Positions 1 to 64,000 of a DNA stretch of 64,000 bases are shown in pieces. This DNA comes from an uncultured Saprospiraceae bacterium (GTDB lineage Bacteria > Bacteroidota > Bacteroidia > Chitinophagales > Saprospiraceae). Position numbers and translations under genes: made by a program. Below the pieces are notes generated by a model. It had not been told where the DNA came from and did not search any database. It saw nothing but the letters and a program-made list of their open reading frames with translations. Each line of letters begins with the position of its first letter. Positions within the stretch are counted from its first letter, which is position 1. Where the stretch lies: assembly GCA_938022165.1 (NCBI GenBank), contig CALIEI010000044.1, positions 1 to 64,000 on the forward strand, in the 5' to 3' direction.

Positions 1-1728
1 ACGTTCCAAAGCGGGCATAAGTTTATTTTGAAAAAGTAAAGTAGCTGGACGCAGCAAAAAGAAATTTAGTAGGATTACCGCTAGGGCGATACCGAATAGA
101 TTTCGCCATGCGAGCGCTCCACTAAAATGAAAAGCGATAGTAAATAGCAAAACAGCGAAAGCCATCAACAATATATTCCTTATCCTTCTCCATCTAGACT
201 CTCTGTTGTCTTCCTTTTCATCCAACTTCATAAAGTAGTAGGTGAACACTGGATTGATTACCAAAGCCACAAAAAGTGAAGAGGATAATACAATGATCAA
301 TGTAATCGGCATATATTTCATAAACTCACCCATGATGCCCGGCCAGAAAGCCAAAGGTATAAAGGCAGCTAGGGTAGTAGCTGTAGAAGCGATGATTGGC
401 CAAGCCACTTCACCAGTACCATACTTAGAAGAATCATAGTCCGTAAACTTTTCTTGCCTGTATCGATAGATATTTTCAACTACTACAATCGCATTATCCA
501 CCAACATTCCTAATGCCAAGATCAAGGCAAATAGTACTACAATATTTAATGACACATCGAGTATGCCCAATATCATAATTCCCATCAACATAGATAATGG
601 TATCGCTAGTCCTACGAAAGAGGCGTTTCTTAATCCCAAGAAAAAGAGTAAAACTAAAACCACCAGAATTACCCCAGAGATTATACTGTTCTCTAAGTTA
701 TCTACCTGGTCCTTTGTGTTTAGCGAAGTATCATTAAAAATACTAATCTTAAGATCCTCCGGAAAATTACTTCTATTATCTGCGATGACTTGCTTTACAT
801 TGTCCGCGGCACTGATTAGGTTAGTACCTTTCCTTTTTATTATATCTAAAGAGATTACTGGGTTTCGACCTGACCGTGCAATGGTAGTTCTATCCTTTGG
901 TCCAAATGTTACTTTCGCTACATCTCTCAAATATATTGGTCTTTGATTTTCACTTGAGATGATCATGTCTTCTATCTCTTTCGGACTTTCAAATTCACCA
1001 ACGACACGAACTGCTCTTCTAAAATCATTTTTCACGATTTCACCACCAGACATATTCATGTTTTCTGATCGGATGGCATTCTCGATATCCGTGAAAGAGA
1101 CTTTAAGGGATTGCATTTTCAGTAAATCAACATCTACTTTTATCTCATTAGTAAGTGCCCCTTTCAAATCAATTTTATTAACTTCATTGACTTCTTCAAG
1201 TTGGTCTTCCAAAAACTCAGCATACTTTCTCAATTGAGGCATTGGAAAATTACCACTCACATTGACGGTCATGATAGGAATCTCCGAAAAGTTTACATCC
1301 ATTACAACTGGGTCTGCCGGCAGGTCATTCGGTAAGGCTCCCTTAGCAACGTCTACCGCATCCTTAACTTTTGTTTTTACTTCTTCTATATCAAATCCAG
1401 ATTCAAACTCGGCTGTGATGGATGAGAAATCTTGTAATGAATTTGACTTTACATACTTGATACCATTGATTCCCTGAAGTTCCTTTTCAATGGGTCTAGA
1501 AACTAGGTTCTCAATGTCTGCAGCCGAGTTACCAGGGTAGGGCGTATTGATAAAAATGGTTGGCAAGGATGCTTCAGGATAAAGTTCCTTCGGCAAATTA
1601 TTGTATGACGTTAGACCAAAGCCAAGTATCATAGCGGTAAGTAAAAAGATACTTGTCGCATTATCAATCGCAAAATTGGTAAGTGAAAAGGATCTCCTCT
1701 TTTTATTTTCTGATATATTGTTTTCCAT
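1..1728 (-). CDS. RND efflux transporter, AcrB-type inner-membrane permease (3' part outside window)
   Basis: Reverse-strand reading from ATG at 1728 gives MENNISENKKRRSFSLTNFAIDNATSIFLLTAMILGFG...YPGNSAADIENLVSRPIEKELQGINGIKYVKS..., typical RND N-terminus, open to the window edge; not listed in ORF track because no stop is in the window. Confidence 0.9.
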   Translation of the reverse strand, partial: MENNISENKKRRSFSLTNFAIDNATSIFLLTAMILGFGLTSYNNLPKELYPEASLPTIFINTPYPGNSAADIENLVSRPIEKELQGINGIKYVKSNSLQDFSSITAEFESGFDIEEVKTKVKDAVDVAKGALPNDLPADPVVMDVNFSEIPIMTVNVSGNFPMPQLRKYAEFLEDQLEEVNEVNKIDLKGALTNEIKVDVDLLKMQSLKVSFTDIENAIRSENMNMSGGEIVKNDFRRAVRVVGEFESPKEIEDMIISSENQRPIYLRDVAKVTFGPKDRTTIARSGRNPVISLDIIKRKGTNLISAADNVKQVIADNRSNFPEDLKISIFNDTSLNTKDQVDNLENSIISGVILVVLVLLFFLGLRNASFVGLAIPLSMLMGIMILGILDVSLNIVVLFALILALGMLVDNAIVVVENIYRYRQEKFTDYDSSKYGTGEVAWPIIASTATTLAAFIPLAFWPGIMGEFMKYMPITLIIVLSSSLFVALVINPVFTYYFMKLDEKEDNRESRWRRIRNILLMAFAVLLFTIAFHFSGALAWRNLFGIALAVILLNFFLLRPATLLFQNKLMPALER

Positions 1729-1751
1729 ATCTTTCTGCTTTGGCTGTCTAA

Positions 1752-2936
1752 TTATTTTTCACTGATTTCCATAGGCTCTATCACCAGTGGATCACCTGTT
1801 TGTACATTTCTAGCTCCAATGGCGATCACTTCATTATTTTCTTCTAAGCCACTTGTGATCAAAACTTTACCATCATAGGATTCTCCTGTTTCAACATATT
1901 TCTTAGCAGCTACTTTTTTCCCTTTCTCATCTTCAACTACCATTACATACTCTTTACCACTGATTTCTTGCTGCACCAATTCTTGCGAAACAACCAAGGC
2001 ATCCTCGGCAACAAAATCATTAACTTTCACTAAGGCTAGGAGGTTTGGTTTTAGTTTACCGTCCTTGTTACTCATGTCTATTTCTACTTTGAAAGTCCTA
2101 TTTGCCGGATCAATTTTTCTGCCCATCAGACTTACTCTTGCCGTTTTGGTGAGTTCTAAAGCAGGAAAGAAAATTTCTACCTTTTCTCCTTGCTTAATTT
2201 TGCCTAAGTAATTTTCAGGTAGGTTGGCCACTACCTTTACTTTGTAAGTATTTAGAATTTGCACTATCGGTTGGCCGGGAGCAGACATCTCTCCCTCTTT
2301 TAAGGCTACCATGTCGATCACACCTGACAAAGGGGCATAGACATTCGCTTTAGTCAATTGAAAATTTAAGGATTCTAAACTTTTCTCCATTTGATCTACA
2401 GCACCTTTCGCTTGCAAGTATTGCATTTCTGATCCAATGTTTTGCTCCCACAATCGCTTTTGTCTTTCGTATGTATCCTTAGCTAAAGCCATTCGGGTAT
2501 TGAGTTCATCTACCTGCTTGTTGATAGATTCCATATCTACTTTTGCGATTAGCTGTCCTTTTCTGACGCCTTGCCCTTCTTTAGCTTTGAGGTATGTGAT
2601 TCGACCACCGGTTTCACTACTAGCCATCACAATATCGTCGCTCATGACCGTAGCTTGGATTTCGGAAAAATGCTTAAACTCTTCCTTTACAAGTTTAGTC
2701 GTGCTGACACTCTTTTTGACTTTTACCTTTGGTGGTTCTTCCTTCTCTATGGAAGCCATCAGGGTATCAATACTATGCTGTAGTTCTTTGAGTTTCTTTT
2801 TCTGTTCGATCAATAGTGATTTCTTGCCTGCCAAATCAAGCGGCCCTTCTTGTGTTGGTTGACAAGAAAAACAGAAAAGCAGAATGCTGAAACTTAGAAT
2901 TAAATATCTCATATCTTTTATTTTCAAATTATCCAT
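1752..2936 (-). CDS. RND efflux periplasmic adaptor (MFP) lipoprotein
   Basis: Lipobox-like LLFCFSC, biotinyl-lipoyl-like hairpin (GGRITYLKAKEGQGVRKGQLIAKVD), directly next to RND permease. Confidence 0.9.
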   Translation of the reverse strand: MDNLKIKDMRYLILSFSILLFCFSCQPTQEGPLDLAGKKSLLIEQKKKLKELQHSIDTLMASIEKEEPPKVKVKKSVSTTKLVKEEFKHFSEIQATVMSDDIVMASSETGGRITYLKAKEGQGVRKGQLIAKVDMESINKQVDELNTRMALAKDTYERQKRLWEQNIGSEMQYLQAKGAVDQMEKSLESLNFQLTKANVYAPLSGVIDMVALKEGEMSAPGQPIVQILNTYKVKVVANLPENYLGKIKQGEKVEIFFPALELTKTARVSLMGRKIDPANRTFKVEIDMSNKDGKLKPNLLALVKVNDFVAEDALVVSQELVQQEISGKEYVMVVEDEKGKKVAAKKYVETGESYDGKVLITSGLEENNEVIAIGARNVQTGDPLVIEPMEISEK

Positions 2937-2942
2937 TGGTTT

Positions 2943-4283
2943 TTAATACTTCGTTTTTCCAAGCGCCTGTTCTAGGGCTACCTTTGCTTTTAATAGATCA
3001 AATTGAGCTTGAATTTTATTTTGTTGGGTTTGGTATAGCGACTGTTCAGATTGTGTCACTTCCAGACTAGAACCAACACCTTCCTTATATTTTATTTTCG
3101 TTGTGTCATATATTTTTTGTGCAAGAGCAAGATTTTTTTCTTGACTAGCTAACCTGTCTTTCGCAAGTATATAGCCTTTACGGGCATTCTCCACCTCAAG
3201 GAGGATGACACTGTTAAGCATACTCTTATTGTTTTGATTTTTTCTTAGGTCTACCATTGCTCTCTGTTTTTTCGAACGATTGCTAAAGCCATCAAAAATC
3301 GGAACATTTACTCTTGCACCTACTAAAAATGTAGGCGCCCAGAATCCATCAGAAAAATTATTTCCTTGATACTGATATTGATATGCTGCAAATGCAGCAA
3401 CGGAAGGCCAAAAACCTCTTTCGTATTGCTCTATATTCAATTCACTCAATTTTAGCCCTAATTCAGCCACCCTAAACTCTGCTCTATTTAGTGGTTCTAT
3501 TTGACCCGTGAGTTCTGGAGTTTCAGCCTCTGACAATAAGGCATCTATATCATCGACCAATACCACCTCCTTGTCAAGAGGCAAATTCATCGTAAATTTT
3601 AAAGCATCAATAGCTATCTTCTTTTGCTGCGCCAGATTGTCTTTCTCAGTTATCAAATTAGCCAGAGAAAGCTCTAGTCTATCTACATCTAATTGTTCTA
3701 CAAAACCAGCTTTGTAGATCTCCTTGGTCTCGAACAACACCTTCTCAAGGTTTTTAATATTTTTATCTAAAGTCTTTATTGATTCGGTTATCAATAAAGA
3801 AGGTAAGTAAGCATCCATAACACTGTTGCTTACTTTTTGCTCCACAGTGTTAAGTTCTAATTGTGAGTATTCTCTAAGCAAACGCGCTGCTTTAACTCCA
3901 GTGAGATAGGTGCCATCGAACAATAGTGAATTCGCTGAAATCCCAGCGGTAAAATTATTCTTTAGCAGAAATGATACTTCTTGAGTTTCTCCAGGAGGCA
4001 AACCAAAAGCCATAGCAAATGCATCCGGCAAGGCTTGCTTAGGCACTTGAGGGTAGTGAGTAAACTCCAAAGAGCCATTCACTTGAGGTAGACCTATAGA
4101 AAGCCGCTCATCTATTTGATGTTCTGCATCTTCGATGGCCAATTTTGCATTTACAACTTCTAAATTATTTGCCAGCGCATGATCTATTGCCTCTTGAAGA
4201 CTTAAGGTGGTCTGCGCTGTCAAGCTGTATTGTAAGAAAAACAAGACAATACCGATACTTATGTATTTCAAATTTGTTTTCAT
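2943..4283 (-). CDS. TolC-family outer membrane efflux protein
   Basis: Signal peptide, LSLQEAIDHALANNLEVVNAKLAIEDAEHQI and YKEGVGSSLEVTQSEQSLYQTQQN motifs; operonic with MFP. Confidence 0.9.
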   Translation of the reverse strand: MKTNLKYISIGIVLFFLQYSLTAQTTLSLQEAIDHALANNLEVVNAKLAIEDAEHQIDERLSIGLPQVNGSLEFTHYPQVPKQALPDAFAMAFGLPPGETQEVSFLLKNNFTAGISANSLLFDGTYLTGVKAARLLREYSQLELNTVEQKVSNSVMDAYLPSLLITESIKTLDKNIKNLEKVLFETKEIYKAGFVEQLDVDRLELSLANLITEKDNLAQQKKIAIDALKFTMNLPLDKEVVLVDDIDALLSEAETPELTGQIEPLNRAEFRVAELGLKLSELNIEQYERGFWPSVAAFAAYQYQYQGNNFSDGFWAPTFLVGARVNVPIFDGFSNRSKKQRAMVDLRKNQNNKSMLNSVILLEVENARKGYILAKDRLASQEKNLALAQKIYDTTKIKYKEGVGSSLEVTQSEQSLYQTQQNKIQAQFDLLKAKVALEQALGKTKY

Positions 4284-4903
4284 TCCGCTTTAGAATTTAA
4301 TTTTTCAAAAATTTTGACTCCTTTCAATGAAAGTATTCCATTGATATGATATTGAAAAGCTTGCCTATAAACATCAGGCATGCTAAAATTTTCCATAGAA
4401 AATACGTCATCATTAACTATGCTGAAAGCAATCTCTGCATACAAGCGTGCAATTATCGCTGCATCTATTTCGGGGCGATAAATTCCCTCTTCAATCCCTC
4501 TATTTATATTTTGTTCTATGACAGTAGATATGAACGATTTATGCAATTCCGAAATAGCTAACCATTGTTTTCTATAGTATTTTTGCAAGTCAAACATTGT
4601 CCCTGATGATACCTGCCCCAATGTCCTCAATGCCATTCTTGATATTTGCTGCATTTGATCTATTGCATTTTCAGAATTAGCAAGAATGTTCTCTACTTCG
4701 TCTTTTTCCTTCTGGACTTGACAATACACAATGGCTTCTACTAGCGCTTCTTTGTTTTCAAAGTATTGATAAATGGTCTTTTTTGACATTCCAAGGTGTC
4801 TCGCAAGATCATCCATGCTCACACTTTTGATGCCATGCTTCATAAGCAATTGGCTAGAAGCTTCTAGTATTTGCTGCTTTTGATCACCTTGCGTCTGGCT
4901 CAT
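4280..4903 (-). CDS. TetR/AcrR-family transcriptional regulator
   Basis: N-terminal TetR HTH: ILEASSQLLMKHGIKSVSMDDLARHLGMSKKTIYQYFENKEALVEAI; overlaps the tolC-like start by 4 nt. Confidence 0.93.
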   Translation of the reverse strand: MSQTQGDQKQQILEASSQLLMKHGIKSVSMDDLARHLGMSKKTIYQYFENKEALVEAIVYCQVQKEKDEVENILANSENAIDQMQQISRMALRTLGQVSSGTMFDLQKYYRKQWLAISELHKSFISTVIEQNINRGIEEGIYRPEIDAAIIARLYAEIAFSIVNDDVFSMENFSMPDVYRQAFQYHINGILSLKGVKIFEKLNSKAE

Positions 4904-4935
4904 AATAAATCTAAATTATTTGGGTATTTAACACA

Positions 4936-4963
4936 GGAAACTTTATAAGTGTTTAAAGTTTCC
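4936..4963. promoter_or_regulatory. Putative TetR operator upstream of tetR-tolC-mfp-rnd operon
   Basis: Perfect 10-bp inverted repeat GGAAACTTTA-N8-TAAAGTTTCC, 33 bp upstream of the tetR start codon. Confidence 0.6.
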
Positions 4964-5251
4964 TAAGTTTTTCGCAAATGTAGCCTAAAAACATGCTTTT
5001 AGTCAAGTTTTGGATAAGGTTTTCTTTAGAGTGGAGTGTTAAAATTGAAAATGGAGAATATTGCCAAAAGAGTCATTTAGTAGTTCGGTGAGTTTTTGAC
5101 GTGGATTCATATATATAATTAGTGCACAACACAAACAAGGAACTCTTGTTTAAGACTTGCTACTTATCTTGTATTTATTAATAATATAGATGATTTAGTT
5201 ACCATAATTGATATGTATAGTATAATTTTACGAGAGCAATAAAATTGGTTT

Positions 5252-6397
5252 ATGTTAAAAAGTATGACTTCATCGAAGCGTGTTCGCTTCAAAAGTACAC
5301 CTACTAAAGATAACTTTATCAAGGACTTACGAAAGCGAGTAGATCACTATTTTGAGTCTAATAATATCTCAAAGCATGCCAATGCGGAGATGTATTTCAA
5401 GACTGTTTTTGCAGTGGTGATGTGGCTGTTTTTCTATGGCTTGATTATGTCTGATATGTTTAGCCACAGTTGGATACAGTTATTTGGTGTTTATCTTGGA
5501 CTAGGCTTTGTCAATATTTTCATTGCATTCAACATTATGCATGATGCCACACACGATGCATATTCAGCTAATAAGAAGGTTAATGACATTATGAGTTACT
5601 CTATGGATTTCATAGGGGGCAACCAATACCTATTTAGAAGAATGCATGGTGCACATCATGGATATGTAAACATTCATGGTATCGATGTTACATTAGAAAC
5701 ACACGGCCAATTCAGATTCTCACCGGATGAGCCTTGGTTGCCCAAGCATCGATGGCAGCATTTTTATACCTTCGGTTTATATTGCCTTGCGCATTTGCAT
5801 TGGGTAACTGTAAAGGATTTCAAATGGTTTTTTGGCGAATCAAATATTGGCAATCAAAAAAACATCAAACACCCTAGATCTGAGTATATTTCACTCTTTA
5901 TCACCAAAGGGCTTTATTATGGTTTGACTGTGATCTTACCTATGATACTTCTTTCTACGCATTGGTATATTGTATTCGCTGCATGGGTATTTATGCATCT
6001 GTTACCTGGCTTGACTTTCGCGTTGATGTTTCAAGTAACACATGTGTATGAAGGTACGACTTATCCTTTACCGGATGATGATGGCAACATCGACAATAAT
6101 TATGCGCTACACGTTTTAGAAACTACGGCTGATTTTAGCCGCACCAATAAGTTTGGTACTTGGTTGATGGGCGGGATCAACATCCATGTGATCCACCATA
6201 TCTTTCCTAAAGTTTGCCATGTTCATTACCCAGCTTTGACAGAAATACTCAGAGAGACATGCACAGATCACGGGATCGACTACCAAGAGAATAAGACCTT
6301 TGGACTTGCACTCAAGAAGCACTATCAATTATTGAAGCATTTGAGCAAACCAGATGCAGTAGTACCTAGAGTAGGTAAAAGTGCACAGTTGGTTTAG
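5252..6397 (+). CDS. Membrane fatty acid desaturase
   Basis: Three histidine boxes: HDATHD, HGAHH, HVIHHIFP. Confidence 0.9.
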   Translation: MLKSMTSSKRVRFKSTPTKDNFIKDLRKRVDHYFESNNISKHANAEMYFKTVFAVVMWLFFYGLIMSDMFSHSWIQLFGVYLGLGFVNIFIAFNIMHDATHDAYSANKKVNDIMSYSMDFIGGNQYLFRRMHGAHHGYVNIHGIDVTLETHGQFRFSPDEPWLPKHRWQHFYTFGLYCLAHLHWVTVKDFKWFFGESNIGNQKNIKHPRSEYISLFITKGLYYGLTVILPMILLSTHWYIVFAAWVFMHLLPGLTFALMFQVTHVYEGTTYPLPDDDGNIDNNYALHVLETTADFSRTNKFGTWLMGGINIHVIHHIFPKVCHVHYPALTEILRETCTDHGIDYQENKTFGLALKKHYQLLKHLSKPDAVVPRVGKSAQLV

Positions 6398-6424
6398 TAT
6401 TCCAAGCATATTTTTATGGGCCAT

Positions 6425-6482
6425 CCCCAAAATGAAAAAGATCCAATCACCTGAGCGTGATTGGATCTTTTTCATTTTGGGG
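6425..6482. repeat. Perfect 26-bp inverted repeat (hairpin) downstream of desaturase, part of a dispersed element
   Basis: CCCCAAAATGAAAAAGATCCAATCAC-ctgagc-GTGATTGGATCTTTTTCATTTTGGGG. Confidence 0.95.
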
Positions 6483-6725
6483 TCGCTATGCTTTCGGGCT
6501 ACACATTCGTTTCGGTATCCAGACACCTATCGTTGTCTGGACACTGCCCCTTCGCAGCGCTTGTCCAAACAAAGGAAGTAAGTACAAATAACAAAGATTT
6601 AGAACTCATGTTGAATGACGAAAATATTGGCAACTTTTCATAGAGTATAAATTCATCTGGTAAGATATTTGATTTGAATATAGTATTAGGTTATATACAC
6701 CATACTATCAAGTCAAGGAAGCTGT

Positions 6726-7157
6726 ATGTATTTGAAAATAAATAGTTCTATACTTAAGCATATCTATACAGGAATTACTACTGTATATTATGCGCACTTA
6801 GAAAATGAAAGTTTGTTTCCTGAAACAGAGGTGAGGAATATTCAAATTCTAAAGGATAATATTGCTAATTTATTAGATGTAGACAGCTTATTTTTTCAGC
6901 AGCAAGAAACCATTTTTAATAGCCCGTTTATACACAGTTATGCCAAGGAAGGCAAGGATGAATGGAGTGTAGACTTTAGTCTTCCCGGACTACTAATTAT
7001 CAAAAAATGTCTTGAAATCAGGTTAGATGTTTTGGTTGATTTTTTAGAGAATTCAGAAGGAGATCAACGTTTGTCTATCGAAATAGAGGATTCTATAAAC
7101 ATCACCGAAAATGTTCTTGACTCGCTCGAGTTGCATATGATCCCTTTATATAATTGA
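6726..7157 (+). CDS. Hypothetical protein
   Basis: 143-codon ORF, no recognisable motif. Confidence 0.55.
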   Translation: MYLKINSSILKHIYTGITTVYYAHLENESLFPETEVRNIQILKDNIANLLDVDSLFFQQQETIFNSPFIHSYAKEGKDEWSVDFSLPGLLIIKKCLEIRLDVLVDFLENSEGDQRLSIEIEDSINITENVLDSLELHMIPLYN

Positions 7158-7411
7158 TTCAATTAGTTTTCTTTTCTAGAAATGAATGAATCAGCACGAA
7201 TGCTCCCTCCGGTCTGCTTCTTAGCAGCTTATTCATTTCAGAAAATCAATTGAATGATAATTGATTCAATTAGTTTTCTCACACCACCACACAAGATCGT
7301 CGAGGTTTTCATCCTCGATGGCATACACTCATCTAAGAACAAGTGTGTTTTTTACACTACTGTTTCTCCTTAATATTCGCTATTGTTTTATGCATTGTTT
7401 ATATTTGAACA

Positions 7412-7723
7412 ATGATACGTTTGATTCCAATTATATTATTAGGTGCACTTTTAGCTTTTTGTAGCTTTGATTTAGCGCAAGAGACCCATATGGGTGACGA
7501 TGGCAAAGAATTATACCTTACCTATTGTAAATCTTGCCATGGCAAGAAAGGTGGACTTGGTATTGGTGGAGCTGCTAAATTGACTAAAAGCAATATGGAG
7601 CTTGAAGAACGCATATCTGTAATCAAAGACGGTAAAGGCAAAATGGCTCCCTTCGGAGCTATTCTTTCAAAGAAAGAAATCAAATCAATTGCCAAATTTA
7701 CGATGACACTATCTAATGAATGA
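7412..7723 (+). CDS. Small c-type cytochrome
   Basis: Signal peptide plus heme motif CKSCH (YLTYCKSCHGKKGGLGIGGAAKL). Confidence 0.85.
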   Translation: MIRLIPIILLGALLAFCSFDLAQETHMGDDGKELYLTYCKSCHGKKGGLGIGGAAKLTKSNMELEERISVIKDGKGKMAPFGAILSKKEIKSIAKFTMTLSNE

Positions 7724-8798
7724 TTGCACATTGATTGGTTTGATGTCAGGGAGCTCGTTAGATGGGCTCGACATAGTATGTGTTAGATTTTGGTTTGAAG
7801 AAAAAAAAATAAACTGGGAAATAAAAGGGAAGCCCAAAACCATTCCTTACCCTTCCAAAATACAATCACTTCTAAAAGAGGTTCACACCTTAGATGAGTT
7901 ATCACTTACACGCTTAGACGACGAGCTCGGTTATTTTTACGGCACGGCTACTAAGCAGTATATACTAGACTATAATTTGGCTCCATCATATATCGCTTCA
8001 CATGGACATACAGTTCGACACCATCCGGAAGAAGGATACACTTTACAAATAGGAAATGGGCAAAAGATGGCAAATGCATCTGGTCTGTCATGCATTACCC
8101 AATTTAGATCTGAAGACATTGCACAAGGTGGACAAGGAGCACCACTTGCCCCAGTTGTCGAACAGTATTTATTTTCGGAGCATCAGATGTTCTTAAATAT
8201 TGGAGGCATCGCAAACATTGCAGTACATACAGAGAATAAAATTATCGCTTATGATATCTGTCCAGCTAATCAATTACTAAACTTTTTAGCAGGACTTGTT
8301 GGTAAGGCCTATGATAAGAACGGAGATATTGCGAAAATAGGCCGATCAGATGAGAGCTTAATTCAAAAACTGATGCAAGATCCTTTCTTGTCAATGGATT
8401 ATCCAAAGTCATTGGATAATAATTACATTAGAGATTTCTATTTTGGCATTTTAGAAAAGTCTAAAGCCGCTCCATCGGACCTCTTGGCTAGCTGTACTAT
8501 TTTTGTAGCGAAGACTATTGCAAAAGAAATCAAATCTTTGGCAAAACAACATCAAGTAAATGATGTTTTGATTACAGGAGGCGGCGCTTATAATGGATAT
8601 CTTATTGGAATGATAAAAGCTGAAGTAGGAGACGTTAATGTTACTTTGCCCGAAGCTAAAATTATAGAACAAAAGGAATCTATTTTGATGGCCTTGTGCG
8701 GATATTTATTTTTAGAAAATATTCCAAATTCTTTTGCTTCAGCTACTGGCGCAACAAAAGATACAGTAAACGGAATATTACATTATCCAAAATTGTAG
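7716..8798 (+). CDS. anmK: Anhydro-N-acetylmuramic acid kinase
   Basis: LIGLMSGSSLDGLDIVCVRF, SHGHTVRHHPEEGYTLQIGNG, NIGGIANIA, TGGGAYNG. Confidence 0.93.
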   Translation: MNDCTLIGLMSGSSLDGLDIVCVRFWFEEKKINWEIKGKPKTIPYPSKIQSLLKEVHTLDELSLTRLDDELGYFYGTATKQYILDYNLAPSYIASHGHTVRHHPEEGYTLQIGNGQKMANASGLSCITQFRSEDIAQGGQGAPLAPVVEQYLFSEHQMFLNIGGIANIAVHTENKIIAYDICPANQLLNFLAGLVGKAYDKNGDIAKIGRSDESLIQKLMQDPFLSMDYPKSLDNNYIRDFYFGILEKSKAAPSDLLASCTIFVAKTIAKEIKSLAKQHQVNDVLITGGGAYNGYLIGMIKAEVGDVNVTLPEAKIIEQKESILMALCGYLFLENIPNSFASATGATKDTVNGILHYPKL

Positions 8799-8800
8799 GC

Positions 8801-9790
8801 ATGCAAAAAAAAGTGTTTATTACTGGAGGTACTGGTTTGGTTGGTTCTCATTTACTTAGACTTTTAGTAGCTAAGGGATATGAAAATATTTTTGCACTCC
8901 ATCGTTCTTCAAGCGATATGCGGCTTGTAAAAGATTTAGAAAATAAAGTCAACTGGGTTAAAGGAGATGTTCTAGATGTAATGACATTAGAGCAGGTGAT
9001 GCAAGATGCCTCTCAGGTTTATCATTGCGCAGCTGTTGTTTCATTTGACCCTCGAGAATATGAAATGATGGATCGCATCAATATTCAAGGGACAGCCAAT
9101 ATGGTAAATATTGCCTTACACTTGGGTATAGATAAATTTCTTCATGTGAGTTCCATAGCAGCAATCGGTAGGAGAGAAGAATTGGAAAAGGCTGATGAGA
9201 ATACGGAGTGGCAAGACAGCCCATGGAATACACGTTATGCGATCAGCAAGTATCATTCTGAAATGGAAGTCTGGCGTGCAGCAAATGAAGGACTGCCAAC
9301 TGCAATCGTTAACCCAAGTGTGATTTTTGGAAATGGTTTTTGGAATAAAGGTACAGGTCGATTTTTCAAAATAGTTGATCAAGGTTTGAAATTTTATCCA
9401 ACTGGATCAACTGGTTTTGTCAACGTAAAAGATGTTGTGAAATACATGCATGCTTTGATGGAAAGCGATATTGTAAATGAACGCTTTTTACTCAATGGAG
9501 AAAATTTAAAATACAGCTATATCTTTAACTCTATTGCAGACTTCATCAATAAACCTAGACCCTCTATAAAAGTAACCCCGCTATTAAAATCACTCGCTTG
9601 GCGAGCTGAAAAAGCAAAAAGTATGTTATTCGGTTCTTCACCTAAAGTAACAAAAGAAACAGCACACAATTCGAGTACTAACATTGCCTATTCAAACCAA
9701 AAATCACTTAATACTTTTGATATCCCGTACAGCACTATTATAGAGTGCTTAGAAGAAATGGGGGAGGAGTATTTACAAAGTAAGAATTGA
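8801..9790 (+). CDS. NAD-dependent epimerase/dehydratase family protein
   Basis: Rossmann motif VFITGGTGLVGSHLLRLL; YxxxK (YAISKYHSE); start at 8801 preferred over track start 8696, which lies inside anmK. Confidence 0.88.
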   Translation: MQKKVFITGGTGLVGSHLLRLLVAKGYENIFALHRSSSDMRLVKDLENKVNWVKGDVLDVMTLEQVMQDASQVYHCAAVVSFDPREYEMMDRINIQGTANMVNIALHLGIDKFLHVSSIAAIGRREELEKADENTEWQDSPWNTRYAISKYHSEMEVWRAANEGLPTAIVNPSVIFGNGFWNKGTGRFFKIVDQGLKFYPTGSTGFVNVKDVVKYMHALMESDIVNERFLLNGENLKYSYIFNSIADFINKPRPSIKVTPLLKSLAWRAEKAKSMLFGSSPKVTKETAHNSSTNIAYSNQKSLNTFDIPYSTIIECLEEMGEEYLQSKN

Positions 9791-9847
9791 GAGAAATTAA
9801 GTGGAGAGTTGAAAGAAATTAAGTGAAGAGTTGAAAGGAGTTAAGTG

Positions 9848-9908
9848 GAGAGTTGAAAATGGAGAGTTGAAGGTAGTTCTCGCTCTCAACTCTCCATTTT
9901 CAACTCTC
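9848..9908. repeat. Perfect 23-bp inverted repeat, 15-nt spacer, preceded by 'ttaagtggagagttgaaa' tandem repeats
   Basis: GAGAGTTGAAAATGGAGAGTTGA ... TCAACTCTCCATTTTCAACTCTC between convergent genes. Confidence 0.93.
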
Positions 9909-9934
9909 AACTAAAAAAAGCTTTCAGCTTTTTC

Positions 9935-11011
9935 TTATTTAACTCGATTGAATTTCAAAGTCTTCAACATCCAATTTGGCAAAGCCTTGGTTCTGTCACG
10001 CTTCTTAAGATCAAGATACCATCCGATTTTTTTTAGAATAGGAATCTTATGTGCTTCGACAAATTCAATGAGGGTGCCATCAGGATCTTCAATATAAGTG
10101 AAGTGGCCAGCAGCTTCTCCCATATCAAAACTATCCTTACTCTTTTCATCTCTACGACTATCTACTGTAAAAGGAAAACCTTTTGCATTACAAATAGCTT
10201 CTAGCGCAGGCATATCACTTATATCATAACAAAGATGGATATAGCCAAGATCTCCCCACATACGATTAGTAAATATCTTTTTGACAGGCGTATCAATCAC
10301 TTGAACCAACTCCAGTTCACTGTGCCCCAACATTTTGCTAAAGGCGCCTTTTCTGGCTTGACTATGTCTTAATAGTACACGCCTACATTTTCTTTCTGAA
10401 CCGGGGATACCTTTCCAATCCGTAAAGCTCTCCGTTTTGTCATATACTATTTGATCGTAGCCTAAAACGTCGCGATACAGTTTAAGCGATTGATCAACAT
10501 CGCTAACGCCAATTTGGCAACCAAAAATTCCTCCGGTAGAAAAATCTGTTGATGCAAACCAATCATTTGCAGGGACAATCTCAAAGATATTATCATAAGG
10601 ATCTTTGAAATAAAAGTGAGGCTTACCTTCTGGTGTTTTTGTTACTTCAGTAAGTAAGTCAACCCCTTTACTTTTTAGAAAATCATAAGTCTTAGCTACT
10701 TCTTTACTCTTGATTTTAATGATGAATATTCCATGATCACCTAATAGAGGAGCTACCTCTGGTCCCACAGGAGTTCTACTGGTGTACTGCCAAATTTCCA
10801 TGCCACCACCACTTTGCAAATTGAGTGCAAGGATGGCGTGTCTGCTTCTTGGTTCTCCACCAGTGTAGGGTAGCATAAGTGCTGCCTCCGCGGCCTCATC
10901 GAACATAGGAATATCCATTCCCAGATGTTTTCTGTACCATGCAAATGCATCGTGTACATTACTTACTCCAATTCCAATTTGTTGGATACCGCTTATGATT
11001 GGTTGTTTCAT
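9935..11011 (-). CDS. VOC (glyoxalase/bleomycin resistance/dioxygenase) family protein, two VOC modules
   Basis: QQIGIGVSNVHDAFAWYRKHLGMD and CQIGVSDVDQSLKLYRDVLGYD repeats; IEDPDGTLIEFVE. Confidence 0.85.
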   Translation of the reverse strand: MKQPIISGIQQIGIGVSNVHDAFAWYRKHLGMDIPMFDEAAEAALMLPYTGGEPRSRHAILALNLQSGGGMEIWQYTSRTPVGPEVAPLLGDHGIFIIKIKSKEVAKTYDFLKSKGVDLLTEVTKTPEGKPHFYFKDPYDNIFEIVPANDWFASTDFSTGGIFGCQIGVSDVDQSLKLYRDVLGYDQIVYDKTESFTDWKGIPGSERKCRRVLLRHSQARKGAFSKMLGHSELELVQVIDTPVKKIFTNRMWGDLGYIHLCYDISDMPALEAICNAKGFPFTVDSRRDEKSKDSFDMGEAAGHFTYIEDPDGTLIEFVEAHKIPILKKIGWYLDLKKRDRTKALPNWMLKTLKFNRVK

Positions 11012-11207
11012 GTTGTCAATTGAGCCGCTAAGATACTTAAAGCCTAATAGTTATCAATGGTTCAGTATTAAATTTTAAATCACTAATAACCAGTGCGTTA
11101 AGCCCATGATAGCTATCGTCATGAATCGCTAACAATCCTATACTTGGACTTATTTGATTTATAATTTCCAGAATTTATCGAATCATTCGTTATAGTATGA
11201 TATCATA

Positions 11208-11243
11208 AAAAAAGGCACTTGATTAAAATCAAGCGCCTTTCTC
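11208..11243 (-). terminator. Rho-independent-like terminator of the PLP fusion gene
   Basis: Minus strand AAAGGCGCTTGATTTTAATCAAGTGCCTTTTTTTATG: stem followed by T tract, just after the stop of 11264..13621. Confidence 0.8.
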
Positions 11244-11263
11244 TAAGATATATTTTTAAATAG

Positions 11264-13621
11264 TTATTGTGCTACTTGTACGATATCGTCTACTTTGTAT
11301 GCACCAGAATCTAATTTCGTCTTGATAGCGGTGAACGCCTCAAGTGTTGCATTGATGTCTTCTTCGTTATGACTAGCCGTAGGGATTAATCTCAATAGAA
11401 TCAATCCTTTCGGTATCACAGGATAAACAACAATGGAACAGAAAATTCTGTGTATTTCTCTTAGCTCATAAACCAATTGTGTAGCTTCTGGTACTGATCC
11501 GTGCATATAAACAGGTGTTACGCAACTGTTCGTATTTCCAAGATCAAAACCTCTTGAACGCAATCCATTTTGTAGCATGTTTACATTTTCCCAAAGCTTG
11601 TCTTTAAGTTCAGGCGTAGTTCTCAGCATATCCAAACGCTTAAGTGCACCTTCAACGATTGGCATTGGTAGAGACTTTGCAAAAATCTGAGAACGCATGT
11701 TGTACTTCAGGAATCTTACAACCTCAGGAGTACCTGCTAAGAAAGCACCTACACTCGCCATTGATTTTGCAAAAGTAGAGAAATAGATGTCTATATCATC
11801 TTGTACTCCCTGCTCAACACCCGCTCCTCGACCACCTTCACCAAGTGTACCAAAACCGTGCGCATCATCAACTAATAATCTAAATTGATATTTTGATTTT
11901 AATTCAATGATCTCTTTGAGAATTCCTTGTTCACCACGCATTCCAAAAACGCCTTCTGAAATAACTAGAATTGCACCACCAGTGCTTTGAACAATCTTTT
12001 CTGCACGCTTCAAACATCTGTCTACACTTTCTATGTCATTGTGCTCAAATGCAAAACGCTTACCCATATTCATACGTACTCCATCAATGATACATGCATG
12101 ACACCCTGCATCATAAACGATAACGTCTCTTCTGTCTGTAAGGCAATCAATAGCTGACATGATCCCCTGATAACCAAAGTTAACCAATACGGCTGCTGGT
12201 TTTCTTACAAATTCTGCAAGTTCGTTTTCAAGTTGATCATGCATGGCAGAATTACCAGACATCATTCTTGATCCCATTGGGTAAGCTAAGCCCCACTTTT
12301 TAGCTGCTTCAGCATCTGTCTTTCTGACTTCTGGGTGGTTACCTAGTCCTAGGTAATTATTTACACTCCATACAATAACCTCTTGGCCTCTAAATTGCAT
12401 ACGACTTCCTAGATCACCTTCAAGGTTAGGAAAAATGAAATAGCCTTCAGCCTGTTCAGCATACTGTCCTAATGGTCCTGGGTTGTTTTTGATTTTTTCA
12501 AATAAATCCATTCCTGATTGATTATGATTATTTAATTCTCGTGATCGAATCACTTTAAATTTTCCGTTATGGTTAGTCTTCCAAAGACTACCCGGTTTTC
12601 TTGCTAATATATCTTCTTGTGAATTTTGAATAACTTGTTCTGGTACTTGATTGTAGCCATATTCTATCATCCAAGACTCGTTGTATATTTTATCTAGATA
12701 TCTGCTTCCGTGGTCTGGGCAAACAACTACAACTACATCATCTTCAGTTAGCTCGTCTTTTATTTGGAGTAAAGCTTGAAAAGCAGCTCCACTTGAGTAA
12801 CCAATTAGAATGGCTTCTTTTTCTGCCAAAGATCTTGCTGCTAGTGCAGAGTCCTTGTCGTTAACTTTAACAAACCTGTCGATACCATCAAAATCTACAT
12901 TCTTAGGAATAATAGTTTTGCCAAGCCCTTCTATCTTATAAGGTTTTATTTGTGAGCTATCAAATTCCCCTGTCTTATGATAGTGCATCAATACTGAACC
13001 ATCAGCATCTACACCGACAACTTGTATTTCTGGGTTCTGTTCTTTTAGATATCTCGAAGTACCTGAAATGGTTCCTCCAGTACCTGCACATACAATAAGA
13101 TGTGTAACCTTACCTTTTGTGTCATTCCAAATTTCAGGACCAGTAGTTCTATAATGAGATTCAGAATTATCTAGGTTGAAATTTTGATTTACATAGTATG
13201 AATTCGGAATTTCAGCTGCTAATCTTTTTGCTCTAGAGTAATAAGACCTAGGATCATCTGGCTTTACTTTAGCAGGGCAAATGATAACATCAGCACCCAT
13301 AGACTTAAGCAAGTCAATCTTCGCATTCGAAGACTTATCTGTTATAGTTAACATACAACGATAGCCTTTGATCCGGCATGCCATTGCCAGAGATAAACCT
13401 GTGTTACCGGACGTAGCTTCTATGATAGTTGCACCCGGTTTGATCAAGCCTTGCTCCTCAGCAGATTGCAACATGTAACGAGCCACCCTGTCTTTTGCAG
13501 ATTGACCAGGATTGAAACATTCTAGCTTGCAATAAACAGTAGCCTTGCAATCACCTATGGCTTTGTTTATCCTCACCAATGGTGTATTACCAATAGTTTC
13601 AAGTATGTTGTTATATATCAT
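11264..13621 (-). CDS. Fusion: cysteine synthase/CBS-family PLP lyase (N) + AONS/KBL/SPT-like alpha-oxoamine synthase (C); candidate cysteate synthase-cysteate acyltransferase
   Basis: N: IGNTPLVRINKA, SAKDRVA, EATSGNTGLSLAMA, GTGGTISG; C: NNYLGLGNHPEV, GSRMMSGNSAMHDQLENELAEF, DDAHGFGTLGEGGRG, STFAKSMASVGAF; uninterrupted frame. Confidence 0.88.
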   Translation of the reverse strand: MIYNNILETIGNTPLVRINKAIGDCKATVYCKLECFNPGQSAKDRVARYMLQSAEEQGLIKPGATIIEATSGNTGLSLAMACRIKGYRCMLTITDKSSNAKIDLLKSMGADVIICPAKVKPDDPRSYYSRAKRLAAEIPNSYYVNQNFNLDNSESHYRTTGPEIWNDTKGKVTHLIVCAGTGGTISGTSRYLKEQNPEIQVVGVDADGSVLMHYHKTGEFDSSQIKPYKIEGLGKTIIPKNVDFDGIDRFVKVNDKDSALAARSLAEKEAILIGYSSGAAFQALLQIKDELTEDDVVVVVCPDHGSRYLDKIYNESWMIEYGYNQVPEQVIQNSQEDILARKPGSLWKTNHNGKFKVIRSRELNNHNQSGMDLFEKIKNNPGPLGQYAEQAEGYFIFPNLEGDLGSRMQFRGQEVIVWSVNNYLGLGNHPEVRKTDAEAAKKWGLAYPMGSRMMSGNSAMHDQLENELAEFVRKPAAVLVNFGYQGIMSAIDCLTDRRDVIVYDAGCHACIIDGVRMNMGKRFAFEHNDIESVDRCLKRAEKIVQSTGGAILVISEGVFGMRGEQGILKEIIELKSKYQFRLLVDDAHGFGTLGEGGRGAGVEQGVQDDIDIYFSTFAKSMASVGAFLAGTPEVVRFLKYNMRSQIFAKSLPMPIVEGALKRLDMLRTTPELKDKLWENVNMLQNGLRSRGFDLGNTNSCVTPVYMHGSVPEATQLVYELREIHRIFCSIVVYPVIPKGLILLRLIPTASHNEEDINATLEAFTAIKTKLDSGAYKVDDIVQVAQ

Positions 13622-13958
13622 TGTAATGTTTAACAGTGCTTAAACGCACATTAAGACTATATCTTCTCAGTAATTAGTCTAAAAAGGTACTATTTAATAC
13701 CCCAACAGCAAAATTAACTTAAGTTTTTTGATTAAGGGCTATGATTTTAGTCGAATTTAAATTGAATTACACTCATATTACATTAAAAATCTTAACGTAT
13801 TCGCTTAAAATTCAATGATATAGCTACTTAGCTCGTTTTTGTGCTGACATTTTGCATAGAAAAGCCAACCTGGGATGCTAAAATTAGTTTCTGGGAAGGC
13901 ATCCAAGTTTTATAATTTTCGTTAATATTATCGATTATAAAATACGTTTAAATAGCAA

Positions 13959-14381
13959 ATGACTCAAAAAGTACTTCTTAAAGTTAGATTAATATTAGAG
14001 TATAATGGAATGGTTTTGTTGATGAAACAAACTACCGACAATGGTGGAAAATATACTTTGGTAGGCGGTACCGTGGAGGATGACGAGTATGCTAAAACTT
14101 CACTGATTAGAGAAAGCAAAGAGGAGGCCGATATTGTTTTGGAACCTAATAAGCTTAAACTAGTTCATACCTTACACAAAAAGAAGGGAGAAAATACAAG
14201 AGTAGTTTTATACTTTAAGAGTAAAAATTGGGAAGGTGAACCCTATGCTTTAGAACGTAAAAAGTTCAAAAAAGTAGAGTGGTTTCCTCTGGATAAGCTG
14301 CCGGTAAATATGTCTCCAACTGTCAAGCATGTATTCAAAAAATACAAAGATGGAAAGGTATATAGCGAATACAAAAAATAA
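13959..14381 (+). CDS. NUDIX hydrolase
   Basis: Nudix box GGTVEDDEYAKTSLIRESKEEADI. Confidence 0.88.
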   Translation: MTQKVLLKVRLILEYNGMVLLMKQTTDNGGKYTLVGGTVEDDEYAKTSLIRESKEEADIVLEPNKLKLVHTLHKKKGENTRVVLYFKSKNWEGEPYALERKKFKKVEWFPLDKLPVNMSPTVKHVFKKYKDGKVYSEYKK

Positions 14382-14384
14382 TTC

Positions 14385-14582
14385 TTGAGTCCACTCCGGA
14401 AAGTAGCGGAATGCAAAAAATAGGCTATTTTGGATGTGACTAAATGATGCGGAGCAATTTTGATCTAGTAGATCAAAATAATGAAGGAACCAATGCAAAC
14501 TTGCATTGGCTAGAACCATTTCAAAAAAAATATCGCCAAAAGAGTCATTTTGTGCTTTCGTGACTTTTCGGAGTGGACTCAA
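14385..14582. repeat. Intergenic repeat element with ~20-bp terminal inverted repeats and internal palindromes
   Basis: TTGAGTCCACTCCGGAAAGT ... ACTTTTCGGAGTGGACTCAA (19/20 complementary); contains TTTTGATCTAGTAGATCAAAA and CCAATGCAAacTTGCATTGG. Confidence 0.8.
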
Positions 14583-14619
14583 CTTTTATAGATAACAATA
14601 TCCTAAACTAATAACAACC

Positions 14620-14715
14620 TACAGCAAAGGAAAAACCGAGGGACCGAAGCGAAGGCGTAGTCATGCATAGCGCGGTCAGCCGAAGCTTTTCGCGGAGGAT
14701 GATGGCCCCAAAAAC
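14620..14715 (-). repeat. Dispersed TTTGGGGCCATC-type element, copy A
   Basis: GGTCAGCCGAAGCTTTTCGCGGAGGATGATGGCCCCAAA; inverted relative to copy B at 17358. Confidence 0.8.
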
Positions 14716-14741
14716 AAAACCAGTTTATAAAAGGAAAAATC

Positions 14742-17258
14742 TTAAAACTTAACCAGCTTCTCGGTATGGAAAGTATCGCTGTCTGCCACTCGGCCGCGAA
14801 GGATGTACATGCCCGCAGGTAGAAAATCAACTGGCATCGAAATCGTAGGTCCAAGTACATCCCCAACAATATTGACCTCCAGTACTCTGCCTTGCATATC
14901 GATGAGTTGCAGCTCTGACAAAACGCAATCCGCACAACGGATCTCTACGATGTCGGAAGTAGGATTGGGAAAGAGACTCATAGGGCTATCAGAATCCGGA
15001 TCAGGTATGATCGGATCGTCGGCACTCGGCATAAAGGACAGCCATGGTCGCGCCTGCTTGATGATCAACTGATCTTCTGCCGTAATCTTATATTCGATAT
15101 CCATAGCGAAGTTGTCGCCTTCTTTAGCATTGTATAGTATTTCGAATTCGTCGTGAATCACCGTCAGAAAATCTCGCATCTGCTCACGATATATTTCAGA
15201 CATCATAATAGAGTCGGCAGGCAAAAAGTTTGACCCTTGAATAATGATGTGGTCAATCTCGTTTCCATCTTCTCGGTCCAGCAAAACTTCTTCTGGTATA
15301 GAATTGCCATTGGGGTTAGTGATCAACTCCTCCCCGACCTGAGTATTTAGATAAAAAGTATTTTCTGTATTGTACAATGGATCGACACTAACGCCTACAC
15401 CGTTGGCTCTTTCGTCTTCATAGTTTGGGTGGCAAAGCACACCCATAGAAGCGACAAAGTGATCGACTCGATAAAATTCTCGCTCATCAAAGGCGCGTAG
15501 ATTCCAAAGACTAGCGTACACCTGTTTGATAGATTTTTGGATGTGTCCCTCGTGCGGATGTTGCGTCTTGGAGTCATACAGTCCAGCTCCATTGAAGCCG
15601 GGCAGGTCTTCATTATTGGTGCTCGATCGACAACGGATAGAAGTACCCGCTGGAAAAGAATTTTGCATCTCACCCAATGCTTCAAACATCCATGTCGGCA
15701 ATTCCGCATCTTTGATATCATCTCTAAAATCATCCAATATTTCGTTTCGCACATTGCGATCAGCTAAGAAGTCTGGCTGCGCGATCATATCGCGAGCCCG
15801 CTCAAAAAAGCCATTGTGCTTCATAAATTCTTGGTAGTAATAAAAAGGCACGCCATAGCCATTCGGGATAGTATTATCCGGAAAACCAAAATCTAACATG
15901 GTAGCAATATTGGCACACTTCGCACCGAAGCTATCAAACATCCCAAACTCGATATCATCCAGTGGCATGATCTCCGTTCGCGTCAAATCCAGAGGTGGCG
16001 TTTGCGACTCTTGTGGTCGTATATTTTCAAACCAGGCATTGACTTCGTCTTGAGTGGCTTCTCTTATTTCAAAATTATCTTGCTCTACTTTATAGTACAC
16101 ATACTTTCCAAGCAAGCTGGCTATCTGTTCATTGTCGAGTGGATCTCTGATAAATGCATTCGGTATCTCTTGTTGTATAGCGCGCAGGTTGACATGAGAC
16201 AGCGGCGTCTGCAACGCTGAGGTCATGATCCCGCTCACCCTCGGCAAAGAATTGGGTAGCGTCTCATACAGCACGATGTCCCTAGCATCAGGGATCTCCT
16301 CTAAACCCACAACACGAAAAAAACCAAAACCCTCCGCCGGATTCAATCCCCAATAATCTATCTCTCCAAAAATATCTTCTTCGATCAAGACCGGTACGCG
16401 CGAATTTTCAAACAGGGCAAAGTCTCGCTCATACTCATCTTCATTCAACTCTGTGATAAAGTGCGAAAGATTATTTTCCAGATACGGCATACTTGCCGCT
16501 AGCAGTTCGTGGGTACGCTCTACTACTGTAAAATCTTGCCCATGCCCATTGCTATAATTAAATGCATAAGCACCCAGTGTACCATTATTGCTGATCACCG
16601 TCGGGTGATATATGATCTGTCCTTTTTTTACATTATCGCCAAGGCTACCGATCCCCACAGCCGCCGCAAAGTCCGCATGCAGATCGTGCAAATTACTATT
16701 GACAAAATAAGTCTTGGGATGATCCGTGTTGAAGTCTACAATCATGAATTTGACAAACACCTTTTCATTTAAGAATTCCGACCACTGCACTATTTCATGA
16801 CGGATCGATAGCGACTTGAAGGTGTTGAAATTATCGCAGGCTACCAGGCCATCCTCAGGATTCACAGGTGGTGCTGCATTTAGTGGTGCGTCAAAAGGGA
16901 TATTATGATACTCCACCATATCATCGACCCCATCGCCATCTATATCTCCCGGACTAGATTGTGGATAGCCCAGCACACGATATTGATCTGGATCAAGCGC
17001 TTCGTTCGGCTCGGTCAGCACCATTGCGCCATCACTCCCCAAGGTCATAGAAGTCGGCAGCTCAAATTCTCCCGTTTGTTGATTTCTGATTTGCACGATA
17101 TAGTACTGATCGGCGCTAGCGTTGATCTCCAATTCTATCTGCCCATTAGCATTGATGCTACTACTAGTGATCGGCACCACTTGCCCGATCGCCCTCGTCC
17201 CCGAAGCCACCAGTAGGCATATGATAGATAGTTTATATGCGATAGATCTAAGCATCAC
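14742..17258 (-). CDS. Secreted protein with phosphohistidine-swivel-like and PPDK/PEP-synthase ATP-grasp-like domains and T9SS C-terminal sorting domain
   Basis: Signal peptide; MTSALQTPLSHVNLRAIQQEIPNAF (swivel His); FGAKCANIATMLDFG...IPNGYGVPF; SIRCRSSTNNEDLPGFNGAGLYDS; C-term SLFPNPTSDIVEI...GMYILRG. Confidence 0.82.
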   Translation of the reverse strand: MMLRSIAYKLSIICLLVASGTRAIGQVVPITSSSINANGQIELEINASADQYYIVQIRNQQTGEFELPTSMTLGSDGAMVLTEPNEALDPDQYRVLGYPQSSPGDIDGDGVDDMVEYHNIPFDAPLNAAPPVNPEDGLVACDNFNTFKSLSIRHEIVQWSEFLNEKVFVKFMIVDFNTDHPKTYFVNSNLHDLHADFAAAVGIGSLGDNVKKGQIIYHPTVISNNGTLGAYAFNYSNGHGQDFTVVERTHELLAASMPYLENNLSHFITELNEDEYERDFALFENSRVPVLIEEDIFGEIDYWGLNPAEGFGFFRVVGLEEIPDARDIVLYETLPNSLPRVSGIMTSALQTPLSHVNLRAIQQEIPNAFIRDPLDNEQIASLLGKYVYYKVEQDNFEIREATQDEVNAWFENIRPQESQTPPLDLTRTEIMPLDDIEFGMFDSFGAKCANIATMLDFGFPDNTIPNGYGVPFYYYQEFMKHNGFFERARDMIAQPDFLADRNVRNEILDDFRDDIKDAELPTWMFEALGEMQNSFPAGTSIRCRSSTNNEDLPGFNGAGLYDSKTQHPHEGHIQKSIKQVYASLWNLRAFDEREFYRVDHFVASMGVLCHPNYEDERANGVGVSVDPLYNTENTFYLNTQVGEELITNPNGNSIPEEVLLDREDGNEIDHIIIQGSNFLPADSIMMSEIYREQMRDFLTVIHDEFEILYNAKEGDNFAMDIEYKITAEDQLIIKQARPWLSFMPSADDPIIPDPDSDSPMSLFPNPTSDIVEIRCADCVLSELQLIDMQGRVLEVNIVGDVLGPTISMPVDFLPAGMYILRGRVADSDTFHTEKLVKF

Positions 17259-17357
17259 TGTAATATACCAACTATCTGATCAGAAGTTCTGGCAAAGGCT
17301 GCTTTTCCTCCATATTTAACACGAATTTGATGGTAATTTGACGATATATTTTGTTTT

Positions 17358-17475
17358 TATTTGGGGCCATCATCCTCCGCGAAAAGCTACGGCTGACCGG
17401 GTCATGCATGACTCCGCTGCGCTACGGTCTAAAAAGACTGCCGCAAAAAGGCGGCATCATTACTACCCCTTGTCC
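17358..17475 (+). repeat. Dispersed TTTGGGGCCATC-type element, copy B
   Basis: TTTGGGGCCATCATCCTCCGCGAAAAGCTACGGCTGACC...CCCTTGTCC, inverted match to copy A. Confidence 0.8.
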
Positions 17476-17742
17476 GAGGATCTTACTGAATAAGAAAGTT
17501 TTATTCTCCGCATCCTCAGCTGATTCGGAAAAACACCTAAGATACCTAAGCCATTCTATAGCGTACAAGTCACCTAAGAAAAAACTAAGGTATCTTGAAC
17601 AAGTAAGCGGTGCACTTAGGTACCTTAGGTGACCGAACGATGCAAAGCAATTTTGATCCAGTGGATCAAAATAGTGAGGCCTGCCTGGCTGACGCCTTTA
17701 GTCAGACAGGGAACCGAGGCCCCCGCCGAGGCATGCAGAGTT

Positions 17743-17777
17743 TTGCTTGTTGCTTGTTGCTTGTTGCTTGTTGCTTG
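17743..17777. repeat. Heptamer microsatellite (TTGCTTG)x5
   Basis: ttgcttgttgcttgttgcttgttgcttgttgcttg. Confidence 0.95.
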
Positions 17778-17904
17778 ATCCTTAAAAAATAACAAATAAA
17801 ACTATATGACAAAGTGAACAAAATCACCTTAAATCCCAGGTCAATCTACTATATATTCAAAGTCCTTTTAGCTATATTGCAAGGGAAGAAAAACTTGATA
17901 GGAA

Positions 17905-18996
17905 TTGCTCGAAATACGTAAAATAATATCTGAATACGATAAGCTAGATCATAGCAAAGAAAAAGTTGCACTAGCCTCTGTCGTAAGTGTGGAAGCTTCG
18001 GCGTATAGAAGGATTGGCGCTCGAATGCTGGTTAGAAGTAATGGCCTCTGGACAGGTGGGATCAGTGGTGGTTGCCTCGAAGGAGATGCACTGAAGCAAT
18101 CCATGAATGCGATCTATAAAAACAAATCTTCGATCGTAGTGTATGACACGATGGATGATGACAAAAATCAAATCGGAGTAGGACTAGGATGCAATGGCAG
18201 AATAGAAGTACTACTCACACCCATAGACCCCAATGATCCAAACAATGAAATAGAACTACTGCGATCCATCTTGAACGCGCAAGAGCCCTCGATCATTGCA
18301 AAAGTAATTTCTGATGATGATGAGCGATTGGCTACTAGTAAGTTAATAAATCATCATGATACTGAATTGTCATTTTTGGACATAGACTCGGATGCACTAC
18401 AAGATGCGATACAAACGGTCTTGGCTAAAAAGTCTCCACGGATTTTTGACTTGCCGGCTGGAGAAAAAGAGATCAAGGTCTTACTCGAATTTGTGCGACC
18501 CGAAACCAGATTGGTGATCGTAGGAGACAACTACGATGTCAATGCCATGGCAAATATAGCGAGCACGCTAGGTTGGGAAATTTGGGTAGTAGGTAGATTG
18601 AAAAAACTAACCAAAGAACTTGTCGGAAAAGTGAAGCGCGTGATCCCCTTTGAGGAACATACCAAAGTAAAACCGCACGACTACACTGCTGTTATATTGA
18701 TGTCCCATGATTACAAATGGGATCTAGAAATCTTGCAACATTTCCTAGAGTACAAGCCTGCCTACATGGGCATGCTAGGACCAAAAAAACGTACCTTAAA
18801 AATGGATGCGGAATTAGAAGGTGTGAATTTAGAATCTATTGATTTTTTACACAGCCCCACAGGACTAGAAGTAGGCGCAGAATCTCCTGAAGAAATATCG
18901 CTGTCAATCGCCTCTGAAATACTGGCGGTCTTTAGACAAAAGGGCGGACAGCCATTGAGAAAAAAAGTAGGCCCAATACACGAAAGAGAAGTATGA
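17905..18996 (+). CDS. XdhC/CoxI-family molybdoenzyme maturation protein
   Basis: RMLVRSNGLWTGGISGGCLEGDAL; VIVGDNYDVNAMANIASTLGWEIWVV; SPTGLEVGAESPEEISLSIASEI; TTG start; overlaps moaA by 4 nt. Confidence 0.88.
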   Translation: MLEIRKIISEYDKLDHSKEKVALASVVSVEASAYRRIGARMLVRSNGLWTGGISGGCLEGDALKQSMNAIYKNKSSIVVYDTMDDDKNQIGVGLGCNGRIEVLLTPIDPNDPNNEIELLRSILNAQEPSIIAKVISDDDERLATSKLINHHDTELSFLDIDSDALQDAIQTVLAKKSPRIFDLPAGEKEIKVLLEFVRPETRLVIVGDNYDVNAMANIASTLGWEIWVVGRLKKLTKELVGKVKRVIPFEEHTKVKPHDYTAVILMSHDYKWDLEILQHFLEYKPAYMGMLGPKKRTLKMDAELEGVNLESIDFLHSPTGLEVGAESPEEISLSIASEILAVFRQKGGQPLRKKVGPIHEREV

Positions 18997-19988
18997 ACAA
19001 ATTGATAGACAAACATAATCGGGTCGTAGACTATATCCGCATTGCCGTCACGGACAAATGCAACCTTAGGTGCTTTTACTGCATGCCTAATGAGGGCATT
19101 GACTTTGTAAAGCAAAAGCAATTGATGTCATACGAAGAGCTATTGCGTGTCGCAAATGTACTTAGCAAGCAAGGGGTATCAAAAGTGCGCATCACGGGTG
19201 GCGAACCTTTTCTACGCAAAGACATCATGTACTTTATCAAAAGCCTCAGTGAGATAAAAGGGATCAACAAGATCGCTATCACCACCAATGGTACACACAC
19301 GCTAAAGTATCTAGATGAACTCATGCAATACGGGGTACGCAATTTCAACCTCAGCATTGACTCTATCGACAAGGCGCGTTTTTTTGACATCACCCGTAGA
19401 GATATGTTTGATACCGTATGGGATTGTTTTGAAGAAATGTCCAAGCGGGATTTAGATTTAAAACTAAATGCGGTAGTTATTAAAGATCGCAATATCCCTG
19501 ACCTCATTCCTATGGTGGCCTTGACCAAAGACAGAAATGTATCGGTTCGCTTTATCGAGGAGATGCCTTTCAATGGTAAAGGGGCCAACTACCAAAACCT
19601 AGAATGGAATTATAAAAAAATCCTTCAACACATAGAAGGTCATTTTGGAACAGCGACCAAATTACAAGACGAGAAAAACTCTACTTCGCTAAACTATAAA
19701 ATACCAGGCCACCAAGGAAGCTTCGGCATCATACCTGCCTACTCGCGTACTTTTTGTGGCACTTGCAATCGGATTCGCCTCACGCCTATGGGCATCATTA
19801 AAACCTGCCTCTACGATGAAGGTATTTTTAATGTGCGAGATTTGCTGCGTGCGGGCGCTACGGATGAGCAGTTGTTGGAGGCCATACAATCCGCTATTGG
19901 CCAAAAACACAAAAATGGTTTTGAGGCAGAAGCTCAGAGAAAAAAGAACCCCAACATTATTGAATCCATGACTACAATCGGAGGTTAA
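18993..19988 (+). CDS. moaA: GTP 3',8-cyclase
   Basis: Radical SAM CNLRCFYC (DYIRIAVTDKCNLRCFYCMP), C-terminal cluster CGTCNRIRLTPMGIIKTCLY, terminal GG. Confidence 0.97.
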   Translation: MNKLIDKHNRVVDYIRIAVTDKCNLRCFYCMPNEGIDFVKQKQLMSYEELLRVANVLSKQGVSKVRITGGEPFLRKDIMYFIKSLSEIKGINKIAITTNGTHTLKYLDELMQYGVRNFNLSIDSIDKARFFDITRRDMFDTVWDCFEEMSKRDLDLKLNAVVIKDRNIPDLIPMVALTKDRNVSVRFIEEMPFNGKGANYQNLEWNYKKILQHIEGHFGTATKLQDEKNSTSLNYKIPGHQGSFGIIPAYSRTFCGTCNRIRLTPMGIIKTCLYDEGIFNVRDLLRAGATDEQLLEAIQSAIGQKHKNGFEAEAQRKKNPNIIESMTTIGG

Positions 19989-20563
19989 CAAATCAAGCTC
20001 AGCCAGTAAAGTTTTATACAATGAAATTAATTTTAAGTAATTAAAAATAGATATTAATGATTTATATAGAAGCTAATAAAATATGCTTATTATAATATTA
20101 GCATAATTTTCCAGCATACTAAATTCTAAATACAATAAGTGGAATTATATAAATGTGAATGAGGACTATAACCTAGAATAAATTTCGACCTTTAAACCTG
20201 CCCGGCTGCGGCCATTCAGACGGGGATTTAGTGTCGTAAGCGTTAAGAAAAGTCGTCAGAAGGCTTAACTGTTTGAGTCAAACGTACAGCCAAGGAAGGG
20301 CACAAATAATCCACTAATATTTACAGCTAAGTGTGAAAAAGCATGTAGAACGAGTTTTAAGCCTTTAGACTTTTTAGCTTGCGTAAGCGTTAAGAATCCC
20401 TGCCTGCGAGACGCAGTCAGGCAGGTTTACAGTCGAGAGGTTTTTGGTTCTTTTTTACGGGAAAAAAGAACATGCAAGAACAGCAATCTAGCTTTGACTA
20501 TTAAAAGAAAAACTTGTTAGGATTTACAATCTTGCTAAAATAAAAACACCTCAACTTAAGTTA

Positions 20564-21757
20564 ATGATCGACGTAAAAGACGCTTTACATATTATCAAAT
20601 CCCACCTTGGAGATTTTGGTACCGAATCTATTCCCCTATCTGAATCTATAGGCCGCATCCTCAAAGAAGAGTGGCATACTGATCGGGCGCTACCGCCCTA
20701 TGATCGAGTCACCATGGATGGCATTGCTATTGCATATGCAGATTTTAAGAAAGGACAAAGACAATTTGAAATTGAAGGGGTAGCTGCTGCTGGCGATCCA
20801 CAAAAAGAAAAACTCAAATCCGAAACCTGCCTAGAAGTAATGACGGGTGCTATTATGCCCAAGGCTTGCGACACCGTCATTAGATATGAAGACCTTGAAG
20901 TGAATGAAAATCAGGTCACCATTCAGATTGACAATATCACGGAGAAACAAAATGTTCACTTTCATGGATCGGATAGAAGTAAAGGTGAATTGGTAGCGAA
21001 ACAAAACACGCTGATTTCTTCGGCTGAAATTGGATTGGGAGCAAGTATTGGTAAGAGCATGGTGACAGTGGCTAGACTACCGAAAGCGATAGTCATCTCT
21101 ACGGGCAATGAACTGGTTCCTATAGATCAAAAGCCTTTAGCTCATCAGATACGCAAATCAAATATTTATAGAATCAGTACTGTCCTGAATGCACTAGGTG
21201 TCCAGTGCGATGCGGCTCATCTAGATGATGACAAGGCTGAGATCAAGGCCAAGATGCAAGATTATCTAGATCAGTATGACATCGTTTTGTTGAGCGGTGG
21301 CGTGTCAAAAGGCAAGTTTGATTTCTTACCGGAGGTGCTTGATGAGCTAGGTGCTGAAAAACTTTTTCACAAAATCGCTCAGCGTCCCGGCAAACCGTTT
21401 TGGTTTGGTCGGCGTGATCAGTGTACTATTTTTGCTTTCCCTGGAAATCCAGTTTCTTCTTTTGTTTGCATGCATAGATATTTTGTAGAGTGGCTCGGTG
21501 ATTCACTGGGTGTTTCTCTGCGAAAAAACTTGTACGCCAAGTTGACGGATGATGTACATTTCAAACCTGACTTGACTTACTTTTTGGAAGTGAAGATTTC
21601 ATCTGACACTAACGGTGTTCTCTTGGCATCTCCACAAAAAGGAAATGGCTCTGGTGATCTCGCCAATCTGGTCGAAGCGGATGCGATCATTCAATTACCT
21701 AGAGGTCACGATGTGTATAGAAAGGGGGAGGTGCATCCGATTTATTTTTATCGGTAA
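20564..21757 (+). CDS. moeA: Molybdopterin molybdotransferase
   Basis: LPPYDRVTMDGIAIAY, EVMTGAIMPKACDTVIRYED, VISTGNELV, LSGGVSKGKFDF, FAFPGNPVSSFVC. Confidence 0.96.
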   Translation: MIDVKDALHIIKSHLGDFGTESIPLSESIGRILKEEWHTDRALPPYDRVTMDGIAIAYADFKKGQRQFEIEGVAAAGDPQKEKLKSETCLEVMTGAIMPKACDTVIRYEDLEVNENQVTIQIDNITEKQNVHFHGSDRSKGELVAKQNTLISSAEIGLGASIGKSMVTVARLPKAIVISTGNELVPIDQKPLAHQIRKSNIYRISTVLNALGVQCDAAHLDDDKAEIKAKMQDYLDQYDIVLLSGGVSKGKFDFLPEVLDELGAEKLFHKIAQRPGKPFWFGRRDQCTIFAFPGNPVSSFVCMHRYFVEWLGDSLGVSLRKNLYAKLTDDVHFKPDLTYFLEVKISSDTNGVLLASPQKGNGSGDLANLVEADAIIQLPRGHDVYRKGEVHPIYFYR

Positions 21758-21768
21758 TACTCTGTGCT

Positions 21769-22382
21769 CTTTCGGTGAAACACAAAGAGCACAAAGCTAA
21801 CAAAGCGCACATAAGAGGACTATTCTAACTTTGTGATCTTTGATTTTTACTTTGATTCTTTGTGGTGAAAAAAATCTGCGCTCTTTCGGTAAAACACAAA
21901 GGCACAAAGAATGCAAAGACACATAAGAGGCTGTCTTTAGCTTTGTGATCTTTGCTCTTTACTTTGTGTCTTTGTGGTGAAAAAAATCTGCGCTCTTTCG
22001 GTAAAACACAAAGGGCACAAAGAATGCAAAGACACATAAGAGGCTGTCTTTAGCTTCGTGATCTTTGCTCTTTACTTTGATACTTTGTGGTGAAAAAAAT
22101 CTGCGCTCATTCGGTAAAACACAAAGGCACAAAGAATGCAAAGACACGTAAGAGGCTGTCTTTAGCTTTGTGATCTTTACTCTTTACTTTGTGTCTTTGT
22201 GGTGAAAAAAATCTGCGCTCTTTCGGTAAAACACAAAGGGCACAAAGAATGCAAAGGAGCATAAGAGACCATTCTAACTTTGTGATCTTTGATCCTCACT
22301 TTGTGTCTTTGTGGTGAAAAAAATCTGCGCTCACTCGGTAAAACACAAAGGACACAAAGAATGCAAAGACACAAAGTTGCTT
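21769..22382. repeat. Tandem array, about five and a half units of ~112 bp
   Basis: 'gtggtgaaaaaaatctgcgctc' recurs at 21862, 21974, 22087, 22199, 22311 (spacing 112-113); unit contains CTTTGTGtcTTTGTG / CACAAAGgCACAAAG inverted arms. Confidence 0.95.
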
Positions 22383-22402
22383 TTCTAAACTTGTAGAAGA
22401 AA

Positions 22403-23536
22403 TTAGCTCTTACTTATTTTTTGTTTAGCCATTTCGTAAGCCTCCGGATCATTCACATTTTGCATGAAGTCAACCTGATCCACTTTGATCTCTTCAATAT
22501 CTGTGTTGATCAACACCTTTCTAGGGCAAGAATATCCTTGGCTCAAAAATTCCAATAAGACTGGGTAGGCGCGTGGTTCCCAGATGGTGATTAAAGGCTC
22601 CGGAAACTTAGTATCTGGATTATGAAAGCAAGTGGCTAGTTTCGAAGGATTTCGAGCACTTACCAATCGCTTGATAGATTCTTCATTTAGCAAAGGGAGA
22701 TCGCAAGCCACCGTCATCCAAGCTTGATTGGGAAATTCTCGAAAAGCTGAAAGTATCGCCCCATAAGGACCTAGTCCCGTAAATGTATCTTTGATTAGTT
22801 TATAGTCGGATTGTATTTCTTCTTTTTGATTTTCACTGATCGAGATGTAAACTTCTTCACAAAAAGGGGCGATCAAATCTGCTTCGAAATCACGTTGGGC
22901 TTTGCCGTGATAATTTATCGCACCCTTATCATAACCCATTCTTTGACTCTTGCCTCCTGCCAAAACCAAGCCCTTGAGCTTCGCTTGTTGTTTAGCATTA
23001 TCTTCCATGATAATGTCTGCCACTCTACCCACATCACAAAGATTAAACACCTCTGTATTCATGGTAATATGTGGCTTGATAAAATCATATATTTCTTGCC
23101 CGTCACTCTCAACTATCAAAATTCTTAGATCACTGATCCGATCAAGCTTTCTTTCCAGCGATTCCTTCTTTTTCTCATTGATGAAAACGATTTGTTTATC
23201 GCCAACAAAGTGATTTCCGTTGATCAACAATACATCTAGAGGAGAGAATTGCTTTTTATTTTGTTTTTGCGCAAAGGCTGTTTTCGTCTCTAGGTGGGCA
23301 TACTTTATTTTATCCTGATAATAAATGTGGTAAGGATGCTCCAAAGTAACTTCGGCGTGACTAGCGTCTATATAACCAACCTTTAGCCGACTATTGAGCG
23401 CTTTAGCCAAGTCTTTCGAAAATTGATTGATTATGCCACAAGGTGCTCCGAGTAAAGCCCACTCATTATGATGGTACTCCCCTCCTACTGGCTTGATCAA
23501 AGCAGTATGCTTCGTATGTTTTTTAGTCTCTTTCAA
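22403..23536 (-). CDS. mobA: Molybdenum cofactor guanylyltransferase (MobA) with extra N-terminal MobB-like domain
   Basis: GLVLAGGKSQRMGYDKGAINYHG, TFTGLGPYGAILSAF, VACDLPLLNEESI; N-terminal ~190 aa extension. Confidence 0.88.
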   Translation of the reverse strand: MKETKKHTKHTALIKPVGGEYHHNEWALLGAPCGIINQFSKDLAKALNSRLKVGYIDASHAEVTLEHPYHIYYQDKIKYAHLETKTAFAQKQNKKQFSPLDVLLINGNHFVGDKQIVFINEKKKESLERKLDRISDLRILIVESDGQEIYDFIKPHITMNTEVFNLCDVGRVADIIMEDNAKQQAKLKGLVLAGGKSQRMGYDKGAINYHGKAQRDFEADLIAPFCEEVYISISENQKEEIQSDYKLIKDTFTGLGPYGAILSAFREFPNQAWMTVACDLPLLNEESIKRLVSARNPSKLATCFHNPDTKFPEPLITIWEPRAYPVLLEFLSQGYSCPRKVLINTDIEEIKVDQVDFMQNVNDPEAYEMAKQKISKS

Positions 23537-23999
23537 AATTACTTTTTCCTCCTGTTTTCTTCATTAATTTTACTTCCTCTATGATGATGTTGTGCGAAAA
23601 CCCTTTGCACATATCATAGATGGTCAAAGCAGCTACGGTAGCACCAGTGAGTGCTTCCATTTCTACTCCCGTCTTACCAGTTACTTTGACTAGGCAATCA
23701 ATTACAATCTTACCATTGTCGTCAACAACTATATCTACATTCGCTTTTGATATCATCAAGGGATGACATAGCGGAATCAAGTCACTGGTTTTCTTCGTCG
23801 CCATGATACCTGCCAAGATAGCCGTTTGAAAAATAGGCCCTTTTTTGGTTTGAATTTCATTGTTTTCCAATAAATCCAAAATCTCTTTCTCCACAGCAAC
23901 AATGGCCCTAGCCACGGCTACTCTTTCTGTTTCAGATTTCCCTGCCACGTCCACCATGGTAGGATTTCCCTCCTTATCTAAATGTGTAAACTTCTTCAT
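23523..23999 (-). CDS. moaC: Cyclic pyranopterin monophosphate synthase
   Basis: FTHLDKEGNPTMVDVAGKSETERVAVA, LIPLCHPL, GVEMEALTGATVAALTIYDMCK. Confidence 0.96.
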   Translation of the reverse strand: MKKFTHLDKEGNPTMVDVAGKSETERVAVARAIVAVEKEILDLLENNEIQTKKGPIFQTAILAGIMATKKTSDLIPLCHPLMISKANVDIVVDDNGKIVIDCLVKVTGKTGVEMEALTGATVAALTIYDMCKGFSHNIIIEEVKLMKKTGGKSNFERD

Positions 24000-24049
24000 A
24001 CTATATAAAGATAAATCCTTTTAGCGAATGAAATGTGCTAATTGTGATT

Positions 24050-25024
24050 TTATGCCGGAATATACTTGGCTGGATCTTTTTCAAAACTCACTTTACAGCC
24101 ATCGCAGCAAAAGTAAACTTTCTCTCCTGCATGCTCAAGTACATGTTTTGCCGTACTTTTTTGAATTGGAATATTACAAACAGGATTCATATAATAATCA
24201 CCAGCTGGCATGGTAAGCTTCTCCGCTTGCGGCTTAGCTGTCTGTTCATTGTCTACTCTAAATTTTTTGATAATTTCTGCCAATATACTTATAGCTACTT
24301 CTTCTGGAAGTTCTGCGCCCAAGTTAAGCCCTGCCGGGCTTTTTATCTTTTTCAACTGATCAAAGGTGATCCCCATTCCACGCAAGTCAGTATAAATGGC
24401 TTGTGCCTTTATGGGGCTAGATACAAAAGCGAGGTATTGACTTTCCATACTGATCGCCTTATGCAAAGCCTCTAGATCTCCCTCTCCTTGCGTACATACT
24501 ATGGTATAGCAATTCCGATGATTTTCATTTATCTCGAAATCTTTTATGCCGTGTAATTTATCCGCAGTAGGGTATACATTTTTATCCACCACATTTTGCA
24601 CAACATCAACGCTGTAATCCATCGCCTTTGCTATTTTCGCTAAAGCCATTCCGATGTGCGAATTTCCAAAAATAACGAGTTGAGGTGTTGGCATAACTGG
24701 TTCAATATAGACTTCAACTTCTCCACCACTCTGGCAGGTCATGCTGTAAATCTTAGTGTTAGATAAATTATTTTTTTTCTGATCTTTTGTGATTAGCACT
24801 AATCTTGGCTTTCGATCCTTCATAGAAAGTAAGGCTTCTTTCAGCACAATACCTCTGGTACATCCTCCGCCAATCCATCCATGAATTTTTCCATCTGATG
24901 TAATAACTGCTTTATCTCCAGGCTTACCAGAAGATGGCGTTTTTCTACGCACAATCATGGCAGTAGCATAGGCCTCCGTGCTATTCCTTAAAGCCATTAT
25001 TTTATCTACAAATTCATTACGCAT
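24050..25024 (-). CDS. XdhC/CoxF-CoxI family protein with C-terminal YHS metal-binding domain
   Basis: MIVRRKTPSSGKPGDKAVITSDGKIHGWIGGGCTRGIVLKEA; IKSPAGLNLGAELPEEVAISILAEI; C-term YYMNPVCNIPIQKSTAKHVLEHAGEKVYFCCDGCKVSFEKDPAKYI. Confidence 0.88.
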   Translation of the reverse strand: MRNEFVDKIMALRNSTEAYATAMIVRRKTPSSGKPGDKAVITSDGKIHGWIGGGCTRGIVLKEALLSMKDRKPRLVLITKDQKKNNLSNTKIYSMTCQSGGEVEVYIEPVMPTPQLVIFGNSHIGMALAKIAKAMDYSVDVVQNVVDKNVYPTADKLHGIKDFEINENHRNCYTIVCTQGEGDLEALHKAISMESQYLAFVSSPIKAQAIYTDLRGMGITFDQLKKIKSPAGLNLGAELPEEVAISILAEIIKKFRVDNEQTAKPQAEKLTMPAGDYYMNPVCNIPIQKSTAKHVLEHAGEKVYFCCDGCKVSFEKDPAKYIPA

Positions 25025-26159
25025 CTAATAATATATTTTCAAGCTCAAGCAAGCTACTAAAATTGTGTGCTGATCCAAAATGATTTAATGAAGGTAATGC
25101 AGCTTGCATCCCAACCTGTATCGGCTCATAGCCTTGCATACCTTTCAATGGGTTGAGCCAAATTAATTTTTTGCTTCGCATCTTGATATGTTTCATAGCG
25201 GCATCCAATATTTCAGGCTTCCCTGTATCTAATCCATCACTCAAGACAATCGTTATGGTCTTTCCATTCAAGTATCTTTTGGAATAATTGTCATTAAAAT
25301 CAGTCAAACACTTTCCGATTTTTGTACCGCTTGACCAATGTTTAGCATGTCGAGAAACCATAGCCAAAGCACCCGCCATATTCTTATCTGATATATAGTC
25401 TGTAATTCTCAACAAACTGGTGCTAAATGTAAACACCTCTACTTCTTTAAAGTTGGATCTTAATGACCAAAGAAACTTCAGCAAATAAAAAGAATACTTA
25501 TCCATGGATCCACTCACATCTAATATCACCATTAAGCGATATTTATCCTTCTTTTTATTCTTTCGTGATAGTTTAATAATATTTCCTCCATTTTGGATAT
25601 TCAAGCGAATAGAGTTGGCAATGTCGATTTGTCCTTTGTTTGCCTTCTTTCTTCTTCTTTTGAGACGCTGACTCATTTCCTTGACTAACTTTTCAGACAG
25701 CTCATCTAAGGCATCAGATTGATTCTTTGTCAAATAAGCAAAATCAGTGCGCTTTAAAGTTTCTTTTGTATTAGCGCCTGTGGTGGTTTTTGCCTCTTCT
25801 CCTTCTTCTTCATTGGCATCTGAGTTACCCTTCCCCAACATGACAGCCGTACTCACTTTGTTGGTCTTTACAGAGGTTTGGTTCTTATTCGTTCTTTTGT
25901 CTTGAATGACTGTACCTTTTTGCTTCCAAAATTGATTATACATTTTTTTGAAAGCTACACGCTCTTCTGCTTCATGACAAAACAAACTCGTAAGTGCATA
26001 TTCAAAGAGTGCTTTATCTGGCCATAGGCCAAATAAAGCACTTTCGAATGTATCTTTAGTACATTGAATTCCTGAATGAAAACCATTTAATCTAGCTTTT
26101 TGAGCAAAGCCTATAAAGGCTTCTGAAAAACTAGAAAATTGAGTGTAATGTTGACTCAT
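25017..26159 (-). CDS. coxE: VWA domain protein, CoxE-like CO dehydrogenase maturation factor
   Basis: MIDAS motif LMVILDVSGSMDKYSFYLLKFLWSL; position next to MoxR ATPase in cox cluster. Confidence 0.88.
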   Translation of the reverse strand: MSQHYTQFSSFSEAFIGFAQKARLNGFHSGIQCTKDTFESALFGLWPDKALFEYALTSLFCHEAEERVAFKKMYNQFWKQKGTVIQDKRTNKNQTSVKTNKVSTAVMLGKGNSDANEEEGEEAKTTTGANTKETLKRTDFAYLTKNQSDALDELSEKLVKEMSQRLKRRRKKANKGQIDIANSIRLNIQNGGNIIKLSRKNKKKDKYRLMVILDVSGSMDKYSFYLLKFLWSLRSNFKEVEVFTFSTSLLRITDYISDKNMAGALAMVSRHAKHWSSGTKIGKCLTDFNDNYSKRYLNGKTITIVLSDGLDTGKPEILDAAMKHIKMRSKKLIWLNPLKGMQGYEPIQVGMQAALPSLNHFGSAHNFSSLLELENILLDA

Positions 26160-26186
26160 CTAAATTTAGCCAATGCCAAATGTTAT

Positions 26187-26369
26187 TTATTCGTGATTTG
26201 GCTTTTTCTTTTCTTCTGCCATTTTAGCGATACGCTTTCTAGCTTCAGAGATATCATTACCGGTTTTTTTTCTATCTCCTGGAAGGTTTAGCGACTTATA
26301 ATGTGCTCTACTCTTTTCCCCTTCCGCTAGTCTAATCTTATCTAATTCTTCATATTCTTTTAAAGACAT
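26187..26369 (-). CDS. Small hypothetical protein in cox operon
   Basis: 60-aa ORF (MSLKEYEELDKIRLAEGEKSRAHYKSLN...) in line with operon. Confidence 0.6.
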   Translation of the reverse strand: MSLKEYEELDKIRLAEGEKSRAHYKSLNLPGDRKKTGNDISEARKRIAKMAEEKKKPNHE

Positions 26370-26396
26370 ACTATAAATATTTAGTAATTAAAAAAT

Positions 26397-27248
26397 TTAA
26401 TCACTGGTGAAAAATTCATTTTTTACAGCCTGGATATCATGGTTTGATTTCAACAAACAAGACAAACTATTATACATCGCGGCGTCATCATTGTCTAGCG
26501 CTGCGATACCTTTTGCCCAATCTATTGTCTCTGCTATTCCAGGCGTTTTATCTAATTTTAAAGTTCGCACTTTTTCCACAAAGTCTGCAATTTTATTTGC
26601 CAATTGCGACTCAATATTGGGAATATGCTTCTTTATAATCTTTAGTTCTTTTTCTGCAGATGGATAATCAACCCAATGATACAAACATCTCCGCTTCAAA
26701 GCATCACTCAACTCTCTTGTTCTATTGGATGTCAATACCACTATAGGTTTTTGCTTTGCCGATATAGTACCCAATTCTGGAACGCTAATTTGAAAATCAG
26801 AAAGCAACTCCAACAAAAAAGCTTCAAACTCTTCATCTGCCCTGTCGATTTCATCGATAAGCAAAATCATTCGTTTATTATTAGTAATGGCTCTTAGCAA
26901 AGGTCTTTTCAAAAGGTACTCTTCCCCAAAAATCATTTCTTCCTTTTCTCTATCCGACTTGTTGCTACTTTCAGAAATCTTTATCGCCAACAATTGTTTT
27001 TGATAATTCCACTCGTAAATGGCGTTATTTACATCAAGCCCTTCATAGCATTGCAACCTAATCAACTCATAGCCCAGGTACTCAGATAAAATATGTGCAA
27101 TCTTTGTTTTACCTACCCCAGGGTTACCTTCTAATAACAAAGGCTTTTCGAGCTTCATCATCAGATATAAAACTGTTGCCAACTCCTCTTCAACTACATA
27201 CCCTAAATTATCAATAATAGGGATAAGCTCCCTAGGGTTATCTACCAT
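26397..27248 (-). CDS. coxD: MoxR-type AAA+ ATPase, CoxD-like
   Basis: Walker A EGNPGVGKTKIA, Walker B ILLIDEIDRADEEFEAFLLELL, VLTSNRTRELSDALKRRCLYHWVDYP. Confidence 0.92.
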   Translation of the reverse strand: MVDNPRELIPIIDNLGYVVEEELATVLYLMMKLEKPLLLEGNPGVGKTKIAHILSEYLGYELIRLQCYEGLDVNNAIYEWNYQKQLLAIKISESSNKSDREKEEMIFGEEYLLKRPLLRAITNNKRMILLIDEIDRADEEFEAFLLELLSDFQISVPELGTISAKQKPIVVLTSNRTRELSDALKRRCLYHWVDYPSAEKELKIIKKHIPNIESQLANKIADFVEKVRTLKLDKTPGIAETIDWAKGIAALDNDDAAMYNSLSCLLKSNHDIQAVKNEFFTSD

Positions 27249-27252
27249 CTAT

Positions 27253-27780
27253 CTATTTCTTACGTCCGAAAATACTTTTAGCAACAGTACCCAACATTGA
27301 ACCAGCATTCATTGTATTATCTACTGATCCACCTGCGAGTTTTGCTCTGAAATTTTCTACGAACTGATCTAAGAGCTGATCTGAAACATCATTAATCAAC
27401 CTAGAACCAAATTGTGCAAGCATTCCAATAATGGTAATATCCATAGAGAATTTTACTTTGGTTTTGCCATCTTCTTCAGTCAAGGTACCATTCATAATCA
27501 TATCAGCTGATCCCTTACCTTTGCTATCTAAGCCACGGCCCTTTAAAACCATTTTTCGATTTTCTTCGTCCAATTCAACGATCTCAATATCACCTGCATA
27601 AGCAGCCTTGATTGGGCCAAACTTGGTGACTACTTCTCCTTTATAGTTTTTATCGTCTATTTTCTCGGTGATTGAAGCACCAGGTACACAAACAACAATC
27701 TCAGCAGGGTCAGCTAAGTTTTTCCACACTTCGGCTATTGGTTGCTCAATTTCAAACTCCTTAACTATTTGAGTATTCAT
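27253..27780 (-). CDS. coxG: CoxG-type SRPBCC protein
   Basis: EFEIEQPIAEVWKNLADPAEIVVCVPGASITEKIDDKNYKGEVVTKFGPI; start at MNTQIV (27780) preferred over track start. Confidence 0.92.
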   Translation of the reverse strand: MNTQIVKEFEIEQPIAEVWKNLADPAEIVVCVPGASITEKIDDKNYKGEVVTKFGPIKAAYAGDIEIVELDEENRKMVLKGRGLDSKGKGSADMIMNGTLTEEDGKTKVKFSMDITIIGMLAQFGSRLINDVSDQLLDQFVENFRAKLAGGSVDNTMNAGSMLGTVAKSIFGRKK

Positions 27781-27798
27781 AAATTCTAATATTAAAGT

Positions 27799-27825
27799 AA
27801 GCACCACAAGTAATTTGTGGTGCTT
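27799..27825. other. Intercistronic hairpin between coxL and coxG
   Basis: AAGCACCACAA-gtaat-TTGTGGTGCTT, perfect 11-bp stem. Confidence 0.85.
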
Positions 27826-27859
27826 TTATGATTATTAATAATTCTCTAACCCGCAGAGG

Positions 27860-30241
27860 CTAGGCATTGTTGTCAAAATACCCCACCTTCTGTAGCTCTT
27901 TAAACAACTTAAATGGTGTAACAGGTATTTCCAAATGCTTTATTCCTAAGTGAGAAACAGCATCAACGATTGCATTTACGATTGCTGGTGGCGCCCCTAC
28001 TGTTGGTGATTCACCTACTCCTTTCGCTCCTATCGGATGATGAGGTGCAGGGGTTATAGTATGACCCGTTTCCCAACTTGGAGACTCTACTGCAGTAGGC
28101 ACTAGATAGTCCATAAACGTACCGTTAAGAATATTACCAGATTCATCATAAATTAGTTCCTCATACATCGCAGGTGCAATACCTTGCGTCAAGCCACCAT
28201 GTACTTGTCCTTGTACGATCATAGGATTTATGATATTACCACAATCATCAATGGCAACAAATCTTCTAACCTTGATATCACACGTTTCAGCATCTACTTC
28301 CGCTACACAGATATAAGCACCTGAAGGGAAAGTTAAGTTTGGAGGATCGTAGTAATGCGTTGCTTCAAATCCACCCTCCATTCCTTCTGGGTGGTTGGTA
28401 TAAGCAGCAAAAACAATTTCTTGAATCGTCTTTGACTTCTCAGGCGCTCCCTTTACAAAGAACTTGCCTGGCTCCCATTCTAGATCTTGCTCAGAAACTT
28501 CCATCAAATGCGCTGCAATTTTCTTGGCTTTATCTCTCAACTTACGAGCAGCCATAGCCGCAGCTGCACCAGCTGTAGGTGTACTTCTACTCGCATAAGT
28601 TCCTAATCCATAAGGTGCAGTATCCGTATCTCCTTCTTCTATCTGGATATTCTCCATGGGTATACCCAACTCTTCAGCAATGATTTGAGCATAAGTCGTT
28701 TCGTGACCTTGCCCTTGAGACTTAGTACCGAATCTTGCGATTGCCTTTCCAGTTGGATGCACTCTGATTTCAGCACTATCAAACATTTTTATTCCTAGTA
28801 TATCAAAATCCTTTGACGGACCTGCTCCTACTACTTCAGTAAAAGTTGAGATACCAATTCCTAAAAACTTTTTACCCTCTTTTCTCATTTCGATTTGTTC
28901 TTTTCTCAAATCGTCATAACCGATCGCATCCATCGCTTTTTGCAAACCAGCATGATAATCACCACTATCATATGACCAGCCCGTAGGTGACGCCCAAGGG
29001 AAATCTTCCTTCTTAATGAAATTCTCCATTCTTAGTTGCGCTGGATCTTTACCTACTTTCTTAGCAAACATATCCGTTACACGCTCTATAGCATGCACTG
29101 CTTCTGTTACTCTAAAAGAGCAACGATACGCTACCCCACCTGGAGGCTTATTGGTATATACTGCATCAGCTTCCATGTAAGAAGCTCCATAATCATAAGA
29201 TCCTGTCCCTATCGAAAATAATCCTGTAGGGAACTTAGAAGGATTTGCAGAAGCATCTGTATATCCATGATCAGCTAATACTTTAAAACGAGTAGCCTGT
29301 ATTTTTCCATCTTTGGTTCCAGCCATTTCAGCTGTGATGTGATAGTCACGAGCAAATGAATCTGCTTGCAAGTTTTCACTTCGATCTTCGATCCACTTAA
29401 TAGGTGCTCCAGTCAAAAAGGAGACCGCTATGGCTATAACATATCCTGGATATACTGGTACTTTACCACCAAATCCTCCTCCAATATCTGGAGAAATAAC
29501 CCTAATCTTTTCTTCTGTCAATCCTACGTGACCAGCTACTAAGGCGATGACCGTTCTGATGGCGTGTGGTGCCTGAGTAGTCATATACATCGTAAGATGA
29601 TTTTCTACTTTGTTGTATGAAGCAACACAACCACATGTCTCTATAGAAGCAACGTGTATTCGAGGTATATGCATCTGCTGCTTGACCACAACATCGGCAT
29701 TATCGAATACAGAATCCGTCTTTTCCTTATCCCCTACTTCCCAGTGCCAAATATGATTATCCGTCTTTCCTTCTTGGTCTACTCTTAACACAGGTGCTTC
29801 TTCATCTAGTGCTTTGAACGGATCCATAAGGGGCTTCATTGGCTCATATTCTACCCTAACGGCTTCCTTACCATCTCTAGCAATATATCTACTAGTAGCT
29901 ATTACAGCAGCTACTTCTTGTGCTTGATACATTACCGTATCTGTAGGCAATACCATCTGCGTATCGGACATCAAAGTTGGCATCCAGTGTAGGCCATACT
30001 TCTCCAAATCTTTTCCCGTGACTACAGCTACTACACCTTCTATCTCTAATGCTTTGCTAGCATCAATATTTTTAATTTTTGCATAGGCATATGGAGATCT
30101 TACGATATCCATATATAGCATACCTGGCAATTTTACATCATCTACATAATTTCCTTTTCCTTGGATAAATCGAGCATCTTCCTTTCTTTTTTTGGAGTGC
30201 CCCATCCCTCCTATTTCTTTGGATGTTTTACATTTTATCAT
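27860..30241 (-). CDS. coxL: Aerobic carbon-monoxide dehydrogenase large subunit, form I
   Basis: Molybdopterin-binding XDH-family large subunit; active-site motif VAYRCSFRVTEA (codons 29111-29131) matches form-I AYxCSFR; GGFGGK, GAKGVGESPTVGAPPAIVNAI. Confidence 0.95.
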   Translation of the reverse strand: MIKCKTSKEIGGMGHSKKRKEDARFIQGKGNYVDDVKLPGMLYMDIVRSPYAYAKIKNIDASKALEIEGVVAVVTGKDLEKYGLHWMPTLMSDTQMVLPTDTVMYQAQEVAAVIATSRYIARDGKEAVRVEYEPMKPLMDPFKALDEEAPVLRVDQEGKTDNHIWHWEVGDKEKTDSVFDNADVVVKQQMHIPRIHVASIETCGCVASYNKVENHLTMYMTTQAPHAIRTVIALVAGHVGLTEEKIRVISPDIGGGFGGKVPVYPGYVIAIAVSFLTGAPIKWIEDRSENLQADSFARDYHITAEMAGTKDGKIQATRFKVLADHGYTDASANPSKFPTGLFSIGTGSYDYGASYMEADAVYTNKPPGGVAYRCSFRVTEAVHAIERVTDMFAKKVGKDPAQLRMENFIKKEDFPWASPTGWSYDSGDYHAGLQKAMDAIGYDDLRKEQIEMRKEGKKFLGIGISTFTEVVGAGPSKDFDILGIKMFDSAEIRVHPTGKAIARFGTKSQGQGHETTYAQIIAEELGIPMENIQIEEGDTDTAPYGLGTYASRSTPTAGAAAAMAARKLRDKAKKIAAHLMEVSEQDLEWEPGKFFVKGAPEKSKTIQEIVFAAYTNHPEGMEGGFEATHYYDPPNLTFPSGAYICVAEVDAETCDIKVRRFVAIDDCGNIINPMIVQGQVHGGLTQGIAPAMYEELIYDESGNILNGTFMDYLVPTAVESPSWETGHTITPAPHHPIGAKGVGESPTVGAPPAIVNAIVDAVSHLGIKHLEIPVTPFKLFKELQKVGYFDNNA

Positions 30242-30270
30242 GATAACATTAATTTTCTTTTGTTAATTAA

Positions 30271-30774
30271 TTAGACAAACTTCGGCTCAGTGGAAGGAAG
30301 TTCTTTGCCCTGCATCTTTGCAGAAGTCCATTGAATAGCGGAAACAATATTGTTGTAACCTGTACAGCGACATAAGTTGCCCGCAATCCCCCATCTAATT
30401 TCATCTTCAGTTGGGTTCGGATTTTTTTCTAATAATTCTATTGCTCTCATCATCATTCCTGGTGTACAGAATCCGCAATGTAATGCATGATTTAAGTGAA
30501 AGCCTTCTTGTATTGGATGTAAGCCCTCAGCAGTAGCCAATCCTTCTACAGTTGCTATTTCTTTACCATCAGCCTGCACTGCCAACACAGTACATGATTT
30601 TGCTGACTTGCCATCTATTAATATTGTGCATGCTCCACATGAAGAAGTATCGCATCCAATATGCGTACCCGTTAGAGATGCATTTTCTCTTATTGCATGA
30701 ACCAATAACATACGAGGCTCTACTTCCATCGTATGCTCGGCACCATTTATTTTTAAAGTTATTTTCTTTGTCAT
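30271..30774 (-). CDS. coxS: Aerobic CO dehydrogenase small [2Fe-2S] subunit
   Basis: [22 protein letters not shown] and [13 protein letters not shown]...[12 protein letters not shown]. Confidence 0.95.
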
Positions 30775-30781
30775 GATAATA

Positions 30782-31648
30782 TTATTTTGCTCTTGAAATC
30801 GCCTTATTCAGCATACGTTTTGTAATTATTTTCACTAAGTGTCTTTTATATTCTACATTTCCTCTTAGATCTTCTGATGGATTACAGTCCTCTGAAGCAA
30901 ACAATGCAGCTTGATTGATCACAGATTCTGAAAGATCACTACCTATCAGTACTTCTTCCGAACGAGCTGCGCGCATCGGGATACTATTCACATTGGTCAA
31001 TCCGATACCTGCTCTGGTGCACTTACCATCTTCGTCGATCTGAACCATTGCAGCAACACCAGCTGTAGCATAGTCTCCTACCTTTCGCTCTGCCTTATGA
31101 TAAGCCGATCCAAATCTTCCGCTAGCAGCAGGAATTTGAATTTCAGTCAACACTTCTCCATGCTGTACAGAAGTTGTATAAAACCCATGAAAGAAATCAT
31201 CTATAGGAACGGTACGCTTGCCATCCTTGCCTGTGATTTCTACAGACGCCCCTAAAGCAAACATTACCGCTGGATGATCATTAGCCGCATCACCATGCGC
31301 TAGATTGCCTCCTAGTGTACCAAAGTTTCTCACTTGCGGATCCGCTATAAGCTTTGTAGCATCTGTGAATAAATGATACTTACTTTTTATAATTTCAGAA
31401 TCCTCCACTTCCACTTCTTTTGTCATTGCCCCAATTTTGAGCATACCTCCCTCTTCCTTTACATAGGAAAGACCTGGAATATTATTGATGTCGATTAAAT
31501 GCGTTGGTGCAGCAAAACGCAATTTCATCATTGGAATAAGACTATGCCCTCCGGCAAGAATTTTTGCCTCATCACCATACTCATGCAATAAAGAAATCGC
31601 TTCCTCTAATGTAGATGGGGCCTCGTAATTAAAATTTTCTGCAATCAT
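30782..31648 (-). CDS. coxM: Aerobic CO dehydrogenase medium FAD subunit
   Basis: FAD motifs [13 protein letters not shown] and [22 protein letters not shown]. Confidence 0.95.
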
Positions 31649-31653
31649 ATTAT

Positions 31654-32151
31654 TTAGTTAAATTTTGAATGAATTGGACTATATCTGTGTTTAAAGAATT
31701 TATTATAAAAGTATCCGAAACTACCATTGAACCATATACCAAAAAACAAGGTTACACTCGCCAGATAATACAAGGATTCTGAAAGGTAGATGAATTGACT
31801 TATCGTTAGTAATAATATACCCACGGAAGAAATCGAGGCAGCAATCCATGTTCTCAGTCCCTTTCCGTTTAGAAAAATACCTAGCAATACCATTAATGAC
31901 AGCAATACTATGATGTACCCTGAATAAGCATCTGCATTTGGAAAGTATTTACTGCCAGTGCACATAGAAACGGCACCAGAATAAGCCATAACACAAAAAG
32001 GGCATTTAGGAAGCAGAGCAATGAGGATGGCAGGCATCCAAGAAAAATTATATTTCTTTGATTTTTTACACTTTTTACAAGGTAATGAATATTCTGCCTG
32101 GGTTGGGTTTTTCAATGTTTGCTTTTGGTATTTTACAATGGTATCCAACAA
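31654..32151 (-). CDS. Small Cys-containing multi-TM membrane protein (MerC-like?)
   Basis: CKKCKKSKKY and PKCPFCVMAYSGAVSMC cysteine motifs followed by several hydrophobic segments; 5 nt upstream of coxM; TTG start uncertain. Confidence 0.65.
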   Translation of the reverse strand: MLDTIVKYQKQTLKNPTQAEYSLPCKKCKKSKKYNFSWMPAILIALLPKCPFCVMAYSGAVSMCTGSKYFPNADAYSGYIIVLLSLMVLLGIFLNGKGLRTWIAASISSVGILLLTISQFIYLSESLYYLASVTLFFGIWFNGSFGYFYNKFFKHRYSPIHSKFN

Positions 32152-32396
32152 ACATCTTCGAATTTTGTTTTCACAACTTAGGTAATATTCGTCAGAGAGA
32201 TCAAACTACTAAATTATATTGTAATATTTATGATAAACTAGAACAAAATACTTCTAACATCATTTTTACAACAGTTTTATTCTTAATTGACTTAACCAAA
32301 CATTCTTTTGTGCCCGAGGGAGATAAAATGACGATAGTAAAACTCTGATCGCTGTATCACAATCAAAATAGTAAGGCCATCCTTTTTTTATCGGAG

Positions 32397-33539
32397 TTAA
32401 GCAACAAGATCTGACACATCGACATTTTCCTCTATCAATTGAATCGCACGCGCTACCTTCCAGGGAGTTTTCGTATTGATTTTAACCTCGATTCTACTTA
32501 TGGTAACAACAGTATCATAGGTTTCTAAAGCCGTTGCCAATAAAGGTATTTCATGCTCTATGAGATATGGTAGCGAAGACTCTATATCATTATCTTCACT
32601 TACCTTTCTTCCATCTCCAGTCAATATCACACCGCTTATCGGGGACTCTTTTAGACCTCTTTTCTCCGCGTGATATTTTATTTTATCAATAGCTTTTTTG
32701 AAATTGTTTTGATTGACTATCAATAACATATTACGGAAATAGGTAAACTCATTTATCTCAAAAAATGATCCCGCTAAAATCTCTTCAACCTGATTATACA
32801 ACTTATGACTATTTAGAATCACCAATCCCTTGATGCTCTTTTTCACTGTACCCATCAATGGGAAGGAAAGCTTTCTATCAAAAGGAAGGATACCTAACAA
32901 AGGAATACCTTTTTCTCTCAAAATCTTTTCCATGTGGTATTTGACATGATCCAACTTATCCACATGAACTTTGTTGAGAATCACCCCTTTTACACGTACT
33001 CCTTGCTCTCTAAAAAGAGAAAGATTTAGATTTAGTCTATCATAAGCGCGGCCTATGCCTCCGCCAATAATGAGGATCACCTCTGCATCTAACAATTTGG
33101 CAACCTGAGCATTAGAAAGATCTATAACGCTGCCCACACCTGCATGCCCTGTGCCCTCATAGATAATAAGCTCGTGTTCTTTTTCAAGGGATTCTGCAGC
33201 CAATTTAATTTTAGATTCAAAATCAAAATTAGAAGTGTCTTCAATATACTCTGCTGTCAGACCTGATGCAACGACTACTGGGCTATGTATTTCAGGCTGA
33301 ACTTCAAAACCCAATACCCCCTCAAAAAGAACTGCATCTTTATCTGTCATGACACCACGTACCATCAAGTGTGTTTGCCCTACTGGTTTGCAGTATCCCA
33401 CGTTTACCCCTCTCTTTTTAATGGCTGCTGCCAAGCCCAATGTACAGGTAGTCTTACCTTTATGCTGTCCCGTTGCCGCGATGTAGAGTTTCTTTGCCAT
33501 TGGTTTTATCTTATATATCAAATCTACTATTTTATACAT
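32397..33539 (-). CDS. P-loop BioD/CobQ-like ATPase with DRTGG-type domain (Pta N-terminal-like)
   Basis: MAKKLYIAATGQHKGKTTCTLGLAAAIKKRGVNVGYCKPVGQ; C-terminal SGVILTGDGRKVSEDNDIESSLPYLIEHEIPLLATALETYDTV; true start probably MAKKLY (33500). Confidence 0.75.
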   Translation of the reverse strand: MYKIVDLIYKIKPMAKKLYIAATGQHKGKTTCTLGLAAAIKKRGVNVGYCKPVGQTHLMVRGVMTDKDAVLFEGVLGFEVQPEIHSPVVVASGLTAEYIEDTSNFDFESKIKLAAESLEKEHELIIYEGTGHAGVGSVIDLSNAQVAKLLDAEVILIIGGGIGRAYDRLNLNLSLFREQGVRVKGVILNKVHVDKLDHVKYHMEKILREKGIPLLGILPFDRKLSFPLMGTVKKSIKGLVILNSHKLYNQVEEILAGSFFEINEFTYFRNMLLIVNQNNFKKAIDKIKYHAEKRGLKESPISGVILTGDGRKVSEDNDIESSLPYLIEHEIPLLATALETYDTVVTISRIEVKINTKTPWKVARAIQLIEENVDVSDLVA

Positions 33540-33643
33540 GAAGCTTCATAAAATGCGATGTGATTTTAGGGTGCCATATCGCTATTAAATCAATAGAATT
33601 GACTGATAATGCTATATTGTGTGTTCTATACTAATAGTATCAC

Positions 33644-34378
33644 ATGCCAGAACTCTTTCTTTTAGCAAGTATCTTCTTCATCATCGCTACCGTGTATTCA
33701 TCGGCAGGATTTGGGGGTGGATCAAGCTATCTGGCCACCTTGAGTCTCTTTCCTATGGCTTTTCAAGATATGCGTTTAACCGCATTGATCTGCAATATAG
33801 TCGTAGTTTCCTCTTCAGTAATACTATTCAATAAGCACAAATACATCAAATGGTCAAGGATTTTACCCCTCGTCATCCTAAGCATTCCCTTAGCTTATCT
33901 CGGAGGAAAACTACTTCTAGAGGAACGTTCTTTTTTTCTACTGCTCGGAGGGAGTCTTCTACTAGCCTCCATAGCTATGATAATGGACAATAGAGAGAAA
34001 GTAATCGAGTTCCCAAAATTTAGTAACGCAGCTATTGGCGGTGGAATAGGATTTTTATCAGGCGTAGTAGGTATAGGAGGCGGAATATTTTTATCACCTT
34101 TACTACACTTGAGTAGTTGGGGCAAACCAAAAGTGATAGCTGCCACCTCAGCCATATTTATTCTGGTCAATTCAGCGGCAGGAATAATAGGACAGCTATC
34201 AACAAATGCAATCAGCCTTGATCTAAGTAGTGTCGCTGTCCTGTCGCTCGCTGTATTCGCCGGTGGACAGATTGGAGCAAGAATGACGATTTTTAAGTTT
34301 AAACCTCATATTGTGAGACGAATTACCGCATTTGTTATTTTAATTGTTTCTCTAAGATTGTTATTTAAATATCTTTGA
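33644..34378 (+). CDS. TauE/SafE-family sulfite exporter-like permease
   Basis: AGFGGGSSYLATLSLFP and GVVGIGGGIFLSPLL repeats, multi-TM. Confidence 0.88.
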   Translation: MPELFLLASIFFIIATVYSSAGFGGGSSYLATLSLFPMAFQDMRLTALICNIVVVSSSVILFNKHKYIKWSRILPLVILSIPLAYLGGKLLLEERSFFLLLGGSLLLASIAMIMDNREKVIEFPKFSNAAIGGGIGFLSGVVGIGGGIFLSPLLHLSSWGKPKVIAATSAIFILVNSAAGIIGQLSTNAISLDLSSVAVLSLAVFAGGQIGARMTIFKFKPHIVRRITAFVILIVSLRLLFKYL

Positions 34379-34398
34379 CAAGAGCAAATAAAAATCTT

Positions 34399-34635
34399 AT
34401 GAAAGTATTATGCTTCGGGGTTGCAAAAGATATAGTTGGAGGCGCAGAATTAAACATTGAAGGCCAACACGCACAGAATGTTTCTGAGCTTAAAGAATAT
34501 CTTAATAAAACCTTCCCAAAATTTTTGGAATATAAGTCTTACATGGTAGCGGTCAATCAAGCCTATGCTAATGATGAGATTTCTATTTCTGATAGCGACG
34601 AGATCGCACTAATACCCCCTGTCAGTGGCGGATAA
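34399..34635 (+). CDS. moaD: Molybdopterin synthase sulfur-carrier subunit
   Basis: Ubiquitin-like MKVLCFGVAKDIVGGAELNI...DEIALIPPVSGG with C-terminal GG; start at 34399 preferred. Confidence 0.92.
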   Translation: MKVLCFGVAKDIVGGAELNIEGQHAQNVSELKEYLNKTFPKFLEYKSYMVAVNQAYANDEISISDSDEIALIPPVSGG

Positions 34636-35053
34636 TAAAATAGACATACAAATTTTATCGAAGCCTCTTTCTATAGACGCCTGCTACAATTTTGTGCTCA
34701 ATGAAAAATGTGGCGGCATCGACTTATTTGTTGGCACCGTGAGGCGTTGGAACAAAGGTGAAGAAGTTACACATTTACTTTTTGAGTCATATGAAGCCAT
34801 GGCTATAAAGGAGATGACAAAGATTGCCAAGACCGCTATTGAAAAATTTGGACTTGAAAGTATCAGTATGCATCATCGAGTAGGCCAGGTTGACCTTGAA
34901 GGAATTGCTGTGATCATTGCTGCTGCCTCCAAACATAGGAAGGCTGCCTTCGAAGCATGTGAATATGCAATAGATACCCTGAAAGACGATGTCCCTATCT
35001 GGAAAAAAGAATTTTTGAAAGACGGCAGCTACTGGGTCAACTCACGCCCTTGA
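34625..35053 (+). CDS. moaE: Molybdopterin synthase catalytic subunit
   Basis: CGGIDLFVGTVRRWNKGEEVTHLLFESYEAMA, HHRVGQVDLEGIAVIIAAASKHR, PIWKKE. Confidence 0.95.
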   Translation: MADNKIDIQILSKPLSIDACYNFVLNEKCGGIDLFVGTVRRWNKGEEVTHLLFESYEAMAIKEMTKIAKTAIEKFGLESISMHHRVGQVDLEGIAVIIAAASKHRKAAFEACEYAIDTLKDDVPIWKKEFLKDGSYWVNSRP

Positions 35054-36101
35054 TGTTTAGATGTCTTTGATATGCCTTATACCCATCTTTTAGACTATAG
35101 ATCCGGAGTCCAGCATCCGCAGCCATCAATCTACTAGCTACTATTTTTGATACTCGACCACTGCGACAATAGAGCACTATCTTTTTATTTCGATCCAGAT
35201 CGCCAAGGCTTAATTCTTCACTCAACTTATGCACAGAAGCTTCATCGATAGCTTTATGCTCGCTACTGGTCATCACCGAAATTAATTGTACTTCGCTTCT
35301 GTCACGAAGCACATCTGGCAATTCTACCTCCATTACATGATCACAGGCCGGTGTCAAATAATCATTCTTCTCATAAACTTCTTCAAGATCTTCCTCCCAG
35401 TTTTTTTGTAACTTCAAGATGAGCTGTCGTGCAGACAATATCTCATAGGTCAACAATCTTCCGCACAAGGATTCCCCAATGTCTAGCACAAATTTGATCG
35501 CTTCATTGGCTTGCAAAATTCCGATCATCCCTGCTATCGTGCTCAAGACTCCTACTTCAGAACAAACTGGAATATTCAGATCAGGTACCGGAAAAATATC
35601 CCGAAGATGCAAGTCATCCTCTTTTTCATTTCTAAACAAGGTCACGTAGCCCTCATACTTATGAATCGCACCATAGACTAATGGAATCCCCTCCAATGCA
35701 CAAAAATCATTGACCAAGTATTTGCACATTTGATCGTCTGTACATTCCAGCACAAGGTCCACTCCTGTCAATAATTGATCAATATTTTCTTTGGATAATC
35801 GTGTCGCGGCGATATCTATTTTTATCTCTGGATTCAAGGCTAGCAGCCTTGCTTTCAAGTGCTCCACTTTCGCCTCTTTGTCCTCTGCGGTATAAAATAC
35901 TTGTCGATGCAAATTGCTCACATCCGGTACATCACCGTCTATCAAACTCAATCGCCCAATCCCTACACCCGCCAAATAAGCAGCTGCGATCGCCCCAAGT
36001 CCGCCACATCCAACTATGGCCAGATGGCTTGTCCCCAATTTCTTTTGCCCTGCTTCTCCAATCTCTGGCAAGATCGTTTGTCGCGAATATCTAGTGTTCA
36101 T
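35037..36101 (-). CDS. moeB: MoeB/ThiF-type adenylyltransferase with C-terminal rhodanese domain
   Basis: RYSRQTILPEIGEAGQKKLGTSHLAIVGCGGLGAIAAAYLAGVGIG; rhodanese IVLYCRSGRVSKIVAS; 17-nt convergent overlap with moaE. Confidence 0.92.
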   Translation of the reverse strand: MNTRYSRQTILPEIGEAGQKKLGTSHLAIVGCGGLGAIAAAYLAGVGIGRLSLIDGDVPDVSNLHRQVFYTAEDKEAKVEHLKARLLALNPEIKIDIAATRLSKENIDQLLTGVDLVLECTDDQMCKYLVNDFCALEGIPLVYGAIHKYEGYVTLFRNEKEDDLHLRDIFPVPDLNIPVCSEVGVLSTIAGMIGILQANEAIKFVLDIGESLCGRLLTYEILSARQLILKLQKNWEEDLEEVYEKNDYLTPACDHVMEVELPDVLRDRSEVQLISVMTSSEHKAIDEASVHKLSEELSLGDLDRNKKIVLYCRSGRVSKIVASRLMAADAGLRIYSLKDGYKAYQRHLNIKGVS

Positions 36102-36311
36102 TGATAGCTTGTTTTATCTCTCCAAAGATATGGGAAAAATAGGTACTAGGGGCTAGGTGCTAAGTGCTAGGCACGACTTAAAATAAATTTTAAAAGACTT
36201 CCCATATATATAGATTATTTCTCAAGCCCAATATGTGCACAAGTCTGTTATTCCCAGTTTAATAGAATAGTTAGTATATTGATACTTTAAACACCTTATC
36301 AAATAGCTAAA

Positions 36312-37334
36312 ATGAAAAGATATAAGGCTGGTGAATTTGCACAGCGCTATCAAGCAGGTATGATGAAAAAGATATCACGCATGGCTGGTGGCAAAGACAT
36401 CTTTTTGAAATGGCTTCAAGAAAACTTAGGCCTGGGAAGAGCAAGTGCTTATCGTAGATTGAACGGAGAGACTTTATTTGATCTAGAGGAAATAGTGATG
36501 ATCATCACTGCTTTTAAAATACCTGTAACTGAGCTATTTGAATCCGATAAAAGCATTCTTTATTTTTATCAAAACGAGAGGCATCCCAATAGCTATGAAG
36601 AATGGTTTACTGGGATAGATCAAGATTTCGCTATACTTGCCAATCAATCCAATAGCAAGATGTACTATAGCTCTACCGAGAGTCCCATCTTTTACTATTT
36701 TCACTTTGACGAATTCACACATTTTAAATTATACATTTGGGCAAAAACCATATGGCAACTAGACTCTTTAAAAGATGTGCCTTTTAGCATCAAAAGCGAG
36801 CTATGGAATGACAAGGTTTTGGAGCTGAAAGAGAAATTTTTGAAGCAGTACACACAGATGCCTAGTGTTGAATTCTGGACGCCAAATTTTTTGAGTAACA
36901 ACCTCAATCAGATACAATATTTTTTAGAGGGCTATCTATTTGAAAATAGAGAAGACGCCTTACTACTGTGTCATCAGCTCCGTGAAATGATAAAACTGCT
37001 CGAACAACAAATCATCGACGGACATAAAAAACCTGTAAAAGGGGTAGCTCGACCTGGTAGTTATGAATTGTACTATAATGAGATATTACATACAAACAAT
37101 ACCATCTTATTTACATCAGATCAAAGCAAAGCACTTTACACCACATTTGGTAATCCAAATACGATAAAAACTTATCAAAAAGAGGCTTGTGATTATGCTG
37201 AAGATTGGTTCGAAAAACTAAAAAGATCTGCCAATAAAATTAATCAAGACTCTGATCGAGATCGGACTCGATTGTTCAAAAAGATGGAGGACAAAATAAA
37301 CAAGGCAGAACTCTTATTTAAAGGACTCATTTAA
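36312..37334 (+). CDS. HTH-domain (XRE-like) transcriptional regulator, long C-terminal region
   Basis: FLKWLQENLGLGRASAYRRLNGETLFDLEEIVMIITAFKIPVTELF. Confidence 0.6.
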   Translation: MKRYKAGEFAQRYQAGMMKKISRMAGGKDIFLKWLQENLGLGRASAYRRLNGETLFDLEEIVMIITAFKIPVTELFESDKSILYFYQNERHPNSYEEWFTGIDQDFAILANQSNSKMYYSSTESPIFYYFHFDEFTHFKLYIWAKTIWQLDSLKDVPFSIKSELWNDKVLELKEKFLKQYTQMPSVEFWTPNFLSNNLNQIQYFLEGYLFENREDALLLCHQLREMIKLLEQQIIDGHKKPVKGVARPGSYELYYNEILHTNNTILFTSDQSKALYTTFGNPNTIKTYQKEACDYAEDWFEKLKRSANKINQDSDRDRTRLFKKMEDKINKAELLFKGLI

Positions 37335-37356
37335 CTGCGCTTTACATTTCTACAGA

Positions 37357-37788
37357 TTATCCCTTTATTTTAGAAATTATTTTCCCATGAGAATTGCTAG
37401 GTTTATCCATATCTGATTTTGCGAAGGCAATTGACTCCAAGACTAATTTCTTCACTTTTGCATTTTTGAAATCTTTCTCAGTACTTATAGGAATATGTCT
37501 AATTAATTTACCAGTCCCTTGCAACAGTTGAGTTGGGTCTTTCAACAAAGCTCCTTTATTGAATCCAAGATTGAGATGCTTAGTATATATTGGGATCATA
37601 CAGAATGCATCTCCTAGCTTTTCACTCAGCGTATATACTGATGTCAATGCATGCGTATGATAGAGCAACTCGTTACTTTCAGGATGCAAGTCTAATAAAA
37701 ATGATCTTAGACTTTTATACAGTTCAATCAAATCTCCTTCTTTGTGATCGAGGTATTGCTGAAATTGTGCATGGATAGGTGAAAGCAT
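37357..37788 (-). CDS. DUF1801/YdhG-like protein
   Basis: FNKGALLKDPTQLLQGTGKLIRHIPIS; small globular protein. Confidence 0.65.
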   Translation of the reverse strand: MLSPIHAQFQQYLDHKEGDLIELYKSLRSFLLDLHPESNELLYHTHALTSVYTLSEKLGDAFCMIPIYTKHLNLGFNKGALLKDPTQLLQGTGKLIRHIPISTEKDFKNAKVKKLVLESIAFAKSDMDKPSNSHGKIISKIKG

Positions 37789-37812
37789 GGATTTCTATTT
37801 TCAGATTACAAT

Positions 37813-38700
37813 CTACTTCTTTCTAAATGGAAAAAGAAATTGAGTCAGGAATCCTTTTGGGTCTTTTGTTCCTTCAACTCCAGCGATTTTTACTTCTCGT
37901 TCATTTGGCCAAAAGAAAGTACCAAAAGCAATATCCCAGATAATGAGAACTCTACCGAAATTATTATTGGATTCTTTTTCTTTTTCTGAATGATGCCAAC
38001 GATGCAATTCAGCAGAGTTGAAAATGTAATTTAGGTATCCCGCTTTGAAGTTAATATTTACATGCTCAAGAAATCCAGTGACGCCAGCAAATACTAGAAT
38101 TATCATTGCCAACTTTACCGATGTGCCTAGTACTATCAATGGTAACAAATATGCTATACTCCCCAATACAGCATCAAAGAAATGAAAGCGTCCAGAGTTG
38201 GCCCAATATACTCGTTCTGCTGCGTGATGTATCTCATGAAGCCGCCACAAACTTGGCCACTCGTGTGTTATTTTGTGTAGCCAATAAAAACAAAATTCGC
38301 AAAACAATAAGGTGAATAAAAATGACCAGTAAATATTGAAATGAGATTCGATCAATCCTCCAGGCATTTTTTGTGCAATCCATGACAGAGGAACATACAA
38401 TGCAAATGGCAATAGAAATTCGCATAACTTGTTTGCAAATGGGAGCAAGACCAATGTACGTATCAAGTCTGTTCCAAAATCATTTCTGCTTTCGTTCCAA
38501 TCTTTTCGGTAAGGAACAAATCGTTCTAATATGGCAATCATCAAGATAGCTGGAGCGAGAATAACTACAGGAACCCACAGCAGATAAACATCGGGTACTC
38601 TTGGTACAAGTGTAAACAGTATACCTAAGAGTCCAAAAATTGCAACAGGATAAAAACTATATTGGAAGACTTTGTACATTTTGCTTTTTATATACTTCAA
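37813..38700 (-). CDS. Sterol desaturase/fatty acid hydroxylase superfamily
   Basis: Histidine motifs HKITHEWPSLWRLHEIHHAAE and ELHRWHHSEKEKESNNNFG. Confidence 0.9.
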   Translation of the reverse strand: MKYIKSKMYKVFQYSFYPVAIFGLLGILFTLVPRVPDVYLLWVPVVILAPAILMIAILERFVPYRKDWNESRNDFGTDLIRTLVLLPFANKLCEFLLPFALYVPLSWIAQKMPGGLIESHFNIYWSFLFTLLFCEFCFYWLHKITHEWPSLWRLHEIHHAAERVYWANSGRFHFFDAVLGSIAYLLPLIVLGTSVKLAMIILVFAGVTGFLEHVNINFKAGYLNYIFNSAELHRWHHSEKEKESNNNFGRVLIIWDIAFGTFFWPNEREVKIAGVEGTKDPKGFLTQFLFPFRKK

Positions 38701-38768
38701 AATACAAATTATCTGGATAGATCTACAATGGTTAATTATTTTTTTAGCGCATCATCATATATCCTATA

Positions 38769-38910
38769 GGGCGAGCCGTCTAGGCGGAAGCCCTACTGGA
38801 CAAGCGGTAGAAGTGGTTCCGACTTTTTCGTCGGAAGGAACGGATGACGCGACCTAAGGTTTTTTTGCGCCGCTCGGAAGCTGAGCAAAACCGCAAGGAT
38901 GGCCCCAAAT
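38769..38910 (-). repeat. Dispersed TTTGGGGCCATC-type element, copy C
   Basis: Ends GATGGCCCCAAA and (reverse) CCGCTTGTCC; internal hairpin TTCCGAC-tttttc-GTCGGAA. Confidence 0.75.
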
Positions 38911-38916
38911 AATTTT

Positions 38917-40047
38917 TCAAAAAACTTGCACAAAATAACCATCTCTAAACTCGAGCACTGAACCATTATCCATAGCGAACCATAATTTACCTTCATTGGT
39001 TTTATAAATTTGCCATATATGTGTAGACGGCAAACCATCTTTTATACCATAGTTTTTCATACCCTTGCCGTCATACTTCCAAGCTCCTGTATCTCGATCT
39101 CCAAACCAAATATTGCCACTCTCGTCCTCACCGATTGCAAACACGTGCTCCATCGTGCCCGAAACAGATCGATAGCTTCCACTACGCCCACTGGTAGTAC
39201 TGATCAAATTCATCTCTTCCGAAAAAAAAGAAATCTTATCACTCTCTTTAAGCAAGACTCCAATACCATTGTTCCCAATCCACAATCTACCTTTGCTATC
39301 TTCAAAGAGGCTTCTCACATGGAGGTAGCCAGAAAGATCATTTAAACCCAAACTTTTGTCGTCTATTATTGTCACCGCAGATCCGTCAAAGCAAAACACG
39401 GCACTGTAAGTGCCAAACCAATATTGATTATTGTTACCTTTCACAAATGGAGTAGATACTGAATACTGATTGGACTGATCAGGCGTAGGCTTCAATGGAA
39501 AGGCGTGATAAGTCATGTTTTTTCCATCCCAGCGATACACGCCTGGAACCGATTCAGTTTTGTTATAACCCACTCCTTCATTTCCTTTAAACCAGATATC
39601 ATTTTCGGCTGATGCCCATGGAGTATAGAAATTAAAATTCATTTGCGGGTAGGTAATAATTTTACCATCGGCATATTTACTGATGCCAAATCCACATTCA
39701 AACCAAATCGCCCCATTGGCATCTTCAAAAATAGATCGTACCTGATTATTGCTCAGGCCATCTGCATCTGTGTAGTAAACAAACTCATTGCCATCGTACT
39801 TACACACTCCTTCTTGGTGACCGCCAAACCATATATTACCTTCTGAATCCTCTAAAATGGCGCGAATTCCTTTCTTGAATTTTAATTTTTTGGTGTTGTT
39901 ATTTTTTACATGAAATAAATTTTCCGCTTCAAGTTGATTCGTTTCCTTGGGCTGACTCTGTGAGATACAAGCAGAAAGTATGACAAGTGCGATAAGAAGT
40001 AAAAACGAATAAGCTAATCTCATGAAGTACATTTTAGCTTCCGGCAA
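38917..40047 (-). CDS. Two-component-regulator-propeller lipoprotein
   Basis: Repeats of 'ILEDSEGNIWFGGHQEGVCKYDG' type; lipobox LVILSAC. Confidence 0.88.
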   Translation of the reverse strand: MPEAKMYFMRLAYSFLLLIALVILSACISQSQPKETNQLEAENLFHVKNNNTKKLKFKKGIRAILEDSEGNIWFGGHQEGVCKYDGNEFVYYTDADGLSNNQVRSIFEDANGAIWFECGFGISKYADGKIITYPQMNFNFYTPWASAENDIWFKGNEGVGYNKTESVPGVYRWDGKNMTYHAFPLKPTPDQSNQYSVSTPFVKGNNNQYWFGTYSAVFCFDGSAVTIIDDKSLGLNDLSGYLHVRSLFEDSKGRLWIGNNGIGVLLKESDKISFFSEEMNLISTTSGRSGSYRSVSGTMEHVFAIGEDESGNIWFGDRDTGAWKYDGKGMKNYGIKDGLPSTHIWQIYKTNEGKLWFAMDNGSVLEFRDGYFVQVF

Positions 40048-40318
40048 AAGGTGTCCCGAAAATCCCCACTGCCAGCTGAGCCCAAATCAAAACAAAAAGC
40101 AAAATAATAACTCCTATAATTAGCCATTTATACTTCTTATTTTTTAAGCGCTGAAATGTGAAATATATAGCCCAGCCTAAACCGCTAAGTAAAAGCCCAG
40201 CAACAATAAAATCCATAATTGACCAATTCACTTCATCTGTAAATTGCATTGCGATAAGCGGAACGAGCAAGATCAAAAACACAATAGCGAATATAATTGT
40301 CCATCCTTTACTTTTCAT
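40034..40318 (-). CDS. Small membrane protein
   Basis: Three hydrophobic segments, overlaps downstream gene. Confidence 0.65.
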   Translation of the reverse strand: MKSKGWTIIFAIVFLILLVPLIAMQFTDEVNWSIMDFIVAGLLLSGLGWAIYFTFQRLKNKKYKWLIIGVIILLFVLIWAQLAVGIFGTPFAGS

Positions 40319-40433
40319 ACTATATTTATTACCCTACCATTAATAAAGATACTTATCTTTAGCAATGAAGCGATGTGCACAATTCCAATGCTAAACAATT
40401 TATAAAACACATTAACAAATTCAAATCATCTTT

Positions 40434-41501
40434 ATGGCTTGGTTAGAAATACCAAATATAGATATCTATTTTGTAGTAGCTGTTCTTTTCTTTTTTGGTT
40501 TTGTAGAATTTCTATTGGGTCACTACAGCCACTCCAAAAGAAGTAAGGATGACTACATCCTTGAGCTTGGCGGATTTTTTGTGGTTGGTTTAACTAAATC
40601 TATAGTAGTTTTTGTAGCACATTATATCGCTACACTTATTGCCGCTCCTTGGTTTGGCGTCTTTGCTAATTGGTCACTCTGGCTAAGTCTCCCTTTTTAT
40701 TTATTGATTGATGATTTTCTTCAATACTGGTATCATCGCAGTGCACATGAATACAAGTGGCTGTGGAAGCATCACTACAATCATCATGCAGCAGAAGATA
40801 TGGGTGTTTTTGTTTCCTATCGCAACAGTTGGGTCTACTACCTGATCATGCCTAATATCTGGTGGACGGCTATTGCAACATTTCTTGGACTGGGTGCCGC
40901 TGCTGCATTAGGGATTATGATAAAGCTAGTCATCATTTCCTCTTCTCATAGTACTTGGGTCTGGGACAAATGGTTTTACAAAACAAAAGCGCTATCTCCT
41001 CTAATGAGTGTGATCGAGCGAATTGTTATCACGCCTGCTTTTCATCATGGGCATCATGCAAAATCAAAACTAGATGGTATCGGCGATCCTAATGGCAATT
41101 TTGGAAATGCATTTTCTATTTGGGATCAGCTGTTTGGGACAGCTCATTTTAGTAGACAATTTCCTAAGGAGTATGGTCTGATGGAGACGCCGAAAGATCC
41201 GTGGTATAGTCAGCTACTTTTTCCTTTTGTGAAATCAAATAAAGTTGATAGTGAAATACATGCTAATTTTGAATTTAAAAAGTATACTCAGAATGAGCCG
41301 CTCCAGACTAAACTTGCAGCAGGAAAATATTTGTATTGCCAATGCGGGTATAGCAAGGATCAGCCTTTTTGTAATGGATCGCATCATGGAACAAAGCAAA
41401 CTCCTCTGGTATTTGAAATGAAAAAGGAAAGGACCGTTTCTCTTTGTAGATGTAAGAAAACAAAGACGCCTCCGTATTGCGACAATTCGCACTTAGCTTA
41501 A
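40434..41501 (+). CDS. Sterol desaturase/fatty acid hydroxylase fused to tandem CDGSH iron-sulfur motifs
   Basis: HRSAHEYKWLWKHHYNHHAAE, HHGHHAK; C-term CQCGYSKDQPFCNGSH and CRCKKTKTPPYCDNSH. Confidence 0.88.
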   Translation: MAWLEIPNIDIYFVVAVLFFFGFVEFLLGHYSHSKRSKDDYILELGGFFVVGLTKSIVVFVAHYIATLIAAPWFGVFANWSLWLSLPFYLLIDDFLQYWYHRSAHEYKWLWKHHYNHHAAEDMGVFVSYRNSWVYYLIMPNIWWTAIATFLGLGAAAALGIMIKLVIISSSHSTWVWDKWFYKTKALSPLMSVIERIVITPAFHHGHHAKSKLDGIGDPNGNFGNAFSIWDQLFGTAHFSRQFPKEYGLMETPKDPWYSQLLFPFVKSNKVDSEIHANFEFKKYTQNEPLQTKLAAGKYLYCQCGYSKDQPFCNGSHHGTKQTPLVFEMKKERTVSLCRCKKTKTPPYCDNSHLA

Positions 41502-41511
41502 ATAACTAATC

Positions 41512-41883
41512 ATGGATCAAGATAAAATAAGTATGCGACCCACATTACCCAATGTAGTCGTCGATGATTCGATGACCCTGGATGAGCAATTCCAAAATAA
41601 AACGCTTAGGCCTATTATGAAGATGCAACATGACTTGATACTTGCCATGACTGGGATGTACATCAAAAAGAAAAAAAATGTTTTTCACAATTTAACCGCT
41701 GAGAAAAAATCTGATTATATCAAAAATAATCTCCTAGCTGATAGGATGATCATTCATGAGCTTCGTGGCTTAGTTATCGGGATGTTTACTATAGAGGAAA
41801 TGGAATATTATCTCGACAACAGATCTGCCTTGAATAAAAGGATTCAGAATTTGTTTTTTGAACGGATAAAGAGTGGGGTGTGA
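41512..41883 (+). CDS. Hypothetical protein
   Basis: 123-aa ORF in line with upstream gene. Confidence 0.6.
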   Translation: MDQDKISMRPTLPNVVVDDSMTLDEQFQNKTLRPIMKMQHDLILAMTGMYIKKKKNVFHNLTAEKKSDYIKNNLLADRMIIHELRGLVIGMFTIEEMEYYLDNRSALNKRIQNLFFERIKSGV

Positions 41884-41887
41884 GAGC

Positions 41888-41971
41888 AAGGTCTAAGGTC
41901 TAAGGTCTAAGGTCTAAGGTCTAAGGTCTAAGGTCTAAGGTCTAAGGTCTAAGGTCTAAGGTCTAAGGTCT
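41888..41971. repeat. Heptamer microsatellite (AAGGTCT)x12
   Basis: 84 nt, twelve uninterrupted copies. Confidence 0.98.
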
Positions 41972-41995
41972 AAAATTTAAAAGAAATCTTAAACC

Positions 41996-42391
41996 CTACA
42001 ACTCCCACCTTTTTTTCCTCGCCTCGTTCAATATCAAAAAGAATGGCACCCACCAGATCAAATCATTGGTAAGTAAGGTATAACCAAAACTTGCAGGAAC
42101 AGCCCCTGTGATATAATTCATCACAAACCCTATCGGGCCAAATATTTTGCCTAAAAATCCAACTGCAATAATAGGCCAATGTTTTACTGGATTGTATGAT
42201 GACCACCAATACCCTAGACCGTACACGCCTATCACCATACCCATGCCCTGCCAGATCATAGGATGTATCGGCTCCTCCATTCCAGTGAGATGAAAAAAAG
42301 AGAGTGGAAATAAAACCACCCAGGCACCCCAAAGTAAATTATATACCGCGGCTACCTTCATAACTGTTTTCATCCAAGGTTTACTTTGCAT
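41996..42391 (-). CDS. Hypothetical membrane protein
   Basis: Four hydrophobic segments. Confidence 0.65.
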   Translation of the reverse strand: MQSKPWMKTVMKVAAVYNLLWGAWVVLFPLSFFHLTGMEEPIHPMIWQGMGMVIGVYGLGYWWSSYNPVKHWPIIAVGFLGKIFGPIGFVMNYITGAVPASFGYTLLTNDLIWWVPFFLILNEARKKRWEL

Positions 42392-42821
42392 AAAATATTA
42401 GACTTATGATTAAAATAATAGACCAGAGTACAGTTCTGATCCAATTGGTTTTTGTGAGTCGCTCCCTAGAAAAAACAGTATCATGTAGCGTTTCTATGTT
42501 ACTATGCAGCGGAACAAAAATTAGAAAAGTTGTCAACCAAGAAAGAACCACTAAGCACAACGATATATAGTCTATTATATCAGACTGAGTAATCGAAGTA
42601 TAAATATAAAGGAGCAACTGGCCAAGCATCAAGGGCAATACAACTATGGTAATCCTTGAGGTATATAGCCGATGCCACTTTTTAATATTTGCTTCAGAAT
42701 AAAAACTAAAACTAGGATATATAACCAGCTGCACTATCCAGATAAGGATAAATAATCCAGTATTAAATAAAATTTTTAGGAGATCAATATCCATAGTGCA
42801 CGATTCGCACTCATAAGACAA
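42381..42821 (-). CDS. Hypothetical membrane protein
   Basis: Four hydrophobic segments; overlaps 41996..42391. Confidence 0.65.
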   Translation of the reverse strand: MSYECESCTMDIDLLKILFNTGLFILIWIVQLVIYPSFSFYSEANIKKWHRLYTSRITIVVLPLMLGQLLLYIYTSITQSDIIDYISLCLVVLSWLTTFLIFVPLHSNIETLHDTVFSRERLTKTNWIRTVLWSIILIISLIFYAK

Positions 42822-42883
42822 AGAAACGTAACTTTTGTTGAGTCCATATTTAGACTATTCGTCAATAGTGATGATAAAAAAAA

Positions 42884-43126
42884 CTAATCTACTTTTTCTA
42901 AGCCCTTAGCTTCTTTCTCAACATTATACGTATATATCGAAGAAATAATCAGGGAAATCCAGGGACAAAGACTTAAGAAGACATTGTCTTTGCTTGACCA
43001 ATCGAAAATCATATAACTCAAAAGTAAAACTATAGATAGAACACTAAGTCCTTTGCTTATCTTCTTTTTAGTTTCTATATTCATACATCCCGCATTTGAT
43101 ATACCAAGATAATGACTATGCTCCAA
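42884..43126 (-). CDS. Small hypothetical membrane protein
   Basis: 80-aa ORF with two hydrophobic segments. Confidence 0.5.
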   Translation of the reverse strand: MEHSHYLGISNAGCMNIETKKKISKGLSVLSIVLLLSYMIFDWSSKDNVFLSLCPWISLIISSIYTYNVEKEAKGLEKVD

Positions 43127-43160
43127 AAAAGAAAAAGGTCGTCTAAAAAGACAACCTCGT
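43127..43160 (-). terminator. Rho-independent-like terminator after 43189..43785
   Basis: Minus strand GAGGTTGTCTTTTTAGACGACCTTTTTCTTTTTT. Confidence 0.75.
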
Positions 43161-43188
43161 TCGTTAAATAAATTATGTGGAAATTAAT

Positions 43189-43785
43189 TTATTTTATTCC
43201 TAATTCTTTTTTGCGGATAGAAAGCAAGCTCGCTACATCGATAACGTCATCTTCTTGAATAGTATCATCTACTATCAATAAAACTTGCTTTTTCCCTTTT
43301 GCCTTAAAGAATATCTCTTGTCCCATCTTAAGTGTAACGCCACTATTTGACTGTGGGGATAGATTGGGATTCATGACCGTAGGTATAATAAGTGGAATAG
43401 ACTTTTGACTATTATTTCTAAGTGTGAAATTTACTGCATTTTTTGGCTTTTTGAAAACATCCATACTCACTGGAACATCTGCGACATTCACTACCACATC
43501 TTTATTACTCTTGTTTTCTAGCACTAAGTCACTGGTGCCTTCGACCATTACTTTTGCTTTGCCGAACTTATCCAAACCAAATCCTCGTAGCTGCTTTTTG
43601 GTATCTTGAGATACTACAGCTACATGGACAGATTTGAATCCTTTGTTTTTCAAGGTGGCCTCAAAAGCATCATGGTCTGAAAAACGGAGTACTACGCTTT
43701 CTCCTGCCGGAACATTTACATTAGATTGGGCAACTAAAAAGCTTGTACAAAAAAGTGAAAAAATCAGGGTTATACAGGTTTTCAT
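43189..43785 (-). CDS. Hypothetical exported protein
   Basis: Signal peptide MKTCITLIFSLFCTSFLVAQ. Confidence 0.65.
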   Translation of the reverse strand: MKTCITLIFSLFCTSFLVAQSNVNVPAGESVVLRFSDHDAFEATLKNKGFKSVHVAVVSQDTKKQLRGFGLDKFGKAKVMVEGTSDLVLENKSNKDVVVNVADVPVSMDVFKKPKNAVNFTLRNNSQKSIPLIIPTVMNPNLSPQSNSGVTLKMGQEIFFKAKGKKQVLLIVDDTIQEDDVIDVASLLSIRKKELGIK

Positions 43786-43814
43786 ATTGGTTGATGATTT
43801 GAAGTTTAATATTT

Positions 43815-43864
43815 AAGTCCGCTCCGAAAACTCACGAAATGACAAAATGACTTTTTTTGCAATC
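43815..43864 (-). repeat. Copy of AGTCCrCTCCGAAAA-type repeat terminus
   Basis: AAGTCCGCTCCGAAAACTCACGAAATGACAAAATGACT resembles reverse complement of 14528-14582. Confidence 0.7.
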
Positions 43865-43952
43865 CGCTAGTCTCCGTAAAAAACTAATATTTGTGAAATA
43901 AATGTTTTCAATAAATGTTTATTTATTTTTAAATTTTAACATAACTATTCTG

Positions 43953-44133
43953 CTCGCCGAAGGCGAAAGCACATAGAGCACGGAGCGCGTCAGGACAAAC
44001 GGTGGTAGCGGCATCCCTGTAGACGCAATGATATGCGGCTAGCATAACAATGCGTATACAGGGATATTAGCGGACGACGTGGTCACGAGGCCGCCCGATT
44101 TTTTATCGGGAAGGCACGTGATGGCCCCAAAAA
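43953..44133 (-). repeat. Dispersed TTTGGGGCCATC-type element, copy D, with 24-bp near-perfect hairpin
   Basis: Ends GTGATGGCCCCAAA; hairpin 44013-44065 ATCCCTGTAGACGCAATGATATGC-ggcta-GCATAACAATGCGTATACAGGGAT. Confidence 0.78.
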
Positions 44134-44156
44134 TCAAGAACTTAGAAATATAAAAA

Positions 44157-45485
44157 TCAACCTTCGCTCAAGGTCTCCGAAATTGGCGTACGAGATGCTT
44201 TGATCGCTGGAATAAGGGAAGCTATAAAACTCAATATTAAAAGAACCAATAATATCAGGTACTCTTCTTTGAGCCACAGCCATGGCGTGAATCTGTACTT
44301 GTAAGAAGCCTCCAACTCGCCACCTAGAATACCAACACCCAAGTGACCTAAGAGAATCCCTAACAAGTAACCCAATACGGCAAGGATCAAGCCTTCGATA
44401 ATAATCAATGCAAAGAGCGTCTTGCGAGACCCCCCCATGACTCTTAAGATAGCCAGCTCATATTTGCGACCACGCAGGGATGAAAACAAAGAAATAAATA
44501 GACTGATCGCACTCACAAAAATAATTGCCGCCGCGAGCAAACGTAGCATATCGGTTCCCGAGCCCATCATGTCTCTTACCCTATTGATCTGCCATGAAGG
44601 CTGCGCCGCCATGAGATCGGTCTGTTCATTTATCGCTCGCGGAAAATTGAGCGCCTGCACACCCCTGTTACGAAACTTGACCAGAATAGAAGTAATCGCC
44701 TCCTCTGGGTGATCCAGCAAATTGAATGGCTTTGCTGCTGCATCTTCTATCACTGCATCGGCGTGATCATGATCGTGATCATGGCCCGCATGGTCATGAT
44801 CGTCATGCTCTGCATCATGCCCTTCTCCATGCTCACCTTCCTCATGATCGTGCTCTTCATGATCGTGTACTGCCCAAATGGTTGGCGTATTGCATAGGAT
44901 AAGTTGATCAGTGACAGTCTGATTGGGTTCTAAAATTCCAACTACCCTAAACTTCTGACCATGATCATGAATATTGATCCCATCATCCACCAATCCATGC
45001 GAACTATAAAACTGATCTCCCAAATGTAAATGTGCACGATCGGCTACTAATGAACCAATGACCACCTCATAGTCTTGTCTCCATATTCTACCTTTAGCGA
45101 CTTTAGCATCATACAGATCAAGGAAGGTCGTATCTGTCCCTACGATCCTATACGCCTTATAGCTATCTCCCAAAGACAATGGTATAGCCTCCTTCACTAC
45201 AGGATGCTTGGGATTGAAAAACGCACGGGTATCTTTGACAGGGATATTGCCGGTAGGTGCATCTATGTGATACATATTGCACAGTATCATTTGCATCGGT
45301 GAGCCCTTTGCGCCTACTACCAAATCTATTCCCGCTAGATTTTTTTCAAAGTTTTGACTGACCTGAAAATTGATCAATAATAAAAAAACGACCAAGCCTA
45401 CCCCTAAGCCAAACAGCAACAGATTGAGCAGCATACTCAGCGGTTTGCTTCTCAAATTTTTCCATGCTAGTTTTATTAGATTCAT
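44157..45485 (-). CDS. FtsX-family ABC transporter permease with His/Asp/Glu-rich extracytoplasmic loop
   Basis: MacB/FtsX topology; insert HDHEEHDHEEGEHGEGHDAEHDDHDHAGHDHDHDHAD. Confidence 0.9.
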   Translation of the reverse strand: MNLIKLAWKNLRSKPLSMLLNLLLFGLGVGLVVFLLLINFQVSQNFEKNLAGIDLVVGAKGSPMQMILCNMYHIDAPTGNIPVKDTRAFFNPKHPVVKEAIPLSLGDSYKAYRIVGTDTTFLDLYDAKVAKGRIWRQDYEVVIGSLVADRAHLHLGDQFYSSHGLVDDGINIHDHGQKFRVVGILEPNQTVTDQLILCNTPTIWAVHDHEEHDHEEGEHGEGHDAEHDDHDHAGHDHDHDHADAVIEDAAAKPFNLLDHPEEAITSILVKFRNRGVQALNFPRAINEQTDLMAAQPSWQINRVRDMMGSGTDMLRLLAAAIIFVSAISLFISLFSSLRGRKYELAILRVMGGSRKTLFALIIIEGLILAVLGYLLGILLGHLGVGILGGELEASYKYRFTPWLWLKEEYLILLVLLILSFIASLIPAIKASRTPISETLSEG

Positions 45486-46117
45486 GCTTCTTCTAAAATA
45501 ATTTTTTTATCAAATTCTTCTTTCAGTCTATTATCGTGTGTCACGATGACAAGTGTTGCATTATTTTCGCTTGCGGTTTGCTTGAGCAACTTGGTTACTT
45601 CAAAACAGTTTTTATCATCTAAGGCAGAAGTCGGCTCATCAGCAAAAATGACCGCTGGCTTGTTTATGATAGCGCGAGCGATAGACACTCTTTGTTTTTC
45701 TCCTTGACTTAATTGATGTGGATAAGCATTCAGCTTTGATCCTAAATTCAGCTTTGTAAGCACCTCTTCTATTCTTTGTATATTGATGGGGTGCTTTGAT
45801 AATTTTTGAGCGATCTCCAGATTTTCCGCAACAGTTAGTGCCGAAAGAAAATGAGGCACTTGAAAAACGATGCCAATATTTTTTCCTCTAAATGCATCAA
45901 GACTCGCCTCACTCAGTTTACTTATATCTTGATCTTGGATTTCTATACTTCCTGCTTGTGGAGAAAGCATTCCACTAAGCAGATGCAGCAAGGTTGTTTT
46001 ACCTGTACCAGATGTGCCCAAGATAAGAGAATGCGCCCCTTGAGCAATCTCAATATTTGGAAAGCGCATCACTGCACCTCCTTTATATTGATATGTAAGA
46101 TTGTTAGTAGTTATCAT
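45482..46117 (-). CDS. LolD-like ABC transporter ATP-binding protein
   Basis: Walker A LGTSGTGKTTLLHLLSG, signature LSQGEKQRVSIARAI, Walker B VIFADEPTSALD. Confidence 0.95.
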   Translation of the reverse strand: MITTNNLTYQYKGGAVMRFPNIEIAQGAHSLILGTSGTGKTTLLHLLSGMLSPQAGSIEIQDQDISKLSEASLDAFRGKNIGIVFQVPHFLSALTVAENLEIAQKLSKHPINIQRIEEVLTKLNLGSKLNAYPHQLSQGEKQRVSIARAIINKPAVIFADEPTSALDDKNCFEVTKLLKQTASENNATLVIVTHDNRLKEEFDKKIILEEA

Positions 46118-46126
46118 AAATACGCC

Positions 46127-47035
46127 TTAGAGTATTGCTGCTCCAAATACACCAGCACTATCTCCAAGCTTGGGTTTTAAAAATTTTGTTCTTAGTACTG
46201 GATTGAACAAATGCTTTTGCACTTCTACTACACCTTGTGTATATAACAAGTCTATATTACCTAGCCCTCCTCCCAATACTATAGCATCAGGATCCAAAAT
46301 GTTGATTATTGCAGCAATTCCTTTCCCGAATTGGCTCACTAGCCGTTGCATCGTTTTTACCGCTGCATCGTCTCCTTCTTTAGCTAAGGCTACTATTTTT
46401 TGCATCCGCTCTTGCTTACCTGTGAGCGACTTGTAATACCGCTGCGAGCCTGGCCCGCTGATCACTGTCTCTACACAACCCAGCCTTCCACAGTAACACT
46501 CCCCTCCTGAAGCATCTAAGAAATTGTGCCCCCACTCACCGGCGATTCCATGTCTACCATACAAGGCCTTTCCATCTACTACTACTCCGCCACCGACTCC
46601 GGTGCCCATGATCACACCAAATACGACTTTAGCATCTGGCACTTCATCTTTCACTATACCGAATCTAGTCTCTGCTACAGCAAAACAATTGGCATCATTA
46701 GCCATTCGCATTTCTAAACCTAGCATCGATTCTAAATCTTTTTTTAGATATTTTCCATTGAGCGATGTAGAATTACAATTTTTCATAGTTTGAGTCTCAG
46801 GGTCTAATACCCCTGGCGTACCCATCCCAATAAAGGCTGGCTTTAGTCCCGTTTTGCTACTCATTTGATCAATCAAAGATTTGATCTGACCAAGTACATG
46901 CTCATATCCCCTATCCCCTTCTGTAGGAACTCGCATACGCTCAATGACGTCCAAATCATTGGCACCTTCCAAGATGACACCTTCGATCTTTGTTCCTCCT
47001 AAGTCTATTCCCCATATGGGATTATTCTTTTCCAT
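46127..47035 (-). CDS. ROK-family sugar kinase (glucokinase-like)
   Basis: WGIDLGGTKIEGVIL, GMGTPGVLD, IMGTGVGGGVVVDG, CYCGRLGCVET. Confidence 0.92.
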   Translation of the reverse strand: MEKNNPIWGIDLGGTKIEGVILEGANDLDVIERMRVPTEGDRGYEHVLGQIKSLIDQMSSKTGLKPAFIGMGTPGVLDPETQTMKNCNSTSLNGKYLKKDLESMLGLEMRMANDANCFAVAETRFGIVKDEVPDAKVVFGVIMGTGVGGGVVVDGKALYGRHGIAGEWGHNFLDASGGECYCGRLGCVETVISGPGSQRYYKSLTGKQERMQKIVALAKEGDDAAVKTMQRLVSQFGKGIAAIINILDPDAIVLGGGLGNIDLLYTQGVVEVQKHLFNPVLRTKFLKPKLGDSAGVFGAAIL

Positions 47036-47122
47036 CTTTATTGTTGAGAAAATCTTTTAAATTGGTGTGCAAAATACACAAATAGCCCTATTGATTTAAA
47101 AAATAGGCTTTAAAATACAGAT

Positions 47123-48055
47123 ATGGAAAGCATTAGAGACCTGATGGATCAACAAAAGTCCAACGAATTGGCCGAAAAACGACTGGAATTCATATTGGAC
47201 GAATTGGCAAAGAAGCAAAGAGAATTGGCTATGCTAGAATCCAAGATGTATAAAGAGCATGAGGATGTAGAAGCCTTAGAAAAGATGAGCGTCAAGAGTG
47301 TGTTCCGCAAAATCTTGGGAGACAAGGAAGCCCAACTTGAAAAAGAGCGACAAGAATACCTCCATGCTTTTATGAAGTTTGAGGAATACAAAAAGACGCT
47401 CGACATCCTTGAGTATGAGAAAGGAGTACTACAAGAGAAGGTCGCAAATGCTGTTAATATAAGTGAGCAAATCAAAAAAAAATTAGCCATTAGAAAAAAA
47501 GAAGTCATGCTCAATGGCAGCGCCTTGGGTAAAAAAATAACGGCTTTAGAGTCCGAAATAAATCGATTCTATTATGTACGCAAGGAGTGTTTAGAGGCCG
47601 TTGAAGTCGGTAAGAGCGCCATAGCAATCATGAATGAAATGATTAGGTCCCTAAATAATGCTCGAGGTTGGGGGAGCTTTGGTCGGGGTAGTCGAGGTAG
47701 CATGAGTCAAATGATAAGGATGACATCAGTAGACAAAGCCAAGAAACTATCGCATCAAGCCCAGCAACTCTTACGCGTATTCAGTAAGGAGCTTGCTGAC
47801 ATCAATGGGCAGCAAAATTTCAATTTTAGATTTGACTTTGGTGGCTTCGATTCATTTCTAAACATATTTTTTGACAACTTGATTTCCGATTGGGTTATCA
47901 ATCAGAAGATCGTCACTGCGCAGAACAGCGTAGCCTCCACTCAAGCCAAGGTCAAGCGCATCGTCTCTTCACTTGAAGTGGATATAAAAAATGCGGAGGC
48001 CGAGGTCGTTCTTCGCGAGGAAAAAGTGAAGGAGCTCATCAAGGATTCTGTCTAG
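47123..48055 (+). CDS. Hypothetical coiled-coil protein
   Basis: Long heptad-like charged helices at both ends. Confidence 0.75.
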   Translation: MESIRDLMDQQKSNELAEKRLEFILDELAKKQRELAMLESKMYKEHEDVEALEKMSVKSVFRKILGDKEAQLEKERQEYLHAFMKFEEYKKTLDILEYEKGVLQEKVANAVNISEQIKKKLAIRKKEVMLNGSALGKKITALESEINRFYYVRKECLEAVEVGKSAIAIMNEMIRSLNNARGWGSFGRGSRGSMSQMIRMTSVDKAKKLSHQAQQLLRVFSKELADINGQQNFNFRFDFGGFDSFLNIFFDNLISDWVINQKIVTAQNSVASTQAKVKRIVSSLEVDIKNAEAEVVLREEKVKELIKDSV

Positions 48056-48057
48056 AT

Positions 48058-48240
48058 ATTTTTTTGGGAGTGCCTCCATTTTTGCCAGCACTACCTGCTC
48101 TGCTAAAAAAATGGAGTCGTGCTATTCGTCACTTCGCATTCGCTGCGGACTCCCGGCTCTCCCACCAGGCTATAATACGGGAGTCTGCTGCACCCAAGAA
48201 AAATTGGGTTTGCATGACTACTATCACTCACTCGGCAGCG
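48058..48240 (+). repeat. Dispersed TTTTGGG-type structured element, copy F
   Basis: TTTTTTGGGAGTGCC[tccattttt...aaaaatgga]GTCGTGCTATTCG...[hairpins GGGAGTCtgctgcACCCAA..TTGGGT]...ACTACTATCACTCACTCGG. Confidence 0.65.
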
Positions 48241-48432
48241 CGCCCAGCCAGTTTAAACCTAGCCTTAACAATTCGCCTCTGTTTAGAGACATACAAATAT
48301 GAAAAAATGTTATATATTTGTGAATTACAAGTTGAGTTAGCAATATTTCCCTCCTCCTACAGTTGATGAATGCAACAGGCATAGACTATAGACTGTCTTT
48401 TGCATACAATTTTTAACATAAGAAATTTAATC

Positions 48433-48894
48433 ATGAAAATTTTCAAATTCACCATTTGGACTGTATTGGCTCTCACCTTCGTATGCTTCAGTTCTTGCAA
48501 ATCGAAGAAGGGCACTACCGTAACAGCGCAAAAATCGGGAGTACAATTCACCAAAAGTGATAGCCTCACAGATGTATTGGAGAAAGCTGCTGCTGAAGAC
48601 AAGTTAGTTTTTGTAGACTTCTACACTACTTGGTGCTTACCATGCCGCCTTATGGATGAGGATGTGTTTCCAGATCGCCGCCTTGGAGACTTCATGAATG
48701 AGAATTTTATCAACTATAAAGTAAACGCTGAAAAAGGAAACGGAGTCAATTTATCTACTCTATATAATATAAGCGCCTTCCCTACTTTATTATTTCTAGA
48801 TCAAAACGGTAAAGTCTTAGAACGAAAACTAGGTGCGACTTACCAAAGAGAAATGTTTGCACTTGGAGAAGCAGCATTGGCAGGAGTACAGTAG
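48433..48894 (+). CDS. Thioredoxin-fold lipoprotein
   Basis: Lipobox VCFSSC, VDFYTTWCLPCRLMDEDVF, ISAFPTLLFLDQNG. Confidence 0.88.
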   Translation: MKIFKFTIWTVLALTFVCFSSCKSKKGTTVTAQKSGVQFTKSDSLTDVLEKAAAEDKLVFVDFYTTWCLPCRLMDEDVFPDRRLGDFMNENFINYKVNAEKGNGVNLSTLYNISAFPTLLFLDQNGKVLERKLGATYQREMFALGEAALAGVQ

Positions 48895-48944
48895 AATTGC
48901 TTGTAAAAAAATCAGCTATCTGATTAATATCTAAATTCGCCATT

Positions 48945-49382
48945 TTGAACGCTTACGAAAAGCACATCGATGTACGTTGGGCCGACTGCGACGCTAATCG
49001 GCATGTGCGCCATTCAGCATATTACGACTATGGAGCACATAGTAGAATTAGGTTTTTCTCCGATCTAGGTTTTGATTCTAATGCCTTGTCAGTATTAAAT
49101 CTGGGCCCAATACTTTTTAAAGAAGAGTGTTCCTTTATCAAAGAGCTTCGAGCAGAAGACAGCATCACAATTAACTTACTTAAAGGGGAGATCAACAATG
49201 ACGCTTCTAGATGGGTCCTCCACCATGAGATATACAATCAAGACAATTTAAAATGTGCACATATCAGTATCAAAGGCGCATGGATAGACACCAGCAAAAG
49301 ACGATTGGCTATACCACCTAGCGAACTGGCATTAGCATTGCATGATTTACCTAAAGGGAATTATTTTGTGTATGGGGAGTGA
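48945..49382 (+). CDS. 4HBT-type acyl-CoA thioesterase
   Basis: HIDVRWADCDANRHVRHSAYYDYGAHSRIRFF hot-dog motif. Confidence 0.85.
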   Translation: MNAYEKHIDVRWADCDANRHVRHSAYYDYGAHSRIRFFSDLGFDSNALSVLNLGPILFKEECSFIKELRAEDSITINLLKGEINNDASRWVLHHEIYNQDNLKCAHISIKGAWIDTSKRRLAIPPSELALALHDLPKGNYFVYGE

Positions 49383-49469
49383 ATCTAACATTTAACTCTG
49401 TATAGGATTTAATTTATTTATCTGCGCAAAAACAGTCAAGCATTTCGTTGATTTGAACTACCTTGCATT

Positions 49470-52199
49470 ATGCAGGAATTAGCAAACCTTATTGGATACT
49501 ATCGTGATTGCTATGCTAGTGATCTTAAGTCTGTCAACCTCATAAATTTCTTTAACAAAGACGTTAATCATCAATTCACTTTCGATTCTTTTGATCACTT
49601 AACTGGCAGTATAATTAATCACCCAATTAACTCTGAATGGGGTAAAACCGTAGATGAGGAACTCGCTATACACTCTAAAGAAAAAGAACTATTTACAGGT
49701 TCATTTTTCATTAAGGGGAAATTAAAACAGATTGGAAAAACGATTACTGCTTTTGCTCCATTATATTTACATGAAACGATTTTAATTTTTGAAAATGGAG
49801 TCTACTATGTTTCTATTGATAAAGAAAGTCCAATTTTCAACCCTGCATTCATTGAACTTATAAAAACAGAGATTGAATTAGATTCTGAAACTGAAAAAAA
49901 ACTGATCGATGCTCTCCCCATCGGAAAATTTGATTTTGAAGCCTTAATTAAAATAAAAGAATCCCTAAACACATTTATTCCTTCACTTGACACTTCTTCA
50001 ATTGATGCATTAATTAGTAATGAGCATGTAGAGAAAAATTTACAAAAATTAGCTGGAAGTAGATCAAGTGAACATCATTTTAAATTAATTACCGGATCTG
50101 CTATAGGGTTAACTAAAAAGTCCAAAGGTGCAAGAGGAATTATTCAAGAACTAGATATTATACATCAGGACCGCAAATTTCCAAAACTACTCAGACACGT
50201 ATTTGGAACTGAGTCTAGTAGACAAGTAGATATAAAAGCAAATGAAATATACACTCCTACTTCCTTGAGTCAAAATCAAACAGCTGCGATACACTCTCTG
50301 CAATCAAACGATACAACGCTAATAGTAGGACCTCCAGGCACAGGAAAAACGTTCACAATTTCAAATATAGCCGCACACTTAATAGGAGAAGGAAAATCGG
50401 CACTAATTGCTTGTAAAACTGCACAGGCATCTAGGGTTATTATCAATAAAATACAACAAGATTTAGGCATCAAAGGAAAGGCAATTAATGCTACCTCATT
50501 ACGATACAAACGCAGTTTAATCAGCAAACTGGATAATGCAATTTACGGACTAAACATTGACGGCAAATTAGCATATAAGAAATCTGTTGCCAGAAAAGAG
50601 CTTAATTCAATTAAAAACAAGATCGATAAGCTAGTGAGTCAAATGATGGATTCAGAAAAAGATGAAATCAAATGGGGTGAGCTTTATTTTTCAGATAAAA
50701 ATAAATTCATCAAACTCTTTCAAAGTAAATGGATTGAATTTAAAAAAGGAAATAAACTAAATCTTAATAGCCTTGCAAAAGAAATACACAGACTAGAAAG
50801 GCTAAAAAGAAAGAAGTCAAAACAATTCATTCTAAACTCTTCAGACAGTTCTTTAAGCAACTCTCTCCTAAAGAGTAGAAAAGATTTTATAACGCTCATA
50901 GAGGCATTGAATGAAAAAATTGGAAATATAATTCATTACAAATTTGAAACAATCAACTTTCAACTTATTCTCGAAGCGCTACCCATATGGATTTGCACTA
51001 CAGAAAACTTGCATAACATTTTACCCCTCAAAGCGGAACTCTTTGATGTCGCAATAATTGATGAAGCAACTCAGTGCGATATAGCCAGTGCCATACCACT
51101 ACTATACAGAGCGAAAAAAACAATTGTCGTTGGAGACCCCAAACAACTTAGACACGTCTCTTTTTTGTCTAAGGCACAAGAATCTACACTCCAAAAAAAG
51201 AATAACTTAATTCAAAATCCACCACTATACAGAACCAATAGTATACTTGATGTAGTAAACCAAAATATAGCAAGTCAAAATCAAGTAGTCTTTTTGAATG
51301 AACACTTTCGAAGTGCCCCTTCCATTATTGATTTTTCTAACCAATATTTTTATGCCCAGTCATTAACCATCATGACTGACCTACCCTCTAGTAATGAACC
51401 AACAAATCATATATCAATAACACAAACAGAAGGTGAGAGAAACTCGAAGGGGATAAATGAAAAAGAAGCAGAATTCTTGTTCACATATATTTCTAAAATC
51501 ATTACGTCCGAAAATAAATTAAATAAAAATTTCAAAAGTAGTTTCGGTATTCTTTCCCCTTTTAGAGCTCAAGTAGATCATATTAAAAAAACTATCCGCA
51601 ATCAATTTAGCTCAGCACAAATAAAAGATCATCGAATTCTTATTGGCACACCATTTCATTTCCAAGGAGAAGAAAGAGACATTATGTGCATTTCATTTGC
51701 ATTGGATGACAAAGCTCACCATTCTAGTTTCCAATACCTAAACAAGGAAGATGTATTTAATGTAAGTATTACAAGAGCAAGAAAATCTCAAGTGGTTTTC
51801 ACTTCTTTAAACTTTGAACAACTCGATCAAAAGTATTTGATCAGTAAGTATTTAAATAGCATTTCGAATCAATTACAAATAAATAAACCAGAATTCACTC
51901 AGGATGACAACTTTATAAAAGAAGTGTCATTTTGGGTAAATGAAATATATCCTGAGGCAAAAGCAATGTCAAACTTCATGTTGGGTGGAATCGAAATAGA
52001 TCTTGTAATCAGTATAGAAAGTAAAACATATTGCATCGATCTTATTGGCTACCCAGGCGATTTTGCGCCTATGTTTTCTCCTGAAAAAATAAAAATGCTA
52101 CGCAGAATGAACTTAGACATTTTCTTTATCGCCTATAGCGATTGGAATTTAGATAAGAGTAAATGCGTTAGCGAACTGCGAAAATTTCTAGAACAATAA
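49470..52199 (+). CDS. SF1 (Upf1/DNA2-like) helicase with C-terminal nuclease-like region
   Basis: Walker A LIVGPPGTGKTFTISNIAAHLI, DEATQ, VVGDPKQLRHVSFL, GILSPFRAQVDHIK, PFHFQGEERDIMCIS, VSITRARK. Confidence 0.88.
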   Translation: MQELANLIGYYRDCYASDLKSVNLINFFNKDVNHQFTFDSFDHLTGSIINHPINSEWGKTVDEELAIHSKEKELFTGSFFIKGKLKQIGKTITAFAPLYLHETILIFENGVYYVSIDKESPIFNPAFIELIKTEIELDSETEKKLIDALPIGKFDFEALIKIKESLNTFIPSLDTSSIDALISNEHVEKNLQKLAGSRSSEHHFKLITGSAIGLTKKSKGARGIIQELDIIHQDRKFPKLLRHVFGTESSRQVDIKANEIYTPTSLSQNQTAAIHSLQSNDTTLIVGPPGTGKTFTISNIAAHLIGEGKSALIACKTAQASRVIINKIQQDLGIKGKAINATSLRYKRSLISKLDNAIYGLNIDGKLAYKKSVARKELNSIKNKIDKLVSQMMDSEKDEIKWGELYFSDKNKFIKLFQSKWIEFKKGNKLNLNSLAKEIHRLERLKRKKSKQFILNSSDSSLSNSLLKSRKDFITLIEALNEKIGNIIHYKFETINFQLILEALPIWICTTENLHNILPLKAELFDVAIIDEATQCDIASAIPLLYRAKKTIVVGDPKQLRHVSFLSKAQESTLQKKNNLIQNPPLYRTNSILDVVNQNIASQNQVVFLNEHFRSAPSIIDFSNQYFYAQSLTIMTDLPSSNEPTNHISITQTEGERNSKGINEKEAEFLFTYISKIITSENKLNKNFKSSFGILSPFRAQVDHIKKTIRNQFSSAQIKDHRILIGTPFHFQGEERDIMCISFALDDKAHHSSFQYLNKEDVFNVSITRARKSQVVFTSLNFEQLDQKYLISKYLNSISNQLQINKPEFTQDDNFIKEVSFWVNEIYPEAKAMSNFMLGGIEIDLVISIESKTYCIDLIGYPGDFAPMFSPEKIKMLRRMNLDIFFIAYSDWNLDKSKCVSELRKFLEQ

Positions 52200-52224
52200 C
52201 TCCATTTTAAGTGCTTACAAACAT

Positions 52225-53127
52225 TTACTTCCACCAGTCATAAAACTCAACAAAAGATTTGCGCCAAGTCAAATGCCAATGGCCTTCACCTTTAATCATA
52301 GTATAATCTAGATGTCGAGCATCTAGACCGAGTGCCTTGAATTTGTCATATATATTCTGAGCATGTTCAATCATAAAGTCTGTTTCTTTTTCTCCAACAG
52401 AAACAAAAATTCGTTTATTGTTGAGTTGGGCTTCATTTAGCTCCATAGCCATTAATCGATCATAGTCGACCCACATAGCGGGAGACTGAATACAGGCTAC
52501 GCCAAAAATATCAGGGTAGGCCATCATCATATAATAAGCCATCATACCAGATCGGGAAATACCTCCAATAGTCGTCGCAGCAGCAGATGGGTCAGTCCGA
52601 TAGTTTGCATCTATCCATGGTTTGAGTTCTGTTGCTACCCAAGTGGTGTATTTGTCACCATGTGCATCAGGATTATCTTCATTTATCCATGGTGTATATT
52701 CAGCATCACGATTATCTGACTGCACAATTCCAACGACTATTGCTGAAGGGCCTCCATCTTTTGCTGCTTGATTAAACACTTCATCGATCTCCCACTCTGG
52801 TCCCATGTTCTCAAGATCATTAAAGGACGATTCTCCATCCATCATATAGATGACAGGATAACGAGTCAAAGTATCTTGATCATAGCCCGGAGGTACATAA
52901 ATATGAATGTCTCTTTTTTCTTCTTGGTACGTGATCAATATGGAATCTCGAAGAGAGGTAACCGTTGGTGATGAAGTGTCTTTGAGATTTTGATAGTATG
53001 CGTCTCGGCGTTTTTGTTCTTTCTTAAAATTATAGTACCGGATTCCCCAATAGATGCCTACGCAACTAGAGATAATCCAGATGGCAAGAAGAATTTTCTT
53101 TAACATAGCTTTGGTTTTTAGCGGCAA
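52225..53127 (-). CDS. Esterase D/enterochelin-esterase-like alpha/beta hydrolase
   Basis: IHIYVPPGYDQDTLTRYPVIYMMDGESSF, GGISRSGMMAYYMM nucleophile elbow. Confidence 0.88.
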   Translation of the reverse strand: MPLKTKAMLKKILLAIWIISSCVGIYWGIRYYNFKKEQKRRDAYYQNLKDTSSPTVTSLRDSILITYQEEKRDIHIYVPPGYDQDTLTRYPVIYMMDGESSFNDLENMGPEWEIDEVFNQAAKDGGPSAIVVGIVQSDNRDAEYTPWINEDNPDAHGDKYTTWVATELKPWIDANYRTDPSAAATTIGGISRSGMMAYYMMMAYPDIFGVACIQSPAMWVDYDRLMAMELNEAQLNNKRIFVSVGEKETDFMIEHAQNIYDKFKALGLDARHLDYTMIKGEGHWHLTWRKSFVEFYDWWK

Positions 53128-53260
53128 AAATGAAACTCATGTAAAATAGAAAATAAATTCCTCTTTTAAGTTAAAAAAAGAACATAGAAACTATAGCTTA
53201 TCCACTTTTCTTCAAAGTGAATTTTGCTTTTAAATTCTGATCTCCTTATATTTATTTATC

Positions 53261-54022
53261 ATGAAAGACCACAAAGACCTACACAAGCCAATCGAAAAAG
53301 TAAAACTAAAAGATCTGTCTCTAGATGACTCTAAGGCATATCATAAAGTTATTTGCCCTTCTTGCAAAGACTCAATAAACGTAGCCAATATAGAACTCAA
53401 AACAGAGATGGGAAAATGCAATTCTTGTAATGTGATTTTTTCTATCAGCGATGAGATAAAAAATGTAAAACAAGAGAAGGAAAAGCGACAAGAATTTTTG
53501 CGGCCTGACGGTATAGATTTATTCTTTTTTAAAGACGAGATGGACATCACCATTAGAGATCATATGGGCGGAGAAGAATGGGGTATTCATCTTTTAGTAC
53601 ATGCTATCACAGGAGGATTGGCGCTTAATTATTTTGCAGCTGACAATCCACTATCTCCATACTTTGTCATTATTGCTGCTTTACTCAGCATTTATTTTAT
53701 GTACAAAGCCGCTGTTTTCACCAAGAATAACAAAACCTTTATTGACATAAACAGCGAAACCTTAAATATAAAATCTAGACCTAAAAGAATCTTACGTCAG
53801 GACAAAACTTACTCTTCTAGTGATATTGATCAAGTGTACCTAAAGCATGACCCAAATGGAGGAGCTCATATACAAGTGGTGCTCATCGTCAATCATATAG
53901 ATGGTATAAAACATGAAAACTTATGTATAGTCAGCAATCTTGCGAAGGCAAAGTATCTAGAACAAGAAATTGAAAACTATCTAAAAATTAAAGATCGCAA
54001 AGTTCCTGAAGCTACTCGATGA
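53261..54022 (+). CDS. Hypothetical protein, N-terminal zinc ribbon (MJ0042-like), two TM segments
   Basis: VICPSCKDSINVANIELKTEMGKCNSCNVIF. Confidence 0.7.
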   Translation: MKDHKDLHKPIEKVKLKDLSLDDSKAYHKVICPSCKDSINVANIELKTEMGKCNSCNVIFSISDEIKNVKQEKEKRQEFLRPDGIDLFFFKDEMDITIRDHMGGEEWGIHLLVHAITGGLALNYFAADNPLSPYFVIIAALLSIYFMYKAAVFTKNNKTFIDINSETLNIKSRPKRILRQDKTYSSSDIDQVYLKHDPNGGAHIQVVLIVNHIDGIKHENLCIVSNLAKAKYLEQEIENYLKIKDRKVPEATR

Positions 54023-54063
54023 TTGAATGCTGCTTGCGAAAAAGATAAGCAGAAGTAAAAAAC

Positions 54064-54303
54064 TCACTCTACCAAATGCTCGATCATCTCATCTGGATCT
54101 GTATCCAGCATGAGTTGTCTACACTTTGCACAATAGCTGATATGTCTGGTGATTTGCCTACGGTCATCTTGAGAAATTTCACTGCGTTTGTATGCCTTTA
54201 TTTCACTGACAGTGATGTGCCGCAATATTGAAGAGGCATTCTTTATTTTTAGATAAACAACAACTGCAGTAGAAATAGTTAATAAAGCAAAAACGGTTAG
54301 CAT
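54064..54303 (-). CDS. Small TM protein with zf-HC2-like HxxxCxxC motif
   Basis: ITRHISYCAKCRQLMLDTDPDEMIEHL. Confidence 0.6.
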   Translation of the reverse strand: MLTVFALLTISTAVVVYLKIKNASSILRHITVSEIKAYKRSEISQDDRRQITRHISYCAKCRQLMLDTDPDEMIEHLVE

Positions 54304-54306
54304 AGG

Positions 54307-55404
54307 TTAAAGCTTTACAAATTTCTGATGCATCAGTTTATCCTTCTGATGCGCTACAACATAATACATTCCAGCTACTAAATTACTTATATCAATATCC
54401 TTGAATGAACCAAGAATCGATTTTACAAGAAGTCCATTTTGATTGAAGACTTCTATTTTTTGAATGCTTTTAGAATCTCCTGAACTAATATTTACTATAT
54501 CATTTGCTGGATTTGGGTAGACCAATAATTTATTTAATGTGGCGGCTTCATTTGTAGAAACACTTTGGCAAAAATTCATTTCCCAATCTACATCTTTCCA
54601 TCTATCCCAAATCTGCTGAGACACACCGCCACCTGGTACTCTCCAAAGTGAAGCTTCTCTTCCAGACAATTCAAAGAAGTGCGATATTTCTTCTGCATTT
54701 AATATTTGCTGTGCCGTGCTCAAGATATTGTGCAAAGGTTTTGTTGCACCGAGACTTTCATATTCAAGCCTGCTCTCTTTGATACAGTTTTCTATCAATG
54801 TCAGATGATCTCCTGCCCATTCTTCGATATAGGTCTGCGGCATATAGCCATCTACATAAGGATCTATGATATCAATACGATAGTTATGCAACATTGGATT
54901 GCCCCAAGTAGTGACATACAGTTTAAAATCACTGTCTGCGAATCCATCTGCGATAGCTCTTTGTTTTTCTGCCCAAAAGGCCTTCATTAAATCGTCTAGA
55001 GTATTACTTGCGCCATTAAATTCTATTTCTATATCTACTACAAAACCTTTATATCCGGACTTAGCTGCTATGTACAGTGCTTCCGCTTGATCTACCACAT
55101 TGCCTGGATAATTGTATGACCAAGCCCAAGGCGAGACCCCCTCTGCAATATAATCTTGAACAAGTTCTTCATCAACTAAAGTGGGCCAGCTTTCTGGATT
55201 GTATCCTCCATCTGCCACTTTGATATAGATACGCTTACCCCCTATCGAAGCAATAGTCCTTGCCAAATTCGTATGAGAAGGTTGTCCCGTATTTTCAAAT
55301 CGCCACAACCATACGCCTAGTGCGCTGCAACTATCGTCATCCTGAGCGATACTATGCAATACAAAGCATGATAATAATAAGCAGATTAGAAAGTGCCTTT
55401 TCAT
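54307..55404 (-). CDS. Secreted TIM-barrel-like protein with T9SS sorting domain
   Basis: Signal peptide; VWLWRFENTGQPSHTNLARTIASIGGKRIYIKVADGG; C-term VYPNPANDIVNI...GMYYVVA. Confidence 0.8.
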   Translation of the reverse strand: MKRHFLICLLLSCFVLHSIAQDDDSCSALGVWLWRFENTGQPSHTNLARTIASIGGKRIYIKVADGGYNPESWPTLVDEELVQDYIAEGVSPWAWSYNYPGNVVDQAEALYIAAKSGYKGFVVDIEIEFNGASNTLDDLMKAFWAEKQRAIADGFADSDFKLYVTTWGNPMLHNYRIDIIDPYVDGYMPQTYIEEWAGDHLTLIENCIKESRLEYESLGATKPLHNILSTAQQILNAEEISHFFELSGREASLWRVPGGGVSQQIWDRWKDVDWEMNFCQSVSTNEAATLNKLLVYPNPANDIVNISSGDSKSIQKIEVFNQNGLLVKSILGSFKDIDISNLVAGMYYVVAHQKDKLMHQKFVKL

Positions 55405-55489
55405 ATTTTTTGAATCGTAGTTGGTGATTTTTTGACAAGATTGAAATCAACCAATTACAAGATACTAAAATACATGTGAAATGTAAATG

Positions 55490-55775
55490 GCTTTGCTTAT
55501 GTGTTCTTTAACCATATAAGGCTTTACTAATGATAAATGGTAAATTATAAACGCTTTGCTTAAGTGTTCTTTAACCACATAAGACACAATAAGGAACTTA
55601 AGGAACATAAGGCTAAGCTCACGTGTTCTTTTACCATATAAGATATATAAGACTTTTCTTTCGTGTTCATTAATCATATAAGAGCATATAAGGCTAATCT
55701 CACGTGTTCTTTTAATAATTATAAATGGTAAATTATAAATTATAAACGCTTTGTTAACGCGTTCTTTTGCCACCT
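55490..55775. repeat. Degenerate tandem repeat (gtgttctttaaccatataag-type)
   Basis: gtgttc-type boxes at 55501, 55564, 55623, 55663, 55704, 55759. Confidence 0.75.
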
Positions 55776-55831
55776 CAGAAAAAAGTTGAAAATTGAAAGT
55801 GTAAAGTACTATAACCTAGACACCTAGACAC

Positions 55832-56716
55832 CTAAACTAATTGATCAATATGCGCCATGGTTTCATCCAAAGAACGAAGCACCGTAATGCTTTCTGTATT
55901 CAATACATTTTGCGCTACTACTTGATATCCGGAAAGAAGTAAATGCACCTCTGGGAAAAGTTTTCGCATTTGTAGTACATAGCTATTCACAGAATCGCCA
56001 ACGTAGGTCTCCGTGATCATTGTGAATATATAATCAGGATGAAGAATACTTACCGCATCGCTAATATCTGCAAGCGTAGCATCACCACCCAAGTAGATCA
56101 CTTTAAAATTTCTCTTCTTAAGTAAATAGTGCAAAAGCTGTAGACTCAATTCTTGTCTTTCACCTTCCGGCAAATACAATATGATCTTTTTTGCATCCTT
56201 ACTATTAGCTACTTTCACCTTATCTGTCGCCGAAATCAATTTTTGGCGAATAAGATTACTGATAAAACTCTCTTGGACGTGGGCAACTGAACCAGTCAAC
56301 CAAAGCATGGAAAGTTTTTCCAAAAATGGATATATGACACCAAGCATCGTTTTTTCAAAGCCTACTTGTTTGATATTGGCATCAAGGATACTGTTGAATT
56401 TGTATTCATCCATTTCCATCATGGAAAGCGTCAAAGCATCCAATTGAATATTTTGCGAAATATTTTGACTTGGAATCTGAGCTAAAGCTTGGGCGAAATC
56501 CTCATCGCTCATTTTTGCGATTTTGGAAATTTTGTAGCCGTTTTTACGGAGGAAAGCGATATTCAATAGAATCTTTAAATCATTATCCTCATAGTAGCGA
56601 ATATTGGTGGGAGTACGCTTTGGTTTCAATATCTCATAGCGCTGCTCCCAAATACGAATCGTATGAGCTTTGATGCCTGAGAGTTTTTCTAAATCGCTAA
56701 TTGAATAAAGTGTCAC
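55832..56716 (-). CDS. MerR-family regulator with degenerate B12-binding (CarH/LitR-like) domain
   Basis: YSISDLEKLSGIKAHTIRIWEQRYEILKPKRTPTNIRYY; WLTGSVAHVQESFISNLI; LPEGERQELSLQLL. Confidence 0.88.
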   Translation of the reverse strand: MTLYSISDLEKLSGIKAHTIRIWEQRYEILKPKRTPTNIRYYEDNDLKILLNIAFLRKNGYKISKIAKMSDEDFAQALAQIPSQNISQNIQLDALTLSMMEMDEYKFNSILDANIKQVGFEKTMLGVIYPFLEKLSMLWLTGSVAHVQESFISNLIRQKLISATDKVKVANSKDAKKIILYLPEGERQELSLQLLHYLLKKRNFKVIYLGGDATLADISDAVSILHPDYIFTMITETYVGDSVNSYVLQMRKLFPEVHLLLSGYQVVAQNVLNTESITVLRSLDETMAHIDQLV

Positions 56717-56943
56717 CTTTTTGAATTGTACCCCTTTAACATGACCGTTCCGTAAATGTTCAAATTATGAAGAAAGTGGCTTGAATTGAAGGGTTTTTGT
56801 TGAAAAACTGCGAAAAACAGGCCAAAAAGTCGCGAAAAACAGATAATATATAATTTCTTGACAAACTCATGTTTAACTAATACACGCTAATTAATTTGGT
56901 ATATTTAGGCTATTTTTGGAAGTAAAAAATATTATACCAGTCT

Positions 56944-58926
56944 ATGTACCGATCTCTATCTATTTTATTCAGCTTTTTATTATTTGCAATAAGTGTCAAT
57001 GCCCAAAATACTTGTGAATATCAATTGATTTTAAATGATTCTGGTGGAGATGGATGGCAAGGATCTGGAGTGAATTTTTTCATAGAAACTATGTCAACAT
57101 CTGCAACTATCAATGGTGCAACAGATACTATTAATATTTCAGTTACAGATGGGGATAGCATCAGCATAGAATATATTTCAGCCGGAGTAGATGATGGTCA
57201 AAATAATGTACAGCTTCTTGACTCTGATGGGCAAGTTTTGCTGGATAACTCAAACTTGAGTTCCGGAGTAATATTTGAAGGATTTGTTATTTGTCCTAGT
57301 TGCCCCGCAATAGTTCTGAACTCCGTAGTAAATGTAGACTCTTTTGACAATCGAATATTGATTGATTGGGAGCCATCAGATTCTCTAGGAATATACCAAA
57401 TAGAATATGCGCGATGTGGATTTTTGAATAACCCGGATTCAGTTGGTGTAGTAATGTCTTCCATTTCTGAAGCAACCATTCCTGATTTAATGGAAAACAC
57501 TTGTTATGAATATCAGATATCGCTGGTATGCTTAAGTGGTTCTCAAAGTATTGCATCTGGACCTCATAGAGGGAATACAATTTTTTCAGTCGACGTAGGG
57601 ATATCTGGCGCTTTCGCTCCCCAATTTGGAGACAAATGTACTTTTAGTTCTGAGGACACTCTTTTTGTCTTTTTGAAAAATTTTGGAGCAGTGCCACAAA
57701 CTTTCGTGCCCTTTGACTTTACGATATCCAGTTCCTTAACTAACAGTGGCGGAATGGTATCCATGCCTGAAGATGGCCTCTTTACGGGTATATTAGTAAA
57801 AGATTCGTGCGTAGCTTTCCCATTTGAAGAAACTATCGATATATCGGAACCTGGAGAATATACCATCACAGCCTTTACTTCATTAGAAGGAGATGGTGAT
57901 ATTTCTAACGATACATTTACTTACGTTTTTTCTCATTCGAGATTGCTTCCATTTTTTGAGCGATTCGATGACAATCAGCTACCAGATCGTTGGAATTCAG
58001 ATGAAGATATACCTGTTATAGCTGGTACTATAACTAGTGAATTAGACCCTCTAAATAGTAGATTCACTTTGACCACTGATAACTATGGTCGCATCAGCGC
58101 AACAGATTCTTTAGAATTTGATTACAGCTTCACTGACCTTATGGACTCTTCTATGCCTGCAAGCCTTACTCTTGGAGATCAGTTGATCGTAGAAGCTACC
58201 CGAGATTGTGGTGAAAACTACGAAACGCTTACAGTCATTGACATGAATAATTTTGATGCAAGTTTCCCCAGCTTAAGACAGGTCAACTTGTCTCTTGAGG
58301 CATATGTAGACGAGATCATTAGCTTTAGATTTACGGCGCTTAGAGGCGGAAGTAGCTTTAGGACTTTACTCGATGACATCAACGTTTATGAGTGCAACAA
58401 TACTACAAATCCAATTATTATTGACAGCTTGGTCATCAATACATCGGAAGAATCTGAGGAAAATGGATCTATCACCGTTAGCCCCAATGGAGGTGTTGGT
58501 CCTTATACTTTCGACTGGTCCACTGGCTTTACGGAGATCGGCGACGTCAGTACTTTGGAAAATATTGGCCGAGGCATGTTTAGCGTGACGATCACTGACA
58601 ATATAGATGCTTCTTGTTTCATATCTGAAACATTCAATATTGGTGTAGTTAGCACCAACTATCTTGCAGATATCGCTGATCTAAAGGTGTATCCAAATCC
58701 AGTAAGTGAAACCTTAAATGTGGATATCAGCCTTGAAGAGTCACAAGCTCTTGATATCAAGATTTTTAATGTAATGGGACAGCAAATGTGGTCAAATTCA
58801 CTAGATGCTAGTCAGGAACACTTTATTCCGATTTCCGTAAACAACTTTAATCAAGGAATCTACTTTATACAGTTGTCATCAGAACTGGGGCAGATCACTG
58901 AAAAGTTTGTAGTAGAGCAGTATTGA
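56944..58926 (+). CDS. Secreted protein with T9SS C-terminal sorting domain
   Basis: Signal peptide; LILNDSGGDGWQGSGVNFFI; VYPNPVSETLNVDI...GIYFIQLSSELGQITEKFVV. Confidence 0.85.
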   Translation: MYRSLSILFSFLLFAISVNAQNTCEYQLILNDSGGDGWQGSGVNFFIETMSTSATINGATDTINISVTDGDSISIEYISAGVDDGQNNVQLLDSDGQVLLDNSNLSSGVIFEGFVICPSCPAIVLNSVVNVDSFDNRILIDWEPSDSLGIYQIEYARCGFLNNPDSVGVVMSSISEATIPDLMENTCYEYQISLVCLSGSQSIASGPHRGNTIFSVDVGISGAFAPQFGDKCTFSSEDTLFVFLKNFGAVPQTFVPFDFTISSSLTNSGGMVSMPEDGLFTGILVKDSCVAFPFEETIDISEPGEYTITAFTSLEGDGDISNDTFTYVFSHSRLLPFFERFDDNQLPDRWNSDEDIPVIAGTITSELDPLNSRFTLTTDNYGRISATDSLEFDYSFTDLMDSSMPASLTLGDQLIVEATRDCGENYETLTVIDMNNFDASFPSLRQVNLSLEAYVDEIISFRFTALRGGSSFRTLLDDINVYECNNTTNPIIIDSLVINTSEESEENGSITVSPNGGVGPYTFDWSTGFTEIGDVSTLENIGRGMFSVTITDNIDASCFISETFNIGVVSTNYLADIADLKVYPNPVSETLNVDISLEESQALDIKIFNVMGQQMWSNSLDASQEHFIPISVNNFNQGIYFIQLSSELGQITEKFVVEQY

Positions 58927-58987
58927 AAAAATTAAAGAAATCTTAAACCTTGCCTAGCAGCAGGTGTTTTAGCGAAAATAAGAGGTA

Positions 58988-60121
58988 ATGAATATAGGTA
59001 TTGTGTGCTATCCGACATACGGAGGTAGCGGAGTTGTAGCAACTGAACTTGGAAAAGGGCTGGCCAGTCGAGGTCACAAAATTCACTTTATTACCTATCG
59101 TCAACCTACTAGGCTTAATAGTTTTCAGCAAAATGTATTCTATCATGAAGTAGGTGTCAAGGACTATCCTTTATTTGAATTTACCCCTTACGATACCGCT
59201 CTCGCAAGTAAACTTGTAGATGTAGTTAAGCACGAGAAGCTTGACCTTCTACATGTACACTATGCCATTCCTCATGCGGCAGTAGCTTTCATGGCAAAGC
59301 AAATTTTAAATTCGCAGGGAATAAATATACCTGTAGTAACTACGCTGCACGGTACAGACATTACATTAGTTGGAAGCCATCCTGCTTTTGCTCCCGTGGT
59401 TGAATTTTCCATCAACAATTCGGACGGAGTAACAGCCGTGTCAGATTCACTAAAAAAAGATACGCTTGAGTTTTTTAATATTGAAAATGAGATCCAAGTA
59501 ATTCATAATTTTATAGACTTATCTAGATTCAAAAAAACGGATAAGGATCACTTCAAAAAAGCAATTGCTCCAAATGGAGAAAAGATTTTGTCGCACGTTT
59601 CCAATTTCAGAAAAGTAAAACGGGTACAAGATGTACTCCAAATTTTCAACAAAGTGCAAAAGCAGATTCCTGCAAAGTTATTGATGATAGGCGATGGTCC
59701 GGAGCGTCAAGGTTTGGAGCAGTTATGCCGAGAACTTAACGTCTGCTCTGATGTCCGATTCTTAGGTAAACAAGATGCCATAGAGGAACTTTTAGCTATA
59801 TCTGATTTGTTCATTATGCCATCTGAAAGTGAAAGCTTTGGTCTGGCGGCTCTAGAAGCTATGGCTTGCGAAGTGCCTGTTGTATCCTCCAATGCTGGCG
59901 GCATACCAGAGCTTAACTTACATAATGAAACGGGATTTCTTGCTGATGTTGGAGATGTAAACACTATGGCAAAGCATGCTCTCGAACTTTTGAAAAATGA
60001 GGACATGCATCAACGATTCAGAAAGCAAGCCTTTGCTCAAGCTGAAAAATTTGACATCCAAAACATTCTACCTAAGTACGAAGCGTACTATCAGTCCATA
60101 TTGAAAACGATGTTGGTTTGA
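58988..60121 (+). CDS. bshA: N-acetyl-alpha-D-glucosaminyl L-malate synthase (bacillithiol biosynthesis)
   Basis: MNIGIVCYPTYGGSGVVATELGKGLASRGHKIHFI, HVHYAIPHA, TTLHGTDITLVG, PSESESFGLAALEAMACEVPVV. Confidence 0.95.
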   Translation: MNIGIVCYPTYGGSGVVATELGKGLASRGHKIHFITYRQPTRLNSFQQNVFYHEVGVKDYPLFEFTPYDTALASKLVDVVKHEKLDLLHVHYAIPHAAVAFMAKQILNSQGINIPVVTTLHGTDITLVGSHPAFAPVVEFSINNSDGVTAVSDSLKKDTLEFFNIENEIQVIHNFIDLSRFKKTDKDHFKKAIAPNGEKILSHVSNFRKVKRVQDVLQIFNKVQKQIPAKLLMIGDGPERQGLEQLCRELNVCSDVRFLGKQDAIEELLAISDLFIMPSESESFGLAALEAMACEVPVVSSNAGGIPELNLHNETGFLADVGDVNTMAKHALELLKNEDMHQRFRKQAFAQAEKFDIQNILPKYEAYYQSILKTMLV

Positions 60122-60160
60122 CCACCTTAAACTGAAACATTAATCTACTAAGCAGACTTT

Positions 60161-63100
60161 TCATTCTCTCTTGTATTTGCTAGGAACAATACCAAATCTC
60201 TTTTTGAAGTGTATTGCGAAAGTCGACCGCTGATGAAATCCTACTTGATGGGCCACATCACTAATCAAAATATTCTGATCTTCTTCTAAAATCTTTCTAG
60301 CCTTTTGTAATTGGACTTCTTTTATCAGCCTGTTAGGAGTCAAACCCGTCATTGTTTTTAATTTTCTATGCAATGTTCGCTTACTAACAAAAAATGCTCT
60401 AGCTAAAGAATCTACACTTAAATCTTCTTTTATTAAATTCGCTTCTATATAATCTGTAATCTGTAGAACAAATTGTTCATCATAAGGAATTGCATCATTA
60501 ATATCAGTCTCGCCTTCCTGTAACTCAACATCAATATTTTTTCTTAATTTTTCATTTTCATCTAACCATGACTCTTTACGCAATGCATAATTTACTAGCA
60601 AGTTATTTACTCTTGCTAACAATTCAGGAACCGAGAATGGCTTAGTTAGATAATCATCTACTCCAACTAAAAGTGATGCTAATTTATCCCTTTCACTGGC
60701 TAGAGCGGTTAACATAATAAATGGAATCGTTGAGCTAACTTTAGCACTCCTCACATGTTTAAATAATTCCAAGCCATTAACTTTTGGCATCATAACATCT
60801 GTAATTACCAAATCAATTTTAAATTCATTTTCTTTCAATATTTTAAGAGCCTCTTCTCCATTTGTAGCTATAAATATATTCTCATAAAGATTAGACAACA
60901 ACTCTTTTATGAAAGCTCTCATGTCTTCATTATCTTCTACTATCAAAATGGCAAAGCTAGTTACATCTACATCTTCATTTTTTTCATCAATATACTCCAA
61001 TACTGGCGGTAAAAGTACCGGTTTTAAAGTAGGCACTGCTACAATCGGAAATGAAAACGAAAATGTACTCCCAATCCCAATTTCACTTTTAACTTCTACT
61101 TTTCCATTCATCAACTCCGCTAATTCCTTCACTAATGCCAAGCCTATTCCAGTCCCTCCAAGCAATTTATGTTCGCCAAATTTAGTTTGGAAAAATCTGT
61201 CAAAAACATATGGCAAATCTTTTTCATGAATCCCTTCTCCATTATCTTTAACGGAGATTTCTAGAAGATCAGCAACAGTTTTTATTTCAATTTTTATTAG
61301 CCCATCATTTTGAGTATACTTGATGGCATTGCTTATATAATTGTTAAATATTTTCTCGACTTTACTCCGATCCATCAATACATTCATCGATGTTTCAACT
61401 TGATTGTACAATTCGCATCGAATACCCAAACTATTCATTTGTGGTTCAAAAGTAGAGATCACGTAAGTAATAAACTCATTGAGGTTGGTGGCAACTTCCT
61501 CCACTTGCATTTTATTGGCTTCCAATTTGGATAAGTCTAAAATCTCTTGAACTAATCTCTCTAGATTTTTAGCATTCCGTTCAAGGATATGTAATTGATT
61601 TTTAACCTCAGCCTCATTGAGTTTATTAGAACTATCCAATATGTAGGATAAAGGACCCAATATTAAAGTAATGGGCGTTTTAAGTTCATGGGATATATTT
61701 GTGAAAAAATTGGTTTTTATCTTATCTAAAGATTTCAATTCTTCTGCCTGTAATTTTAGTCCTTCTGCCTGAAATCTAATCTCGGCAGTGCGTTCGGCAA
61801 CAATTTGCTCTAGAGCTGCCTGTTTCTTCCTAAGTTGTTTAGTGTAGAGTTTAAACGAAATATAAATCAAGCCGAATACCAACAAGGACACCAAGGCAAT
61901 AAACCACCATCGCTTATGTATAGGGGAGTGTACTTTTACACGAATAGGTCGATCATACTCTATCCAATTTTTTGAGGTGAATGATTTTGCTCTTAACATT
62001 AGATCGTAATTGCCATAATCCAAGTCTGAAAGATGGATATTTCCATCCTTGTTAAACACCCAATCTCTTCCTTCTCCCGCAAGCTTGTAGCTATACAATA
62101 TTCCTTTATCCCTTTCAAAATTAGGCATAGAAATTTCTAAATCAACCACTAAATTATCTGTGAAAATATCTATGACATTTTCATCATTCAGTTTTTTAAG
62201 GATATTATTTTTTTCTCCAGTTTTCCTATCTCTTGAGATCGCTGATTGAACAATGAGGTTTCCATCGTCACTTTTTTTAGATTCAAAATCACCTGGATCA
62301 AATCTAATTAGACCACTGATACTGCCAAAATATAATAGTCCGGCAGAGTCTTTAAAATGAGAAATTGTATTGAATTCGTTATTTGGCAAACCTTGCTCTT
62401 CGGTAAATATAGAAACCGCTTCACTTTTTTTATTAAACCGCATTAATCCTTCGTAACTGGGCATCCATAAATTACCAAAATCATCAGGGTATACGGCATA
62501 GACTATATCACTTGAAAATCCAATATTCTCTATAGTATAGGACTTGTATTCTTTGGCATTGCGATTCCATTTGACTACTCCTTGCCCTTTTGTTGCTATC
62601 CAAATTATCCCGTCTTTATCTTTGTGCATGTGAAGGCAATGCTCAACAGGAATATAAAAGTCACCTTCTTTTTGTGCACCATAATGCGCAATTATCTTTT
62701 GTTCTTGAAGGTTCACAAGATACAATCCATCTGAGGCACATAACCAAGTACCCTCCTCTGAATCTTCAAAGTGATAAAAAACAATATCCTTCAATTGTCC
62801 AAAATCTCCTTCTTTGGCCAAGATCAACTCCGCCCTTTCTTGATCTACCTTAAACAAACCCTCTGACCCAACCCAGATTTGACCAGAATCATCAACATAG
62901 GACTGCCATACGAATCTATATGTACTATCAGCAAAATCAAACACTTTAGGTTCACCACTCCCGAATGAGTACACTCCTAATCCATGCCTCTCGGTAGAAG
63001 CATATAGTTTATCATCCGCTACCATTAAGCCCGTAAAACGAACATCCGCAACAAACAGAGAATCAAATAATTTATTAGCATATTCAATACGCTCCTCTTT

Positions 63101-64000
63101 ATACTTTTTCAACTTAGCATTCTCTACAAAATAAATTTCTCCCCCCCTATGTGTGAGCCCTCTATTTTCCCTATCGTATTCATTTTCATCAATGTCAAAA
63201 ATTTTCACAAATTGGCTTTCGCCAATACTTAGCCTTAAAATAGAGTTTTGATCTTGAGTCCATAAACCATAATTGCCGTCTAAAAACCATTTTTGAGATT
63301 GAAGATTTTCTCGATAAAGATTCTTTACGGTCTTGATATATTTAAAATTATAAGCATCATAATATTGAAAATTTTTGTCAGTATTGAAAAAAACCAAATG
63401 TTCATCTATAACCCCTATTGCTTCCCCTTCGATATCTGGACTCGACAACAGGTTTGACATGTTTTTTGCAAAGGTCTCTACATCCTTGTTGCTTTGAATA
63501 AATTTCAAATAATCTATCTTGCTAAAGTATTTTTTTTGAAAAAAAGGAAATGAGGAGTCGATTTCATACTCTCCTAAAAGCCGTCCTTTGCGATCAAAAT
63601 TGAGGATATAGCTTTTCTTATTAATCGCGTCGGTCGGAAAAATCGGACTAACAAGTATTGCATAACTGTTGTCGCTATGTTTCCAATAACCAAAGGGTCT
63701 ATGTGTAGGCCTTACATTCATATTGAACTTGAACAGGCTTGACATCTTCTTATCTCTCAATTCCAAAACATGGTATTCTAAAACATGACGATTGAAATAA
63801 GAACTAGAATTGATAAAAACATTCGTGCCATTGAACAACGCGCCCACCCCTAAAGATTTGGTTGAAAACTCACTTGACTCAAGTAGATACTCTTCTAGTG
63901 GTATAAATTCGCCTATTTGTTTAACAAAAATAGAGACTGGCTTATCTAGTGTAGAATCATATTCTCCATTTAACACCCATATATTTCCTAAATCGTCTTC
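60161..64000 (-). CDS. Hybrid two-component system protein (propeller + histidine kinase + receiver + AraC HTH), N-terminus outside window
   Basis: NISHELKTPITLILGPL, GGTGIGLALVKELAEL, LVITDVMMPKVNGLELF, AraC VGFHQRSTFAIHFKKRFGIVPSKYK; frame stays open upstream of the track start (EDDLGNIWVLNG) to the window edge. Confidence 0.92.
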   Translation of the reverse strand, partial: EDDLGNIWVLNGEYDSTLDKPVSIFVKQIGEFIPLEEYLLESSEFSTKSLGVGALFNGTNVFINSSSYFNRHVLEYHVLELRDKKMSSLFKFNMNVRPTHRPFGYWKHSDNSYAILVSPIFPTDAINKKSYILNFDRKGRLLGEYEIDSSFPFFQKKYFSKIDYLKFIQSNKDVETFAKNMSNLLSSPDIEGEAIGVIDEHLVFFNTDKNFQYYDAYNFKYIKTVKNLYRENLQSQKWFLDGNYGLWTQDQNSILRLSIGESQFVKIFDIDENEYDRENRGLTHRGGEIYFVENAKLKKYKEERIEYANKLFDSLFVADVRFTGLMVADDKLYASTERHGLGVYSFGSGEPKVFDFADSTYRFVWQSYVDDSGQIWVGSEGLFKVDQERAELILAKEGDFGQLKDIVFYHFEDSEEGTWLCASDGLYLVNLQEQKIIAHYGAQKEGDFYIPVEHCLHMHKDKDGIIWIATKGQGVVKWNRNAKEYKSYTIENIGFSSDIVYAVYPDDFGNLWMPSYEGLMRFNKKSEAVSIFTEEQGLPNNEFNTISHFKDSAGLLYFGSISGLIRFDPGDFESKKSDDGNLIVQSAISRDRKTGEKNNILKKLNDENVIDIFTDNLVVDLEISMPNFERDKGILYSYKLAGEGRDWVFNKDGNIHLSDLDYGNYDLMLRAKSFTSKNWIEYDRPIRVKVHSPIHKRWWFIALVSLLVFGLIYISFKLYTKQLRKKQAALEQIVAERTAEIRFQAEGLKLQAEELKSLDKIKTNFFTNISHELKTPITLILGPLSYILDSSNKLNEAEVKNQLHILERNAKNLERLVQEILDLSKLEANKMQVEEVATNLNEFITYVISTFEPQMNSLGIRCELYNQVETSMNVLMDRSKVEKIFNNYISNAIKYTQNDGLIKIEIKTVADLLEISVKDNGEGIHEKDLPYVFDRFFQTKFGEHKLLGGTGIGLALVKELAELMNGKVEVKSEIGIGSTFSFSFPIVAVPTLKPVLLPPVLEYIDEKNEDVDVTSFAILIVEDNEDMRAFIKELLSNLYENIFIATNGEEALKILKENEFKIDLVITDVMMPKVNGLELFKHVRSAKVSSTIPFIMLTALASERDKLASLLVGVDDYLTKPFSVPELLARVNNLLVNYALRKESWLDENEKLRKNIDVELQEGETDINDAIPYDEQFVLQITDYIEANLIKEDLSVDSLARAFFVSKRTLHRKLKTMTGLTPNRLIKEVQLQKARKILEEDQNILISDVAHQVGFHQRSTFAIHFKKRFGIVPSKYKRE

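Follow-up and report, generated by a model that had tools for sequence, protein, structure and literature searches.

A C-terminal YHS domain on CoxF, a maturation protein of form-I CO dehydrogenase, and its candidate role in copper insertion

RESULTS

A form-I cox cluster in an uncultured Saprospiraceae bacterium

The window analysed here is a stretch of 64,000 nucleotides (contig CALIEI010000044.1, assembly GCA_938022165.1) from an uncultured Saprospiraceae bacterium of the Bacteroidota. It carries a cox cluster with the gene order coxM-coxS-coxL-coxG-coxD-coxE-coxF (Table 1), flanked by molybdenum cofactor genes (moaA, moeA, mobA, moaC, moaE and one of thiF/moeB type). CoxL is the large subunit of an aerobic CO dehydrogenase (CODH), as judged by a TIGR02416 score of 1209 bits against a cut-off of 991 and by the form-I motif AYRCSFR. 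The CO dehydrogenase setting proposed in the initial annotation is thus correct, form-I coxMSL and coxDEG being encoded beside coxF.

In Bacteroidota, as in the window, the cox operon opens with a gene for a small Cys-rich membrane protein. Thirteen other form-I loci of Bacteroidota contain homologues, and the PKCPFC motif is invariant. In a scan with the MerC family (PF03203), 6 of 11 aligned members matched weakly (best 1.4e-4), the window protein itself giving no match. We speculate that this protein may import metal (copper) for the Cu-S-Mo centre. Elsewhere in the window, a 785-aa ORF (11264-13621, minus strand) joins, judged by eye, a cysteine-synthase-like part to a serine palmitoyltransferase/2-amino-3-ketobutyrate ligase-like part.

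Table 1. Features of the cox region and of the CoxF protein in the window
Feature	Position	Strand	Basis
Second XdhC, CoxI-type, no YHS	17905..18996	+	Pfam and whole-genome searches
coxF, 324 aa, maturation protein of the XdhC family ending in a YHS domain	24050..25024	-	Translation, Pfam, tree
XdhC core, aa 1-262	24239..25024	-	Pfam
Linker joining the core to YHS, aa 263-276, least confident part of the model	24197..24238	-	AlphaFold pLDDT
YHS domain, aa 277-324	24053..24196	-	PF04945, ligand conservation, model pLDDT about 90-95
Cys55	24860-24862	-	Invariant in 32 CoxF proteins
Cys97	24734-24736	-	Invariant in 32 CoxF proteins
Asn280, putative ligand	24185-24187	-
Cys283, putative ligand	24176-24178	-
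Cys306, putative ligand	24107-24109	-
Cys310, putative ligand	24095-24097	-
coxE (VWA_CoxE)	25017..26159	-	Pfam
coxD (MoxR-type AAA+ ATPase)	26397..27248	-	Pfam and further profile scan
coxG (COXG/SRPBCC)	27253..27807	-	Pfam
coxL, form I	27860..30241	-	TIGR02416 above cut-off, AYRCSFR at 29111-29131
coxS (2Fe-2S subunit)	30271..30774	-	ORF list; homologues alongside in other clusters
coxM (FAD subunit)	30782..31648	-	ORF list; homologues alongside in other clusters
Small membrane protein rich in Cys (PKCPFC), weakly MerC-like, opens the cox operon	31654..32151	-	Homologues in form-I loci, PF03203 matches

CoxF of the window ends in a YHS domain

The coxF product matches three Pfam families: XdhC_CoxI (PF02625) at aa 13-76 (E 4.7e-14), XdhC_C (PF13478) at aa 116-251 (E 3.6e-25) and YHS (PF04945) at aa 280-323 (E 2.7e-10; 40.5 bits against a curated cut-off of 30.3). 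The C-terminal YHS domain that had first been read from the end of the translation is therefore confirmed. In the AlphaFold model this domain is confidently predicted, and pLDDT drops to 64 in the linker block 261-270; among 120 homologues the linker measures 14 to 73 aa (median 27). Searches of the whole genome returned one YHS and two XdhC, with both domains together only in CoxF. The other XdhC paralog indeed lacks YHS, as initially annotated. A frameshift or a chance fusion could be ruled out, because the same architecture recurs in related Saprospiraceae (L045-L050) and in many phyla.

CoxF proteins were compared with their paralogs in a quick tree of 121 sequences (CoxF cores and paralogs), from which the tails were left out. 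They form one clade (SH-aLRT 100), except for one long-branch paralog placed within it. The window protein lies inside this clade with CoxF of O. carboxidovorans, apart from the CoxI-type paralogs (SH-aLRT 100). According to a review, CoxF clusters with the XdhC proteins encoded in other CODH operons (PMC2997495). CoxF of O. carboxidovorans OM5, encoded on pHCG3, shares 36% identity with the window protein over the XdhC core and also follows coxD-coxE in a form-I cluster, but has 280 aa and no tail, neither YHS nor HMA. XdhC of xanthine dehydrogenase and CoxI share the XdhC_CoxI and XdhC_C domains of CoxF, but have no C-terminal metal domain and occupy a separate branch.

Cys97 of the window protein aligns with the cysteine of the M107CPSHGTM motif of O. 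carboxidovorans and does not vary among CoxF proteins, whether or not they carry YHS. The idea that this cysteine is a Cu site peculiar to O. carboxidovorans CoxF was therefore rejected.

The XdhC-YHS fusion is essentially specific to form-I clusters

In 40 form-I genomes, 34 of 109 XdhC proteins carried YHS. Thirty-three genomes were positive, 32 of them with a single fusion and one (G268) with two.

Where possible, the association with form I was surveyed independently of coxL. For Actinomycetota (199 evenly drawn genomes), YHS was searched first, and 60 regions were read in which the YHS match lay in an open frame of about 270-700 aa. This yielded 31 distinct XdhC-YHS fusions, all CoxF-type, against 218 XdhC in all. 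A form-I-type coxL, called by AYRCSFR or AYACSFR where the motif lay inside the stretch and otherwise by position and score, adjoins all 29 fusions with a readable neighbour; the other two lie at contig ends. Two loci (L166, L179) contain both form-I and form-II coxL, and in both the YHS-bearing CoxF is the immediate neighbour of the form-I gene.

In Chloroflexota (251 genomes), matches to a CoxF-YHS profile fell into two separate sets, 50 reaching into YHS at E <1e-87 and the others stopping before it at E >1e-58, a few split or partial fusions departing from this separation. Of the 50 full fusions, 49 adjoin coxL, its assignment to form I resting on score and position in 29 cases because only the last 1.5 kb was read; the remaining one lies next to coxE on a contig of 4 kb. 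Six additional split or partial fusions adjoin form-I coxL (four) or lie at contig ends (two). Most Chloroflexota CoxF-YHS loci (L221-L250, L281-L305) read coxL-coxF(-coxG), with no coxD or coxE in the stretch read, unlike those of YHS-less Pseudomonadota CoxF, which coxD and coxE adjoin.

Over all coxL-independent searches, 83 of 88 fusions have form-I-type coxL as a neighbour, one has only coxE and four lie at contig ends. In none of the 88 was the neighbour solely a form-II or xanthine dehydrogenase gene. Profile-based surveys could overlook a YHS-bearing XdhC that has diverged; of the surveys, that of Actinomycetota is the least biased. The comparison of form-I with form-II and xanthine dehydrogenase loci suggested in the initial annotation thus shows that the fusions are not equally common in the two settings, since they are essentially specific to form-I CODH clusters.

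YHS is widespread on CoxF and missing mainly in Pseudomonadota

As the CoxF core alignment contained no conserved stretches for scanning, form-I coxL served as genome anchor for a wider sample. Because coxL had served to choose these loci, they could not show independently whether fusions occur next to it, and only the reverse question was put to them. In this GTDB-wide sample of 80 form-I coxL loci, CoxF was readable in 70 and carried YHS in 63, which represent at least 13 bacterial and archaeal phyla. The seven exceptions are all from Pseudomonadota, the phylum to which O. carboxidovorans belongs: four are tail-less (Bradyrhizobium and a relative) and three have a short CCGG tail only. YHS was never seen on CoxI-type paralogs in the same loci. 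CoxF-YHS is also encoded on annotated plasmids of Deinococcus, Thermomicrobium, Paraburkholderia and Natronorubrum, and on an unannotated Caballeronia plasmid.

When 349 Pseudomonadota genomes were searched with the CoxF-YHS profile, YHS was found on one of about 20 CoxF, beside form-I coxL. The remaining CoxF lack it and are placed after coxD-coxE and, where read, form-I coxL. Compensation by a stand-alone YHS or HMA gene found no support, as none was seen within about 10 kb on either side of YHS-less CoxF.

Several other arrangements were encountered. Two CoxF carry tandem YHS domains (L072:12425-13606, L079:12440-13606). SAR324 form-I loci contain a second XdhC with a duplicated XdhC Rossmann domain (L095:7400-8755, L100:15610-16980). 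One contig (L108, CAMDVX010000085.1) with form-I cox genes, from a MAG labelled Bifidobacterium breve, is probably mis-binned.

An HMA copper domain replaces YHS in one lineage

Among 298 genomes of the window's phylum, YHS was found on the window CoxF only. In five genomes of this phylum (G184, G003, G008, G050, G058), CoxF carries an HMA copper domain with a GMSCAHC or AMSCAHC motif at the position where YHS sits elsewhere, and these proteins are the closest to the window CoxF among the other genomes of the sampled phylum. All five lie inside complete form-I clusters, beside form-I coxL. The two tails scanned match PF00403 (E 2.9e-10 and 5.8e-10). This is the domain type of CopZ and CopA, here fused to CoxF, where the window protein carries YHS instead; consistently, the best solved relatives of the G184 tail are copper-transporting ATPases and CopZ.

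On the tree, tail state changed four times: HMA arose once (support 95), the tail-less proteobacterial state once (77, weak) and the CCGG state twice. YHS is frequent in both branches of the deepest split and is therefore most simply ancestral and later lost or replaced, a direction of change suggested by this quick tree. SCCGG-like double-Cys motifs were also noticed in the linkers of some YHS-bearing CoxF (L060, L076, L084, L106, L038), and as the sole tail, at the C-terminus, of some gamma- and betaproteobacterial CoxF without YHS (L107, L112, L116).

The putative metal site of the YHS domain is conserved

The putative ligands in the window protein are Asn280, Cys283, Cys306 and Cys310, with an extra Cys307, in the pattern D/N-x2-C-x22-C-x3-C. 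Across 120 YHS tails, the first position is D in 99 and N in 20 (119/120 together), and the three cysteines are kept in 117, 117 and 120, respectively. A further Cys directly follows the second ligand Cys in 78 tails. An altered YHS, with the first Cys lost and an FSC/FTCxxC motif, was observed in Deinococcus, Meiothermus and one MAG contig (L034:8001-9062, L094:13056-14186, L108:5966-6958); in Deinococcus and Meiothermus the second Cys is shifted.

The spacing is identical to that of D178/C181/C204/C208 in the YHS domain of the Mycobacterium phlei adenylyl cyclase, which is also C-terminal and on a linker, and for which Cu was the sole activating metal among those tested (PMC4626032). The M. 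phlei domain differs in being a sensor on a cyclase and in having Asp as first ligand, where the window protein has Asn. By analogy with it, the window YHS is predicted to bind copper. The nearest solved sequences to the window domain are phenol hydroxylases, so that a YHS domain alone is no proof of copper. A Foldseek search with the YHS model gave no match below E 0.001, and fold comparison therefore adds little.

DISCUSSION

Form-I CODH consumes CO, atmospheric CO included, and is unusual among molybdoenzymes in its Cu-S-Mo centre.

In O. carboxidovorans, coxF is required genetically for insertion of Cu but not for that of Mo or gross sulfur. CODH from the coxF::km mutant contained 0.043 Cu, 1.85 Mo and 1.40 S per enzyme, against 1.47, 1.73 and 1.53 in the wild type under the same growth (PMC4240915). 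CoxF had already been proposed in 2014 as Cu supplier, through the M107CPSHGTM motif and a suspected phytase activity (PMC4240915). The opening premise that Cu delivery is poorly defined was thus only partly right, that earlier proposal coming from a YHS-less protein.

Taken together, these results suggest that in most phyla form-I CoxF is a maturation factor with its own tethered YHS copper-cargo domain, acting in the Cu step and not in sulfuration, a reading to which we give a probability of roughly two in three. The XdhC core would dock on folded, already sulfurated apo-CODH, and the YHS domain on its flexible linker would hold one Cu(I) through the three conserved Cys (plus Asp/Asn) and release it to the Mo-SH site, giving the Cu-S-Mo centre. 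The handoff could perhaps be relayed by the conserved Cys97. In one lineage the CopZ-type HMA domain would have taken the place of YHS, and in alpha- and most gammaproteobacteria the domain would have been lost and Cu obtained otherwise. The function first put forward, a YHS domain serving Cu and coupled to CoxF-dependent sulfuration, therefore survives in its copper half, indirectly, through the form-I specificity, the HMA swap and the Cu-less coxF mutants (PMC4240915). The coupling to sulfuration is unsupported, because the mutant enzyme keeps nearly stoichiometric cyanolysable sulfur (PMC4240915) and sulfuration is assigned to CoxD.

Three observations count against the copper-cargo reading: CoxF of O. 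carboxidovorans inserts Cu though it has no YHS, YHS occurs in Cu-free enzymes, and the tails of Deinococcus and Meiothermus are degenerate. Since alphaproteobacteria insert Cu without the domain, YHS would aid delivery rather than be indispensable; the domain is either helpful but not strictly necessary, or substituted in this group by something not seen. The other two observations would also fit a module with a structural or docking role, with Zn or no metal bound, which would help CoxF to contact form-I CODH or CoxD/CoxE and carry no copper. The solved YHS-like segments of bacterial multicomponent monooxygenases are small structural domains, that of toluene-4-hydroxylase being metal-free (PMC4626032), and the degenerate YHS retains the sequence pattern but not all ligands. 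Nevertheless, such a module hardly explains the swap, at the same position, for an unrelated HMA fold whose relatives carry Cu(I), nor the retention of ligand residues in more than 97% of tails, and we consider it unlikely.

The M. phlei cyclase raises another alternative, a copper sensor by which CoxF would be turned on or off, with no cargo site, as this best studied YHS is a Cu-responsive switch in a similar C-terminal placement (PMC4626032). HMA domains, however, are usually cargo domains, and nothing marks CoxF as an enzyme to be switched, which makes a sensor rather improbable. That the YHS cysteines carry persulfide sulfur for sulfuration of Mo is more doubtful still: the XdhC family does mature sulfurated molybdoenzymes (PMC2997495) and a large share of the sulfur in the CODH of the coxF mutant was unable to accept Cu (PMC4240915), but that enzyme lacks Cu and not cyanolysable sulfur, XdhC of Cu-free enzymes never carried YHS in these surveys, and HMA is not a sulfurtransferase domain.

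The copper-cargo reading can be extended, tentatively, to a wider picture that we regard as possible but not probable. CoxF would act as a copper metallochaperone directed at the active site, whose covalently tethered cargo domains (YHS, HMA, possibly CCGG tails) can be exchanged for one another. This design would be ancestral in form-I CODH and have disappeared from the only group in which the system was studied, and in Bacteroidota CoxF would be fed by a dedicated MerC-like importer encoded by the first cox-operon gene.

The need of CoxF for Cu insertion was known before; the YHS or HMA tail appears to be new, as a search of the open literature, with most subscription papers outside its scope, returned no account of XdhC with YHS, YHS with CODH or CoxF with HMA. 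The route of Cu to the Cu-S-Mo centre has rested on one alphaproteobacterium, in the CoxF of which no metal domain is recognised. A domain that is specific to form I, occurs in nearly all other phyla and has been exchanged in nature for one of copper-chaperone type points to a candidate Cu donor with its ligands, and clean deletion and swap experiments become possible. It also suggests that the model organism would show a reduced version of the system.
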